Assembly: GCA_027923505.1 (NCBI GenBank)
Contig: BROI01000002.1
Coordinates: forward strand, 992,001 to 1,056,000
Source of the DNA: Mayamaea pseudoterrestris
Lineage: Eukaryota; Bacillariophyta; Bacillariophyceae; Sellaphorales; Sellaphoraceae
Direction of reading: 5' to 3'
DNA length: 64,000 nucleotides
Shown: positions 1-64,000 of the stretch, one piece after another
Layout of the letters: each line of letters starts with the position of its first letter
How positions within the stretch are numbered: the stretch's first letter is position 1
The notes under the pieces: model-generated
Database searches by the model: none
Told to the model about the DNA's origin: nothing
Seen by the model: the letters and a program-made list of their open reading frames with translations, nothing else
Position numbers and translations under genes: made by a program

Positions 1-1
1 T

Positions 2-499
2 TCCGTTGCGGCTGCGACAGCTGGAGCCTCGACTGTTAGTATTGATCTGTCAAAAAAGTGGTTGGATCGGCTACCAGCGCAGTTTGAAGCCAACGGTATC
101 GCGTTCGATCACAGTCATGACTGTATATACGGCGACTGTTTCGATTGGCTGGCAAAGCTGGCAAAACGGGGAGAGAAATACGATGTCGTTATACTTGACC
201 CGCCAAGCACAAGCGTCAGCGGCATAAGCAAAAAGCGTTGGAGCGTTGCGAGTGATATGGATGCGCTTGTGGCGCTTGCTGCTCCTCTCGTAAAACGAGG
301 AGGTCTTCTATGGACAACAACAAACAGTGGAAAAATATCAGCATCTAGATTTGCTCGCTCGTGCAAACGTGGGCTCGATGAGGCTGGCTGCGAGGCGAAA
401 TTGGAGCGTCTACAGTCGATGCCAAACGACTTTCCATCAGTGGGTGCCCAACCTGTGAAGAACTTGGTCTGGAGAATTGTTTCTACTGACACGAAATAA
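2..499 (+). CDS. RlmI-like SAM-dependent RNA methyltransferase, 3' part
   Basis: The reading frame is open from the first bases, so the gene begins before the window; 165 C-terminal residues are visible. The order of motifs is that of class I methyltransferases of the RlmI/RlmK family (cytosine-5 methylation of large-subunit rRNA). Near the start VSIDLSKKWLDR is the acidic-strand motif II that binds the ribose of SAM, followed by DCFDWLAKLAKRGEKYDVVILDPPSTS. Its DPP tripeptide is the catalytic motif IV of this family. GGLLWTTTNS and VKNLVWRIV are the last two core strands. The PUA domain usual at the N-terminus would lie outside the window. In a plastid-bearing alga the substrate could be organellar rRNA; that is inference, since the N-terminus is missing. 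The stop is TAA at 497-499. Confidence 0.75.
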   Translation, partial: SVAAATAGASTVSIDLSKKWLDRLPAQFEANGIAFDHSHDCIYGDCFDWLAKLAKRGEKYDVVILDPPSTSVSGISKKRWSVASDMDALVALAAPLVKRGGLLWTTTNSGKISASRFARSCKRGLDEAGCEAKLERLQSMPNDFPSVGAQPVKNLVWRIVSTDTK

Positions 500-1976
500 G
501 GGGCCATGTTCCATTTTATCTGACCAAGGTTCTTTCCTGATCTGCCTTGGTTCTGAAAGGCAAGACTGAAAGGGTCGTCGCTGCGTCGGAGCAGTATTCC
601 CACACATTTGATACGCAAATTGCTGTCTATCGCTAACAGAAATATTAACACATAAAGCGCTACCGTAGCGCCAATTAACTTTGATTACTAAGAGCTAAAG
701 TATTTGAATTACTGTACCCACCACACGTCGCGCTGCTAATAGGACCCATCGGCCAATCAGACTTTGAATCAATGCGCTAAATGTTGCCATGAAGCCATGA
801 AAGCTATCGTCATACCCATCGTGGCAGCCCGACAGCCCCAATGCAACGCTTTCGGTCGTAGAATAGCCAAATATGAATCACTCCAACTTCGACAAAGAAC
901 GACTCTCCTCGTGTCGTAAATGGCATGTCGAGCTTGACCATAAAAGGCCATCCAATGGTTTTGTGTCACCTGGCAGCCAATTTAAATATTTATCAAACAG
1001 CTTTGGCCCGTCGCAAAGAACTCTGCAACGAGAAGGTTTGCGCAGAGTGATTTCGGACGCTACGATGGTACACATCGAATACTTGCTGTATATGAATTGA
1101 CACCCCTTTTCACCACCAACACACATCGCTTGCCAAAAATGTTCGTAGTAAGACCCCAACATGCTCACGTGGGAACTGTTGAGACCCGTCGTTCCTGCAC
1201 TCTGAGAGTACTCCATCATGGTTACCAAGAAAGTCATGTATGCCATGCGCGCGCGGATATCCAAATGCGGCTCTCCGTCACCTCCCGTCAAGCGTGGAGA
1301 AGATGTTGCTAAATCGTTACAATTCTTACATGCCGACGAGCGGCAGGTGGAGCGCACCTTCCTTTATTCTGCTTGGTGCCCGCGTCGCATGCAAGACAGA
1401 CAAGTGTCAGCTATCGCATGCTGCGTCACTTTGAAGTGACTTTGTAAATTGCTTGGTACTGGTTGTTATGGCGGAAGCCATTGCTCGACGTAGTTGATTG
1501 CTGCGTGATGTAATTCTTATTGACCAACACACTCTCGAACAACCATCAAGTTTTAAAACTTCGCTTTCGATAGAACATGCACGATGAGCGTCGCGAGCGT
1601 AGAGGACAGCAGTGGCGGGAGCATGCAGAAAACCACGCAACAAAATAAATCGCCATAGAGCACAGCCGTTTACCACACCGCATCAAGCACATAAAAGAGT
1701 TCCATATAGGCCTCAATCAAGCTCATCCAAGCAGAAAATATTATTCGAAAAAAGCCGCACGTTACCGTTATAACACAGGGTCTGGCCGGCACAGAACTTG
1801 CATCGAAGAAATTTCGAGCCCGACACGCACATCGCATATGCAAGCTAAGAGCGCATCGAGCCGGACAAAGACGCACTTTTGTCGGTACAATTGCACTGGG
1901 GAGCCACACTTGTTGTACCGCCCGATGCACTGCTACACTTAACAGATAAAGTCGAATTCACAGGTACATTGGAAAG
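500..1976. other. Intergenic stretch without a supported gene
   Basis: About 1.5 kb between the methyltransferase and the convergent WD40 gene. Open frames here (for example 878-1357 minus and 1407-1676 minus) lack recognisable domains and are rich in Cys, Arg and Ser, as chance frames are. No tRNA-like B box was found by eye. One copy of the intergenic octamer TACCGTAG lies at 661-668. Confidence 0.4.
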
Positions 1977-3974
1977 CTATGAATCACGTTTGCGAGAATG
2001 CACAAGATAAGCGCCATGCTTGTTACTAGCAACGGCAATCCACTCGTGCTGGGGATGTATCGCAAGGCCAAGTGCATTGTCACGCAAAGGCACAACGGCT
2101 CGCCGGCATTCGCGACGACAAGTCCACATGAGCATTATTCGAGGTTTCGTATTGTCTTGCACTATTCGAGCATCCGTTGCGGCCAAAACTCGTTGATCGG
2201 TTCGAGGAAGAACATGCGTCATATCGGCAACATGCTCCAGCGCCAGCAACCCGCCCACTTCGTACGATCGGCAACGCCCGTGCGAAGGAGTACTCCAAGC
2301 CCGTCGCTTCGATTGAACCTTTTCGTTTTCGGCATTAACGTAGTTGATTGCTTTGGTTTTGTAGTGGACAATGCACCTATTAGTAAGTGCTTTAGCTGGT
2401 ATATCCAGGTCTTCGGACATGACCCAACCGCCATTCGTAGCCCAAGTAAAACGTCCCACAAACCGTGTCTTGGAGACTGCAAGTGACTCGACGTGCATGA
2501 GCGAAATGCCCATCCATTCCGCAGGGTGGTCAATCCCATGACAAGTAGACCATTCATGTAATATATTTGGCACACATCCAATGGAGAATGATTGGCGTTG
2601 CAGGTTTTGAATGTCCACTATGCAAACGTTGCCAGTACTCGATCCGAGCAAAACCAAATCTGCCTCGTCGCTTCCCTTGATGCATGTCATGGCCGTCACT
2701 CGTCGCCACAGCAATGACCATACCGTCTTTTTGCTGTTGTTGCCAGAGCGCAGATCGAAACAATGAACGCAGTCATCGACAGCCGTCAAAACATGTTTTT
2801 GGTTAGGCAAAAAGAGTATCGTCGCCGATGCGCTGCATTTAATCTTGCATTCAAAGTTTAAGCAAGGAGCTTTGTTGTTTCCAACTGAATTAATGTCCCA
2901 TGGCGTGGTGACGGAGTCCCTTCGTTCATACAGCCAAGCACCGACTTGTTCGAGATCATAAATTTGCAAGCCTTGATGCGTTTGGATGGCAAGTCGATCG
3001 CAATTAAACGGATCCCACTGCATGTCCAGCGCCGGCAACGTTCGAAACGATAGACATGGCTCAATTATTACCTTATCAGCAGCCTTGCCGCTGCGCGTTC
3101 GCAACTCGCGCGCCTGAATGGTATCCATTTCGTAAACGTGAATCCATCCGTCGTGGTGGGCGCAGGCGAGCAAGCTTCCTAGGCGAGCCTTCGTCAAGGA
3201 ATCGCGCTCGTAGTCCCACGCGACTTTGCGACATCCTGCTCCTGACGGATTATGCAGCTGGAGCCAAGATGACGTATCCGTGTAGCAAGGAGGCGGTGGT
3301 GCAAACGCTTGTCGTTGCTTCTGACCAAGGAGTGATCGCCTACCAAGATGTAGTGCAATATTTTTGGACGTGCTGAACAAGAGCCCATCGCGGCATGACG
3401 TTTTCATGCTCGCCTTCTCTACGGAATGCTTCAAACTGTCCTTACTCGCTTGTTCCTTTTCCGATAAACTGTCTAATATTTCACCGGTCACCAATGGCGC
3501 TGCAGATTGCTCATGACAACCCGGAACATAAATGCCGTCTGCTTGTCCCCGCACAATCGACTCCATCGTTGCAACCGCTGAAGCTTCTCTCTCGGTAGCA
3601 CGTGCCATATGTGCGGAATTTGCCTTCTTCGCCTTCCAAGGATTATCCAATCCCTTTCTCTTTCTGCCGTTGCTGTTGTTTCGACGCACTGATGCACTCC
3701 GTCGACTGCTGCTGCTAGTAACTGAAGATCCAACTAAGTCGCTCAACCGAATGTCATCATCCATTACATGTTCTAGTGAATTGTCGTTTGCCATGGTTGA
3801 TTGTTGCTTCGTATTGTGACGTGATTGGGAGCTCCTCGGACGAGCGTCCGCATTGGCATTTGTGGCAGAGGCAGTAACCGTGCTTGCCTTGACATTATTG
3901 CGACCAAAGAATGAATTCAAAGACTGCTGCTTTAACGAAGCAATACTTGCCGACATTGCTGGCTTTCTGGACAT
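1977..3974 (-). CDS. WD40-repeat protein with N-terminal PCNA-interacting (PIP) box
   Basis: A 665-residue single-exon gene starting at ATG 3974. Residues 16-23 read QQSLNSFF, an exact canonical PIP box (Q-x-x-L-x-x-F-F) only 16 residues from the start, followed by a long Ser/Asn/Arg-rich disordered region. A basic cluster GRKRKGLDNPWKAKK near residue 105 is a probable nuclear localisation signal. From about residue 250 there are WD-like repeats (LACAHHDGWIHVYEMDT, ALDMQWDPFNCDRLAIQTH, ILFLPNQKHVLTAVDD, GSSTGNVCIVDIQN) ending with LGLAIHPQHEWIAVAS. The architecture suggests a nuclear protein recruited to PCNA-loaded DNA. By analogy with Cdt2 or DDB2-type WD40 proteins it could be a CRL4 substrate receptor, but I do not recognise a one-to-one family and no DxR box could be assigned with certainty. 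It converges on the upstream methyltransferase. Confidence 0.75.
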   Translation of the reverse strand: MSRKPAMSASIASLKQQSLNSFFGRNNVKASTVTASATNANADARPRSSQSRHNTKQQSTMANDNSLEHVMDDDIRLSDLVGSSVTSSSSRRSASVRRNNSNGRKRKGLDNPWKAKKANSAHMARATEREASAVATMESIVRGQADGIYVPGCHEQSAAPLVTGEILDSLSEKEQASKDSLKHSVEKASMKTSCRDGLLFSTSKNIALHLGRRSLLGQKQRQAFAPPPPCYTDTSSWLQLHNPSGAGCRKVAWDYERDSLTKARLGSLLACAHHDGWIHVYEMDTIQARELRTRSGKAADKVIIEPCLSFRTLPALDMQWDPFNCDRLAIQTHQGLQIYDLEQVGAWLYERRDSVTTPWDINSVGNNKAPCLNFECKIKCSASATILFLPNQKHVLTAVDDCVHCFDLRSGNNSKKTVWSLLWRRVTAMTCIKGSDEADLVLLGSSTGNVCIVDIQNLQRQSFSIGCVPNILHEWSTCHGIDHPAEWMGISLMHVESLAVSKTRFVGRFTWATNGGWVMSEDLDIPAKALTNRCIVHYKTKAINYVNAENEKVQSKRRAWSTPSHGRCRSYEVGGLLALEHVADMTHVLPRTDQRVLAATDARIVQDNTKPRIMLMWTCRRECRRAVVPLRDNALGLAIHPQHEWIAVASNKHGAYLVHSRKRDS

Positions 3975-4465
3975 GAGATATGGACTTGCTATACTGCACT
4001 ATCGGTTTTGCAATGCACCTTGGTCGACTGCGATGAACGAAACCGCCGATCGTTTTCTGTAAACCAGTACGACATGGACTACCCAAGCGTTTCACCATAA
4101 TTTTTACGCTGTTTAATAATCGTACAAGTGTGTATGTATGTACAAGAATTGTAAATGAGTGTTCCCAGAGGAATGAAAGTAAACGTCAGTGGTGCTAAAT
4201 GATGATTTTGCCTGCAAACTCGCCGCAAAAGTGCGCGGCCACATCGGCCTCAAAAATTTAAAGTCTTGTTCCTGCTGCTGTAACTAGCAGATCATGAAAA
4301 TCATTCAGGTCTTCATCAAAGTATAGTTTTTCTCACAGTGCCATGTGCTGAGATAAAATTTACAGCTCCAGAACATCGCCGTTCAGCTTGAGGCGACTTA
4401 AAATTGACATGGCTACATAACAACAAATCAGATCAACCTAGAACCAACCAAAACTGCGTTCAAAA
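3975..4465. other. Intergenic, between two minus-strand genes
   Basis: About 490 bp that must contain the promoter of the WD40 gene and the 3' UTR of the dehydrogenase kinase gene. No coding frame or repeat was recognised. Confidence 0.4.
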
Positions 4466-5509
4466 CTACTTGTACACCTCCGGCTCCAAGATTGTCGCAT
4501 CTTTGGGAAGAACAATACTCGCCAGTGTCTCATTTTGCGCACGTTGCAGCGTGACATTGCCACCAAAGTGCTTCATCATCATGCGGCTCAACGGCAATCC
4601 AACCCCTAGACTGGACAGCGGAGATCGTACCATGGCGTAGCTCTGCTGCTCGTCGATGCGGTCCCACTTTTTGCCAGCCGATGAAACGCCCAAGGCAAAG
4701 AGCGAGGTTTCGATTTCTTCGTCGCTATACACATTCAGTCCCTTGCCTTGATCGTAAATATCAATTCGCACGTCATTGGTGTCATCTGATATCTCTAATC
4801 TAATCGGAGGCGGTGAAAGGGACAACGGATTCGTAAAGTCGAGCTCGCAGACGGATGCATTCATGGCATTCTTTATAAGCTCTACGAGTGCATGCGTCAA
4901 CCAAGGTCGCACGCACGTGATGCGTACATCATCATCACCTTGCACCGTTAGTTCCGGTGACACTTGCCAGTGCGCCTCGCACAAGAATTTTGCTTCCGCG
5001 TGTGCATCGTCAATGCAGTCTCGCACGGAGCAGTGGAGCGTCACTGCTCCATGTTGCTTGCTCTTGTCAATCGCTTGCACCGCATGGTCGCACAGCAACT
5101 GAATGCCAACCCGTCCACGTAATATGTCAAGCACATGATTATGAAGCGAACCGCGATCTATATTGACCATGTCAACCCATCGTTCAACCGTCGTCGCGTG
5201 TCGATTGCGGACTTGTGCAAGGGTTGACGAGTAAAGGTGCTGATTGGAAGCGTTCCATCGCGCAAACAGTTTGTTCTGGTGATACAGCTCGGAGCAAAGA
5301 CGATGTGTATCATGATGAATGTACAGTAAATGGTCTAGATCCTTGGACAGCTTGCTGTTGTCTTTGACTCGTGGAGCAATGGAATCTTGGCAAAAGGTAA
5401 TTTGACGAGCGAGTCGCTGCTTGACGTCGCCGATCAAAATGCGAGCGCTTTCATGGCTCGCAGCTACCTGCAGCTCGGCTAGTGACTTGAGTGACCATCG
5501 TTGCATCAT
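4466..5509 (-). CDS. Mitochondrial pyruvate/branched-chain 2-oxoacid dehydrogenase kinase
   Basis: A 347-residue single exon starting with ATG ATG at 5509. The family (PDK/BCKDK) consists of mitochondrial matrix Ser kinases with a histidine-kinase-type ATPase fold that inactivate the E1 subunit of pyruvate or branched-chain 2-oxoacid dehydrogenase. The N-terminal half is the all-helical regulatory domain (the stretch around LSKDLDHLLYIHHDTHRLCS matches the family). The C-terminal ATP lid has the N box HALVELIKNAMNAS, the G1 box DIYDQGKGLN and the G2 box SSLGVGLPLSRMMMKHFGG. The length is slightly short of the usual 380-430 residues, mostly at the N-terminus. Whether the substrate is PDH or BCKDH cannot be decided from the sequence. 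A mitochondrial presequence is not obvious, so a further upstream start or exon is possible. Confidence 0.85.
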   Translation of the reverse strand: MMQRWSLKSLAELQVAASHESARILIGDVKQRLARQITFCQDSIAPRVKDNSKLSKDLDHLLYIHHDTHRLCSELYHQNKLFARWNASNQHLYSSTLAQVRNRHATTVERWVDMVNIDRGSLHNHVLDILRGRVGIQLLCDHAVQAIDKSKQHGAVTLHCSVRDCIDDAHAEAKFLCEAHWQVSPELTVQGDDDVRITCVRPWLTHALVELIKNAMNASVCELDFTNPLSLSPPPIRLEISDDTNDVRIDIYDQGKGLNVYSDEEIETSLFALGVSSAGKKWDRIDEQQSYAMVRSPLSSLGVGLPLSRMMMKHFGGNVTLQRAQNETLASIVLPKDATILEPEVYK

Positions 5510-6027
5510 TGCACAATCGTCTATAGAGTAGTACTGAAGGTCTCATGGTCGTCGCGCTGTTAGTTCATCATCCAACGCAAGGCGAACGTTCCGGCATTCC
5601 GACGAATGCCGGCAAAACGCGTGTCAGACACACTTTGTAGATCAGTGGTCATGGTCCATCCATTCTTTTCTATTGCCCCTCGATCGCAGCTGACACGAGG
5701 GTGAACCAAAAAGGCAATCGAACGCTAGAGAGTTACATGTGACTATACGAACGGTTTATTTTCAACCGTTCACTACTCCCGAGCGGAAGGCTTGTTGCTG
5801 ACAACTGCAACGAATTGCCACTGCCAAATGGCTCTATCCAATCACACTTGCACACCGACACCCTTGAGCCTCGTGCAAGCCAGGATCCTGAGGTCACGCG
5901 GAGCATCGTTCATCACCAAGCATTCTTGGTCGTTGTTTCTGTAGACACATCAAGCGAGTTGCGAAATCACTTTTATTACCTGGCTACTGTATAATATATA
6001 CATTGCATGTTACTATAGCAGCAAAAA
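5510..6027. promoter_or_regulatory. Divergent intergenic promoter region
   Basis: About 520 bp separate the start of the dehydrogenase kinase gene (minus) from the start of the 255-residue gene (plus). An AT-rich TATA-like run (TGTATAATATATACATTG, about 5985-6003) lies roughly 25-40 nt upstream of ATG 6028 and may be a core promoter element. Nothing else was recognised. Confidence 0.3.
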
Positions 6028-6795
6028 ATGGGGCTTTTGGTGTCAAAATCTATCGACAATGAAGGTTGGAGTTCGCATGCAACCCCGACAAAGAAACAGC
6101 GGTCACTTCAAGGCGCCTGCCCATCAAATCGCGTCTTTCCGACGTCTTTGAATCCTCTCATTGTCGATGACTTGCAATCCAACGGAACGGAGAGCTCCCG
6201 AGGGTCTCCAGACTCGAGCTACTATGGTCGAAACGGTAGCAGCAGCCACCATGGAGACGTGTCACGCTACCCGGGAGCAGACGTGGCTGCAACGACTAAC
6301 AGTAGTCGCGCCTGGCGCTTCTGGCGAGACTTTTACACGCCAAAGCATGCTGCACCAACGCAAGACGGCGTAGTTGAAGAGGACCGTCAATTACATCCAC
6401 AAAAGATTTACATTCCAACACCTCGTCGCGAGCCGCAGCAGCGTCGGACGGAACCAGTGCCGGTAATTAAGCACTTGACGCCACACGAGTCACTGGGCGG
6501 CGCAGTCATGCCGCAGTCACTGGACCATGACGACTCGGAGCGGCTGCAAACGCTTTACGACTTACGAACCTGGGCGCTTTATTCGCGCATTACCGACGCT
6601 CGCTCGAAGCAGTCGGCGCCAAAATCACACCACATTGCTCACGCTTCGCAGCACGCAAGGAGCCAAGGCAGTGGCTGTAATTTACAACAACAAGATCAAG
6701 GACGAACGGATGTCGTTGTTGTTTCAATGAATGCTTCCGGTAGCGAAGAATTTTCGACTCATGGCCATTCGTTCATCTTTGGGGAGCTGGAGTAA
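6028..6795 (+). CDS. Unknown protein with putative N-myristoylation signal
   Basis: A 255-residue single-exon frame starting AAAATGG. I do not recognise a family. The start MGLLVSKS fits the N-myristoylation consensus (Gly2, Ser6), which suggests co-translational lipidation and membrane attachment. The rest is low-complexity and polar: Ser/Gly-rich (SNGTESSRGSPDSSYYGRNG), then Arg/Gln/Pro/His-rich, with one more ordered segment around RAWRFWRDFYTPKH and one around ERLQTLYDLRTWALYSRITDAR. No membrane segments or catalytic motifs are visible. Its coding nature is supported by length and by an ATG close behind a TATA-like run, not by homology. A tandem duplication follows its 3' end. Confidence 0.55.
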   Translation: MGLLVSKSIDNEGWSSHATPTKKQRSLQGACPSNRVFPTSLNPLIVDDLQSNGTESSRGSPDSSYYGRNGSSSHHGDVSRYPGADVAATTNSSRAWRFWRDFYTPKHAAPTQDGVVEEDRQLHPQKIYIPTPRREPQQRRTEPVPVIKHLTPHESLGGAVMPQSLDHDDSERLQTLYDLRTWALYSRITDARSKQSAPKSHHIAHASQHARSQGSGCNLQQQDQGRTDVVVVSMNASGSEEFSTHGHSFIFGELE

Positions 6796-6917
6796 AGGGG
6801 TTGTTATGTTCTGCCCACTCCATGCTCTTTCCGACGCTAATAACGCACTGCTATCATCTATAGAAAATGCTACGAGCAATATGTAGCTCAATTTTGCAGC
6901 AATTAAGCTATATAATA

Positions 6918-7155
6918 CAAGCTAGAGTATTCTACTACCGTACGACTTGCTATCTGTAACATAATATAGGTTTTTAACGTCCCACGTTGTAGTAATATGA
7001 TAGTTTCCACCTGACTTAACCTCACGCCATCAATTCAAGCTAGAGTATTCTACTACCGTAGGACTTGCTATCTTTAACATGACATAGGCTCTCGACGTAA
7101 CCAAATTGTAATGAATGATGCTTTCCGCTTGGCTGAACATTTGATGTCATCAATG
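6918..7155. repeat. Two-copy 118-nt tandem duplication
   Basis: The segment starting CAAGCTAGAGTATTCTACTA at 6918 is repeated starting at 7036, an offset of 118 nt. The first 45 or so positions are almost identical (TACCGTAC versus TACCGTAG is one difference); later positions diverge but end alike (CATCAATT versus CATCAATG). The second copy runs into the stop codon of the minus-strand ankyrin gene at 7150-7152. It therefore lies between two convergent 3' ends and may influence transcript termination (inference). Confidence 0.8.
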
Positions 7156-10100
7156 GTGGGGATTGCCCCGCATAAACGCATAAACTGTATCAATGCCGCA
7201 TTGTGAATAAAGCTTGGCGAGAACCAGCGGAATCACATACGAGTCCAAGTCCTCGACCGCGTAGATTGCCTCTGGGAACTTTTGAACGACGAGCATGAAG
7301 GTATCGTCCCACGCCCGCCCCGCCAGAGCCATGAGGGACAAAGGAAATTCTCCAAATTCATTGAGCTGACAAGCAGCATCGGGGTAAACTTCAAACAGGT
7401 TTCGGACGATTCCAGAACGCTTTTGACAGGCTCCGCCGCAGCATCCCGAGCGCTCTGGCTCCAAAAGCATCATTTTTTCCACGGGAATACTTGACTCAAC
7501 GTGCAACGGGTAGTTACCATCCTTGTCGCGCTGCAAAGCATCTTCTGGATGCAAATAGAGAGCTCGACGAATAAACGCGGGGTCCAAACGTACATCCTTG
7601 CGATGGAGAGATATGCATGCACCGACAAGGCTCAAGGGACGGCCCAACTCATCCCGATCGACAGGACCATAGTGAAGTATCTTGACCAGCGTTGCAAGTA
7701 AGTCAAACGCGCGAGTCTTCTCAGAGTCAAAAGTACTCTTCACATGGCAGATGAGCCGGTCGCTCAAGCAAATGCGCTGATAATTCTCCATCGCGATAGT
7801 AATCGGCGTCTGGCCTGCGCTATTTTCCATCAAGATAGGACTAAGCCGTCCCGTATTTCCCTTGCTCAACGTTAGTTCGAGTCCAACGCTGCTCATCATC
7901 GCCAGCATGCCAACGCCATCAGGGTGTACGCCATGCTTGCAGGCAAGATGCAACGGTGTATCATCGTAGATTGTCTTCATATGCAAGGCTTCCGGGTATG
8001 CGCGAATGACCGCCTCAAGAAACGCAACCGATGCATCTTGCTGCATCGCCGAATGCAGCGGCGTGTTGCCCATCTCATCAGTGATTGCAAAGACCGATGG
8101 ACCACCAATCTGCGCAAATATACCAATGATCGAAACGTCAGCCTGGCTATTTTTGCAAAGGAGTTGAAGAGGCGTGTATCCTGCATTGTTTCGCATGGAA
8201 ATCCACCTAGAATTCGAGATTGCAGTCGTTTCAATGGTTTCAACAGGAGCTAGCCGCAGTATGGCGCTATGGACTGCATGGAGAGAAGAAATGCGGAAAG
8301 ACATAATTAGAGACATTTGTTTCGAGCCATGCCCGATGTGCTTATCAGCTTATCATTCACGTACGAGGATTGTTTCCTTTCTTGTTATCCACCATCATGC
8401 TTTGTCGTTCCACTGCTGATAGACCCGCACGCCGAGGCACAGCATGAAGACCATCCGACTTGCCCTTCAAATATTCCAAAACAACCATAGACGTCGACTT
8501 GTTATTCTGAGCCAATTGGATCGCAACATCGCCCGACAGTGTCGGAATCGTGGTGCAGTTTGAGTCTGCGCGGACAAGTGCCTGTATAATCGCAAGCTTG
8601 GGTTGATAGCCTCGACACGCACAATGGAGGGGAATAAATCCATACTGATTCATTTTAACAATCGCACCGGGAAATGTCTTAATGAGCAATTGCACCGTGG
8701 GTGGCGATCGATTCGCAGCGCATGCCAGCGAAAGCGCCGAATCTTGCTTTCTTGTCATGACCGATGCCGCATGTGGATAGCCTGCGAGCAAACTGTTAAT
8801 AATGTCGACGGGTGATCCCGATTCACAAACATAGTGTAGCGGCAAGTAGGAGTTGGCATCTCCAATCTGCAAACAGTCTGGGTCGACTGCGATAAACGCT
8901 CGGATGCAGTCAATGCTTATGAGAGCCTGCTTGCACAAGAGGTGAATGGGGGTGCTATTCTTGATTGCATCGCGCATGGAGGCAGCTTCTGGCGCCGCAT
9001 TTAGCAGTAAGCGAATGAGTTCCTTGTTTCGCGCATGATGCTGACAGGCAATGTGCAGGGGAGTCTGCTGAGTGCCGCGGCTGCGACGAGCCACTGCTGG
9101 AATACCTTCGTTCCAATGTAACTGGTCGCCAACTGGCGTCGTCAAAAAGAGTCGAATCATCTCGGTATTTCCATTGCGTGCCGCATAATGAAACGGAGTG
9201 TAGCCGTCTTGATGATCATTCACCATAATCATTTCATCTGTAACTCCTTCAATGAAAACGGGCCTCGGAGCATCGAGCAAGAGCTGCGCCACATCCACGG
9301 ATGCGTTTGGTCGCTCGCAATGCGTGTGCAACGAAGTTTGCCCGGCGTTGTTAGAGCGGCATACGATACTCTGCGGACGTAGACATATAATTCTTTGCAG
9401 CAAGTCGATTGGAATCATAGCCTCTGGGGCCGCCAACGCAATGTGGAGCGGTGAGTAACCATTTCGGTGATATATTCCTGCAACAATTTCTGGTGTTGGT
9501 CCCAAAAGCAGCGTCATCATGGCATGCAGTTGCTTAGTGTCTACACGCCGCGTCGTCAAACCCTTCAAAAAGCACATGAAGGGTGTCATGCCATTCTCGT
9601 CTGTCCTGGTCAACAAACTTACTCCTCCACCTGGAACGGCATTGATAATGCTTTCCATGACGCGAACACAGCAGAGACGAGCAGCCGCTTCATGAAGAGG
9701 AGTTCGACGCGAGTGTCGATTTTGATGATGAACTTCATTCGAGTGCGCGCGACAGCGTTGCACGATACGCTGACAACCCGAGTTGACATTGCTGCCGCGG
9801 AGAGCGCAAGTACATGTCAAATCGCCCTGCGTCAGCAAGTTGTACAAGCCAGGCCCAAACAATAATTCCTCCCGTTCGCGCTCACGCTCTTGCGCACGCT
9901 CCAGTCGCTCTTGAAGGCCATGGAAAAGTTCATTGTTCACATTATCGTTCCCAATGTTATTTTCATCGCCAGCAATAGCTTCAAGGTCTCTCCGCATCAT
10001 GACTCTCATGAGTGCATTTTGCCGCAGCATGATTCCTGCCATGTCGACATTATCATCATTAGCAGCGGCAGCGTGAAAGTCTTCACGTTCAATCTCCAAT

Positions 10101-10360
10101 TCCTGCAGTCCCTCCGCCAAAGCAGCTAGTCGCCGACGACGACGGTCAGCTACGCGTTCGTCTTCATGAGGAATCCTACGCGGATCAATGACGCGACGAC
10201 GACGCTGCGCCAGAAACAAATGCTCCAATATGCGATTCATCCGGCCAAGGCCGCCTCGATTTGGTTGGTCATCGTCGTCGTCGTCGTCGTCGTCATGCAT
10301 ATCGATGCGATCGATTGCAGCATCATTGTTGTTGTCGTTGCCTCGGTTGAAAGGCTCCAT
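7150..10360 (-). CDS. Large ankyrin-repeat protein (two exons)
   Basis: Two ankyrin ORFs separated by only 40 nt join through a 91-nt intron: exon 1 10360..8365, intron 8364-8274 (GTACGT...CTCTCCATGCAG), exon 2 8273..7150, giving 1039 residues. The junction restores the ankyrin consensus KGNNPLHSAILRLAP, which neither ORF has alone, so I treat it as one gene. The ORF extends 16 codons further upstream, but only with a non-ATG codon; ATG 10360 starts MEPFNRG. The N-terminal 180 residues are charged, with a poly-Asp run encoded by a GTC/GAC microsatellite. Then follow many ankyrin units, such as NGYSPLHIALAAPEA, DGYTPFHYAARNGN, QTPLHIACQHHAR, SYLPLHYVCESGSP, YGFIPLHCACRGYQP, MGNTPLHSAMQQDA and DDTPLHLACKHGV. 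Expanded ankyrin families are common in diatoms. The repeats imply a protein-binding scaffold; the partner is unknown. Confidence 0.75.
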
Positions 10361-10706
10361 GTAGATAGTATGAGATTTGAAACTTAGTACACAGTAATTG
10401 TTGCACAAGGAAGCGGACGCGACGATGTGTTAACTGCAAAGTAAAAATGAAGGTCTGCGTGGATGAGGATGTCCATTGGTCTCGCGCGGCATATATTTCC
10501 AGCAGGTACCGTAGCGCTCTGTACGTATGCTACGTACGCGGCACTCAGCCGTTGCAGTGTAGCCTATCGGCGGTCAAGCGGCCCATCGACGGACAGGCGC
10601 TCGAGTGCGAAAAGCAATTGTCACAGGAGTTCGACTGACCCTTCTTGACACTCAACAGGCAAGCTTTTTCTATATCCAAAAAACAGTTTATTTCTCAAAC
10701 CATGCG
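10361..10706. promoter_or_regulatory. Divergent intergenic promoter region with TACCGTAG
   Basis: About 350 bp between the ankyrin gene (minus) and the small basic protein (plus). It holds one TACCGTAG octamer (10507-10514), the motif recurring in other intergenic regions of this window. Promoter function is inferred only from position. Confidence 0.3.
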
Positions 10707-10955
10707 ATGATTCTCATTCGACGTACATATACTACCCTAGCATTGTCGAGAAACGTCCATGAACCGATGCGACTTCTTCAAGCACGGCTTGCGCGTGCAG
10801 CAAGAATGAAAAGTGAATACCGCGAGGTCGCGGCGCAGCATGGCGACACGAAAGAATCGCCGTCGACACGCAAAGAGTCATCTCCAACTACTCTGGCGTT
10901 GAAAGACTTTATTGATCTAAAGTCTTACACCAACGCGATCGTTGTTACGCTTTAG
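10707..10955 (+). CDS. Small basic protein, possibly mitochondrial
   Basis: An 82-residue frame starting MILIRRTYTTLALSRNV. The Arg/Thr/Leu-rich, acid-free first 17 residues could be an amphipathic mitochondrial presequence, followed by a helical Arg/Ala-rich segment (MRLLQARLARAARMKSEYRE) and a Ser/Thr-rich tail. I do not recognise the family. It stops only 18 nt before the ATG of the dioxygenase-AKR gene on the same strand. It could therefore alternatively be a 5' leader or upstream exon of that gene, though I find no convincing donor. Confidence that it is translated is modest. Confidence 0.35.
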   Translation: MILIRRTYTTLALSRNVHEPMRLLQARLARAARMKSEYREVAAQHGDTKESPSTRKESSPTTLALKDFIDLKSYTNAIVVTL

Positions 10956-10973
10956 TCAACTTTGTTTCAAGTC

Positions 10974-13120
10974 ATGAAGCTGTCTGCCACCCCAATACTT
11001 CTCGGAAACGAGGCGAACGCTTTTGATGTCGACACTGACACATCCATCTCGCCTCAAAACTTTGTAAATCTTCTCGACCAGCACAAGGCCTTACTGTTGC
11101 AAGGCTCTGAAGCAGTTTTGACGGTTCAAGATTTTGGAAAATTGGTGGTTGGTTTTCAGCTCACGCCGTATCCCTATATTGGCGGTGCAGCTCCACGGCG
11201 AATCATTCCGGTGGATGCCGGAAAGGATATTGTCTTTACGGCGAACGAATCGTAAGTGATCAAAAACAAAACGGATTATTTTAGACATATTTACTCGTCA
11301 ACTCTTGGCTTTCTCAAACTTTACACTTTTTGCTTTCACAGTCCACCAGACCAGCCCATTCCCTTTCATCATGAGCTCGCCCAAACTCCCAGTCCACCCG
11401 AGTATGTTTTCTTCTACTGCGACCACCCAGCTCAAGAGGGCGGCCAAACGCCGCTGATTGATTCAACTTTGGTGTATCGCTTCGCGCAGGAGAATCATCC
11501 CGACTTCATTTCCAAACTCCGCGTACACGGCGCTCGCTACATTCGCACACTGCCTGCCGAGGACGATTCCACCAGTCCCATTGGCCGGTCCTATCAGAAG
11601 GCCTACAATGTTGACTCGCACGAGCAACTGGAATCCAAACTGGCGACTGAAATGGTGGGCGCCAGTTGCGCATGGCTGCCGGATGGAAGCGTTCGCATTA
11701 CCACGCAGGCAGTTCCGGCTATTCGGTTGGTGGGGAGTCATGCAACCAACCATGTGTTTCAGGAAACCTTTAGCAACTCCATCATTGCCGCGTACTTGGG
11801 ATGGCAGGATGTTCGCAATGATCGACATGATGCATTGAGGTTTGGAAACATGGAGAAGATGGATGAGAATGTGCTTGAAAGTATTGCTGGTTTCATGGAG
11901 AGAGAGCGCATCATGTACTCATGGAAGAAGGGTGACATTATTGCGATTAACAATATGTGTACGTTAAAGAATGTTGCCAAATACTGGCATTGTCACAGAA
12001 AGCAAAACATTAATACTTTTACCCATTCTCGTTTGTTGCAGTGGTCATGCACAGCCGCAACCCCTTTGTGGGAGAACGACGAGTCTATGCATCAATATGG
12101 GGTCCGCCTGCGTCAAAGACTTTTCCACCCAAGAATGGCGTGGCGATAGGTGCTCGACCCGATGCATTTTTCTTACCACTTGAGCCTGCAGACCCGCTTG
12201 TTTTTGGCTTTTGGAAGGTTTCAAAGGAGACTGTCGCCGAAGTTTGCTACCAGGCCATTGCCGCTGGATACCGACGACTCGACTGCGCCTGCGACTATGG
12301 CAACGAGAAGGAAGTTGGTGAAGGCATTGCCCGTGCCATCAAGGATGGGCTTTGTGCGCGAGATGATTTGTTCGTCACAAGCAAGCTGTGGAATACGTAT
12401 CACAAACCGGAACATGTCCCGCTTGCCGTGTCGCGGACGTTGGAAGATTTGCAGCTAGAATATATTGACGAGTATCTGATTCACTTTCCCATTTCGACTG
12501 AGTATGTTCCTATTGAAACGAAATATCCTCCGGAATGGACAAATACGGAAGGGAAGATGGTGATTGTCGCTAATGACATGTGCGCTACTTGGAAGGCGCT
12601 GGAGGAGCTTTATGAAAAGGGTCTCTTGAAGACCATTGGCGTCTGCAACTTTTCGACGCAACTATTGCGGCAGATACTTTCAATATGCCGCATTCGACCG
12701 TCTACACTACAGATTGAGCTGCACCCGCACAATTCGCAGGAGAAGCTTGTTCGTTTCGCACGTGACGCTGGTATGCATGTCACCGCCTTTTCTGTTTTTG
12801 GCGCGTCGTCATACATTGAGCTTGATATGGCGACACAGACAGATCTTTTGATGCAGGACAAAACAATTTGTGAGATTGCGCAGAAGAAGAGCAAGAGTCC
12901 TGCTCAAGTGTTGCTTCGCTGGGCTATCCAGCGCAACACCAACCCACTGTGCAAGACTTCTACTACGGAACGCATGGCTGAGAACCGCAACGTTTTCGAC
13001 TTTTACCTTACAGGGGAGGAAATGAGACGCATTAATGCGCTCAACAAGAACCGGCGATACAATGATCCGGGAGCGTTTTGTGAACCTGGCATGGGCACTT
13101 TCTGCCCCATATACGAGTAG
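10974..13120 (+). CDS. Fused Fe(II)/2-oxoglutarate dioxygenase (TauD-like) and aldo-keto reductase
   Basis: Three exons: 10974..11251, 11342..11958, 12042..13120 (introns GTAAGT-CAG and GTACGT-CAG), 657 residues. Residues 1-320 match the clavaminate-synthase-like branch of the TauD/TfdA fold (plant At3g21360 type). They contain the Fe-binding H-x-E in PFHHELAQTPSPPEYVFFYC (His102, Glu104), GGQTPLIDS, SPIGRSYQKAYN, the GWQDVRNDRHDALRFGN block and the distal His302 in LVMHSRNPF. About 25 linker residues later an AKR domain begins (VFGFWKVSKETV). Its full tetrad is present: Asp379 and Tyr384 (LDCACDYGNE), Lys413 (VTSKLWNT), His446 (YLIHFPI). Its NADP-site motif is CKTSTTERMAEN, nearest to xylose/aldose reductases. 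Exon 3 carries the dioxygenase C-terminus and the whole AKR in one uninterrupted frame, so the fusion is in the gene. Substrate unknown; oxidation followed by carbonyl reduction of one metabolite is an inference. Confidence 0.85.
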
Positions 13121-13245
13121 TGGCTATTTTAAATCAAAAGATAATATTTTTCGCCTTTATCGTTTACATAGTCAACTGTACATTAGTTTCGATCTTGGTG
13201 GCAATAATTTTCATCGCTTCGTTCCTTTCCCAAGGTATAAGACAA

Positions 13246-14496
13246 TTAGAACAAGTTCGCAAACGAATCCGGTTTCGCCGACTGCTGCGGTTGATGGCTG
13301 TTCCTCTGCTGTGGCATGGAGCTCAAGCTGTGCTGCTGCATTCCACTTCCCATGCCATATTGCGCCATCATGCTCGTACCATTCATACCGTTTGTACCGC
13401 CCATGAATGGCTGTTGTTGCATGCCCATGTTCAGAGACGCATTAGCGTTCATTGGCATATTCATCATGTTCATTCCTCCCATTGTTGGTTGCTGTTGCAT
13501 TCCCATCATGTTTATATTACTGTTGTTACCATTCATCATCATTTGCTGTTGCTGATAGGCTGGGTGCGTCATTCCCATCATTTGCATCATGTATTGCTGC
13601 TGCTGTTGCGGCTGCATGGGCATGCCCATTCTTGGGCCCTGGCTGCCTCCCATGGCCGAAATAAGACTGGCATTGCCAGAGTTGCCCTGCATGATTGGCT
13701 TCCTTGCTGGCGCAACAGCAGGTGCTGACGTAAAGTTCCCAAACATGTCGTTTGCCGAATCGCTGAAGCCAAAGGTGTTATTGCCATTGTTGTTGCTGGT
13801 CGCCGCTTGTATAGTTCCATTCGAAAAGGCGGCAAACGGATCGTTAGCCATGGCAGCTCGAGGTGCTGCCACTGGAGCACTAGCAAAATCGCCAAAGCTG
13901 TCATGTCCTGCAGCCATGCTCGACGGTGCAGCGGTCCAAATGTCAGTCGTTGCTGCAGCAGCAGGCGCCGGGGCGGAAAACGCGTCAAAGTCAAGCAAAT
14001 CGGCAGTTGCAACTGGAGCAGGGGCTGCAGCAGCAAACGCTGGAGCTGAAGCAAAGACGACGCGAGGTTGAGCTTCTTCGTGGATTCGCAATTGAACTGA
14101 CTGTTCTTCAACACCGGATCCGTTATCCTCGCTATAGTAAATCTTGCGAGCATATGCCGCTTCAATGAATCGCTTGTAGACTGAAATGTCATCTCCAGGT
14201 CTCGGTCGTCCTCCCTGTCCAATTGGCGGCGCCCTGGCAAGCCACGTACTTCTACATCCATCGTTTCCATTCGCCTTGACAATCTGCAAAACCTCCGCGT
14301 CCGTCCATGCCGACATGGTTAAGCTTTTGCACCGATGCGAAATGGCTTGGTGCGAGGACTTGCACTCGTTGCAGACAAAGGCGAGACTCAGCATACAAAC
14401 GCTACTGAATCCAAACTTCTTTTCGCAGCCGCAATTTGGACAAATTGCATTGGATGGCTGGCGAGCGAGCTTCTTGATACGTTCCTCGGCGAGCAT
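13246..14496 (-). CDS. ArfGAP-like zinc-finger protein with clathrin-adaptor motifs
   Basis: A 416-residue single exon from ATG 14496. The N-terminal 115 residues resemble the ArfGAP domain: four zinc-ligand cysteines Cys19/Cys22 (ICPNCG) and Cys42/Cys45 (VCNECK), then SHRCKSLTMSAWTDAEVLQIVKANGN, the family's VKSL..W...V...GN stretch. The spacing between the Cys pairs is 19 rather than the usual 16-17. At the position of the catalytic arginine finger (CxxCxxxHR) the sequence reads SSHQ (Gln50), so GAP activity is probably lost or altered. The C-terminal 280 residues are disordered, with DLLDFDAF, DPFAAF, FGDF and MFGNF motifs typical of endocytic adaptors that bind AP-2 appendages and clathrin. 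A Met/Gln/Asn-rich tail (QPQQQQQYMMQMMG) follows. Related to SMAP/AGFG-type ArfGAPs; a role at clathrin-coated membranes is inferred. Confidence 0.75.
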   Translation of the reverse strand: MLAEERIKKLARQPSNAICPNCGCEKKFGFSSVCMLSLAFVCNECKSSHQAISHRCKSLTMSAWTDAEVLQIVKANGNDGCRSTWLARAPPIGQGGRPRPGDDISVYKRFIEAAYARKIYYSEDNGSGVEEQSVQLRIHEEAQPRVVFASAPAFAAAAPAPVATADLLDFDAFSAPAPAAAATTDIWTAAPSSMAAGHDSFGDFASAPVAAPRAAMANDPFAAFSNGTIQAATSNNNGNNTFGFSDSANDMFGNFTSAPAVAPARKPIMQGNSGNASLISAMGGSQGPRMGMPMQPQQQQQYMMQMMGMTHPAYQQQQMMMNGNNSNINMMGMQQQPTMGGMNMMNMPMNANASLNMGMQQQPFMGGTNGMNGTSMMAQYGMGSGMQQHSLSSMPQQRNSHQPQQSAKPDSFANLF

Positions 14497-14975
14497 GATG
14501 ATGCGTGTGAACCGTGACCTGGCAGCTTGTCGTCGATGGGTGCTGAAAATATCCAGAAATTTCCCTACCGGTAAACAGAGGGACTTTCGCGTCGAAGCTG
14601 GCTTTTCGTCGCAGTCACTGAATACTGGAAATCAAGATTGTTTTGTTGCAGTCGCTTGGTTCAGCGTGTGTGATCATGGTGAAGTCGAAAAGTCATCGTG
14701 ACGGTTGTCAAAGGTCGCAGTGTCACTACTAACTTACAAAGCATGAGTGAAAGCTACCGTAGTAGTTCAAGTTGATAATAACACGTCATCGCTAGCTGCG
14801 CCCCAATGACTCACGAACGATTTTTATCGCAAGTTCGACGGAACTCCTTCGACTTCCAACCAAGGGGGTGTAACGTGGCTGACGCACCGATTCCCGAGCC
14901 CGTCGCATGCCATTGATCCTCACAAAACACAATCGGCACTTATTCCTCTCTCTTCCAACAAGACCTATTCTGACC
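14497..14975. promoter_or_regulatory. Divergent intergenic promoter region
   Basis: About 480 bp between the ArfGAP-like gene (minus) and the Old Yellow Enzyme gene (plus). It contains TACCGGTA (14566-14573) and TACCGTAG (14755-14762), two forms of the motif shared by intergenic regions of this window. No coding frame is supported. Confidence 0.3.
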
Positions 14976-16224
14976 ATGAGCGACCTCGAAATCCTTTCCA
15001 AGTTCACCATCGGTGGCCAGGAGCTCAGCAACCGCGTTGTCCTTGCTCCCATGACTCGCGCTCGGTAAGTTTATCGCCGGAGAAGAATTTTGGTCGACCA
15101 ATGATAAGAGATAAGAGTCATCACTCTGACCGACTTTTCTCACTCACCTTCATCATACATTTTCTGATCGCATACATAGGTGCACTCCCAACTCGGACGC
15201 TCCCTTTAGCTTCGAATGCAGTGCTCCCAATGACCTTCATGTCGAGTACTACACGCAACGAGCGTCGGCTGGTTTGGTCATCACCGAAGGAACTCACTTT
15301 TCCGAGGACGGCAGTGGCTGGCTCTACGCGCCACACATTACCACGGATGAACATGTGGAAGCATGGAAAAAGGTGACGGACTCGGTTCACGCCAAGAATG
15401 GCAAGATTTACCTGCAGCTGTGGCATTTGGGACGTCAGTGCCACACCAGTTTGCATCCAAACACAAAGCGCATCGTTTCGGCATCTGAAATACCCATGGG
15501 CGGCGGCAACAAGACTAAGACTGTCACTGGAGAGTATTCTGAACCGGAAACACCACATGCGTTGACGATTGAGGAGATTCAGCAAACCATTAAAGACTTT
15601 GCGACTGGTGCAATGCAGGCCAAAAAGGCCGGATTCGATGGCGTCGAGATTCACAGTGCCAATGGTTACCTTGTCGATCAGTTTATTCAAAGCTCCAGCA
15701 ATTCGCGGACGGACGAGTATGGTGGAAGCATGGAGAACCGCACTCGACTGCTGGTAGAAATCTTTCAGGCCATTGTTGATAGTGGAGCATTTCCAGCTGA
15801 TCGCGTTGGCTTTCGCTTGTCGCCCAATGGAGCGTTCGGCGGCATGGGATCGGAAGACAATTTTGAAACATTCATTCACGTTGCCAAGACGATGAATGAG
15901 CTCAAACCAGCGTACCTTCACCTTATGGACGGCCTTGGATTTGGCTTTCACAACAAGTGCAAGGTCGTCCGCGCCGCTGATATTCGCAAAGTCTTTGACG
16001 GTCCAATCATTGCCAACGTTGGCTTGACCAAGGAGACGGCGGAAGGTTTGGTTCGATCTGGCGCGGCTGACTTGGTTGCATTTGGTCGCCCCTACATTGC
16101 CAATCCGGATTTGGTCGAGCGATTCCAAAACAATTGGCCGCTGGCCGAAAGCACCGACCAGGCTCATTGGTGGGGACATTTGGGCGCGGAGGGTTACACG
16201 GACTTTCCTGCCTACAGTGAATAA
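14976..16224 (+). CDS. Old Yellow Enzyme family NADPH:flavin oxidoreductase
   Basis: Two exons, 14976..15064 and 15180..16224 (115-nt intron GTAAGT...CATAG, splitting an Arg codon), 377 residues, the normal length for OYE/12-oxophytodienoate reductase. Exon 1 carries the FMN-binding start SDLEILSKFTIGGQELSNRV followed by VLAPMTRAR. Exon 2 has ASAGLVITEGTHFS, YLQLWHLGRQCH, the substrate-binding motif GVEIHSANGYLVDQFIQ (the His-x-x-Asn pair and catalytic Tyr) and the STRTDEYGGS-type FMN loop (NSRTDEYGGSMENR). It ends with the phosphate-binding segment GAADLVAFGRPYIANPDL. Such enzymes reduce activated C=C bonds of enones, including oxylipins and xenobiotics, with NADPH. No targeting signal is seen, so it is probably cytosolic. 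Confidence 0.92.
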
Positions 16225-16321
16225 ATCACTATGTAGAAGCCAATGAGCAAACATGCTGACACGGATTACAAGGTGTGGTCCGATCTAACAAAGACTTATA
16301 AATTATAGCGTTTGCGACCGT

Positions 16322-17509
16322 TTATATGTACCATGGTGTTTTGGCCAACCATGACAAGGATGTAACAGCCAGTGCCGCGTCGACTGGCTTCGTTTCTAAT
16401 ATGATCTTTTCACGTGGATAATCGTTTGCCGATGCCCATGGAGCGATTTTTAGACCTACCATGATAGCTCGACAAGCCGGAGCAACGAGGACGACATCAA
16501 CAGCGTACACCGCCAGCCACTCGGATATCTGTGAAGCCGCTGCAGACTGTGACTCTTCACCCTCCTCAACTGAAACATGCACCAACGAGCAAAAGCTACT
16601 CAGCTCCTTTTGAAACTTGGCCAAGACAGACGTGCTTGAAACTGCAACGCCAACGCGCGGCCTCACACAAAACACAGGCGATATACCTGTATACCGTTCA
16701 AAGTCTGGCTTGTCGAACCAATATCCATCACCTGGTGTGACAGTTGGTGTCCATATTCCGCAATCGGTGACAGTGATGTTTACATGTGGCTCTTCCGTGC
16801 CACTGCCTTGCCCACACTTTTCAATGGCATCAATCACGCCCCAGCCACTGATTACTCTACCAAATATAACATGTTTTCCATCGCATTGCGGTGCCGCAGC
16901 AAAGGTTATGTACCATTGACTCGAGTTACTATTCTTGCCGCTATTGCCCATGCCCAAGATTCCTCGTTGATTGTGATTTTTCAACAAACCAGCTCGCTCA
17001 TCCTTGAACTTCTTCCCATTAAATATAGACTCTCCGCCACTTCCATTCCCCATGACCAAGTCACCTCCTTGGCAAATGAATCCAGGAACAACTCTATGAA
17101 TGACAGTATTCAAGAATGAAAGCGGCTTGCCTGATGTGCCAATGGGAGGCGGGGGCGACAAACTGCTTCCATTGGCGCAAAGCGTCGCAAAGTTTTCGCA
17201 CGCTAGCGGCGTCGATTCCCAATCCAGTTTCAAAACGATGCGACTACCATGAGGTGCTGGCTTGACTAGCATTTGGTGGTTGATGGGAGCAGCCTGCAGA
17301 CGAGTCTGCCACTCGTGATCGGTCGCCATTAACTCTGGAATGCGATTCAGTTCCGACCCACCAAGCTCGCGCAAGTCCTTGTTGCTAAAGCCGTAGCGTG
17401 TATCCGTCGCATGAATAAAGGCTGCAGTCGTTGCCAGTTTTTGACGAGCATGGTTTATGTCAATGTCTAGATAGCAGTATTGCGCCGTCTCTGGGTTAAT
17501 GCTGGACAT
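16322..17509 (-). CDS. Cyclophilin-type peptidyl-prolyl isomerase with C-terminal extension
   Basis: 395 residues from the first ATG at 17509 (a longer frame exists but would need a TTG start). After about 90 divergent residues comes a cyclophilin domain: LKLDWESTPLACENFATLCANG, VIHRVVPGFICQGGD (catalytic Arg and the Phe/Gln pair present), GNGSGGESIFNGKKF, GILGMGNSGKNSNSSQWYIT and DGKHVIFGRVISG. The Trp that normally precedes the LDGKH loop and determines cyclosporin binding is not at its place (AAPQCDGKH). The last 120 residues after CGIWTP are not cyclophilin-like and contain an Ala/Val-rich segment AVYAVDVVLVAPACRAIMVG. I do not recognise this extension. It ends tail-to-tail with the OYE gene, about 100 nt apart. 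Confidence 0.8.
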   Translation of the reverse strand: MSSINPETAQYCYLDIDINHARQKLATTAAFIHATDTRYGFSNKDLRELGGSELNRIPELMATDHEWQTRLQAAPINHQMLVKPAPHGSRIVLKLDWESTPLACENFATLCANGSSLSPPPPIGTSGKPLSFLNTVIHRVVPGFICQGGDLVMGNGSGGESIFNGKKFKDERAGLLKNHNQRGILGMGNSGKNSNSSQWYITFAAAPQCDGKHVIFGRVISGWGVIDAIEKCGQGSGTEEPHVNITVTDCGIWTPTVTPGDGYWFDKPDFERYTGISPVFCVRPRVGVAVSSTSVLAKFQKELSSFCSLVHVSVEEGEESQSAAASQISEWLAVYAVDVVLVAPACRAIMVGLKIAPWASANDYPREKIILETKPVDAALAVTSLSWLAKTPWYI

Positions 17510-17985
17510 GCGACTTTGCAGCAAGAAATGGGAGACAAACTGATTGAATTTGATCAACGAACCCGTTTAATAGGTGTGAAAGAACTTGCAAAGGCCGTGT
17601 AAAGGAGAACAACGTGCGCCATGGTATGGTCGACGTCTCGTGTCGCCATCCTGTCGTATGTCGGAACGGTTTACGAAAAAGAAGAACCGCTGCGACGCTC
17701 GCTACAAGGCGAAACGAGGCACTGATTTCTCTCGCAGATAACAGATGAAATTGTAATGATCAAATAGTTATATACAGTAGAAATACGACACTTTTTTGAG
17801 CAAACTGAGGGTAAGAAGTCGGAGCTTTTTCTAACGAGACGTCGCGCTCGGCGGCATTACCAGAATGTCGTACGATAACCACTACGACAAATTTAGCCCG
17901 CGCACTTTTCTCTCATGGACACTTGGCCTGAACACACACCCATTCGTCGTTGCCTTTTCTCTGCGTCACATTGACTATACTCAAC
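17510..17985. promoter_or_regulatory. Divergent intergenic promoter region
   Basis: About 475 bp between the cyclophilin gene (minus) and the MYND gene (plus). No motif beyond the positional expectation of two promoters was recognised. Confidence 0.25.
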
Positions 17986-18666
17986 ATGTCTGCCAAGCCA
18001 AGCTCCCATTGTGATCACGGATATGATACGCGGCTTCCAGATGGCTCTGACCCATACAAGGAAGCCATGAACGAACTCGTTCGCGTCTGTTGCACTCCAA
18101 TCGATGCAAAGAATAACAAACGTACTGTCACGCTTTATCGTCCTTTTTACTGTGATCCGATCTTTCTCCGCAAAATTGTCGCTGCTGCTTTGATGCAGTT
18201 GGAAAAGAACATGAAGATAACACCTTATTTGGCAAGTCTCGCTGTACAGATTATGTTGGCTGAGAGCATGGTTGAAGAAACAGTTATCGACGGGGCCACG
18301 ATTTCCAACGTTTGTGCCTGTGAGGCGAACGCGCTTTTATTCTTTTTGGATCGAGCGTCCTGTTCGTGCTTTGCTCAGCAGAAGGAAGCGACTCTTGCCT
18401 TACCCGAGACCGAATGCTGCGTTTTCAAAGGTTGTGCAAAGATTATCGAGCGCTACAAAATGCTTATGTGCGCCAATTGCAAGGCTAGCGCTTACTGTTC
18501 AAAGGAATGCCAAGCAAACGACTGGAAGGACGGCCACAAGCGTATGTGTCAGATTTATGCTCTCCAATTCTACGTATGTCAATACAATGAATGCGATTCG
18601 GTGGGACTTTGATAAGGTTGGCTGCACTATCCCTACTCTCTGGCTCTGTTACAGATACTTACATAG
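17986..18666 (+). CDS. MYND zinc-finger protein
   Basis: Probable exons 17986..18573 and 18655..18666 (81-nt intron GTATGT...CTGTTACAG), 199 residues; if the intron is retained the frame ends at 18612 with 208 residues. The first ATG is 17986 (MSAKPSSHCDHGYDTR). The C-terminal part is a MYND zinc finger with Cys pairs and the final His/Cys: CCVFKGC, MLMCANCKASAYCSKECQ, DWKDGHKRMC. MYND domains bind short proline-rich peptides and occur in histone methyltransferase-like and scaffold proteins. Here there is no SET domain; the N-terminal 130 residues contain a helical segment FLRKIVAAALMQLEKNMKIT and are unassigned. Small stand-alone MYND proteins are common in diatoms. Confidence 0.8.
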
Positions 18667-18738
18667 TACATGGCAATCTGCCAATAGTATAAGAACGAAG
18701 GCACGGCACTAGTAATTTGAATCGTAATTGATTGCATA

Positions 18739-21705
18739 TTACTCGTTTCTCTCTTCCGACGTTGTTGGCGGAGATGTAAGCGCTTGTGATTCCGATTGTC
18801 CATCGACCCCTCCATCTTCAATGTCACGCAGGCTGTCGGGCATCAAGTTAGGATCAGGTAGCTCGGGAAGGACTACCTTCCGCTTTAACGCTGGCTGCGT
18901 GTACTCGTCTTCGGCAATGGAGTATATGTCGCAATTGCCAATATGCTTCATCTCAGCCTCCATGCACGCGTCAGCCGTCAGGTGCTCTGCCACCTTGAAG
19001 TGTTGTTGATTAACGTAGCCGTAGAACAACGCGGAAACGACGATCAATGGCACCATCAAGGGGACTGCAATGATGGATTGGCGCAGTCCAAGAATACCCA
19101 AAGTTATAATCTCGGCAATTAGCATGCAGGACAAGAGAATTTTGATGGCCTTTGGCCACAGCTTTCCGCCACTGTCAGGGGTCGGAGCATAGATGAAGAT
19201 ATTCTGATTTGTAAAAGCAACTTGAAGCCAAAGAAAACAGAATGCGGCAATGAAGGATACCAAAGGTGCGATAGCAGCGTACACAAACAGAACCATGTAT
19301 AGCAGGACCACCGATGACATAAAATCGGCTTGCGGAAATGCGGATATATGACGTAGCGGAAAAAAGAGGCCGATAAAAGGTCGCTTCCGTTCGCGCGGCG
19401 TCACCCTTGGACCACAGAAGCGGCGAACAGCAGCGAAAATAAGAGGTACCAGTCGCGTGAGCTCCAAGCCTGAACTCATAACCGTGCTGACAAAGATAAT
19501 CTGTATGAAGTATGAACTATTGCGAGCAAGTTCGGTGGCAAGCAGATCAACAAGCAACAGAGGATTTGCCAGGATTTCCTGAACCTGGCCGGCAATCTGA
19601 GACGCGACTGAGACAGCACCTTTCGTGATTGCTGAAATAAAGAAGGTCTGAACAATAGAAAATACCGCAAGCTTGCTGAATTTGGACGCAGTCAGGGTCG
19701 CACCAGAGATTGGGCCTTCCAACATTGAAATCAGACCCAGAATTGTCGGAAGCAAGGAGTTCAAAAGAACCACAAGCAACGGAGCCAAGATGGTCAAGAT
19801 TGGCGCAAGAATAGGGATGGCTTTGATGAGTGAACTAACAAACGGCAAAACTTTCGTCAACGCTGTCACAGAGTTCAGCGAGGCTACAAATGCAATTGGA
19901 ACTGTCCAAAAAATGCAGAGTGTTCCCGTCGCTACCATGCTGAGTAGCCATCCGAGTTGAAGATCCTGTATAATTAAACAATATATCAGCGCACTCTCTC
20001 ATTGTCAGCTTCATTCCTTTCTCGACACACTCACCTTGTGCGAACGGCCAGTATTCAACCAAAAGACATCCTCTGGTTCCGGCGCTTCAATAACCTCCAT
20101 CGTGAACGGCTTGTCGTGCTGTAACCTGCAGAGTAAGAGAAAATAGTGCTGAGATTCTTTGATCTATGTGGTCAACCCACTGCAGAATACATCCTTTTCT
20201 TACATTTGAAGTGTACTATGTACAGCACTGAGACGATTAACGACGACGAATGCCGCATCGTTATATTCACCCTCATGGTTTTGAAGAATGGACGCCGCCT
20301 GCGCTGCTGCCGATGCAGCCGTCGTTGCAACCGTCGAAACAGCATGAGTGGCCGTCGACGCCACTGCATTTGCCGTGAAAACCCCAGCCTTGGCGGCGAT
20401 CTTTGCAGTAGTCGTGACAAAGTTCCCCGTCTGCCGCTTGCGTTGCGGTGGAGTAGCTGGGGGTTGTCCCGCTGGTGCGTCGTGTTCTGACATGGATGCC
20501 AGTGACAGGTTCATATTGCTTCCACTAGTCACTCTGCCTTTTAGAAGCGACTCGGCGCGAGCATGAACATCATCTTCACCATAACGTAATAAGCGGTCCG
20601 TTTCTGTCGCCGGCTGCTGGACATGCACAAGACTCGAATGCGTCACTGGATATTTGCTTAATTCCTCCGTTGCCGTCTCATCCGTCGAAATTTCCGTCAC
20701 TTGTTGATAATCATACTGTTTACGACGAATCGCTTCGATGCGCTCCTTGATGTCTCGATTCAGCTCAATCAACTCTTGCGTATACGCATCAACCGCACTA
20801 ACCTGATGACTTCCTCGTAATGGTGTCACTATGCGTGGCAGAGACCGCTGCGAAAGCATTGGCTCCCGACCCGTTCGTTCCCGCAGCAAAATGGCTCGCT
20901 CCAGCTTGGCCACGACAACATCTCGCCGCGCCACTAACTTGGACAAATTAGGCACTCGCATGAGGAAGTCAATCTCCACGACTGTTGCTTGCGAATACAA
21001 GTGTCGAAAAAAGTCTTCGAGGCGTTGATTGCTGCGAAAATCTGGTGGAATGTTTCGGATAAAGACGGTGTAGTTGCGTGCCTCGGGCCGCAGCAAAAAG
21101 GCGTGCCGACGATCAATGTACCAGTACAGTTCGTAGTAGACTGTATACATGAGATAGCCAAAGAGTACGTAGGACGCAACTGCTGTTCCAGCCAACCGAT
21201 AAGAACCAGACGGAACATTGGCAATGGTCAAAGATGCAATTGGATCAGTCACATTGGACGTGTCAATGGCGATTGGCGAAGTCGAGTACAGTGGCATGAG
21301 CCAAATGGCATTGAACATTGCCACCAAACTAATGCGAAAGCCCATTCTCAACAGTCGCGCCAAGCATAAAAAGTCCAAGGAGCAATTCTCAATAATGTCA
21401 TTTTCCGAAAACAGTAATAGGTTCCATATCCAGCTCACGTATCCAAACATGTTTTCGGCGAGTGGAGTTTTGATTTCATCAATCCAGCTTCGAAGATTGT
21501 ACCATTTGGGACGCCATTGGCGTAACACGCAAAAGGCTGACATGAAGACTAAAAAGACGGATCCATAGACGGTAAAGGTGTTGCGCAAAATTTCGGAATC
21601 GGATTGCGGATTGACAGCCGTGCCATTGCCGCTTGCCATGTCGTTTTGAAGCATGCGAGTCCAAGATGGATCTTCATCATTGAAGGATTGATAGTAGTAC
21701 TTCAT
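18739..21705 (-). CDS. OSCA/TMEM63 (CSC1-like) mechanosensitive cation channel
   Basis: Three exons on the minus strand: 21705..20204, 20125..20035 and 19965..18739 (introns of 78 and 69 nt, GTAAGA-CAG and GTGAGT-CAG), 939 residues. The start MKYYYQSFN is the first suitable ATG. The order is that of the family: TM segment FTVYGSVFLVFMSAFCVLRQW, LRMGFRISLVAMFNAIWL, a third TM, then RPEARNYTVFIRNIPPDF, the conserved RRM-like start of the cytosolic loop. A long insert includes disordered Ser/Thr-rich sequence and an Ala-rich helix. Exon 2 supplies FTMEVIEAPEPEDVFWLN, the signature EAPEPxDVxWxN before the channel domain. Exon 3 has the remaining TM helices, including FFISAITKGAVSVASQIAG and KRPFIGLFFPLRHISAFPQADF. 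Family members are osmolality- or stretch-gated Ca2+-permeable channels. The cytosolic loop is unusually long. Confidence 0.9.
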
Positions 21706-21908
21706 GCTGCGAAAGCTAGCGTCGCCAAAGTCGTTCTCGACTGTGCAGCAGCAGTGAGCAGTGAGCAGCAAGCAGCAGTAGCTTTGATGATGGATACAGT
21801 ATATGATGGAGGACGATAACAAAGTCGATACTACACGCCGGGATCAATGACAATCAATCTATTCGTTTAGGTAGATTCGGATTGTCGTTGTTGCAAGTCG
21901 ATTGGTCC
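21706..21908. promoter_or_regulatory. Short bidirectional promoter
   Basis: Only about 200 bp separate the start codons of the OSCA channel gene (minus) and the lysine-methyltransferase-like gene (plus), so both promoters must share it. It includes AGCAGCAGTGAGCAGTGAGCAGCAAGCAG-type short repeats near 21745-21780. No defined element is recognised. Confidence 0.4.
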
Positions 21909-23116
21909 ATGGCATCCATGTCGAAGAAGATCGAAGTCGTGTCGATGGAAGCTGGCGATACGGACATGGATTTCATTCACGCTTTAAACCCGGTAAGACA
22001 GCATGCCGATTGATGAAGAAGGCGACGAATGTGATGAGAGTGAGTGACGGCCATTGTGATTTCCACTTGACATAGCTGACGACACAAAGCACCTTCATAT
22101 CAGCTCTCCTCAGCTTGCTTCAAGTAGATAGCATGATTATAGACGATCACGAGGAAGAGGAGCGAGAGCTTGCCGACGCCAATGGCGTTCGAGCTCGCTT
22201 TGTGACGGAACAATTTACATATTTTGATCCAAACCCATGGTCCATTTCAATAAGCAAGGCCGCCACTGCAACTGGCGGAATGCTCGTATCAGAAGATCAC
22301 GACTTGACGGGAGTCATGCTTTGGCCAGCCTCGCATCTCATGTGCCAACTTTTAGTGCAGAATGATGTCATAAGACGAGACGCTGCAGACGAAAATCACA
22401 ATGCGCATCATGATTCGTCTGACACAAAGTATTACGTCTTGGAGCTAGGTTCTGGATGCGGCCTCGTTAGTTTGGTTGGAATATTGAAAAGTCGCATGGT
22501 CGACGTTTGGATGGCGACGGACGTCGATGCAAATGCATTAGAGCTATGTCGGAAGAACTTTGCCGCGCATGGATTCACGGAGAACGATGGGCAAGCTAGA
22601 ATCAGATCATTGGCATGGGGTGATGAGCGGCATATCCAAAATATACGCCAAGAGATGGAAGCCTTCATTGGTGGTGGTGATACTTGCAATGGTTTTGATG
22701 CAATCGTTGGAGCCGATATTGTCTACCCAGACACCAATGATGAAACGCTCGGAGCTTTATTTCAAACCGTCGACGCGCTACTGACACCAAAAGGAACCTT
22801 TTACCTTGCCTTTGCAACAAGGGATGGAGCCAAGACACCCTCTAGACTGGTTTACGCGGCGCGCCATGCAGGATATAGCATCGATCGGCTACCTGCGCTT
22901 TCTCCCGAAATTGCAAACAAGCTTCCACCGTTGCTGGATAGCAAATTGCTGATTTTGCGAAAAATTAACAAGATTAGCGAGCTTGATGCAAGCAACTTGG
23001 GTTCTGAAAGCTGCGCCATCTTTCCCGGCTTGTGGGACGCTGTCGAGCGACTGGAGAATCCATCCAGCGACGAGGAGTGGCAAGCACCGCCATTATATGA
23101 ATCGGATGAGGAATGA
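21909..23116 (+). CDS. Methyltransferase_16-family protein (lysine) methyltransferase
   Basis: Two exons, 21909..21992 and 22076..23116 (83-nt intron GTAAGA...GACATAG), 374 residues. The 28-codon first exon keeps frame only with the acceptor at 22075. The core is a seven-beta-strand methyltransferase of the METTL21/FAM86 group. Seen are GVMLWPASHLMCQLL (the usual W-PA/AS-LA motif), SAM motif I VLELGSGCGLVSLVGI, motif post-I ATDVDANALELCRKNF, and AIVGADIVYPDTN with the family's (D/E)xxY motif. These enzymes methylate specific lysines in chaperones and translation factors. Which protein is modified here cannot be told. An acidic tail (SSDEEWQAPPLYESDEE) ends it. Confidence 0.82.
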
Positions 23117-23223
23117 CACCAACGCTAAACAGGGTGAATTTATACTCTAGCAATTATTAATATTGTATTCTTTCTTTGTACGCTAGCCAAAAAGCAAAAG
23201 CAGATAGTTCGGCATTTGATAGC

Positions 23224-24024
23224 TCAGCTTGAAGGAGACGAAGCAATGCCCACTGATGGCTCGGTCACTCTCAAAAAATGGCTCTTTGGTGCAAGTGTAT
23301 CAAGTCGACCCTCCAAGTGCTGAATCCATGCAGGCCAATGATTCTGGCGCGCATAAAACAATGGCGTGTGTCCACGCCGGTCCTTAATGTACAGTAAGTC
23401 AGGACAAACGTTAATTATCAGATCAACCAGCGCAAAGTTTGGAACGGTCGACCAGCAAGCGTCATGCAGCGGGGTCCGTCCGTAATCATCGCAGATTGCG
23501 GGAGATAGCTTGGCCTCGTAGAGTAGAAATTGAACCACATCGACAAGTTCCTTCCGTGCGGCCAAGTGTAAAAGGCTTTCGCCGAAACGGTTACTGCATT
23601 TCAAAGTTCGCCTCTCCTTGTGGTACTGACGGAGCAATGGAACGTTGCTAGTACGAACTGCGTCAATCATATCCAATGTGTAAGCATCAATGTCCTCCTC
23701 CGTCGGATGTGCAAAAAAGTTTTCAAGATCCTGAAATTGACAGACTTTGACGTGTATGCCTCGATGTTGGCGAAGCTTGTCGACGAGGAATTCATGCGGA
23801 TGCTGGCTTGATGGTATCTGCGAGCGCATGTCCTTCTCGACAGACGCAATAACGCGAGCATTATGGTTCGTTTCTGTCCGAGCCATGGTTTGTCGGGTTT
23901 GTAAGTGTTGCAACGAGGATGATCGACGTTTCAGACTCTTGGCCGACATGAGCAGGTCTTTGGTTTGGGACAGTCCGAGAATGTGACTGTCCTGCGTGAA
24001 AGCAAACGGTGTTTTGCTGTACAT
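23224..24024 (-). CDS. Small ankyrin-repeat protein
   Basis: 266 residues from ATG 24024 (MYSKTPFAF; the frame extends nine codons upstream only with a GTG). The N-terminal 130 residues are basic and Ser-rich without known motifs. Then come SNVPLLRQYHKERRTLKCSN, FGESLLHLAARKELVDVVQF, YGRTPLHDACWSTVPNFALV and RGHTPLFYARQNHWPAWIQH, four ankyrin units with clear TPLH or SLLH signatures. The layout (disordered head, 3-4 ankyrin repeats at the C-terminus) is typical of a large diatom family of unknown function. It converges on the methyltransferase gene about 107 nt away. Confidence 0.75.
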   Translation of the reverse strand: MYSKTPFAFTQDSHILGLSQTKDLLMSAKSLKRRSSSLQHLQTRQTMARTETNHNARVIASVEKDMRSQIPSSQHPHEFLVDKLRQHRGIHVKVCQFQDLENFFAHPTEEDIDAYTLDMIDAVRTSNVPLLRQYHKERRTLKCSNRFGESLLHLAARKELVDVVQFLLYEAKLSPAICDDYGRTPLHDACWSTVPNFALVDLIINVCPDLLYIKDRRGHTPLFYARQNHWPAWIQHLEGRLDTLAPKSHFLRVTEPSVGIASSPSS

Positions 24025-24699
24025 GCTGGGCAAGTATTTGGAGCGAAACACTCCGAAAAGGTAGTAGGCGTTGCGGAATCAAGTTTATGCTGCAATGTTG
24101 GCCTGCATCTCGATAAAGAACGCGTGCGATCGTCGACCTTGTCCTCCTTGCCCTTCCAACCATCGGCGTTCTTTCCTCCTTCTGTGCACCACGTTGGCAT
24201 GTTGCAGTGTCAAGGGAAACCACTCAATTACTGCCCCTGCCGGGAGGCAATACAATAAGAAGCTTTTTAAACATCATCAATTCTGACACGACTACGTGGC
24301 AATGACCATGAGTCAAAACCAGAAAAACAACAATGAGTCATGTGTCGTCATCGATGAAGTGAACGTCACAGGCTGAATTCGGAGTAAAATGCAGGTCGAA
24401 AGCATGAATAAGACGACGTTAGTGCATACCGCAATGCTCGACCATGGCATTTACTTTTCTTGACATTGACAATAGGCTAAAAGGTTTAAAGTGGTATTCT
24501 AGCAGTTTGACGGAATGCTATGAGCTCACTTTCGACAGTAGTTTTCAGTGCCGACGAAAGTACTTCTCAGTTCATAGTGACGTCATAAAAGATATCGGAG
24601 AGCGACAGCCGTCGATCTTGACCATGGCGAAAAGAAAAGGTTTATCGAACGCGCATACTTTTAGGAGGAAAACGCAAAAAGTCGTCGAAACCAAGCACC
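24025..24699. other. Intergenic between divergent genes
   Basis: About 675 bp upstream of both the ankyrin gene (minus) and the nardilysin-like gene (plus). An 89-codon frame at 24444-24713 overlaps the protease start and would at most be an upstream ORF. No repeat or RNA gene was recognised. Confidence 0.35.
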
Positions 24700-27600
24700 A
24701 TGCCGCCGACTGAAAGTCGTCCTGAAAAAGATGCTGGTGTTATAGTAGGACCCACATTGACGCCATCCGAATTGGATAAAAAGCTTTACCGATTAATTTT
24801 GCTACCGAATGGATTAAAATGTCTCTTGATCGAGGATGTCTTGGCGACGGCGCCAATAATTGGTAATGAGAGCGATGACGAGAGCACAGACGACAGTGAT
24901 GTAGAAGACGAAAGGAAGGATGATCATCATGGCGATGATGACGACGACGACTTTGACGATGTCGATTCGAACGACGAACCCGAGCTTCGCGACGCAGCAG
25001 TCTGCATCGTTGTTGGCGTCGGCAGCATGTACGATCCACCGGAATGTCAAGGTTTGGCCCATTTTCTGGAACATTTGTTGTTCATGTACGTATTGTGGAC
25101 AGAGAAGATATCTTTTCGGCGAGCACACAGTCGATGATAATGGATAATGGCTCACTTTTTCCCTTGCTTCCGACCTGCACTACTGTTTCCACACACAGGG
25201 GATCATCAAAATACCCCAAGGAGAATGATTATGACTCGTTTGTCACCAAGCGCGGGGGATCGGCCAACGCCTGGACCGAGTGGGAGCATACGTCGTATAG
25301 CCTGGAAATTCCTCAAGACTCGCTTTGGGGCGCCTTGGACCGACTGGCCCAATTTTTCATCGACCCGCTTATGCTTCCTTCTGCCGTTGATCGAGAGCTG
25401 AATGCGATTGAGTCTGAATTCATGCTGCACAAGAATTCCGACTCAGTGAGGCGGCAGGCCCTACTTAGCGCAACATGTCGCGAAAACCATCCGATTGCCA
25501 AGTTTGCCTGGGGCAACAAGCGAAGCTTGCGCGATATTCCAGCGCAGCTTGGTGTCGATCCGCTTGAGCGACTATGGGATTTCTACAAGAGTTACTACTT
25601 TGCGGCCAATATGCGGTTGGTATTGTGCTCGGCGTACTCATTGGACGTTATGCAGCGCAAAGTACTTGAGCTGTTTCAAAACGTTCCGGCGCTGCCGCGT
25701 AGTTTTAATGGCAATTTACTACCAATATCTGTAGATCCAGACTCGATTTCATCATGGGACACATCGTCTTACAACAGTCCTATGGCTGACGCTGGGTCAC
25801 CGCTCGAACAACCAAGAATATACCGCATCGTGCCCGTCAAGGATCGACACGCTTTGTCCATCACTTGGAGCTTGCCTCCAATATTTGCCGACTGGAGATG
25901 CAAACCGTATGATTTCTTGGCACACTTGCTGGGACACGAAGCTAGTGGGTCTTTGCTGGCCTACATGAAGTCAAAGTCATGGGCAACGGACTGCATGGCT
26001 GGTGTGGGAGAGGATGGGTGTGAACGAGCGAGCAGTCATGCATTGTTCACGATCAGCTTAACGTTGTCGGAGCAAGGGGTTATGGGATGGAAGTCCATCG
26101 TCGATGCTACTTATCAGTATATTGGTATGCTAAGAAAGCAGAGTATGGAGGGATGGCCGCCGTGGATGTTTGACGAGCTTCAACGAATGCATGAACTGTC
26201 CTACAGGTACGAAGACGAACAGTCGCCCGACGAATTGGTGGAAGGCATTGCCGACGACTTTTCGCCGCATGCCGACATGCCGCCGGAGCGACTATTAGAT
26301 GGAAGCTCCCTGATGTTTGACTTTGATGCAGTAGCAATACAGAAACTGCTCGACGAATACTTGGTTCCAGGCAAGGCTAGAATTGATTTGTCATCCAGCA
26401 CCTTTGGTCAATCAGCAGACTATTCAGATAACACCGCGATGGAAGGCATTGAGACGAAACTTTGCCATCTGCGTCTTCATGTCGAAGAAGAAAATTTTAA
26501 TCATGAGCTTGCTGGTAAACCAAACGTTGAACCAATGTTTGGGACCACCTTTTGGTGCAGCGAGATTCCTGAACATTACATCGAACACTGGTCCAAGCTT
26601 GCTGAGCCGCAGGCACCTACGATTGCAATTCACTTGCCTCCACGCAATCCTTTTATTCCAACCAAATTCGAGTTGAAACCTTTACCCGATCACGATTCAC
26701 GACATCCTCTAATCAACTGCTCACTTAAAGTTTCCGTGCGTGTTGGTAAGAAAGTCCAATGGTTGCCAGCCACGCCGATTCAGTACGATAGCAAAAATAA
26801 CTTGTTGCTACTTTCATACGAAGGTGACAATGAGCAATGGCATGCGATTGATAAAGCTGCATCCGACGCTAAGTTCACTTCATTGCGAGCAGGCGATGAA
26901 GGAACTTTGGACAAGAAGCGGATCAAATTCAGAGTTTTGTCCGTATCGCACTCGGGCAGCGCACCTCGATTGTTTGGCGATGGGACGGATTTTGACGTTG
27001 AGGACGGAACGGCGTTTCCGCCCATCCCTCCAGCTCTTGCTGCCAATCGTCTTCCACAGGAGATTTCTAATACAAATGTGCTCAAAATGTGGTTTATGCA
27101 GGATCGCCATTTTCACAGACCGACTGCCGACTTTCGGGCACAAATCGTTTGCGCCCAGGCGCACTTGACGTCAATACACCGAGCAGCTGCCGATTTGCTC
27201 ATGGAACTTGTCGTCGATGCTCTGACAGAACCTGCCTACCTCGCCAGCCTCTGCGACTTGACTTACTCCATTGAAGCGACTAATATCGGGTTTTCCGTGT
27301 CCGCTAGTGGGTATGACGACAACATAATGAGCTTGGTCATAAAGGTGTTGGATACTTTATTTAGCTTCCGCAAGACAAAGGGTATTCTACCGAGCGACAT
27401 AAATGAGAAACGGTTCGGAGCATGCATTGAGCTACTGGAGCGAAAGTACAAAAACGCAGGAATGAACGCGTCAAGTCTCTGCAGCAATATACGCTTACAG
27501 TGTATTTGTCCGTCGTACTGGTCCGCAAATGAAAAGTTAAAAGCCCTGTCGTCGCTAAAGACGGTCAATAATTTCATGCAGACAGCAAATACCCTTTTAA

Positions 27601-28448
27601 GCGACTTTGCAATTGAAGCCCTATACCATGGCAATATTGACAAGACAGATGCCGTTAATGCGAAAAATATGATTCTTCAGCTCGTCGGCACCGGTATGAA
27701 AGGGCTCGCAAGGAAGAGTTATCCGTCACAATCCGTTCTCAAGATCCCTAGGTCTACAGCGCCGACGATTGTGCGAGTACCCTCAGTTGATCCAGCCGAA
27801 CCCAACACGGCTGTCGAACTGTACATTCAAGTCGCCAAGGACAATCTTCGCGAGCGCGTTCTGCTGGACTTGCTCGTGCATATACTCGAAGAGCCGCTTT
27901 ACGACCAGCTCCGCACTAAAGAGCAGATGGGATATGACGTTTCTTGTGATACCCGATGGTCGTATGGTATCATGGGCATTGTATTTCATATTGTGACGAA
28001 TGTGATGAGCGCCGAAGCAACACTCGACAGAGTGTTGAAGTTTTTGCATGACCAGCGGAAGGAACTTGAGACTCTAAAGGATTTTGGCGAGTACGTTAAT
28101 GGCTTGGCAAGGCAAAAATTGACAAGTTTCAACTCGTTGACGGATGCGACGAATCATTATTGGTCTGAGATCCGTGACGGATCCTTTCAGTGGCAATCTT
28201 GGAGAGATGAGGCAATTTGCTTGCAAGGAATTTCCAAAGACGAGTTGTTGCAGACGTTTGATAAAATTTTTGCTCTTAATAACATGGTTGCAGTGCAAGT
28301 GATTGGCCATGGAGAGGGTGAGGTGTCTTTGCAGAGGCCGAACGTGGATGGTCCCAATGTGCGAGACTTTCTGGATGCGCAGATTGCGGTGCTTCGCGGT
28401 CGTTGCAAGAATCAAACGTGGGGTCGCATTAACTCTAAACTTTTCTAA
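24700..28448 (+). CDS. Nardilysin/insulysin-like M16 metalloprotease
   Basis: Two exons, 24700..25085 and 25199..28448 (113-nt intron GTACGT...CACACAG inside a Met codon), 1211 residues. Exon 1 ends within the inverted zinc motif region GLAHFLEHLLFM: His121-x-x-Glu124-His125. Exon 2 continues GSSKYPKENDYDSFVTKRGG and provides the third ligand Glu202 (NAIESEFML), 76 residues after His125 as in the HxxEHx76E rule. An acidic run (about residues 47-93, with stretches such as DDDDDDFDDVDSNDEPE) precedes the zinc motif exactly where nardilysin, but not insulysin, has its acidic insertion. So nardilysin-like is the better name. The later half-domains are intact, with the late DQLRTKEQMGYDVSC motif typical of IDE/NRD. 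Such enzymes cleave short peptides within a closed chamber; the likely location is cytosolic. Confidence 0.9.
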
Positions 28449-28472
28449 TCAAACGTCCGACCCCTCATGCAT

Positions 28473-30493
28473 TTAAGCACTGTTAATGTTTAGCGAGAGC
28501 ATTTGTTTGAGTTTCTCAATGGCCAAGCGCGACGCTGTTTTCGCTCCGACCATTACGAGAGGCACTCCATTGCCTGGCCTAGAGCTTGCGCCGACAGCTA
28601 TTACATTCGGAGTCCGTAAAAAGTTTGGGCCTGGTCTGCGGAGGCTAAGCTGACCAAACCCGTGGCTGAGACCAAACGGCGTGCCTGCAGCAAGGTTGTA
28701 CAAATCAGCATACGTAGCAGGAGTATCAACCACTTCATCTAAAATGTGCGTTTCGAGGTCAGGCAAGGAAACTGTGGCAGCGAGTCTTTGCAACACCGCG
28801 CTTCTAATTGTTTGAATGACGCCCGGATCCATCTGTCGTTTATAGCTTTCAATCGTCTCACCCCTAGAAAGATTTCGACTTTCGGGCAGGCGCTTTAGCG
28901 TTTTGGTTGGAACCAAGATCATGAGCGAGTCACAACCCTGATGATGAAGCAACACGAGATAGCGTGAGTTTTCGACAAGATGAAGGACATGCCAACAGCT
29001 AGTCGGCGATAGATTAATGAACTTGCCTTTGGAGCGGCCGTTGCGTCCGTGCAAGTGGCACGATGTACGTAGAAATTAAAGGGCGCGTCGCCAGTAAAAT
29101 TTGCATACTTGTCACGAAGTGCACTCCAGCTCTCCCGAGACTCGTCCGAACTGCCAGCAGCGAGAAAGACGTTATGAGTGCTAAGCTCATGGAGCTCCGT
29201 GTCTAGCGACCAATGAAAAGCGACTACACCCGAGCTGAACATTAAATCTCGTCCTCCCTCTTTTTCAACCCAGTCGAAGCGTGGTTTGTGATGAGTAGTC
29301 TTTTCATCATCTGTAACGAGACACTTTGCCGCGTAGGGGAGATCGGCATTGATAACAATCAAATCAGCCGGCATAAAGCGACTCTCAGCGCTAGAATCAG
29401 TAGTGCCACAAAGGCAAACTCCATCCGATGACACTTTTGTCACTGTTTGATTGCATTCAATCAGGACGCCCAACTTTCGTGCAAGCATTTCCAATGCATT
29501 TGTCACTGCTTGAAACCCGCCAATCGGCGCATAAACTCCACATTTTGAATTTGTGGGATGCAATTCAATTGCCGACAGCAATCCAAACACGGCTGGAGCC
29601 GACGAGCCAAAAACTCCTCCGAACGCCTGCTTGTCGTTTCGAAAGGGTTCCAAACCAACGTACAAGTCTTGAAAGGAGGCCACGGCCTTCATCTTATCCG
29701 ACTGAAAGAAGGAATCCAAAACGTCAGAGTGTGGCTTGAGTGGCCAAGCCTTTCCAAAATCCCTCAAAGATTCGCGTAGAAAGGCTGGAAAGCTACCAAG
29801 ATCTAGTCGATTTTCAATAAAGTTTGGCAATCCACAGTCTAGAAAGGCTTCGCATGCCTTCATGTACGCGTCCCAATGTTTCGACCCGTTGGTTTCAAAC
29901 GTATCCATTCTATCGCGAGATTGCTGTATCTCCGTTGCAAACCTATCGTCTGCTGCTTCTAGATAGCCAACTTGAATGCGACTGCCATCGTCAAAGACGC
30001 ACTGGTAGGCTGGCACGCATTGCTTCCAGTGCAGGCCACACGCTTGAGCTGTCGTGTTGCAGTCGGTGAACAGTTCCTCGTATATTTGTGGTAGCAGCAA
30101 CAAGCTTGGTCCATGTTCATGTCGAAAGGTCAACCTTTCGTCATTGCCAATGTCATCACTGTCGTCTCTTGTTTGATTCACAGTCAGTACCGACTTTGAT
30201 AGTGTCACATGGAAGGACCCACATCGTCCGCCGATGCGCTCGTTGCGTTCCAAAATGGTAACTTGCACGGCGCCGGCCAAACTAGCCTTGATGCGTGAGG
30301 CAATGGCAAGGCCGCCAATACCGCCTCCGACAATGACGACTTGCTTTTGAATCATATTGCTTGGGTCTCGTTGTGTCGTCGGCATGTCTTGTTGTATTGG
30401 AGTAGGAGGAAGCTGCGGCGGAGAAAAGGCCGTGGCTGAAATGGCAATGATGGCGAGTACATTGTACCAACAGCAGCACTTTCGTCTCTTCAT
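28473..30493 (-). CDS. CrtI-type carotenoid desaturase/isomerase-like FAD enzyme, plastid-targeted
   Basis: Two exons, 30493..29027 and 28937..28473, 643 residues, joined by an 89-nt intron that begins GCAAGT and ends CAG (a GC-AG intron; the junction gives TAAPK-GCDSLMILVP, matching the family). The N-terminus is a hydrophobic signal peptide (YNVLAIIAISATAFSPPQLP) with ATAF-SPP, resembling the ASAFAP cleavage motif of heterokont plastid preproteins. FAD binding is shown by VVIVGGGIGGLAIASRI and ERNERIGGRC. FRHEHGPSLLLLPQIYEELF is the CrtI-family substrate-side motif, and NVIAVGASSRPGNGVPLVMVGAKTAS is the CrtI C-terminal FAD motif. The family includes phytoene desaturases, carotenoid isomerases and oxygenases; the exact reaction is not decidable. 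It ends tail-to-tail with the nardilysin gene, only 24 nt apart. Confidence 0.85.
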
Positions 30494-31185
30494 ATCTCTT
30501 GTCTGCTGATAAAATGTGGGGTAGAGTACAGTATGTAATAGTATATCGAAGAAAGTACTTTGACAGTGAGTCGGTCAATTGGCAAGTCGAGTACTGGTAG
30601 GAGTCTCGGTGACTCGGCTTTCGGTGTCAGCGGCTAATTCTTTTTCACGTCGCCTACCGTAGAATTGTGAGACCTTCCTTGCTTGGCTGCGATGCTGTAT
30701 GTCACTTCTTGCCCCAGGATCTGCAAGACGACAATGGACAAAGTAATCATGATGGATCGCGGATCATCCATTACGCCATCAGGCAATAATACGAAACGAG
30801 TGCTAGTGTCAGTCACGTCATCAGGCAATAATACGAAACGAGTGCCAGTGTCAATTACGTCATTAGGCAATAATACGAAACGAGTGCCAGTGTCAATTAC
30901 GTCATCAGGCAATAATACGAAACGAGTGCCAGTGACAATTACGTCATCAGGCAATAATACAAAACGAGTGCCAGTGACAATTACGTCACAAGAGGCAATA
31001 ATGAAACTTCCGGTAGTGCCAGTGTCAAACACGTCATAAGGCAATAATACGATAATCAGTCGCAGCGGTACTTACAGCGACTCGCTTCCCGCGACAAATT
31101 TTCTTGGCCATGGAGAACCACAAAGTCGACTGCAGGCGGATACTACTTCCATCGTGAGCAACATAGAAATACTAAATTTGGAAAT
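30494..31185. other. Intergenic between divergent genes, holding minisatellite cluster A
   Basis: About 690 bp between the CrtI-like gene (minus) and TELO2 (plus). It contains TACCGTAG (30655-30662) and the 42-nt tandem repeat described separately. Frames on both strands are open through the repeat because 42 is a multiple of three; I do not regard them as genes. Confidence 0.5.
30782..31050 (+). repeat. 42-nt minisatellite, cluster A
   Basis: Five units with exact 42-nt spacing start with GGCAATAAT at 30782, 30824, 30866, 30908 and 30950. A decayed unit starts at 30994 and a partial one at 31040. The core is GAAACGAGTGCCAGTG, and the units end in ACGTCA. Units differ from one another by only a few bases. 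The same family recurs at 41.0 kb and 52.5 kb in the same orientation. Confidence 0.95.
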
Positions 31186-33852
31186 ATGGCGCCGTTGGAA
31201 GATGAAGAATCTTATAATGCGCTGCAGCTACACGATCCCGCAGCAGACGCTGAGAATCTAGTCAAGCCACTATTGGAAGCAATTTCGTCGTACGAACAAG
31301 TCAATCGCCTGCGTGAGCTAAAGCTTGTCATTGCCGAAACATGTCAAGACTTTGTTCGAGAAGCGTTAGCTGCTTATGTGATACAAAAAGTTGTTTTGCT
31401 AGAGCCATCTGAAACGCCAGTGTACTTGGAAACGCTCCTCGCTTGTGGATCTTTATCGGTTCTCACTGCTTCCATACGACTATTGAAGGATGCAACAAAT
31501 CTGCAAGCGAATACGCTCAAGACTATCATCATGACTTTGAAACACATTCTATTCAACATTTGTTGGTGGAAGGAGATTGAATGCAGTTCGACTTTCGAAG
31601 AGGAAGCAGCAATCGACGCCTGGGTTCAATGTGTTTTGCTCATTCCGCAACTAATTGCCAATGCCTGCCGCGCCGTCCATCATTCCTTGCCATCCTGGTC
31701 TGTTCCATCCCGGTATTTTGTTCGACTTGTTCATGCGACGACATTAGCATGGGAAATAAATGATTGCAACACGGCCTTGTTTATGAAGAATCTTTTGCAA
31801 CGATTGCTGCGGCGTAATCACGGCGACTTGATTGCTCAGGGCCTTTGGGATTTTCATGAAGCTGCAACAACGCTTTCCAGTGTAAATTTACACGACTCTA
31901 CTATGTATACGTACTTGTCACAGCACTTGATAGCCAAGGAAGCCGCTATTCTTTGTCAATCGATACTTCAGTTGGTAGTTACAAAGAGAAAAGTCAGCGA
32001 CGCCAGTAAGGTTTGGATGATCCAGTCGGCATGTGTGCACCTATTAGCAAATCAAGCTGCGCAGGAAGCTTTGGTGAGGACTGCCGTGCTGCACCAAAAG
32101 TCCGTCATGGCCGATGAACGAATGGATCAATCGTTCATGGAACTGACAGTAGACTTGCTCGTCATGACTGGTGCAAGAGTGTCAGAAATGCGCGAGAACT
32201 GTAATGACGATTCATCATGTAGTAGTGATGAAGACGAGGACAAGAATGGCGTCAATAGCAAGGCGAACACATTCTATACGTCGCACCTCGACACAGTCGC
32301 ATCCGCCTGGGCCCATGCAAATTTCGTTCGACAAATGGACGTTTCCATGCAAAAACATGTCACTCACTTTATACTGCATGGCTTGCGACAAGATGAAAGC
32401 AGCGCTGGAACGATTATGCCCGAGAGTGACCTTGTGAATAGTCTCATGATGGGTGTTTCGGAGCGATTATCGTCTAGTGTTTCGGTCGTTCGACTCGGCG
32501 GAATGCGAGTCGGAGAAGCCTTGGCGCGGCGTTTTAATCAGGAGCTGCAATTTGAAGAGCTTCGAGACGCAGAAAAGATTGGTATGGCTGCAGTTGTACC
32601 ACAGGTACAAAAAAATGAAGTCGTCGAAGCTACTGCGCCGTCAGAGGATACTCAAGACTCGACTGTAAAGGATGCCGACTTGAAGCGGCTTCAACCATTA
32701 GACGATGATTCAGACTGGGAGAGCGACGATGAGCTGCAACCTTTCGATTTGAATGACGATGAAGAGGACTTGCGTGACATTCCTCGTCCACTGTATCTGA
32801 ATGATTGTTTGGATCTTTTGCGCGCACCAGAAACGGACGAACACGCTGCAAGCAAACTGATGACTGTTTTACAGGAACTGCCGGCACTGGTACGTTCCCG
32901 TCCAGCCGACCTTGCCGATGTAGGCCTCCACCTCGCGCTGCAGCTGATCAATACGGAAAACAAGTTCAAATTCAAGAAATTCGGCGATCAGGTACTCGAT
33001 TCACTCGCCGCTTTGACGGTGCAAGAGCCATTGTCGGTTGGCATGCCTTTGATTGAAACAATCTTTGAAGATTTGAGCTTGAGATGCCGAACGGATATTT
33101 TAAATACTCTTAATCATTCAGCGTTTGAATTATCCGGAGCCAAGGAGATTCAGGCAGTAAAACAATTGCGACTTGAGCAGTTTCAAAGGTAAGTCATGAC
33201 TGAGTATGCTCATAATGCTAATGTCATTTCGTTGATACATTACTTACAATCAGCTCGTATACATTCAAACTGCAGCAGGATACAAGCGACAACAAAGGTA
33301 TCAGGAAAGCGCCAACTAGTTGCGAACGCTTCTGACGCTAGTGGGGAAACGTCAAGGACTCGTCGGTGGGGACGAGGGCAAGACCGACCGGTTCTAGCCA
33401 CAGTTACAAACACATTTGCTTCTGTTGCTCCAGCTTGGTTTTACGCGCTTGTTGGGAACTTTATGCAGCGCAAAGGCGACACTCGTCTGTGGGCTGGCGA
33501 TACTGGATCCAAGCTACTGGCGCATTTGTTCGTGTCATTGTCGGTCATAGTTGAATGTTCGGGCAACAACCCTGGGACGGCCGTTCTTGCCAAGGATTTG
33601 TTTCAGCTTGTTTGGACGTTTCGTGACGCCGATGTTCCGGAAGTGCGAGCTTCAGTCCTCTGTGGAGTGGCAACATCGTTGGCGTGCCTCGGCGAAGAGG
33701 CGGCGCTTGGTTTGTTGACGAGCGGCAGTGCAGATGGCTTGCCCCAATATCTGGTCGAAACATCGAGAAGCGATCCCGATGATGGATGCCGAGACTTGGC
33801 ATACCAAATTTCGCAAACAGTTGCCAAGGCGATTCGTTGCATTTCCTTGTGA
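31186..33852 (+). CDS. TELO2: Telomere length regulation protein TELO2/Tel2
   Basis: Two exons, 31186..33188 and 33279..33852 (90-nt intron GTAAGT...CTGCAGCAG; the acceptor is a CAGCAG tandem, so exon 2 could also begin at 33276), 858 residues, close to human TELO2. The protein is a long alpha-solenoid. The diagnostic block is PRPLYLNDCLDLLRAP..., followed by LQELPALVRSRPADLADVGL and LHLALQLINTENKFKFKKFG, the conserved C-terminal Tel2 domain. Exon 2 carries the final HEAT-like repeats (FYALVGNFMQRKGD, LLAHLFVSLSVIVECSG). An acidic linker (DDDSDWESDDELQPFDLNDD) precedes the conserved domain, where CK2 sites recruit the R2TP chaperone in other eukaryotes. TELO2 with TTI1/TTI2 stabilises PIKK kinases (ATM, ATR, TOR). 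No partner gene is nearby. Confidence 0.85.
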
Positions 33853-34108
33853 GGCAGTGGATGATGACTCAGGCGATGATTGCAAGAAAGTGTACTCTAT
33901 GCTTATTCGAATTACATTTCTATCTGCTGTATGAACAGGCTCATAGTAGCACAATATCGTCTTGTAGTTCCCAATGTGGGCGGCAATGACTAATGGGCGC
34001 TAGCTCAAAGCTGCACGCCAATGGACCTACCGGTAGTCGCTAAATATCATAACGAAAGCACTACTAGTCAGTAGTTTGTAATGCTATTTATTACAATTCC
34101 TCATTCAG

Positions 34109-34984
34109 TCAATTATTGACATAACCAAAGGTTTGCGACCCGAGAAAGGTCAAAAGAGGAGGTGCATGGTCGTCCTGCGGTTGAAATAACTTCTTGTCAG
34201 CATTCCAATGCGACCGTCGGACGAATGCTTTCGTCACTTGCGCCGAAACAAGGTAATGATCTTTGTCAATGATGGCTGCATCGTCGCTAAGCATGTGAAG
34301 TAAATTGCACTCCAGGTGAGCAACAGTTCCTCGGACGGCAAAGTTCGAGTGATCGTCAGACAGCGGACGATTGCTACCAGGTGCCACTGCTTCCAAGCCA
34401 GGTATTCCCAATGGATACCGTGGTAGCTTCCTTTTTCGTCTCGTCTGCTTTCTACCTTTGCTGTTTGTCTGTATGCGTTCGTCTGTCGAATTGAAACTCA
34501 CTGGCGTCGCCTCTAAATTGTCTAGAGACGCAGCAGCAGCATGAGTCTGCTCTGGAAATTTGTCGGCCCAACGACCCGATACGCCACCCACCGCCAAGAC
34601 TAGTTCCTCCATTTTCTTGACAGGGACAGACAAGGAAAATCGCGTCACTGGCTGCTGCTGCTGAATCTGCTTGAACGCCGAGAAGGAATCGTACAAAATA
34701 CTGGCAGAGTGTCGGTGCTTGTTCATGCTAAAGACGAATCGTCCATGATTGTTTGTTGGTGTCAACCAAGAGAGAACCATGACGTTTCTGATTTGTGAGA
34801 TATCTTTACTGTTGACGACTTGATCGTTGATCTCGTCGTTGACGCAAGGAGGGATTGCTCTTGATGACTGACAGCAGGGAGGAGTGGTTGTGCCGAGAAA
34901 GCACACTGGATTCGGATACAGCAATCGACTGAATTGCTTTTCTTCCGTTAATTCAATCCAGTCATTGCTGCAACTATCTGCCAT
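34109..34984 (-). CDS. Flavin reductase-like (FMN-binding split barrel) protein
   Basis: A 291-residue single exon. The first half matches the flavin reductase-like domain: SRLLYPNPVCFLGT at the start, NVMVLSWLTPTNNHGRFVFS, then MNKHRHSASILYDS. This is the pattern S-x-I-x-P-R-P-V...N-V-M-x-x-S-W-L-T-P.N..G.F..S.N..R.S. A long insert with a basic run KGRKQTRRKRKLPRYP, a possible nuclear or nucleolar signal, precedes the second part: GIPGLEAVA... AHLECNLLHMLSDDAAIIDKDHYLVSAQVTKAFVRRSHW. The latter is the HLEC.....D....DHYLVVAQ motif of the family. Members bind FMN; a reduction reaction is possible but no substrate is known. The start codon ATG 34984 lies about 290 nt from the divergent PPIL4-like gene. 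Confidence 0.75.
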   Translation of the reverse strand: MADSCSNDWIELTEEKQFSRLLYPNPVCFLGTTTPPCCQSSRAIPPCVNDEINDQVVNSKDISQIRNVMVLSWLTPTNNHGRFVFSMNKHRHSASILYDSFSAFKQIQQQQPVTRFSLSVPVKKMEELVLAVGGVSGRWADKFPEQTHAAAASLDNLEATPVSFNSTDERIQTNSKGRKQTRRKRKLPRYPLGIPGLEAVAPGSNRPLSDDHSNFAVRGTVAHLECNLLHMLSDDAAIIDKDHYLVSAQVTKAFVRRSHWNADKKLFQPQDDHAPPLLTFLGSQTFGYVNN

Positions 34985-35275
34985 GATGTCATGACTTGGT
35001 CAAGAAAAATTTCATGCATGCATCCTCTCGAAAGTCGTGTAGTGGAAAGAGTCCATGGTCGTGATGACTCGCTCGTCGTTCGATGAGAAGAGGTGCTTGC
35101 CGCCGCAACAAATACCAGTGCGGCAGCAAGAATAATATGTCGTAGCGGTACTGTCACACGCCCCTCATCGCCACACTCGCAATTTCGCTGCCCATGGGAT
35201 TTACATTCATGATACACACGCCGTTCTCACCTTGACATACTGTCGTTCTCGACCAAATCCAGCGAAAAGCAAGTC
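34985..35275. promoter_or_regulatory. Bidirectional promoter region
   Basis: Roughly 290 bp between the divergent flavin-reductase-like and PPIL4-like start codons. Position is the only evidence; no specific element was recognised. Confidence 0.3.
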
Positions 35276-37318
35276 ATGTCTCTGCTACTGGAGACTACAT
35301 ACGGAGACTTAGTGATTGACTTGTCCGTCGAGTCGAGTCCCGAGCTTTGTCGAAACATTTTGAAACTAGCATGTGCTCGATTTTATACTCAGTCACTCGT
35401 CTACAGCATTGACCGTGACCAAGGCTTGGCGACTTTTGGGTGTCCTTTTGGAAATGGTACGGGTGGCGCCAGTATATACGGATATTTGGATGCAATGCAG
35501 CGAAGGATTTCAGTCGAGGAAAGCAAGCAGCGATTCCTTAAATCATCCGCTGCTCCCCCCATCACGCTCGACGAATTTACCAAAAAGGGAAGATTGATGG
35601 CCGTTTGCATCAACGGAGTTGCTGATACGTTTGGATCGCAACTAATGCTGACATTGACCGATGATGACGAGCGGGCTTTGACGGATGAAGAATGGAGTCA
35701 GTCAACAGCAGCGTCACATCCTCGATTGCTTGGCGTCGTTGCAGAAGACAATGATCAAGTCTTGGTGAAACTTGCGGCTGCTTACACTGACAAGCAAGGT
35801 CGACCTTTTATTGACATTCGCATTCAACGATGTCGCGTCATTTACGATCCCTTTGACGATCCTCCTGGCATGAATGCCCTTCTGCAAGCGCAAGGAATTC
35901 GAATGGATGACAGTAATCAACGTGCCTTGCGGTCACCGTCACCGGAACGACCTTCCACCGAAGTTGTGCCTTTGCGCTTGTCCTCGGATGAAGTCATGCT
36001 AGACGATCAAGATGATCCCGACGCAGCAGCCAAGCGATACCAACTGGAGCAGCAGAGTCGAAGACGTGAGGATCAGTCACGCACCACCATGCTGGAACTA
36101 TTAGGAGATTTACCGCCGACGGAAGCGCAAACAGACAGTAGTCATACGACAGGACAAGCTGTAGCACCTCCCATTGCTCCACCCGATACAGTGCTGTTTA
36201 TCTGTAAACTCAATCCAGTAACGACCGCCGAGGACTTGGAGCTGATTTTTTCCAGGTTTGACACGAACGTGCGCGTCGACTTGCTCAAGGATGAGCAAAC
36301 CCTACAGTCACTACAATATGCTTTTGCGCATTTTCATACACCACAGCAAGCTACCGAGGCCTATTTGAAAATGAATCAAGCGCTTGTGGATGACCGTCGC
36401 ATCATTGTAGACTTCTGCCAGTCGGTCAGTCACGTTTGGGACAAGTATCGACAGCGGTTTCGAACGCATCCCAAAGGAACAAATTTGTCAACGATCATGC
36501 CGAGGGGTCATCGGGATGATGTTTCCAATAACAAGCGACGTGAACATGGTCAAGGTGGGGAACCTGTTCGAGGCAACCGAGATTCATCTCATGACATGCA
36601 ACGAGACGTTAGCTCATTATCACAACGGCAAGGTAATTCCCAGCGCTATCAAGTTGACAGATCCAAGCAACAGGGCAATCCTAGATTTGATGATGGAAAC
36701 TATGAGAACCAACGCTGGCAGCAGCCAAATACCGATGAGTTTGGTCGCCTAGTTTCTTCACGGCAACGTGGCAACGGAACTATGCATCATGGCGATCGTC
36801 AGCGCTATGAAAACGACGACCACAGTCCGCATGAGCATGGCGAAGTGTCGATACGATATGACAGTGCCCGGCGCTCTTCTCGGCGTGACGAATCTGTGGA
36901 CCGTCGTCGTCACGACCGATCAATAGATTCACACTCCCGAACGACTGAACGAACACGTCGAGACGATGAGCGCCAACAAGGACGTCTCGGCCGACAAGAC
37001 AGTAGTGACGACAATGAAGATTACCGTTATCGGGTCCAGCACCGTCGAAAGCGGAGTCATGATGAAAGTGGTAGTGATGAAAGTGAGCTTCCGCATCACA
37101 AAAAGCACAAGAAGAAGAAGGAAAGCAAGCGTCACAAGCACAAGAGACGTCACGACAGGGACACCAGCGACAAGCAAAATAGTGCTAGACAAGATGAGAA
37201 AGTCTACGAAGGTGCCGATGTGAGTGTTCGGCATGATGGCTTTGACAGGAGACAAAAACACGACAAGCCTAGTAAGCACGAGCGACATGCTGACAAGAAA
37301 CATCGCAGCTACAAATAA
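35276..37318 (+). CDS. PPIL4-like cyclophilin with RRM and RS/KH-rich tail
   Basis: A 680-residue single exon. Residues 1-165 are a cyclophilin domain of the PPIL4 class (MSLLLETTYGDLVIDLSVES, NILKLACARFYTQSLVYSID, GNGTGGASIYG, HPRLLGVVAEDND). The isomerase site is not conserved: the Arg/Phe/Gln set that follows the FHR motif in active cyclophilins is absent (LVYSIDRDQGLATFG). After FIDIRIQRCRVIYDPFDDP comes an RRM: VLFICKLNPVTTAEDLELIF (RNP2) with LQYAFAHFHTPQQATEAYLK (RNP1-like) and VDDRRIIVDFCQSVSHVW, the family's signature end. The C-terminal 280 residues are Arg/Ser/Asp/His-rich and finish with KKHKKKKESKRHKHKRRH, a nuclear-speckle type tail. PPIL4 joins the activated spliceosome, so a role in pre-mRNA splicing is likely. 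Confidence 0.85.
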   Translation: MSLLLETTYGDLVIDLSVESSPELCRNILKLACARFYTQSLVYSIDRDQGLATFGCPFGNGTGGASIYGYLDAMQRRISVEESKQRFLKSSAAPPITLDEFTKKGRLMAVCINGVADTFGSQLMLTLTDDDERALTDEEWSQSTAASHPRLLGVVAEDNDQVLVKLAAAYTDKQGRPFIDIRIQRCRVIYDPFDDPPGMNALLQAQGIRMDDSNQRALRSPSPERPSTEVVPLRLSSDEVMLDDQDDPDAAAKRYQLEQQSRRREDQSRTTMLELLGDLPPTEAQTDSSHTTGQAVAPPIAPPDTVLFICKLNPVTTAEDLELIFSRFDTNVRVDLLKDEQTLQSLQYAFAHFHTPQQATEAYLKMNQALVDDRRIIVDFCQSVSHVWDKYRQRFRTHPKGTNLSTIMPRGHRDDVSNNKRREHGQGGEPVRGNRDSSHDMQRDVSSLSQRQGNSQRYQVDRSKQQGNPRFDDGNYENQRWQQPNTDEFGRLVSSRQRGNGTMHHGDRQRYENDDHSPHEHGEVSIRYDSARRSSRRDESVDRRRHDRSIDSHSRTTERTRRDDERQQGRLGRQDSSDDNEDYRYRVQHRRKRSHDESGSDESELPHHKKHKKKKESKRHKHKRRHDRDTSDKQNSARQDEKVYEGADVSVRHDGFDRRQKHDKPSKHERHADKKHRSYK

Positions 37319-37349
37319 AGCTAGGGTATTTTTTAAACTTTGTACACGT

Positions 37350-39230
37350 CTAATTTAGTGAAAATTCTGCAGCCGAAAGTCGATCCACCGTTCTCGCCGT
37401 TTGACCCAGAATGTATATTGCGTCCGATGTGACAATTTGTCCGTGACGCCACTCCAAGCGAGGGTTCCCTTGAACCGCCTCCAGGACGCGAAAACCGGGA
37501 ATGTCTGGAGTTTCTGATAACAAATGCGTGTATTTCTCATACGCATCGTTTTTTGAAAATGCATGCTCGTCTTCGAAGCCACCCTTTTCAAACGTCCACC
37601 GAGCGTTTGGCGCAATCACTTGGGCAGCTCGCTGACCAATCAACGAAACGCCAGTCATTGCAGCTGCAACGTCAATGTAGACGTGAACGTCCTTGCTGTC
37701 ATTGCCATGCTCCAGTGACTCCTTGACGATGTAACCCAACCTATGTAGTGCTCGTCCACCCGGATAGTTCCAACTTGAAACCATGACAAAGGAAATACTC
37801 GCCACTAAAGAGAGTAGGAGAGCAAGTACCATGCACCCAAAGGAAAGTTTTTCAATTTTGCTAGATGGCTTGTCCTTGTCAGGTAGAGCAAATTCGTGGA
37901 TATGCTGACAACCAATGGCGGCAGCCATGTTCCATAACGGCAAGACTGGAAAGAGAAATCGAATTTCCTTGTGTCCGAGCAACGAGTACAACATGACAAA
38001 TGCAGCAGCCGGCAAAAAGAATTGTAGCCAAGTCGTGTCGAAACAACGCTGAAGCGACAAAGTACTGCTAGGCGCCAATGGTTGCTGCTGCTGCTGCTGC
38101 TGCTTCAAATTCCGCAAGTGATTCGTCATCCATAGCTGCAGCGGCAGGAACTTGATGAAGCTCAGCGGCACCAGACACAGCGTCAGCAACATGGACTTTG
38201 GCAATGCAGATGTTACATACCAGTGCCATGGGCTGGTGCCATACTCGACTGACTTGTTGTGAACCAAGTTTTCGTATAATACGACACCTTCTGGCCAAAC
38301 GAGTCGCTGCCACAACAAACTGTCAACTGGAACCGAAAGGACTATGGTTGCAAGCATGGACTGGATGCCAAGTCGAAGTGAGCTGATAATTGTTAATTGA
38401 CCCTTATATAGCCAAACTAATCCACATGGTAGCAGCAGCAACACTAAATCGCATCTTAACAGCGTCATGGCCACCACCAAGATGCAAGCCGCGCGATGTA
38501 CTTTTCCGAGTATCCAATCACTGTACGCATGTAGCGTCATGACAGTTGCAAATGAATTCGCCAAGAACCTTGACGCGTAGAAAGGTATGTGAAATTGTAC
38601 CGCCGTGACGAGCAGCAAGTAGGTGCCAAGAGTTGACGGAGACGAAATTGCGGGGCGACTAGTTTCCGTGGCTCCATCCCCTTGCTGCTGTACTCTCCAA
38701 TCCAAAGCTCGCGCCATGCGAAACCATGCGTGTAGCTGAAGCGCTAGTAGAAACAACCTCGCAAGAATATTCAAATGTTCAATCTCGAATGGAAGCAAAC
38801 ATTGCGTCAATCGACAAAGTGCGGAAATGATCAAGGGACCGGCAAAGGTTCTTGGAACGACTCCTGGGTATTGTAGATGGTCATACGGAAGCAAGTAAAA
38901 TTCCTTTGCTGCTTCTGCTCCTGTCGAATTTACGTGCATCAGTAACAATGGCTTGAGTCCAAAGTAGAAAGAGTCGTGAATGGCTTGGAGCGCAAAGGAT
39001 TCCTCCACCTTGCTGTATGGACACAGGAAGAGTCCCGTCAGTGAAACACTCAAAACTAATAATTGACTGCATAGTCTTGCAGCTGCTTTTCGTTTTGACA
39101 ACGTTAGTGAGAGAACCATGCCTTTGTCTTGCCCAAGGATGATGGAAGCGGCATGGGTGTCGAGTCGGCGGTCATGCATCTTGCAGCTCGTCGTCGGCTC
39201 GTTCCATGAGCGAGTCGTTTCGGTACTCAT
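37350..39230 (-). CDS. ALG12: Dol-P-Man:Man7GlcNAc2-PP-Dol alpha-1,6-mannosyltransferase (ALG12)
   Basis: 626 residues from ATG 39230; a later Met (39119, MVLSLTLSKRK) sits nearer to the conserved part and is an alternative start. The frame upstream of 39230 lacks ATG. GT22 family signature: LFLCPYSKVEESFALQAIHD (lumenal loop with the catalytic Glu pair), YDHLQYPGVVPRTFAGPLII, and several transmembrane segments, for example LLVLSVSLTGLFLC, LILLVVAMTLLRCDLVLLLL-like and FLPAAAFVMLYSLLGHKEIRFLFPVL. The HKEIRFLFPVLPL motif is typical of the GT22 mannosyltransferases. The enzyme acts in the ER lumen, adding the eighth mannose to the N-glycan precursor. A poly-Gln run (QQQQQQQP) sits in a loop. 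Confidence 0.88.
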   Translation of the reverse strand: MSTETTRSWNEPTTSCKMHDRRLDTHAASIILGQDKGMVLSLTLSKRKAAARLCSQLLVLSVSLTGLFLCPYSKVEESFALQAIHDSFYFGLKPLLLMHVNSTGAEAAKEFYLLPYDHLQYPGVVPRTFAGPLIISALCRLTQCLLPFEIEHLNILARLFLLALQLHAWFRMARALDWRVQQQGDGATETSRPAISSPSTLGTYLLLVTAVQFHIPFYASRFLANSFATVMTLHAYSDWILGKVHRAACILVVAMTLLRCDLVLLLLPCGLVWLYKGQLTIISSLRLGIQSMLATIVLSVPVDSLLWQRLVWPEGVVLYENLVHNKSVEYGTSPWHWYVTSALPKSMLLTLCLVPLSFIKFLPLQLWMTNHLRNLKQQQQQQQPLAPSSTLSLQRCFDTTWLQFFLPAAAFVMLYSLLGHKEIRFLFPVLPLWNMAAAIGCQHIHEFALPDKDKPSSKIEKLSFGCMVLALLLSLVASISFVMVSSWNYPGGRALHRLGYIVKESLEHGNDSKDVHVYIDVAAAMTGVSLIGQRAAQVIAPNARWTFEKGGFEDEHAFSKNDAYEKYTHLLSETPDIPGFRVLEAVQGNPRLEWRHGQIVTSDAIYILGQTARTVDRLSAAEFSLN

Positions 39231-39387
39231 GAGTCCCGGTCGTGAGGTACGAGACTCGAGTTGTCGCGCAAGCGGCAAGCCAAACAATGAAAGGATTGCA
39301 CTCACATCAGTGACTATCAACCTGCCAAACCACTATTTCTGCTGGTAGTCATATACATATTTGCTGACTGTAACAGAGCAAGCTTCC
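39231..39387. promoter_or_regulatory. Very short bidirectional promoter
   Basis: About 157 bp between the ALG12 start (minus) and the TRIP4 start (plus). Both promoters overlap here unless the ALG12 start is the more downstream Met. Confidence 0.35.
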
Positions 39388-40578
39388 ATGACGCCGCATG
39401 CCCTGAACAGCGACGCGTTATCGGCTACGAGTACTGCTGGCAAAGCTCATCTCACCATGCGACTCGCAGAATTGCTAAAGATGGATGATGTTGCTGAAGG
39501 CATGATTGACTACTTGCTAACCATTGATTCCAGAAATGTACGAATTGTCGCTTGAAAAAGCTGGTTGCAGTCTTGCTTGCAGACGTTCATGGCATTCTCT
39601 CATTACTCATTAACGTCCTCCTTCTCCTTCCATGTCACGCATCAATAGGATCTCTTGGAATATCTTACACAATTACTCGGAGCTTCTAATGGCGCAGTCA
39701 CAAGCTTTGTTGACGATGTATGTAGCTATCAGCGTGGAGACTTGGTTGTTTCGGCTCCAGCCGCTGACGAGATACCACGACAGCGGGAGCGAGATTATTC
39801 AGGAGCAACATCCAGTCGCACAAGTCGCACCAGTCAATTAACAACGAACAGCAACAAGAAGCAGCAGCAGCAGACAACCATCAAGACAATAGCAGCTACC
39901 GCCAAGACAAAAGCAGCTGCCGCCAATGATGCGCCTGCATCGGACGAAAAACCGGCCGCTACGACTCCTCCAGTTGCAGCAGCAGCAATTACCAAAGAAA
40001 TTGTCCAGCCAGCCACCTCTGCACTCGCCGAACTACCAGCAAAACAAAAGTTACAACAGTCGCAGCAGCAGCAACAACCAAAGCCACGTCCATTACCAGC
40101 AAAAGGAAAGGCAGCCAAAACGTGCGGTTGTTTTGGAAACCTTCATCAAGCCTTGACGAATTGTTTGTATTGTGGACGCGTCGCCTGCCAGGAGGAAGGA
40201 TACACATTTTGCCCCTTCTGTGAGTACCAGCTAGAGCCGGTCAAGCCTCCCGACGAAGATAGCAGTAGGTAAGATATTGTCTGTTAACGACCAATGCCAC
40301 TGGCACCAACCACTGTTCTCACTCATTTAAACCCTCCTCAAACGTTTCGTCTCAGCGAACAAGTTACCGCCTGGGAACTCAAGGAACGCTTGCTGCAGTA
40401 CCAAAGGGAGCGGACCTCTCGCACCCAGGTCATGGACGATCAAGTCGTTGGTGGTGCGCCGTCCTCGTCGAAGCGGTGGTTGACTCGAGACGAGGAGGAA
40501 CAAGCCACCAAAAAGGACGAGGCATATCGTCTGAGTATGCAGCAGCGAGCAGCCATGCAGCTCAACATAGGATTGTAA
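39388..40578 (+). CDS. TRIP4/ASC-1-like zinc-finger protein
   Basis: Three exons: 39388..39537, 39649..40268, 40356..40578 (introns of 111 and 87 nt, GTACGA-TAG and GTAAGA-CAG), 330 residues. Exon 1 and the start of exon 2 form the helical N-terminus (LAELLKMDDVAEGMIDYLLT into DLLEYLTQLLGA). A Gln/Ala/Thr-rich linker follows. The zinc finger is the C2HC5 type of activating signal cointegrator 1: CGCFGNLHQALTNCLYCG then ACQEEGYTFCPFCEYQL. Exon 3 holds WELKERLLQYQRERTSRTQV and MDDQ, the family's conserved 'K-L-L-x-x-D-R-x-S...R-T-x-V-x-D-D-Q' element. In animals and yeast TRIP4/Rqt4 is part of the ASC-1/RQT complex that splits collided ribosomes. The C-terminal ASCH domain of animal TRIP4 is absent, as in yeast Rqt4. 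Confidence 0.85.
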
Positions 40579-41482
40579 ATATGTAGCTGATTGCCTACGA
40601 TTGAACATGAGTGTTGCAGTTGCTATGGACTGGAAGGCAAGCACATCTAAAATCTAAATTGCTGCCGTTACTACCGTAGCTAATTAAAGCGGCAAGAAAA
40701 TCTGCACCTACAGTACTGTTACTGTTAGAACTTTGACGCATCAGCGCGGCGACCGCGTGTTTGACAGTGAGAGACAGCCAACGCTGTTTTCTACGCTTCA
40801 GCAACTAACTCCCCAGTGTGAGGGGATCATGTCGAGCGGAACAACGAGAAACTGCGCCGACAAGCTGCGAGCCATGCCACGAGACAAGTCATAGACGGCT
40901 AGTTTAACTGGAAAGGTTTCTGACATGACTAATGTAGCGAGTGCAATGTATGCTGCCAATCATGTTCGTGTGGGCGATGCATGTCGAACAAGACGGAGCA
41001 GGTCGATCTTGCGTCTTCATAGGGCAATAGCACGAAACAAGTGCCAGTGTCAATTACGTCATGAGGCTATAGTATAAAACGAGTGCCAGTGAAAACGAAG
41101 CCTAAGGCAATAGTATGAAACGAGTGCCAGTGAAAACTACGTCACAGAGGCAATATTGTGAAACGAGTGCCAGTGAAAACTGCGTCATAAAGGCTTTAGT
41201 ATGAAACGAGTGCCAGTGAAAACTGCGTCATGAAACGAGACGGAGCAGGTCGATCTTGCGTGTTCATAGGGCAATAGCACGAAACGAGTGCCAGTGTCAA
41301 TTACGTCACAAGGCTATAGTGCGAAACGAGTGCCAGTGAAAACTGCGTCATAAAGGCAATAGTATGAAACGAGTGCCAGTGAAAACTGCGTCAGCAAAGC
41401 TTACGCCGAGGATCCATTTCTTGCCATCACACTATGTCGTCGGCTGCTTGACCATCCATCTCGTTCATTGGTAGACGGAAAC
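40579..41482. other. Intergenic with minisatellite cluster B
   Basis: About 900 bp between TRIP4 and the RPE gene, both plus strand. It holds TACCGTAG at 40672-40679 and the cluster B repeats at 41022-41395, which end fewer than 100 nt before the RPE start codon. No gene is supported. Confidence 0.5.
41022..41395 (+). repeat. 42-nt minisatellite, cluster B, with a higher-order copy
   Basis: Eight units with the core GAAACGAGTGCCAGTG or close variants (starts near 41022, 41065, 41106, 41149, 41192, 41270, 41312, 41355), 41-43 nt apart except for one gap. A flanking sequence GACGGAGCAGGTCGATCTTG occurs at about 40992 and again at about 41239, each time followed by the same first unit, so a block of roughly 248 nt was duplicated. 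Most units end in ACGTCA or GCGTCA; the second (AACGAAGCCTAA) does not. Confidence 0.92.
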
Positions 41483-42559
41483 ATGACAACAATGTTACGA
41501 TCAAGACGATGCATATATGGTTGGCTGATGACTTCATCTTGCCTATCTTTGGTCTTCTCGCTGGTAGAGGCAAACAAGAATCTGCTATCATTTTCAACGC
41601 TTCCATTGACAGCCTTCTTCACGCATCAGCAAGAACATCAACAGCACCAATCAGCTGCAGCAACGAGTTCGTTCCTTAATAGTATATCGAATCATGACTC
41701 AGAAACTGAGTTTCAGTTTGGTAAGCAAGACAACGACGAAAGTCTGGACCAAGGAGAAAACGAGGAGATTAACCGTCAAAAGTATCGTGACGCCGACGAC
41801 AACTACATGACGGAATCGACTTTTAGCTTGCAGGAGCAACTCCAACGAACAATGATTATTTCACCGTCACTCCTAGCATGCGACTGGAGCTGCGTGCGCG
41901 ACGAAGTCCAGCGCTGCACTCGCGCTGGTGCGACTCGATTGCACATCGACGTTTTCGATGGCATCTTGATTGACTCGCCGCAAGCTCTCACATTTGGTCC
42001 ACAAATGGTTCAAGCTATTCGAAAGAGCTGCCAAGATCAAACTGGAGACGCAGTTTTGGATGTTCACATGTGCGTCCATCGTCCGGCGCGATACGTGTCC
42101 GCCATGGCGCAAGCCGGAGCATCTCGATTCATTTTTAGCTGGGAATCTGTCGGCTCACTGGACGAAGCCATTGATTTAGCCTTTGAAGTCGCATCGACCG
42201 GCATGTCCTGCGGGGTTTCCATCAATCCATCGACAAACTTTGAGGAGATTGTTCCGTTACTGGAAACAAACATGCTGGATTGCGTAAACGTTTTGGCAGT
42301 TGAACCTGGATTCGGAGGTCAAAAGTTCCAGTTGCGAGCACTGGAAACAGTGGCGCGGCTGCGAGCATTCCGAAACCTTTCCTCGATTGACTTTGAAATC
42401 ATGGTGGATGGTGGCATTAACCATGAAACGGCTGGCGAAGCAGCTTATGCCGGGGCAGACATTCTCGTTTCCGGTAGCTTTATGTTTGGACATCCGGGCG
42501 GAATCTACCTTTGCATGGTGGATCTTCTAGGCGAGACGCAGCGCTATACTCAACAATGA
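41483..42559 (+). CDS. Ribulose-phosphate 3-epimerase, plastid-targeted
   Basis: 358 residues from ATG 41483. The first 130 residues precede the catalytic barrel and look like a bipartite plastid presequence: signal-peptide-like MTSSCLSLVFSLVEA, then LPLTAFFTHQ with Phe after a possible cleavage site, then a Gln/His/Ser-rich and acidic stretch. The barrel starts IISPSLLACDWSCVRDEVQR. Metal ligands are present: His and Asp in LHIDVFDG, His in LDVHMCVH, Asp in MVDGGI. VLAVEPGFGGQKF is the phosphate-side loop and GSFMFGHPGG the last. Two deviations: the Met of the DVMDG motif is Phe, and the histidine of the FHxE motif is Ser (FSWES). The enzyme interconverts ribulose-5-phosphate and xylulose-5-phosphate in the Calvin or pentose phosphate cycle. 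Plastid location is inferred. Confidence 0.85.
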   Translation: MTTMLRSRRCIYGWLMTSSCLSLVFSLVEANKNLLSFSTLPLTAFFTHQQEHQQHQSAAATSSFLNSISNHDSETEFQFGKQDNDESLDQGENEEINRQKYRDADDNYMTESTFSLQEQLQRTMIISPSLLACDWSCVRDEVQRCTRAGATRLHIDVFDGILIDSPQALTFGPQMVQAIRKSCQDQTGDAVLDVHMCVHRPARYVSAMAQAGASRFIFSWESVGSLDEAIDLAFEVASTGMSCGVSINPSTNFEEIVPLLETNMLDCVNVLAVEPGFGGQKFQLRALETVARLRAFRNLSSIDFEIMVDGGINHETAGEAAYAGADILVSGSFMFGHPGGIYLCMVDLLGETQRYTQQ

Positions 42560-43210
42560 GGAACTTATGAAAGGTTTGTTACGATTGGAGATAATAATTT
42601 GATGCTCGTCGATTGAGTTGCAGAACCGCATGCTGCGTAATTTTGACTTGCATCAAGTGCACCTGCCGCTCGGATACGAGTCATCGTTGGATCGGACGAT
42701 GTTAGCGTAACTTAATGCCATTTGGTATCGTGTAAGTGTGGTCATGCCTCCCGTACAACTCGCAAACCGGTGGCGCAGCAAACGTACGTATATTGGTAGT
42801 TACATGCATGTGAGGGGATAATGTAATTAGCCATGAAATGGATGCCGCAAGCTTTCTCTTCATACTATGAAAATGTAACCGTGATCATTCTCTACATTCG
42901 CAAAGCATTGCACGCGTAAGATGCACGCGTAAGACATAATGGTAATATCAAATTATTCTACAGTTGTATATCGAATGTATTGAAACGTGCAGTATTGTCC
43001 TCCGACAGCAATCACCGTTTGAAATTACAAACGCCAATTACAGTTGTTAATCAACTTGGTAAAGGCAATATTCTCGCGCAAATAATAAAACAAGCAAGTC
43101 TTGTTGTATCTTACATCAGGACACCCAAGGAGTCGACATCCCTCCTCCTTGTCGCCAGCATTATCGCGTTAATTTGATCTCCCATTCCGATTGAGAGCAA
43201 GGATGGACTG
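42560..43210. other. Intergenic, AT-rich, no gene recognised
   Basis: About 650 bp behind the RPE gene. A short frame at 42980-43177 has no recognisable features. Nothing else was seen. Confidence 0.4.
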
Positions 43211-43935
43211 TCAGTCCATCACGTAATTAGTCGACATGGCCTCCAACATGCGTTTCCGCTTTGCCAAAATGAGCAAGTAAAAACACTCTTCTTCAACCCG
43301 TGACATATTGTGAGACAAAGCGGCACTGCCACGTCCATCAGCCGTGAAATGTAGCGAGCATATAGTCAATGAGTTTAACCGAGGACATACGGCCCCGCTC
43401 CGCACCATGCAGACATTGATTGAGTCGTCGCTGCTATCAGTCTCAGCATGTACACATTTTAGCTTCAACTCTGTGAATTGTGGAGCTGTCCTGAGCACAT
43501 CGAAGAGCATAGAATATGCCTTCGAAGTGCCTCGGCTATGGCGACCATATACATCGTGAGCCAGTCGGTGTGCGTTTACAGTTGAGATAATTCGTCTGAT
43601 ATGGTGAGCGAGTTTCTTTGCGTTGGACTTCCAAAACCGTAGTTTTCGAGCGTGCTGGACGATCGGAGCGCCTGTAACAGTTGATTGCTTCGATCATCTT
43701 GGAGCGCTGCTCAAGTTCCGGACGATACGAGTCGCGCCATCGTCATCGAGGTTGTAGAGACCAACGAATAACCCAACACCCAAATAAAGTTCACACCTGC
43801 CTTACTGGAATCCCTTGCACGGACGGCATCAACTAACTCGATCGAGGAAGACTCGAGTAATGCGGATGGTTCCATTGATCCAGGCAGATCAATCTCATCG
43901 CTGAAACCAACGTAAGACTTGCAATGGAAGAGTGA
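43211..43935 (-). pseudogene. Decayed leucine-rich-repeat-like gene fragment
   Basis: No single frame is open across the region, but adjoining pieces in all three minus frames read like one protein. 43935-43711: GFSDEIDLPGSMEPSALLES, SSIELVDAVRARDSSKAGVNF then TGA. Overlapping in a second frame: YLGVGLFVGLYNLDDDGATR-IVRNLSSA. In a third: ALQDDRSNQLLQALRSSSTL, ENYGFGSPTQ to TAA at about 43576. Finally AYSMLFDVLRTAPQFTELKL-KC and PRLNSLTICSLHFTADGRGS, ending at 43211. The L-x-x-L-x-L pattern and QALRSSSTLENYGF/RLNSLTI spacing suggest leucine-rich repeats. At least two or three frameshifts would be needed, so I call it a pseudogene. An unusual multi-exon gene is the alternative. Confidence 0.35.
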
Positions 43936-44236
43936 TTAGGAATTCGGACGAGGCAAAGATGACGAAGGAATGCAAATTGACGATGATGCAACCTGCCTGC
44001 AGTCGCGCTCATCGCTTGCGGCGCGGCGCGGGTCGTGACTTTGATGACGTCGGACCGCGACTAGCTGCGACACAAAAAATCGCGTCGCCGCAAAACCCAC
44101 CACGGCAAAACGGTGTGAGGTCATTCACCAGACCAAATCACTCGCACTCGTACCTACTTCTTGTACGAGCGGCGACAAGGCTTATCAATGTCGTGAGGAA
44201 GAAGAGACGACGAGATTACGAGTAGTCTGCTCGCAA
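43936..44236. other. Upstream region of the BTB gene
   Basis: About 300 bp with short chance frames on both strands. It is the presumed promoter and 5' leader of the BTB gene; no element was recognised. Confidence 0.25.
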
Positions 44237-45349
44237 ATGACGGAGCCTTCCGCGACATTGTCGGCATCTCGGCGTAACGACAACAAAAACGAAAGCAATC
44301 TACCTGTAGTGAGCGAGAGACTATCGGCCGAAGGCACAGTCAATCTAGTATCAAATCACCAATTACCGGTATATAGCAAGAATGCTAGAGGAAGTGACAT
44401 TTTGACACTGGACATTGGTGGAGAAACGAGTGTCAAGACTCGTCGCAGCACCTTGACGTGCGTGGCGAATTCGGAGCTTGCCAAATTGTTTAGCGGACTA
44501 TGGGACGACTCGCCACTACGAGACGACCAAGGCCGTTTCTTCATCGACTGCGAACCGGAAATATTCATGCCACTTTTGAAGTTTTTACGCTGTTTCAATC
44601 TGGCAAAGATTACTGAGTTGGAGCGCGACTATACGCCGCCCATGACGCCGTCCTTTGAGAATGCGCGCGACGAAGCAGCTTTTCGTGCCATGGTGGACCA
44701 TTTTGGCTTGACCAACATTTTTTACAACTACGAGATTTACAAGTTTGGTCAAACCTTTGTCACATGGTACAATCGTCAGCTGGTCTCTCGAGACTGCTCC
44801 ATTTTTGATTGTTCGCTCCGACTCGGTGGTTCCATCCCCGCCTACAGCTCATGCTTTGCTCTTGATCGACCAGATGTTTCGTATGGAGCGTCTTGCCATT
44901 CGCGACCAGTGCAATCGTTTGATGTTGTGCTTAGTCAGCCATCGTCTTCGCATTACGCCATTGGTTGGATTCGTCAAAACCAAGTTCTTGCCGAGACTGA
45001 GAAAAACTTTGACGCCATGACGAGTCGGATCACCTTTGTCACAAAGTACATGCAGTTGCGCTACTACGACCGAGACGGAAAGTATTGTCACTCCAAAGGG
45101 GTCACAAAGTTGCTCGCTTCAGACTGTGTCCTTCGCTGCAGCAAGGACCGTTATACCAACGAGTTTCAGTGGTTTCTCAATGGTATGTTGGTCGCTGAGA
45201 CCAGCAAGGCCCTCGCATATGGCACGGAGCAGATGGATCGGAACGTTTGCCGCCTTGGCTGGAGTGTTCCGGACGACAATTACGAAATGATTCCCTATGT
45301 AGAAGTCAAATCGGGCACGAGCCGCTTCTCGGCTTTGGAGTTGGCGTAA
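44237..45349 (+). CDS. BTB/POZ (T1/KCTD-type) domain protein
   Basis: A 370-residue single exon. After 50 polar residues comes SDILTLDIGGETSVKTRRST, then LTCVANSELAKLFSG...LRDDQGRFFIDCEPEIFMPL and LKFLR. This is the order I-x-L-D-V-G-G-x-x-F-x-T...L......DxxGxxFIDRDPxxFxxILxFLR of the potassium-channel tetramerisation type BTB domain. The remaining 220 residues (from FGLTNIFYNYEIYKFGQTFV) have a beta-rich pattern with many Tyr, Phe and Arg and include IGWIRQNQVLAETEKNFDAM and EFQWFLNGMLVAETSKAL, perhaps a SPRY/TLD-like sandwich; I cannot assign it. KCTD-like proteins oligomerise and often act as Cullin-3 adaptors; that role is only inferred. Confidence 0.72.
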   Translation: MTEPSATLSASRRNDNKNESNLPVVSERLSAEGTVNLVSNHQLPVYSKNARGSDILTLDIGGETSVKTRRSTLTCVANSELAKLFSGLWDDSPLRDDQGRFFIDCEPEIFMPLLKFLRCFNLAKITELERDYTPPMTPSFENARDEAAFRAMVDHFGLTNIFYNYEIYKFGQTFVTWYNRQLVSRDCSIFDCSLRLGGSIPAYSSCFALDRPDVSYGASCHSRPVQSFDVVLSQPSSSHYAIGWIRQNQVLAETEKNFDAMTSRITFVTKYMQLRYYDRDGKYCHSKGVTKLLASDCVLRCSKDRYTNEFQWFLNGMLVAETSKALAYGTEQMDRNVCRLGWSVPDDNYEMIPYVEVKSGTSRFSALELA

Positions 45350-45756
45350 CTTTTTTGTTGCATTGACAGAAGCCTGCCTTCCACAGCAGCGTTTCTTGTC
45401 ATGTTTTTGAATAAATCACCCTTTTGACGTCGTTGCTACTTGCACTGCGCACTTTATACAAAAGACCCTGTCCATGACAGGTGGCAGTTCCGTCAATGAA
45501 CAAGTGTCGCAATTTCAAGCTCCACTACAGTACTGTACTCGAGTAGACACAATATGTCCTATGCACAATGCATGCACATACCACTGATCATCTTTGTTTC
45601 GAATAATGCTCATATGAAGGCCTATCATCCTGACTGTCGAGGAGGCGCAGCGCTCACTCGTAGCAAGCGATTCCCAGGCTCAGGGTAGCTTCAGTCGTAC
45701 CGGTTTACAAATCGCTGCTTGAAATTTCGACCAAAAATTCGTCAGTCATCGTCACC
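45350..45756. promoter_or_regulatory. Intergenic between BTB gene and SDHAF3
   Basis: About 400 bp with the 3' UTR of the BTB gene and the promoter of SDHAF3. A GTACCGG element occurs near 45698, about 60 nt before the SDHAF3 start; similar elements lie in other promoters of the window. Confidence 0.3.
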
Positions 45757-46101
45757 ATGGCATTTGCATCTCCACCCGTTCTATTCCGGTCCATCCTCCG
45801 AGCTCACAAGAGGCATCTTCCAACAGACCTCCGATCGCTTGGGGATGTCTATGTGAAGCAAGAGTTTCGATTGCACAAAACAGCAAAGCCAGAGCAAGCG
45901 CTCCAATTCATGAACGAATGGTCACACTACCTTGACCAACTGTCCATGACGGCACGCGCAAGAGACAGTGTCCGAGTCGGAGCCGTCGATAATGACGTAT
46001 TTGATTTTGGAAAAAACTTGCCACGCGATGTCGAGTTGTCGGAGGAGCAGTTGCAGCAGCTGGAGACGCTCCGCGAGGAAGCAGCCAAGGCGCGCAAATG
46101 A
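45757..46101 (+). CDS. SDHAF3: Succinate dehydrogenase assembly factor 3 (ACN9, LYR family)
   Basis: 114 residues, ATG in a good context (CACCATGGC). LFRSILRAHKRHLPTDLRSL followed by GDVYVKQEFRLHKT matches the Complex1_LYR-like ACN9 family (L-Y-R-x-I-L-R-x-H..LP..LR.LGD.YVK.EFR.H); the LYR tripeptide itself is LFR here. QALQFMNEWSHYLDQL is the second conserved helix. The factor protects the iron-sulfur subunit of mitochondrial complex II during assembly. It is small and the N-terminus serves as targeting sequence. Confidence 0.88.
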   Translation: MAFASPPVLFRSILRAHKRHLPTDLRSLGDVYVKQEFRLHKTAKPEQALQFMNEWSHYLDQLSMTARARDSVRVGAVDNDVFDFGKNLPRDVELSEEQLQQLETLREEAAKARK

Positions 46102-46944
46102 AAGGTGAAAGGACTACGCGTACGCCGAAGGCTTCATAATCTTGTATAGTTGATGACTTTACAGTTAATTGATTGCTGATTGTAGATACTCCTATCGTAC
46201 TGTCGTCTCATTTGCCAGTCATCTTTGGTCGACATGTCGGAACGCGCCTCGTACGCAGAGCAACATGTCACGACAAACACTGGCAAAGCCAAGTGCAGTC
46301 ATTCCTTCTCGGAAGAGTCTCTCAATTTCTAATTTGACAAAAGCACAAGCCGAGTCGATTGAGTGTACTAAAAGTTTGCATTGATGAATCGGCTGTGTTT
46401 CGCCAGCCACGTTACTACTGGGTCTATGCTCAATGCATCGGCAACAGCGGCTTTCCAATTCTCGCACCAACACAACTCATTCTGACGACTAGCTAAAGAC
46501 CTGTACGTACTCATTAGCCGGTAATTATATTCAGACGCACAGCATTGCAGGCAAAAGCTCGCATATGCGTTTCCGTCGCGCCGACATCAGTCTAGTTACG
46601 GTACTGTAAAGACCACCTACATCCCTACAGCCATGGCATTCTTACTCTCGCGCATGTCTTTTAATCTTCGATGCAGATGTACGCGCAATTCAACTCGAAC
46701 AATAGATTGCATGCAATTTCTGAGTGCAGTGTCGACTAGTCGATCGTTAGCTTGACCACTTAACGCTGCTGCTACGTATCAAAAAGTATGACGATGCGAT
46801 TGCTGAATAATACTGGCGTCAGGTCGTATAAATACTAAATACGTATCAAACATTGTTACAATTACGCTCTGCTTCACAAAGAATTACTACGAAATTGCTT
46901 TATCATCCATCGCTTCGCTCCAAAACGCTGGAGCGTCGCGCTCC
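46102..46944. other. Intergenic, no gene recognised
   Basis: About 840 bp between SDHAF3 (plus) and the 3' end of the kinase gene (minus). Short chance ORFs only (for example at 46169-46384). A TACGGTACTGTA string near 46596 is a weak relative of the intergenic TACCG motif. Confidence 0.35.
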
Positions 46945-49900
46945 CTAGATACTGCCACTCGAATTTTCACTCAAGAGTGTCAAACCATCTTTGATCCATG
47001 GGGAACGCAGAGCCTGCGATACAGTCAAACGTTCAGTCGGGTCTGTTGTCAGTAAGCCACGGACGAAGGTCTGCGCGTTGGCCGTCAATTTCCCCCAATA
47101 CTTCTCGATCAAATCCAATTTTCCGCTTCGGATCTGATCCATACGCGCGTCAAAAGCTTCAAAGTTGATCCCAAAGGGGGGATGTCCATTCAGAATCAAG
47201 AAAATGCAGACTCCGAAGCTCCACATGTCACACTGGACGCCATATTTCGGATAGACATTCAACATTTCTGATGCGACAGGAACCAATTTTGTTATGAGAC
47301 AGTAAACACAACGACGATAGACAGATGCTGATGACGATTACGAACCTGGGCTAATATAGTCGACCTCTCCACACAGAGTCGTTAGGGAATTTGAAGAATC
47401 AACAACCTTAGCAAACGAGAAGTCTGAAATCTTGACTTGCGTAACATTATCCACAGCAGCACAAATGAGAGAGGAAGCCGAGAGACTGCGAATGGCAATA
47501 TTTCGTTCGTGACAATACGCGATACCCTGCAAGCCAGATATCGCCAATTTGCAACCGTCTGTGTCCGAATAGCATCGCTCTTTTTTGAGATGATCAAACA
47601 CTTGAAAATTTTGACGGCCAGATCATGACCGAGTATACATAATCGGTTTCCAGAAAAACATCACTTGTCGGACAATTCCAGATACGTCAATGTCAGATAG
47701 CTTTTTCAAGCATTGCATTTCGGTGTGCATGCCCGTCGCATCAGTCCCCTTCAATGCGTTACGTTTAAAGCGTTTGACGACAAAAATCTCCTTCGGCTCC
47801 TTCGTAATGGCATCCTTCCTTGTCATCTTGCACTCGCACAGAACAAACGCTCCGCCTTCAACAACTTTCGTGGCCTCATCCATGCTATACAACTCATTGA
47901 AACGTTTGACGTTGGCCACAACGGGAGCGGCAGTTTTGCGTCGGATGCGCTCAAAATCCACTTCCCCACGCGGATTGGCTTTCATCGATTGTTGTGCCAC
48001 TGATAAGTTATTGACAGCCAAAGCTTCCATCTCCATCTTGAACCAATTGCACTCCAAAGCTTGTTTAGCCGTCGATCGATTTGCAAGTCTGTCCAAAAGC
48101 TTGCCGAGTAAACGGCGGACCTCTTTGGAACAACCGTTCGGCATGCGAAAGTTGCCCATGATAACCTTCTTTTCAATGTCATGATGTGTTGCCCCTCCGA
48201 AAGCCATGTCGCCGCTGAGCATCCAATATATGACCGCACCGGCACTGAAACAGTCTGCGAGCTCGTTATAGGCTCCTTCGTACACTTCTGCAGGCATGAC
48301 GAACAATTAAAGAGGAAAGTGTGAGTGCAGAAAAGCGTTAAGTATTTCAACACAAAGCGACGCAGTCGAATTGTGCTTACCAGGAGCGATGAAGCCAGAG
48401 GTACCACAAAGAGTAACCAAACAGGACGGCTCTGGTACTACCTTCGCAGATCCTAAGCTTGCGACCTTGATCGACGTTAAGTCGTCCTTTTTCTGAAGTA
48501 ATACTGTGCAGAAGAGGAAAAGACATGGTAAGCTACTTACCAAAAGCAGAAGCAATGTATTGAAACCAGCCTCCACATACTTGCTGCGAAGAACGAAATG
48601 GACGATTGAGTGACTGTTAAAGGTTGCCTAACTATCACAACGGCGTCAAAACCATTAGACACGCACCCGTTATTGGCTTGATGTCTCGATGCGCTATCTT
48701 TTCAGCGTGCATATATTCTAAGGCTAAAAACATCCCCTTCATCGCCTCTCGCGCGTCGCTCTCCGAGTATTCAGCCTTATCGCAGATGGATTTACCCAAA
48801 TCGCTTGCCGCCAATTCCATGACAAGGTACGGGTGCAAACAGTCGAAGCGACAATCGATTAGGCGTATAATATGCTGGCAACCACTGCATTGGCGCAAAG
48901 ATGCACACTCTCGACGCAAGGCGGCGACGTCGTTGAGGGCGACGGTCTGTTCATTATCGTATCCAAAATGGACTTTTACAGCATACAACTTTTTTGTCTG
49001 ATCAATCTCACATTCAAATACTGCGCCAAATCCCCCTACACCAAGCTTCTTGCGCTCGGTTTTGATGCATTTTTCGATGGCATCCTTGTTGACAAGACCG
49101 TCTCCCGAAGTCTGTTGCCGTTCTTGCTCATCAGTACCGCTAATGCTCTTCTGCCCCTGATTTATCAAAACGCCGATAAAGTTCTCGTACAACTGCTCGA
49201 GTCGCTCCTTGCTGCATGGCTCGCGCTTGCACTTCTCTAGCGTCGCCGTGCGGAGGTCAATGTTGAAAGTATTCGCTCCAAGATCAGCGTCCTTCTCTTT
49301 TATAAATTGGTGATTGAGCGCCATTATCGCGGTCATGCGTCGCTTGGGGTTGGCCATGAGAAGACCGGCCAAAAAAGGTTTGACATGTTTTGAGCAAGAA
49401 TCAAAGATCGTCGGATTGAACTTTAAATAGTTGCCCTTATACGTGTTCTCCAAAACCGTTTCGTCGTCATGGTCGCCGGTCGCCTGATATCCAGCAATTA
49501 GCACATATGCAACACTGCCCATGCTGTAGATGTCGCATTTCATATCGTATGTGCGGACATTCTGGAATTCAAGCATTTCCTGAAAGCAAACAAGAGTGCG
49601 AACGATTAAGAGTCATAATGTCAGTTGCATTCTCGCACCTTGTCAGTTACATTGGAAAACGTACCGGCGCCAGAAATCCAGGAACACCGCAAAGTGTTCC
49701 CCGTTTGCACTCGCGGTGACTGACAATGGAGGAACCAAAGCTTGCAAGTCTGACGTGCAACGAGTTGGACCCAGTCGCAGTCACTAGCAAACTCTCCATG
49801 TAAATGTTTCGATGATACATATTTCTAAACGAAACGAACGTGCGTGAGCCATTGCTTTCTCTCGACAATTGCAGGAATGAGACTCATGGAGCTGCATCGT

Positions 49901-50468
49901 TAATTCAACTTACCGATCGTGCATGAACTTTAGACCAGTCAAAGCGCCTCGAATGGCGTCACGAGCTAGCTTTTCCGAAATGTTTGGATGGGCCAAACCG
50001 TAGTCGATAAGATTTCCGTCAGGCATCCACTCAGTGAAAACGTGGCAAAACGCCCCCACTTGCTGCGTAAACAAAAATTGCACAATGTTCGTTCCAGCTT
50101 GCAACTGCTCCAGGTGCAAAAAGAGCATCATGATAAGTGGGAGTGAGACATCGATGGACGGTTATCGTCTCGTCACCGACTTGTACTTACGTTTTGAAGA
50201 TTCGTGACGTTGGCCATTAATCCTTGTCAGAGTTTGCGCTCTTCTTGTTGACGCGAATCTTCTTGATTGCGCATTTAAACCCGTCTACTGCACCGACGGC
50301 AAAATAAACGTTTCCGTACGTTGACTTTTCCTTTAATTCGTATTTCTGTTTCGCATGATCGATAGGGGGCTTGTGGTGAGCAGCCGAGGCCGAGGTGGAG
50401 CTATCATCATGCGACGCCGGTTCCGCCACAGCCGCTGCTGGAAGGCTTGGGAGTTTCTCATCGGCCAT
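46945..50468 (-). CDS. Gene with three tandem protein-kinase domains, probably pseudokinase and partly broken
   Basis: Exons inferred from frame and GT-AG signals: 50468..about 50191, 50104..49914, 49824..49665, 49579..48663, 48583..48541, 48492..48381, 48287..47346, 47267..46945; introns 48-93 nt. Together they encode three complete kinase folds in a row, each described separately. No domain keeps both catalytic aspartates: domain 1 has HRN and ASFG, domain 2 HRD but ASLG, domain 3 lacks HRD but has SDFS. Two breaks are seen: exon 1 runs into TAA at 50217-50219 two bases out of frame with the continuing MANVTNLQN, and TGA at 47623-47625 interrupts domain 3 in frame. The boundary after HRDIKP (48663 or 48667) is uncertain. 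It is either a decaying pseudogene, a misassembled locus, or two shorter genes. Function unknown; a scaffold pseudokinase is possible. Confidence 0.6.
46960..47925 (-). other. Kinase domain 3 of the triple-kinase gene (HRD lost, hinge broken)
   Basis: Starts NVKRFNELYSMDEATKVVEG then GAFVLCECK; the Gly loop is degenerate but the Lys of FVVKRFKR is kept. After GIVRQVMFFW the frame reads KPIMYTRS and stops (TGA), then resumes QNFQVFDHLKKERCYSD in the same frame. The catalytic loop is CHERNIAIRSLSASSLI, without HRD. The DFG region is ISDFSFAKV, keeping Asp-Phe. The C-lobe after the intron at 47268-47345 is well preserved: ISPEMLNVYPKYGVQCDMWS, FGVCIFLILNGHPPFG, DPTERLTVSQALRSPWIKDG. Confidence 0.7.
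48030..49075 (-). other. Kinase domain 2 of the triple-kinase gene (DFG lost)
   Basis: It has a textbook nucleotide site: KKLGVGGFGAVFECEI, LYAVKVHF, an alpha-C Glu in RRECASLRQC and the catalytic loop IAHRDIKP. The next segment is spliced through a 43-nt exon (about KYVEAGFNTLLLL) and then KKDDLTSIKVASLGSAKVV, where DFG is replaced by SLG. The 48-nt stretch 48493-48540 between them is in frame and hydrophobic if retained. It is probably a very short intron (GTAAGT...CTTCAG). The C-lobe starts GFIAPEVYEGAYNELADCFS and continues to ECNWFKME. Confidence 0.7.
49300..50345 (-). other. Kinase domain 1 of the triple-kinase gene (degenerate)
   Basis: Begins KYELKEKSTYGNVYFAVGAV: the Gly-rich loop has lost its first glycines, leaving YGNVY. 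The ATP lysine is present (FKCAIKKI). The catalytic loop spliced across the 49913-49825 intron reads LKFMHDRNMYHRNIYMESLL, so HRDxKPEN has become HRNIYMES: both the catalytic Asp and the loop Lys are lost. The metal-binding DFG is ASFG (VRLASFGSS). The C-lobe is intact from GVPGFLAPEMLEF through DIYSMGSVAYVLIAGY to RRMTAIMALNHQF. This predicts no phosphotransfer. Confidence 0.75.
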
Positions 50469-50769
50469 GTTTGTGATTAGAACGATTTCAATTTCCAAAC
50501 TTTCTCTAATAGTAAAAGAGATGAAGAGATAAATAAAACGAAAGGAGATGAGAACGGTGTATCAGAAAGGCTAGTCAAAAGACTCGTTATGATGTTCTTT
50601 ACAGCTCTGTAATCAGTTTCATCGCCCTCATATCACTCTCCGATTCGGCGCAATACATTCGAAATCATTCATCTATGTAGCATAGCAAAAGACCATGTGT
50701 ATGAATAATGACGAGAAGGTCATCATTGAAAACGAATGCGAAAAATCTGATTGCTTTTTCGCGACACAC
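50469..50769. other. Upstream region of the triple-kinase gene
   Basis: About 300 bp, presumed promoter and leader of the minus-strand kinase gene. No distinctive elements were recognised. Confidence 0.25.
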
Positions 50770-51000
50770 CTACGCCGTTGTCTTGCTTTGCAATAAGCAA
50801 AACTCACACGTAAACAGATGACGACTTGAATCGAATATAGCGACCGGTTGTTCGTGAGGCGGCAGCAGTGCTTTGTAATAAACAATCAAGTTCTGCTGCA
50901 AGGCTTCAAGGTCACTGCGGTTGTGTGCGCATTGCTGCTGCAACGCGAAGAGATAGTCGCACCAGGACTCAAACTTCCAATGCTTGTCGTACCGGTACAA
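50770..51000 (-). CDS. Possible small hypothetical protein or terminal exon
   Basis: A 76-codon minus-strand frame (about 51000 to 50770) reads YRYDKHWKFESWCDYLFALQ, then QCAHNRSDLEALQQNLIVYY and KALLPPHEQ. Its composition (Trp, Tyr, Leu/Gln helix) looks coding, but it has no ATG; the frame is closed by TAA just upstream. It could be the last exon of an unrecognised gene, or a remnant. No family is recognised. Confidence 0.22.
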   Translation of the reverse strand: MYRYDKHWKFESWCDYLFALQQQCAHNRSDLEALQQNLIVYYKALLPPHEQPVAIFDSSRHLFTCEFCLLQSKTTA

Positions 51001-53078
51001 AGGTACTTATGCGCCGCGCCGCGCCGCGCACCTCACGAATTCACAAGGACGCTGCGCCTGGTCTTGACCATGACGCAACTCTGAAGCATACCACTCGCAC
51101 GTTCTACACCACAAGTGCGGCGATGCATTGTAAAGTCAACTGCGTCGTTACTGCAATGGACGAGATTGTAGGTTTCAGTCGCTGCTCAAACACAATATCA
51201 GCGTCTCGCGTCTCACGTCTCACGGAATCTTAATCTTGCACATTGCACTGCTTGCTGCCTGTCATCAACTTAAAACGAAATGCGTGGCAGCTTTTCGGAG
51301 TATGTACATTGAAACATCATGCACAAAAGAAACTTAGGCAGTCCTTTGCAATAGCATTACAATAGCATCGTGGAAGGATATGTTTGTTGTCAGTATCGGA
51401 CGCCCGCCGGCTTATTGCGATTACGTTCATTGCGAATTGCGGCACCAAGCATTAAACACCCAAGAAACAACGAGAAGAAGCGACATCACAACTAAACCAT
51501 TCCGTTCAAGTTTCGGCAAGCAGCGTTTCCATCTGCGCAAAAGGATGTGACACATGATGTCGAGCCGAATTGCACCTAACACGACAATTGCACTTGGAAA
51601 CTACCGGTAATCTCACAAGTCAGTGTCAACCGTCGATGATGCCATGCTGCGCATTCAACGTTGCTTATTGCCTATAGTTTGGCCCATTGCTTGCCACCCG
51701 GGCCTCTCTTGCGGTCACCATTATCTCGCACCGGCTTCGACGAACGTCGTACTCAGTGAAGCTTGTCGGTACCATTGCATTCGACCCGTCACGGTCTTTC
51801 GAAAGTCATTCAATCTGCGCATGTCGGCAAAACATCAGAGTTTAGTTTCGAGAAAGCAGTTTTCATTTGAAACCTGCATGATGATGCGTAACAATGATAT
51901 TGAATGTTTGCTTTGTCATCAATCGTCAATTTAACAAGCAAGTGAGGCCAATACAAAACGTCGTAGAACATCAGTCACAACGTTTAGATAGCAAAATCTC
52001 TACACTTTTATCGCTTGGAAAACTTTCGACCTTCCGATGGCCGCTCAGAAAGGTGTAGACTTGATTGGAACGAGGCTGGGCCAAGGGCCAATCCCAAGCC
52101 CCGGCATCATCGCAACATATCGCAATCGATGCCCTTGCTGTTCTTCAGACGTTTCTATACGGTCCCAAGTTAAACAGCGCTAGGAATGATCATGTGTGGA
52201 TTGCATGCGGTCATTTTAAGCTCAAGGTGTGATCATGTGGAGTGTGGTCGACCCAAGCAAGACCAGCAAACATGCGTGGCGATGGATTTGCGTCGTCCGT
52301 GAACCGTGAACCCCATGTCCATGAGTCACCATCTCCTTTGGTTCATAATGCGAAGCTCAACGGCTACAATAAGACTGGTATTGACCCCTTCATCCGCGTT
52401 GATATGTTATGATGTCGAGTTGTCAAGCTTACAATGGGGCATCCATGTCTTTCACCATTGACTGTGACGAGCAAGCGCTCACATGGCAAGCTGTGCGCGC
52501 AAAGCCACATGATAATGTTCGTCAAAAGGCAATAGTACGAAACGAGTGCCAGTGTCAATTACGTCATTAGGCAATAGTACGAAACGAGTGCCAGTGAAAA
52601 CTGCGTCATAAGGCAATAGTATGAAACGAGTGCCAGTGTCAATTACGTCATAAGGCTTTAGTATGAAACGAGTGCCAGTGAAAACTACGTCAAAATATGA
52701 GATTGTACGAAACGAGTGCCAGTGAAAACTGCGTCACAAGGCAATACTACGAAACGAGTGCCAGTGAAAACTGCGTCACAAGGCTATACTACGAAACGAG
52801 TGCCAGTGAAAGCAGCGTCAGAAGGCAATACTACGAAACGAGTGCCAGTGTCAATTGCGTCATAAGGCAATAGTATGAAACGAGTTTTAGTGTCAATTCT
52901 AAATGAGTACAATAGCCTTTAAGATGCTGATTGTCGCTTTGGCTTGCCACCCTTCGACGCACACTTCCAATCCCACACGTTTTCATTTCCTAGACCTTCG
53001 ATCGACATTACTACTATTGCATCAACTTCAGCCATGGTGATCTACGATTACTCGAAATTGCGCTGCACGTGAAAGTCA
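51001..53078. other. Gene-poor stretch with minisatellite cluster C
   Basis: About 2 kb without a convincing gene. TACCGGTA occurs at 51602-51609 and the cluster C minisatellite at 52528-52900. Frames such as 51623-51934 plus show no domain and a chance-like composition. No tRNA or other RNA gene was recognised by eye. Confidence 0.45.
52528..52900 (+). repeat. 42-nt minisatellite, cluster C
   Basis: Nine units, about 41-44 nt apart, with the core GAAACGAGTGCCAGTG (the last has GAGTTTTAG). Two unit types are mixed: those continuing TGTCAATTACGTCA and those continuing TGAAAACTGCGTCA. Orientation is the same as in clusters A and B. Confidence 0.95.
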
Positions 53079-53540
53079 ATGACATTGGTGGAGAAGTCCA
53101 TTTATGCCGCCCGCAAGCGTGAGCGTGCTGCTGCTGCAATTCACTCTGCTGACGATGACACTGCCACCAACCTCGTTTCTCCCGAAGAAAAAGGAAGAGG
53201 AAGGGGAGTTTTTGACGAGGAGGAAGACGGATCCGCCGAGGATAAGGCGTAGTAAGTGGCCGAGCCGAAACACTTGTTCAGACAAACAACAAAGCAGGTG
53301 CGAGCCCTGTCGAAGGCGGCGGTAACTCTCGAAGAAGCTGGATTACCTTTGAATTTTGATGCAATCATCTTTGGAGCCACAGCTGCTCCTCCTGCTCAAG
53401 CTGCCGGCATGCTTACCTGCTCCGGTAGCTGTCGCTGGTACGCCTTGTCCGATTCCTCGCGCACCAGCCACGCGTCGAGTTGCTACGTGAGCTCATGCTC
53501 GCATGTCCATAGTGATGGAAACCAAGCGATTGACGGATGA
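53079..53540 (+). pseudogene. Interrupted open frame, possible gene remnant
   Basis: From ATG 53079 a frame encodes 57 residues (MTLVEKSIYAARKRERAAAA, later PEEKGRGRGVFDEEEDGSAE) up to TAG TAA at 53250-53255. The same frame then continues AEPKHLFRQTTKQVRALSKA and AVTLEEAGLPLNFDAIIFGA until 53540. The charged, coding-like composition on both sides of a double stop suggests one former protein. The string GTAAGT overlaps the stops and looks like a splice donor, but I find no acceptor that restores frame. Family unknown. Confidence 0.3.
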
Positions 53541-54249
53541 AGGCGATTTACCTCTTCTACCTTTTTGTATAGAGAAAAGAAGACCTACTCTAACAGCGTA
53601 TAAATTACTATAGTGCGAACGATTACAAAAGGTTAGATTCTGCATGAGCTTAAAACGACTTGACAACGACAACTTCCTCATGCTCGTAGAATGTTGTAGC
53701 AACCTCCAAATCAGATTCCATATCAGAAGCGCTATTTGAAATATGCTTTTGTTTCAACATGGAATTAATCTTCCAGCCTCGAACTGCTCCTCTGTTTAAC
53801 AACTTGCGATCGCCTTCGCTGCTCCAACGCAGGTTTGTACCCTCGCGTTTCGTCGCTCGCTATACTCCCACTTTGATCCCATTGAAGTAACTACCATCCA
53901 GCTCATTGTCACTAGTATCCCGAACCGAACATACTCACAGAATCACGTCGGTCACTTCATTTACATAACGATGCACTTTAAACCAATTCACTCCCGAATT
54001 GTCAACAAAAACATTCAACGAGGCCAACTTTGTTTTCCTCTGCAACGCAAGCCTGTTAGGCTCAATTGTTTTACTGTTAATGCAACTTGCATTACGTCGA
54101 CGCTGTCGGAGCTGTTCATACATGTACAGTATGCTCGACCGAATTTTTCTCGCTCATTCAATGGGGCACATATCGCCTTGTGATAGCAAAGTTATCGAGA
54201 TAAGACAATCATGGCCAAGATCAACACCAAAAGCCAAATATAGGAAGCC
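53541..54249. other. Intergenic, no gene recognised
   Basis: About 700 bp downstream of the ankyrin gene's 3' end. Short frames on both strands without domains (for example 53935-54183). No repeats were seen. Confidence 0.35.
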
Positions 54250-55962
54250 TTATGCGTTTTCGTCCACGAGCAGTAAAGCATGCACCTTGGTGTCGCGCTT
54301 CAAACTCAGTTGTGATAAGTCGTACGGCGTATATCCTTTTTCATTTTTGTGCCACTTGCCTTCTGGATATTGCCGGCAAAGATACTCAATTACCGCAAAG
54401 TCAGTGTTAATGCGGTGTATCAATAGCGTCAAATGAAGCGGTAGATTGCCGGCTGGATCGGGTGTTTCTACACTCTTGGACGAAGCCTGCACGAGCCCTT
54501 CAATGGAAGCAAAGCCGAGCCGAGCCTTGATTGCCAGATGCAGCGGCAAATAACCCTCTTCGTTCTTCATATCGCAAACGGCAGGAAACTTAAATACGAG
54601 AAACTTGATGACATCGACAGGAGCTTCCGTATCGCACGCGTGGTGCAGCGCCAAATTCCCGTCACGGTCAGGCAGCTCCAAAGCCTTTGTATAGCGCTTT
54701 ACCAACAATTCCACCGTCTCAATTGATGCCTTTGCCATGCAGGCAACATGCAAAGGTGTTCGCTTGGCTGGATTTTCCGCCTTGACATGCGCCGGCTGCT
54801 TGTCCACGAGAAACGACACGACGTCGAACGGTGCGCGGTGGGTGCATGCATAATGCAAGGGCGTCCCGACAAAGTTGTCCGTCTCTTTCAATGCATCTGG
54901 GAATGCGTCGTAACAAGCCTTGACCGTCGGAAGTTGTGCACGGACCGAACATAACATGCTTAAAGGGTAAACCTTGCAGTGCATGTCATCAAACTTGAAT
55001 TGCCTGGAACAAAACCCAGGAAATGACTGAATGAGAGTGAACACACCGGCGTTATCGAACGAGCCCTTGTCCCATGTGTCCAAATTTAATAAACGATATA
55101 ATTTCTCCTCTGGAGTCTCGGGTTTGGCAGGAGGCAAGGGCTTATCGAGAGGGGCTGACACTGTCGGTGTAACCCGAGTAGTTTCGTCAGCAGGACTTTC
55201 GCTGGTTTCGTCGTCAACATCCTTTGTTTTCTTCTTGCGCTTTTTCTTGTTTTTCTTCTTGTATTTTTTCTCGCTTGCAAGTGTATGCTTGTCTTTTTCC
55301 TCGGCATTGCTAATTGATGCATTTCCATCCGCTGCCTCCGCGCTTGTCGACGTTTTCACTTCCGTCAAAAGATGCCCGTCCTGTTCAGCGTCGTCTTCAT
55401 TGCAATCTTTTAAATCTAATTGATATGTTCCCGGTTGCTTCAAATCATCTTGCTCGTCTCCAGGGTGTTGATTCTGGTCAAAATCGTCTTGGTTTTTGCC
55501 AAGTGCATTTTCGCCGTCGGCATCTTGGTTGTCATCCTGACCAGCACCAGTTGACTGTTTCTTCATCTCGAAAGCTTGCATCCTGCTCGTGGCATCGACC
55601 ATTGAATTCGTTCCGTCAATACAGTGCGTCTTGGCGCTGTCAACAATCGAGACGAGATGACTCTCATGCTGCAAGTCCTTTACCGTTGCTTCTTCCGTCG
55701 TTGCACCTCCGGTCTCACAGTCAGTCGATCGTGTACCGGTGGCAGCAGATGCTGCATCTGCATTCGACGTCATTGTTGTTGTTGCTATTGCAGTGTCGGA
55801 TGATGATCCATTTTTGGAGGCAACCTGACTGTCACTCGCTAGCGCTGATGCGATACTAACAGCTTCCTGCTGCTGATGCGTCTTGTCGGATGATGTGCCT
55901 TTCCTGTTCGGCGTACCGGTAGCCGATGATGGCGGCATCGGCTGAGAGGATCCACATCCCAT
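54250..55962 (-). CDS. Lipid-anchored ankyrin-repeat protein
   Basis: A 570-residue single exon from ATG 55962. It begins MGCGSSQP: Gly2 plus Cys3 and Ser6 is the classical dual myristoylation/palmitoylation signal, suggesting plasma-membrane or other membrane anchoring. Residues 10-235 are acidic, Ser/Thr/Asp/Gln-rich and disordered. A strongly basic patch KKYKKKNKKKRKKKTKD follows, another membrane- or nucleic-acid-binding feature. From about residue 280 the sequence is ordered: ETPEEKLYRLLNLDTWDKGS then ankyrin units FVGTPLHYACTHRAPFDVVS, KRTPLHVACMAKASIETVEL, DGNLALHHACDTEAPVDVIK, EGYLPLHLAIKARLGFASIE and AGNLPLHLTLLIHRINTDF. The protein is likely a scaffold; its partner is unknown. The gene starts 280 nt from the divergent cohesin gene. 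Confidence 0.82.
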   Translation of the reverse strand: MGCGSSQPMPPSSATGTPNRKGTSSDKTHQQQEAVSIASALASDSQVASKNGSSSDTAIATTTMTSNADAASAATGTRSTDCETGGATTEEATVKDLQHESHLVSIVDSAKTHCIDGTNSMVDATSRMQAFEMKKQSTGAGQDDNQDADGENALGKNQDDFDQNQHPGDEQDDLKQPGTYQLDLKDCNEDDAEQDGHLLTEVKTSTSAEAADGNASISNAEEKDKHTLASEKKYKKKNKKKRKKKTKDVDDETSESPADETTRVTPTVSAPLDKPLPPAKPETPEEKLYRLLNLDTWDKGSFDNAGVFTLIQSFPGFCSRQFKFDDMHCKVYPLSMLCSVRAQLPTVKACYDAFPDALKETDNFVGTPLHYACTHRAPFDVVSFLVDKQPAHVKAENPAKRTPLHVACMAKASIETVELLVKRYTKALELPDRDGNLALHHACDTEAPVDVIKFLVFKFPAVCDMKNEEGYLPLHLAIKARLGFASIEGLVQASSKSVETPDPAGNLPLHLTLLIHRINTDFAVIEYLCRQYPEGKWHKNEKGYTPYDLSQLSLKRDTKVHALLLVDENA

Positions 55963-56242
55963 GGTTGCAGTGACAATCTGTTATTTATACTCGCCGAGTG
56001 GCAGGTGAGGGACTGGATGGTACAAAAGTACAAAAGGAATGAGATGTTATATATTATGATCGGATGGAGTCGCGTTGCTTCTCGCGTGAGGGCTAACAAG
56101 ACCAAGAATCACGCGATCGTGTTGGGCGTTGGGCGTGACAAAAAGTCGCACAAAGACTCAGCTTCCGTCTTTTCAATGCCGCGACCATTTCCGTCCGCGC
56201 GATTGCCGCTCACACAAATTGCAAGAACACCACGCTCGCACC
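55963..56242. promoter_or_regulatory. Bidirectional promoter region
   Basis: About 280 bp between the divergent start codons of the ankyrin gene and SCC3. AT-rich runs (ATATATTATGATCGG near 56050) are present; no defined element is recognised. Confidence 0.3.
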
Positions 56243-59200
56243 ATGGCGACCCGCCGTCGCTCCTCAAGAGGATCTTCGCTTGATGCAGAGCGTACTATTG
56301 ACATCGATGATAGAGAAAATAGTATTGAAGCAGACGATGAAGTAAAGGAAGAAGAGTTGGATGAACCAGAGGAAGGGTGAGTTGAAATGTATCCAGCGGC
56401 GCACTGCTGCAACGATTGGATATGAATATCTTCTCACTTTCATCATCAATCTGAATACACAGTTCTCCTAATGACTCTCGCCGTCGTAGTACTCGCAATC
56501 GAAGCAAGGTTCTCGCTCGGCTTCCTCCAGACTCAGAGTCGGAGGACGAGGAGCAGGAAGACGCGAACGATTCGGATGATGATGGCGACGACGCTCCAGA
56601 GCTAATCAACAAGAATCGACGTACTGCGCCCAATAAACTAAAGATTTTAAGCGACAAGCAAGAAAAGACAAAGCAAAAGGCTTCTCATCGAGGATCGCCA
56701 CTTGCTGCGCTTGCGAAAAAATGTTTATTCGACGGAGAAGACGATGAGAATTCTCTTCTCGCGGCGCTCCTTCACAGCAAGGATATTTCGTCCCTTGCTG
56801 CAAGTGTCTTGCAAGACTACAAGAAGGACAGCAACGCGATGCGTATCCAACTTTTGAACCTGCTGTTTCGTAGCGTTGGATCGACTCCTGCCGCATGCCT
56901 TGACGCTGAGGAAATTCAAATTGACGATTTGGGAGACGATGAATGGCTTTCCACTATGACGTTTGTTTTCGAGCAGATGCAAACTGTACCGCTCGCCAAG
57001 GTTTTGCTACATTTGGATCCAACGAAAAACAAGAGCTTTCGAGAAGCGTATCAGGATTTCTTCTACCAGCTCATCATGGCGGCTTTGGATGACAACGATG
57101 GCATTTCGGCCGAACAAATCAATTCCGTCAAAGCCATAGTTGGGGTACTCTTAATTCTTGTCGCAGTTGGACAGCCCGACATGCGGCTCGGCGCAAGCAT
57201 GGCAGTATACAGCATGTCCAAGGCGATTCTTCAAACAACCAAGGCTTTAAATAGCAAGATTGACACTGCTAAGCGCCATTTGCAAATTGCCAAGCGAAAT
57301 AAAAGTCGCGTCAAAGCCAACACGTTGTCGGAAGAGATTGCTTCATGGTCAGAAGCATCAGACGATTTGCTCGAAACAGTTGTCGAAACAGTCATGTCCA
57401 GTGTTTTTGCCAAGCGAGTGCGCGATTCGGATCCGCACCTTCGCATCCTTTCGCTAGAGACCTTGAGAGACTTTTGTTTGATTCGACCCGACTCTTTTAT
57501 CGCGGGGCGATTTCTAAAGTACTTTGGTTGGTTTGCTCACGACAAGGATGCTGACGTGCGTTATGCGGCGCTGCATGGCTTGTTCGTTCCACTTAAGGCA
57601 ATGAAAGACAAGATGATTGAGTTTGACAAGGGCCCCGTCACCCACGTACTTGGGCGATTCCTGTCGCAGATTACAAAGCTCGTCTTCGACGTCTCAATCA
57701 CAAATCAAGAGCTGGCGCTGGAACTTATTTTACTTTTGCTGCGCGAGGAATACTTGGATAATTTGGATGACGCGGTGACTTGGATTCAAATCAACTCTCG
57801 GGCGCTTGCCGAAAATACAAGTCCTGCTGCTCGCAAAACGGCGCTTTGCTTCGTCATGGCGCAGTGTGAACCATTTGATGATGACCAAAATGTTGATGTT
57901 TACACGGAAAAGCGCGCTATTGATCAGATTGGGGCTCTTGCGGCATGGTACGTTATTAGTGGACGAACGACTCTGCAGGTGCGTTAAGTTTGATGTGCGA
58001 ACTGACTTTTTTCTTCTTGCTGGTTTGCAGGGCCGCTTCCATGCTTGCCAAGGGAGATGTTCCTCTCGATCAGGTCCGTTACGAGCTCGTGGACTACATG
58101 GTGCATTCACTTATGAGTCTAGCGGAGCATCGTTCGCTTGCAACAAACTGGAGCGCCTTGCTGAAGGCTCTTCAAAGCGAGGATCAAACTGGAGGGAATC
58201 ATCGAGTGTCTACTGTCAAACAACGCATTATAATGCGCATGTTAGTCACCGCCGCGGAGTTGGAATCGTTTATTGGCTCGGTGCAGACCTTTGACAAGTC
58301 AGGTGACATCGACCCAGCTTTGATTGAATTGGAGAAAGAACGTATTAAACATTTCGTTCTACTAAAGACGAAACCAGACATGAAGTCGCAGTCGTCGCAT
58401 CAGGATAATTTTGGTGACGTTCTCGCCACTTCTCTTCATCAGCTCCTTGTGCGATTTAAGGGAGATACGCACATTTTGCGGCAGCTCACGCGCTTGCCTC
58501 GACACTTCTCTGTTGATGTATTCAACATGCCGACCCAAAAGAAAAACTACACAGAAGTTATCCAGGATATATCCACATTATTTCTGGAACTGACTGACAC
58601 TGAGATTCTTGGAAACTGCGCTTTCGTGCTGACTGCCTTCGCTCGTGCAAGTCACAGCCGTGCCGGCGAAGCCCTACTGCAGCTCGCCCGCATTGCATGC
58701 ACCTTGCGTGACCGTATGCTGGAGCTGATCACTAAGAAGCGCGAGCTATCTGGTAAAGCTAAGGCATCCGAACTATGCGACGTTGAGAATTCAAAGGGGT
58801 TGTGCCTGCGCCGCCTGGCGATTCTCTCCAAGCGATGGGATGTTGCCGAATTGCTTGGTGACGGATCCAGCGAGGATGGCGATGCAGCCATTCGACGGCT
58901 TTGGAAACACGTCTCGAAAGATTTAGAGCTTGATTTGGCTTTGAGAATTGTCAAATGGGAACGAAATGAGGAGGAGGAGGTTGGCAGCATGCCGCAGCAT
59001 AGTCAGCCTGTGCTTTCCGATACATGGGGGTTTGAGGACAGTCGCCTGCACAGCTTCGTCGCCGACAATGTTGAGAATGGTCTGGTCTTCTTTTACTTGA
59101 CAATGGTTTGGCAGTTTAAAAAGTTGCTTGATCAAATTACCAGCGAGGACGAAGGCGAGACTGAGGACGAACAGTCGGGTGGCCATGTTTTGATCTATAT

Positions 59201-60965
59201 GCGCGATGAGCTTGTCAAGCTCATTCTTCTTTGTTTCGAACAAGATTTACAAGTCGAAGTACACGACGAAGGAACATTTTCGGAAGATCACGTATCGTTT
59301 GCGACCAACGTCATGATGGCCGCACATGGTCTTGCCGGCGACTTATTCTTGCTGTTTCCTCCTTGGATGCACGATGCTAAAAGTCTTTTGCTCCGCACTC
59401 TGGCGAGCGGTAGTGACCAAATGATTCGTGGGGTGATGGCCCGCTTTGTCGAGTCAATGGACGAGCTGGTGAGCAGCAACGGAGCATTTTAGTTTTTCAT
59501 TTTGATAGAGCTCACACATATATTTCCTGTGCTAGTTCCAAAGCAGCGCCGATGCAGAAAAAGAAGACATGGGGTTCGCACGAAGTTTATTAATGCCACT
59601 TGCTCGTTGCGCAAGTGTCGACCTGCTTGGAAAGACGAAATCGCGATCTAGTGGCAAGCTTCTACAATACTGCATGGGCTACGGCGACACTGCAGGCGCT
59701 ATTGCCGGAGAGTTGAATAAGCTCGGCAAGAAGGTACGAATTTGCTTGGGGCGAAATTGTCCTTATTTGCTTGACTCGACTAATTTTGATGTTGCTTCTA
59801 GCTCAATCCGCATCTATGTGTGGAAAATCAATACATGGTACTTCAAAAGGACTTCTTGAACTGGTGTCGCGCTGAACCTATTGATCCTGGAGACATGCCG
59901 TCCGAGAAAGAAAGCGAAGATCACGAAGCTGCAGTGCACGGGCACGCCGCAATGATGCACACTTTTGTTGCAAAGGCCATGCGAATGGCGTCAGTCTTCG
60001 GAGTCGGGAACATTTCAGACGATGTCTTGTCGAAAATTGTTTGTGAGCTTGTCATGACGGGTCTTCCCTCCGCTTTCAGTGGCGATAAAGTTGGCGCGCG
60101 ATTGCCGTTCCTTCGCCCAGTTTCAAAGTACCTCGTCAGGCTGAAAGGCAATACAGCGGCCTTGAAGTGTATAGAAGAGGAGCTTAACGACTTAGAGACA
60201 AAACTTCGCGAGACACTGGCGTATGAAGACTTGCCAAAGTACGACGTCGAAAGTATCGAAGAATTCCGCAAGGCAGGAGGGTTTCGCGCATTTCCAAGCA
60301 AGCGTCATGCACGTGCAAAAGAGCGTGCGGTTGATTCTGTCGCCACAACGACGCAGAACTCGAATGGATCTGTCGCTAGCAATTCGTCCTCTTGTATCCT
60401 CTCGTCGGTTTCTGAAAACGGCGACGAAGAAAAGGAGGATAACGATGTTCAATCGTCGGACAAGCGTAGACAATCTTCATCACCGCGCCACAATAGTAAA
60501 CCACTGAGTGATGATAATTCGACTGCATCACTATTGTCTGGCGACGGCATGATTTCAAATGACGAGGATTCTCAATCCGGCGCTAAGGTTCGCAAACGTT
60601 CAAATGAAGCAGCACAATACCTGTCGTCGAAACGTGCCAAGTCGGGATCTTTGGCGCCTAGTCTTGATGCTCAGACAACTCGCACACTTCGAGGCACGCG
60701 CTTGTCAACGGTCAACAGTCCCCTAAGCTCCACTCCAAGCTCTGTTGCTGCCGATTCAGTTTTTGACAGGAGCGATGGCTTGCCGACCATGACCGGAAAG
60801 CGTCGTCAGCACGGTTCTTTTGGTGGCCAGCGCAAGTCGAGCTCTACTATGGCGGAGTCTGTAGCCTTGCGTCCGTCTCGCCCCAGTCGAAGCAATAAGC
60901 TTGGCGAACTTTCACAGAGCACCATTCAGCACGAAGACAGCGGATGTGACAGCAATGAAGATTAG
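56243..60965 (+). CDS. Cohesin subunit SCC3/STAG
   Basis: Five exons: 56243..56376, 56490..57947, 58031..59468, 59536..59733, 59802..60965 (introns 113, 83, 67, 68 nt; the third exon fits only if exon 2 ends at GTACGT after GCGGCATG), 1463 residues. The acidic, Ser-rich N-terminus (SESEDEEQEDANDSDDDGDD) is followed by HEAT-like helices: MRIQLLNLLFRSVGS, FREAYQDFFYQLIM and the stromalin-conservative block SVFAKRVRDSDPHLRILSLE through FLKYFGWFAHDKDADVRYAA. That block is the STAG signature (VFVHRYRD..P.IR..C..E.G.W....YLKYLGW..HDK...VR). The C-terminal third is disordered, Ser/Arg/Lys-rich (SNEAAQYLSSKRAKSGSL). The protein binds the kleisin RAD21 and loads cohesin on chromatin. Confidence 0.88.
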
Positions 60966-61137
60966 TTGGCAAGCGGAAACGTTTATAGTGAGCGATAATG
61001 TGCCGAATGTACTTCAGAGAGTGCATTTATGCTTACGTGGGCGATCAGCTAGCGTTTCTCAAAATTACAGTCACCAACTAGATATTATATATAATAGTAT
61101 TTAAACTTTCCCTGTAAACGATCAAGGACACATATTT

Positions 61138-62574
61138 TTATTCCTCTTCCGGACTGTCATCCTCGTCAATGTCACTATCGCTTCTTTCTAGCACTTCGGT
61201 CGGGCTTTGAGTTCGATACGACTGTGCGCTGAATTGTGAGTGAAGCCCACTCCAACCAACCGAGTTTTGGGTTGACCCGGCGTCCATGGATGTTCCTGCG
61301 CATGTACTACCTGCATAGGTGTCATCAGTCACTGTCACGCCACCAGCAATGTCAACAAACTTGATCGCGTCGTGGCCGTCGCTGTCGCTATCCCCACTCT
61401 TTCGCAATGCGAAAATTGTGCCCGCTAGAACAATGAGAATTCCTGCTCCTGCAGCCGCAATTCCACCTATGGTTGCTGCCGACATTGTCTCAAACACGGA
61501 GCCATCTGACGCGTCCGTTACTGTAGTAGCAGGAATTGTTTCAAAAGCAACTGCCGTTGTTGTTTGGAAAATGTTGCTCGCCGGAAGCGCGGCCAGATCT
61601 GCCAGATATGTGTCAAGTTCTGGATTAGAAAAAGCTTGCAGCAACAACGCGTCTAATTCATCTACAGTAGGAGAAGTGTCAGAGGCTGGGTCGATGGTGA
61701 CTTCCGTGGTAAATGTGATATTCACAGGCTCATTTGGACCGACAAAGGAGAAGCTGTCTCTCGTCGTGTTGGAGTACAAGAATTTTACGGCTGATCCATT
61801 TGGAAAGTTTCGAGCCATTTGTTCATTGACGAAGCTGTCGGTTATTTCCGTGACACCAACGTAGTCTGTGTCGATAGGTATACGGCGTAGTTCAAGTGTG
61901 TAGCTGAGACGATAAGGTGTGGCAGCGATTGGACCAGCCTCGGAAGAAGTCGGCGCCGAACCAGACGATGGCTCCGTTGTGCTTATCGAAGAAGGTACCA
62001 CAGTATCAAGACCTGCTAAAGTCGGAACAGTACTTGGAGATGTAGCAGCCGTTGGAGTGCTTGGCATGGGTATATTCGTAGTCGGTGCTGCAAATGAAGA
62101 AGTGAATGTTAGTCTCGCAAGTGTAATTTGCATCGGCAGTATGTGGTGGGCGGTGGCGTCGTAATGCTACGTACCGGAAGGGGTTGCAGCTGGAGCTGGA
62201 GCGTGTATAGGTTCTTCACACTCCATAACATGCTTAGGTGCTTTAAGCGAATGCACTTTGTCCTTGCCAAGCGGTGGCTCTTTTGGCTCCTTGAGAGATT
62301 TCGGTGTTGGCGGGCAACCCTTCAATCCTTTAGAGGCACCCTTGACTGTTTTGGATGCACCTTTTACGGATGTGACCGCTACTTTCTTAAAACTCCCAAG
62401 GGGCATACTGAAACTCATCATGCTCATGCTCATGTCTTGTTGAAGGCTCCGCACAGCTTGCTCATCGATCATTGAGAGCATGGCGTTTGCGCGAGACGAA
62501 GAAGATACTAGCAGCAGCACCGCTATGGTCAGGATAGACATCGATAGATGAGGCAACATTCGTATACGCGCCAT
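61138..62574 (-). CDS. Single-pass membrane protein with Ser/Met-rich ectodomain
   Basis: Two exons, 62574..62175 and 62087..61138 (87-nt intron GTACGT...TTTGCAG), 449 residues. The signal peptide is MLPHLSMSILTIAVLLLVSS. The mature N-terminus carries Met/Ser repeats (DMSMSMMSFSMPLGS), then a basic Lys/Pro-rich segment and a Thr/Ser/Pro-rich linker. A folded extracellular module follows (TPYRLSYTLELRRIPIDTDY, NITFTTEVTIDPASDTSPTV, DELDALLLQAFSNPELDTYL), possibly SEA- or adhesin-like. One TM helix (IGGIAAAGAGILIVLAGTIF, then ALRKS) separates it from an acidic cytoplasmic tail ending DSDIDEDDSPEEE. The layout is typical of diatom surface or silica-vesicle membrane proteins, but I cannot name a family. 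It ends tail-to-tail with SCC3, 172 nt apart. Confidence 0.75.
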
Positions 62575-62806
62575 GATTACGAGCGAGTTGGTCGCAATAG
62601 TATATGGTCCTTAAAAGGTGCCCCATGGCACCATGATCATCCGATCCCGTCGCACGACAAGGACGACGAAAAAGTGGCGACCAAAATTCTTCGCATCCAA
62701 CGCTTAAAATGTGTACCGGTCGGACTTTCAAAGTCTGTACCGGTCAGACGCGTGACAGCATACATCATCGCATACATTTTCTGCCGTCACATTTTGTGTT
62801 GTCGCC
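62575..62806. promoter_or_regulatory. Short divergent promoter with paired TGTACCGGTC
   Basis: About 230 bp between two divergent start codons. TGTACCGGTC occurs at 62712-62721 and 62736-62745, flanking the perfect inverted repeat GACTTTC/AAAGTC (62723-62735). The spacing and symmetry suggest a regulator binding site; this is inference. Confidence 0.4.
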
Positions 62807-64000
62807 ATGGTAACTCATCAATCGCTGCAGCCTTTCAGCTTGTTCCAAGAGGCGAATAACGCCAGTCAGCTTGTCATGGAGAAATGCGCACGTTCAGTTT
62901 TGCGCCAAGTCGTTCTGGAAAGTCTCGAGCAGCTCGTCAATCTCAACGAGCCGCAGCCGCAGCCGCAGGTAATTGTCACCCACGAACATTTATCCATCGT
63001 TCGACAACAATGTCGGAACCTAGCCGACGTATGGTGTAACAAGCTTCAAGAACGAGGACATTTTCAAGCAGCTGCGTCAGTGCGAGCAGTTGTGGAGCGA
63101 GAAGAAGACAATTTCTACTATGACGTCGACGACGATTTGATCCGACAACCGACAACAACCTCTGAAAAGCCAGCGATTGCCTCGCAAGAGCCATCAACAG
63201 TCACCGATGATATGCAAGTCCGATATCCAAGCAAAACTGCTCTTGCTCGTATACGTCAACTTACAAAGCAAGACATTATGAGACCCGAGCCGCAGGATAA
63301 AGATGCGCTGCTGGCTAGCGCTAATGAACAGCTCACACAGTATGGACAAGCGCAACAAACTGACTGGCCTTATTCGTGGAAACTCATTGAGCGCGCTGTC
63401 CAAAACATTCCTAATAGATTATACAATACGAAGCAAGGTACTCCAACAATCGAGCTGATCCCAAGGTCAATCTGGGAGAAGCAGCAGGAGCAGCTGCTGC
63501 TGGAAAGTGATCCTGATGTTATCGACAAGCCGGAGTACAATAACGAAACGAGACAACTCATTCTCCGACGACGACGAAGACGGCGCAGCACCAACACTCG
63601 CGACCAACATATTGCCAAGCGTTCAAGAGTTGCTTTACTCATTGTGGAAGAGACTCCACGCGTTGCATCGACGCAGCCAGCGCGAGTTCAATTATCGCTT
63701 AATTCGCATGATTTCGTCGATCATGACATTGATCAATACGTTCACGCAGAAGATGTATCTGCAACGGACCGTATCGACGCTTGCTTACTGGCACCTCTGC
63801 TGAGCATTGGCCATACACACTATACACGGCAAATGCTCGTTCATGCACCTTGTACAAGCACTTGGAGCAACCGGCAATGGAAACTTGCGCAGCGCAAGGC
63901 ACGCATGGAACGACTAGGTCCACATTCTGTGTGCAAAGATGCTGACGAATCCAGATCGAAAGTGAGACGGACCGTCGATGCGAATGGTGTGTTTTGGATG
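62807..64000 (+). CDS. Unidentified protein, 5' part; runs off the right edge
   Basis: From ATG 62807 (GTCGCCATGG context) one frame stays open for 398 codons to the last base, so no stop is seen and the gene continues outside. An uninterrupted frame of this length in this position, with coding-like composition, is strong evidence for a gene. It starts MVTHQSLQPFSLFQEANNAS, followed by helical MEKCARSVLRQVVLESLEQL, a poly-Pro/Gln bridge (EPQPQPQV), then helical and acidic segments, and a basic cluster LILRRRRRRRSTNTRD near residue 255, a possible nuclear localisation signal. I do not recognise the family; a nuclear or kinetochore-type coiled-coil protein is possible but unproven. Confidence 0.6.
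   Translation, partial: MVTHQSLQPFSLFQEANNASQLVMEKCARSVLRQVVLESLEQLVNLNEPQPQPQVIVTHEHLSIVRQQCRNLADVWCNKLQERGHFQAAASVRAVVEREEDNFYYDVDDDLIRQPTTTSEKPAIASQEPSTVTDDMQVRYPSKTALARIRQLTKQDIMRPEPQDKDALLASANEQLTQYGQAQQTDWPYSWKLIERAVQNIPNRLYNTKQGTPTIELIPRSIWEKQQEQLLLESDPDVIDKPEYNNETRQLILRRRRRRRSTNTRDQHIAKRSRVALLIVEETPRVASTQPARVQLSLNSHDFVDHDIDQYVHAEDVSATDRIDACLLAPLLSIGHTHYTRQMLVHAPCTSTWSNRQWKLAQRKARMERLGPHSVCKDADESRSKVRRTVDANGVFWM

Follow-up and report, generated by a model that had tools for sequence, protein, structure and literature searches.

A spliced three-kinase gene and its paralogues

The window is a 64,000-nucleotide stretch of the genome of Mayamaea pseudoterrestris, a pennate diatom of the Sellaphorales (C2:992001-1056000 of the 30.6-Mb, 41-contig assembly that was searched). 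On its minus strand, at 50468-46945, lies a spliced gene that encodes three protein kinase domains, K1, K2, and K3, where a reading made from the sequence alone had placed them. Our model of this copy, labeled MpW, has seven exons joined by GT/AG splicing. Exon 1 (50191-50468) encodes the N terminus and the K1 N-lobe, and the intact paralogue described below aligns on both sides of a frame change within it. Exon 2 (49914-50104) covers the middle of K1, and exon 3 (49665-49824) carries the K1 catalytic loop (HRN) and an SFG motif. Exon 4 (48667-49579) runs in a single open frame from the K1 C-lobe through a linker into the K2 N-lobe, as far as HRDIKPIT. Exon 5 (48381-48503) extends from the K2 SLG motif through APE; its acceptor was picked by comparison with the paralogue, after which a first model with a 48-nt intron and a small exon in K2 was replaced by one 163-nt intron (48666-48504). 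Exon 6 (47346-48287) takes in the K2 C-lobe, a linker, and the K3 N-lobe up to SPE, thus spanning the K2-K3 join, and exon 7 (46945-47267) contains the K3 C-lobe and a TAG stop codon.

Taken exon by exon, the gene matched Pfam PF00069 with E values of 2e-4 for the middle of K1 (exon 2), 9.3e-34 for the K1 C-lobe plus K2 N-lobe (exon 4), 4.8e-9 for the K2 C-lobe, and 1.6e-11 and 4.3e-14 for K3, the last of these from exon 7. Two small exons scored weakly (0.058 for exon 3 alone, and 0.044), and the N-terminal exon by itself gave no PF00069 match in Pfam. A chance or spurious kinase match was ruled out by E values reaching 9e-34. When the exons were joined into a read-through protein, a family profile placed the three domains at residues 46 to 303, 386 to 638, and 714 to 962, with scores of 171, 190, and 203 bits. 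Each has an APE-type motif (LAPEM, IAPEV, and ISPEM), again as the sequence-only reading had it.

The top database match of the gene was NCBI protein MPSEU_000150000 (P0001; 694 amino acids), with 97% identity over 71% of the query. This record begins in the presumed intron 1, includes exon 2, and stops short of a TGA at 47625-47623. It implies an additional small exon, or another join, in K2, so that this boundary is provisional in our model; the earlier proposal of eight exons differs from the seven of our model. The fact that P0001 covers a part of the locus would suit a different view, that three adjacent single-kinase genes, or a prediction artifact, have been taken for one gene. We consider this very improbable and set separate neighboring genes aside. 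The K1-K2 junction sits within the open exon 49579-48667 and the K2-K3 junction within the open exon 48287-47346, so the linkage of the domains is independent of splice prediction. Moreover, orthologues are not always split: one protein contains all three domains in the intact paralogue and in many relatives, including eight that are transcript derived. A direct search with the window copy scored the 7996 candidates that shared the most words with it; the results were the NCBI record of the copy and five weaker matches, all of them proteins with kinase domains. A phage collection gave zero matches.

The three-kinase architecture stands, but a working three-kinase gene at the locus is not supported. 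K1 has HRN instead of HRD and SFG instead of DFG; it also lacks the αC Glu, a loss that is less certain as the position adjoins the frame change. K2 retains HRD (HRDIKPIT), with Thr replacing the Asn that follows and SLG replacing DFG. K3 has IRS, with Ser at the position of the catalytic Asp, and DFS, while its Lys, Glu, and DFG Asp are retained; the ATP-site Lys is present in all three domains. As assembled, the gene changes frame near 50220 in exon 1, where an in-frame TAA lies at 50219-50217, and again near 47665 and near 47612 in exon 6, the in-frame TGA at 47625-47623 falling between these two. A single, unbroken protein with all three domains is therefore not encoded by the sequence as assembled, and most likely no working three-domain kinase is made from this copy today.

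An intact paralogue with the same domain order was found on the minus strand of contig C1 (2301266-2297569, within L029). Its six exons form an open frame over 1069 codons, with HRDLKPEN/DFG in K1, HRDIKPEN/DFG in K2, and IRN and DFS in K3, so that K1 and K2 both keep the Lys, the HRD Asp, and the DFG Asp. By eye, and with no formal alignment, its five introns correspond to five of the six window introns, two of them shifted one base in phase; the extra intron of the window gene is in K3. A third member (L030) lies on C5 at 1043314-1040444 and contains in-frame stops. Its first pieces scored best with the K1 profile (91 and 36 bits, against no more than 78 and 26 with any other class) and its last pieces with the K3 profile (142 and 38 bits, against no more than 114 and 26); the piece corresponding to the K2 N-lobe scored almost equally with K1 (112) and K2 (115). 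Two K3-type pseudokinase sequences also occur in the genome, one standing alone at C1:577807-578964 and one joined to kinesin-motor sequence at C18:592749-594281.

The three-kinase family of pennate diatoms

A search with the intact paralogue gave 5360 matches, of which the best 120 were examined. Together with six proteins from the window-copy search and the two Mayamaea models, they make up a sample of 128, in which 70 proteins have three kinase domains, 43 have two, and 15 have one; many of the shorter ones are perhaps fragments. The same three-domain order is thus present in related diatoms, where the sequence-only reading had suggested looking for it, and the architecture recurs through pennate diatoms and is less rare than that reading had supposed. 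Among the matches listed, the named three-domain sources are Fistulifera solaris, Nitzschia inconspicua, Cylindrotheca closterium, C. fusiformis, a Nitzschia species, a Bacillariaceae MAG, Synedropsis cf. recta, Fragilariopsis kerguelensis, and Pseudo-nitzschia heimii, the last three identified by taxid. Centric diatoms and Phaeodactylum did not appear with the three-domain form among the named sources in the best 120 of 5360 matches, most of which carry no species name. Within P0007 to P0065 (59 proteins, one truncated), eight proteins come from MMETSP transcripts (P0011, P0036, P0037, P0044, P0051, P0052, P0064, and P0065), so for relatives the three domains have been seen in one transcript-derived protein. 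A search with only linker sequence from a Synedropsis protein retrieved that protein and two known relatives.

Catalytic residues were compared in an alignment of 68 of the best 120 matches plus the two Mayamaea models. Of its 70 rows, 62 relatives were counted; the other eight (two truncated, four divergent, and the pair of Mayamaea models) were dropped. K1 and K2 both carry the Lys, the HRD Asp, and the DFG Asp in 58 of the 62. In K3 the catalytic Asp is replaced by Asn in 50 relatives and kept in 12, while the Lys, the αC Glu, and the DFG Asp are each present in 62/62. By these residues K3 is usually, not always, a pseudokinase, and it is conserved nearly as well as its neighbors (mean identity 0.61, versus 0.65 for both K1 and K2). 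In 11 of the 12 relatives with a K3 Asp, K1 has DFS, and these 11 make up a single clade, to which the remaining one, P0064, does not belong. Since the relatives with Asp are nested within those with Asn, Asn at this position is probably ancestral in the midpoint-rooted sample. The window K3 resembles the family K3, lacking the catalytic Asp and keeping Lys, Glu, and the DFG Asp. Its K1, which is without both Asp residues, and its K2, without the DFG Asp, depart from the pattern of the relatives, and we class the window gene as a degenerate derivative of the family.

All three domains of the intact relatives are closest to the CaMK group, both in sequence and in fold. The top solved-structure matches of K1, K2, and K3 were CASK, CaMKI, CaMKII, and CDPK, with RSK chains also among the matches. 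An AlphaFold2 model of the Fistulifera relative P0018, made with 38 sequences, had a mean pLDDT of 80.4 and a pTM of 0.58; it has three separate, well-predicted kinase folds on flexible, low-confidence linkers and a long C-terminal helix, and its best fold matches were CaMKII and other CaMK-group kinases. The model of P0001, the NCBI protein of the window, was poorer (mean pLDDT 69.3, pTM 0.44), the best parts being the C-terminal part of K1 and K2. Neither model offered a usable interdomain interface. P0018 carries the public name ribosomal protein S6 kinase alpha-1/2/3/6, which, along with the RSK chains among the structure matches, would suit a place for the family among the RSKs. RSKs combine an AGC-type N-terminal kinase with a CaMK-type C-terminal domain, and it is the latter type that the diatom protein shares. 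However, the diatom protein has three CaMK-type domains, which group together in the tree, and no AGC-type domain was seen; RSK membership is accordingly very hard to credit, and we rejected it.

The order of the domains is also preserved in the window copy. With position-specific profiles built without Mayamaea, each domain was best matched by the profile for the position it occupies: K1 scored 175 bits (126 or less with the other classes), K2 180 bits (155 or less), and K3 217 bits (166 or less). In a midpoint-rooted FastTree of 102 domains, for which support values were not printed, the diatom K1, K2, and K3 domains formed one clade each, apart from the two-domain proteins of Ectocarpus, Ascophyllum, Tribonema, and Pythium. 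Because each position forms its own clade, the tripling appears to be old. Two short proteins, P0093 and P0100, were placed in the K2 and K3 clades and look like partial members. The window K3 branched basally within the K3 clade, together with L031 and L037, two other long-branched kinases from this genome. Triple kinase arrangements appear to have had more than one origin, as the three-domain proteins P0098, P0101, and P0109, each with one weak domain, branch elsewhere in the tree.

The stretches that follow each kinase are related to one another as well. Tail profiles detected tails of the other positions at the following frequencies: T1 against T2, 35/65, and against T3, 29/55; T2 against T1, 57/65, and against T3, 29/55; and T3 against T1, 41/65, and against T2, 26/65. 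T3 tails no longer than 20 residues, ten in all, had been left out of this comparison, and shuffled controls gave 0. Since the tails after K1, K2, and K3 are related, the unit that was repeated was probably a kinase plus its tail. The T3 profile also matched the tail of L033, a CaMK-like kinase from this genome that has one kinase domain, at 38 bits, others giving 4 to 10 bits. A strict basic regulatory-helix pattern was found in 21, 5, and 13 of 65 tails, a minority at each position. The last tail of the window copy is short.

History of the window copy

When 25 members were placed in a maximum-likelihood tree, the window copy paired with the intact copy with 91% support, and both grouped with P0007 with 99% support. 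The branch of the window copy was 2.25 substitutions per site, versus 0.08 to 0.43 for the other 24 members, making it 5 to 28 times longer. A branch of this length may distort where the window copy is placed.

Over 931 shared codons, the window and intact copies differ at 0.45, 0.40, and 0.64 of first, second, and third codon positions, respectively. The frame-consistent pieces of the window gene, chosen as open frames that match relatives, contain zero stops, versus 25 to 48 in 100 neutral simulations (uniform substitutions, no indels) that placed all the divergence on one branch, and versus 12 to 38 in 100 simulations at half the divergence. Neutral decay as the entire history of the gene was ruled out by the stop-free pieces and the third-position excess. 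Because of these same two features, the window copy appears to have been protein coding, and under constraint, through much of its divergence while it lost its catalytic residues.

If the frame lesions were assembly errors, the window gene could encode an expressed, catalytically dead triple pseudokinase that regulates the intact kinase or acts as its dominant-negative partner. The absence of stops from the frame-consistent pieces, where simulation gave at least 12, the third codon positions differing most, and the ATP-site Lys kept in all three domains would all agree with this. Against it, the assembly has frame changes with stops at two places, the C5 copy likewise has in-frame stops, so that decay fits a pattern in the genome, and the intact copy is unbroken over 1069 codons. 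We regard a live gene as unlikely. There is a similarly slim chance that the conserved three-kinase enzyme gave rise in Mayamaea to a burst of descendants that evolve fast and have been stripped of catalytic residues, namely, the window copy, the three-domain copy on C5, and the K3-type pseudokinases at C1:577807-578964 and on C18. The window protein, if expressed, would then be a triple pseudokinase to which the intact kinase binds as to a decoy or dominant-negative scaffold.

Interpretation and comparison with known tandem kinases

The reading that we prefer, with a probability of roughly 70%, is that the gene in the window arose by duplication of a three-kinase gene conserved in pennate diatoms, has evolved fast, and is now broken in frame. 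Intact members of the family have three CaMK-type modules, with K1 and K2 keeping the catalytic residues examined in nearly every protein and K3 usually a pseudokinase that keeps its ATP/Mg residues. In CaMKs, a regulatory segment keeps the active site closed as long as calmodulin is not bound, and pseudokinase domains exert control over neighboring kinases, as in JAKs. From its anatomy, the intact protein would be a CaMK-type kinase with two active domains, each module being a kinase followed by a C-terminal tail resembling the CaMK regulatory segment. A Ca2+/calmodulin-type input may relieve the tails, upon which K1 and K2 could phosphorylate substrates or each other. K3 would then act in cis as an ATP-binding, non-transferring regulator, either an ATP-sensing scaffold or an allosteric switch, comparable to the pseudokinase domains of JAKs. 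In the window copy, catalytic residues would have been lost from three domains while the gene was still coding, with the frame lesions coming afterwards.

A three-module CaMK-type protein is thus conserved across pennate diatoms, and its K3 usually carries the same Asp-to-Asn change that is used to make dead kinases. With its ATP-site residues kept, K3 offers a natural experiment on pseudokinase control of kinases in the same chain, and the clade of 11 that combines a K3 Asp with DFS in K1 makes a division of labor directly testable. The window copy would show how this architecture can shed catalytic residues from each of its domains under continued coding constraint.

The family shares features with several known systems. 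To our knowledge, CaMK-group kinases have one kinase domain per chain. CaMKI, CaMKII, CASK, and CDPK supply the top sequence and fold matches of the diatom protein, and one of its tails is related to that of the CaMK-like kinase L033; it differs in having three kinases per chain, the third usually without the catalytic Asp. Tandem domains of one kinase family also occur in stramenopile dual kinases, including those of brown algae, Tribonema, and Pythium and three dual-kinase genes described in Phytophthora infestans (PITG_04344, 05862, and 07317; PMC3019232). The two-domain relatives in our sample (P0112, P0114, P0119, P0121, and P0124) have two domains rather than three and group apart from the diatom K1, K2, and K3 clades. 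JAK and GCN2 each have a kinase beside a pseudokinase in one chain, and the diatom protein likewise sets a degenerate kinase domain beside active ones. In contrast to JAK and GCN2, the diatom pseudokinase is C-terminal and there are three domains, and a Pfam scan of five diatom relatives besides P0001 detected only kinase-type families, with no FERM, SH2, RWD, or HisRS-like domain.

A word search of a paper on diatom Ca2+ signaling (PMC11085791) found no occurrence of "kinase," and a literature search made mostly among openly accessible papers found no description of a diatom three-kinase family. The diatom domains are CaMK type, not receptor-like-kinase type as in plant tandem kinase proteins. 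Among the latter is WTK1/Yr15, described as a tandem kinase-pseudokinase (PMC6170490). We file the diatom three-kinase family as a new variant of tandem kinase-pseudokinase proteins, a kind that is already known.

Kinase genes elsewhere in the Mayamaea genome

A single open frame on the forward strand of contig C18 (locus L031, 592749-594281) combines the final part of a kinesin motor domain (2.4e-14) with heptad-like repeats and with a degenerate kinase of the K3 type, the third domain of the pennate-diatom three-kinase family, with the motifs ICN and DLS (match 4.1e-32). L031 is possibly a kinesin-pseudokinase fusion. Close by, at 595044-595898, the opposite strand has a piece resembling K1. 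A lone degenerate kinase of the K3 type was also found on the reverse strand of C1 (L037, 577807-578964), in an open frame of 386 amino acids with the motifs IRN and DLS (match 2.8e-35); the K3 profile was the top scorer on it, giving 181 bits.

An additional member of the three-kinase family, on the reverse strand of C5 (1043314-1040444), has in-frame stops and is apparently in decay. By profile comparison, a CaMK-like gene with two kinase domains on the forward strand of C22 (422570-425170) is closer to D1/D2, the profiles of two-domain proteins from other stramenopiles, than to K1-K3. Two kinase matches on C24 (416891-417643 and 429387-430139, about 12 kb apart) share one score, as do two on C2 (503743-504261 and 523582-524100, about 20 kb apart), and these pairs are perhaps recent local duplications.

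Other features of the window

A tandem array of about 8.7 copies of a 42-bp unit occupies window positions 52520-52885. On the forward strand are a small open frame with an LYR-type domain (45757-46101; Complex1_LYR_2, 1.1e-15) and a stop-to-stop frame of 433 amino acids with a BTB_2 match (44048-45349; 1.1e-6).

Multi-kinase proteins in the databases

Two other three-kinase proteins carry further domains: a kinesin motor (1.4e-21) lies N-terminal to the kinases of P0109, and a TB2/DP1/HVA22 domain sits between kinases 2 and 3 of P0098. The predicted Nitzschia protein P0073 (1,418 amino acids) shows five separate kinase stretches, and perhaps represents either four kinase domains or a fused gene model. 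In the P0048-type clade (n = 11), DFS replaces DFG in K1, and the catalytic Asp is present in K3.
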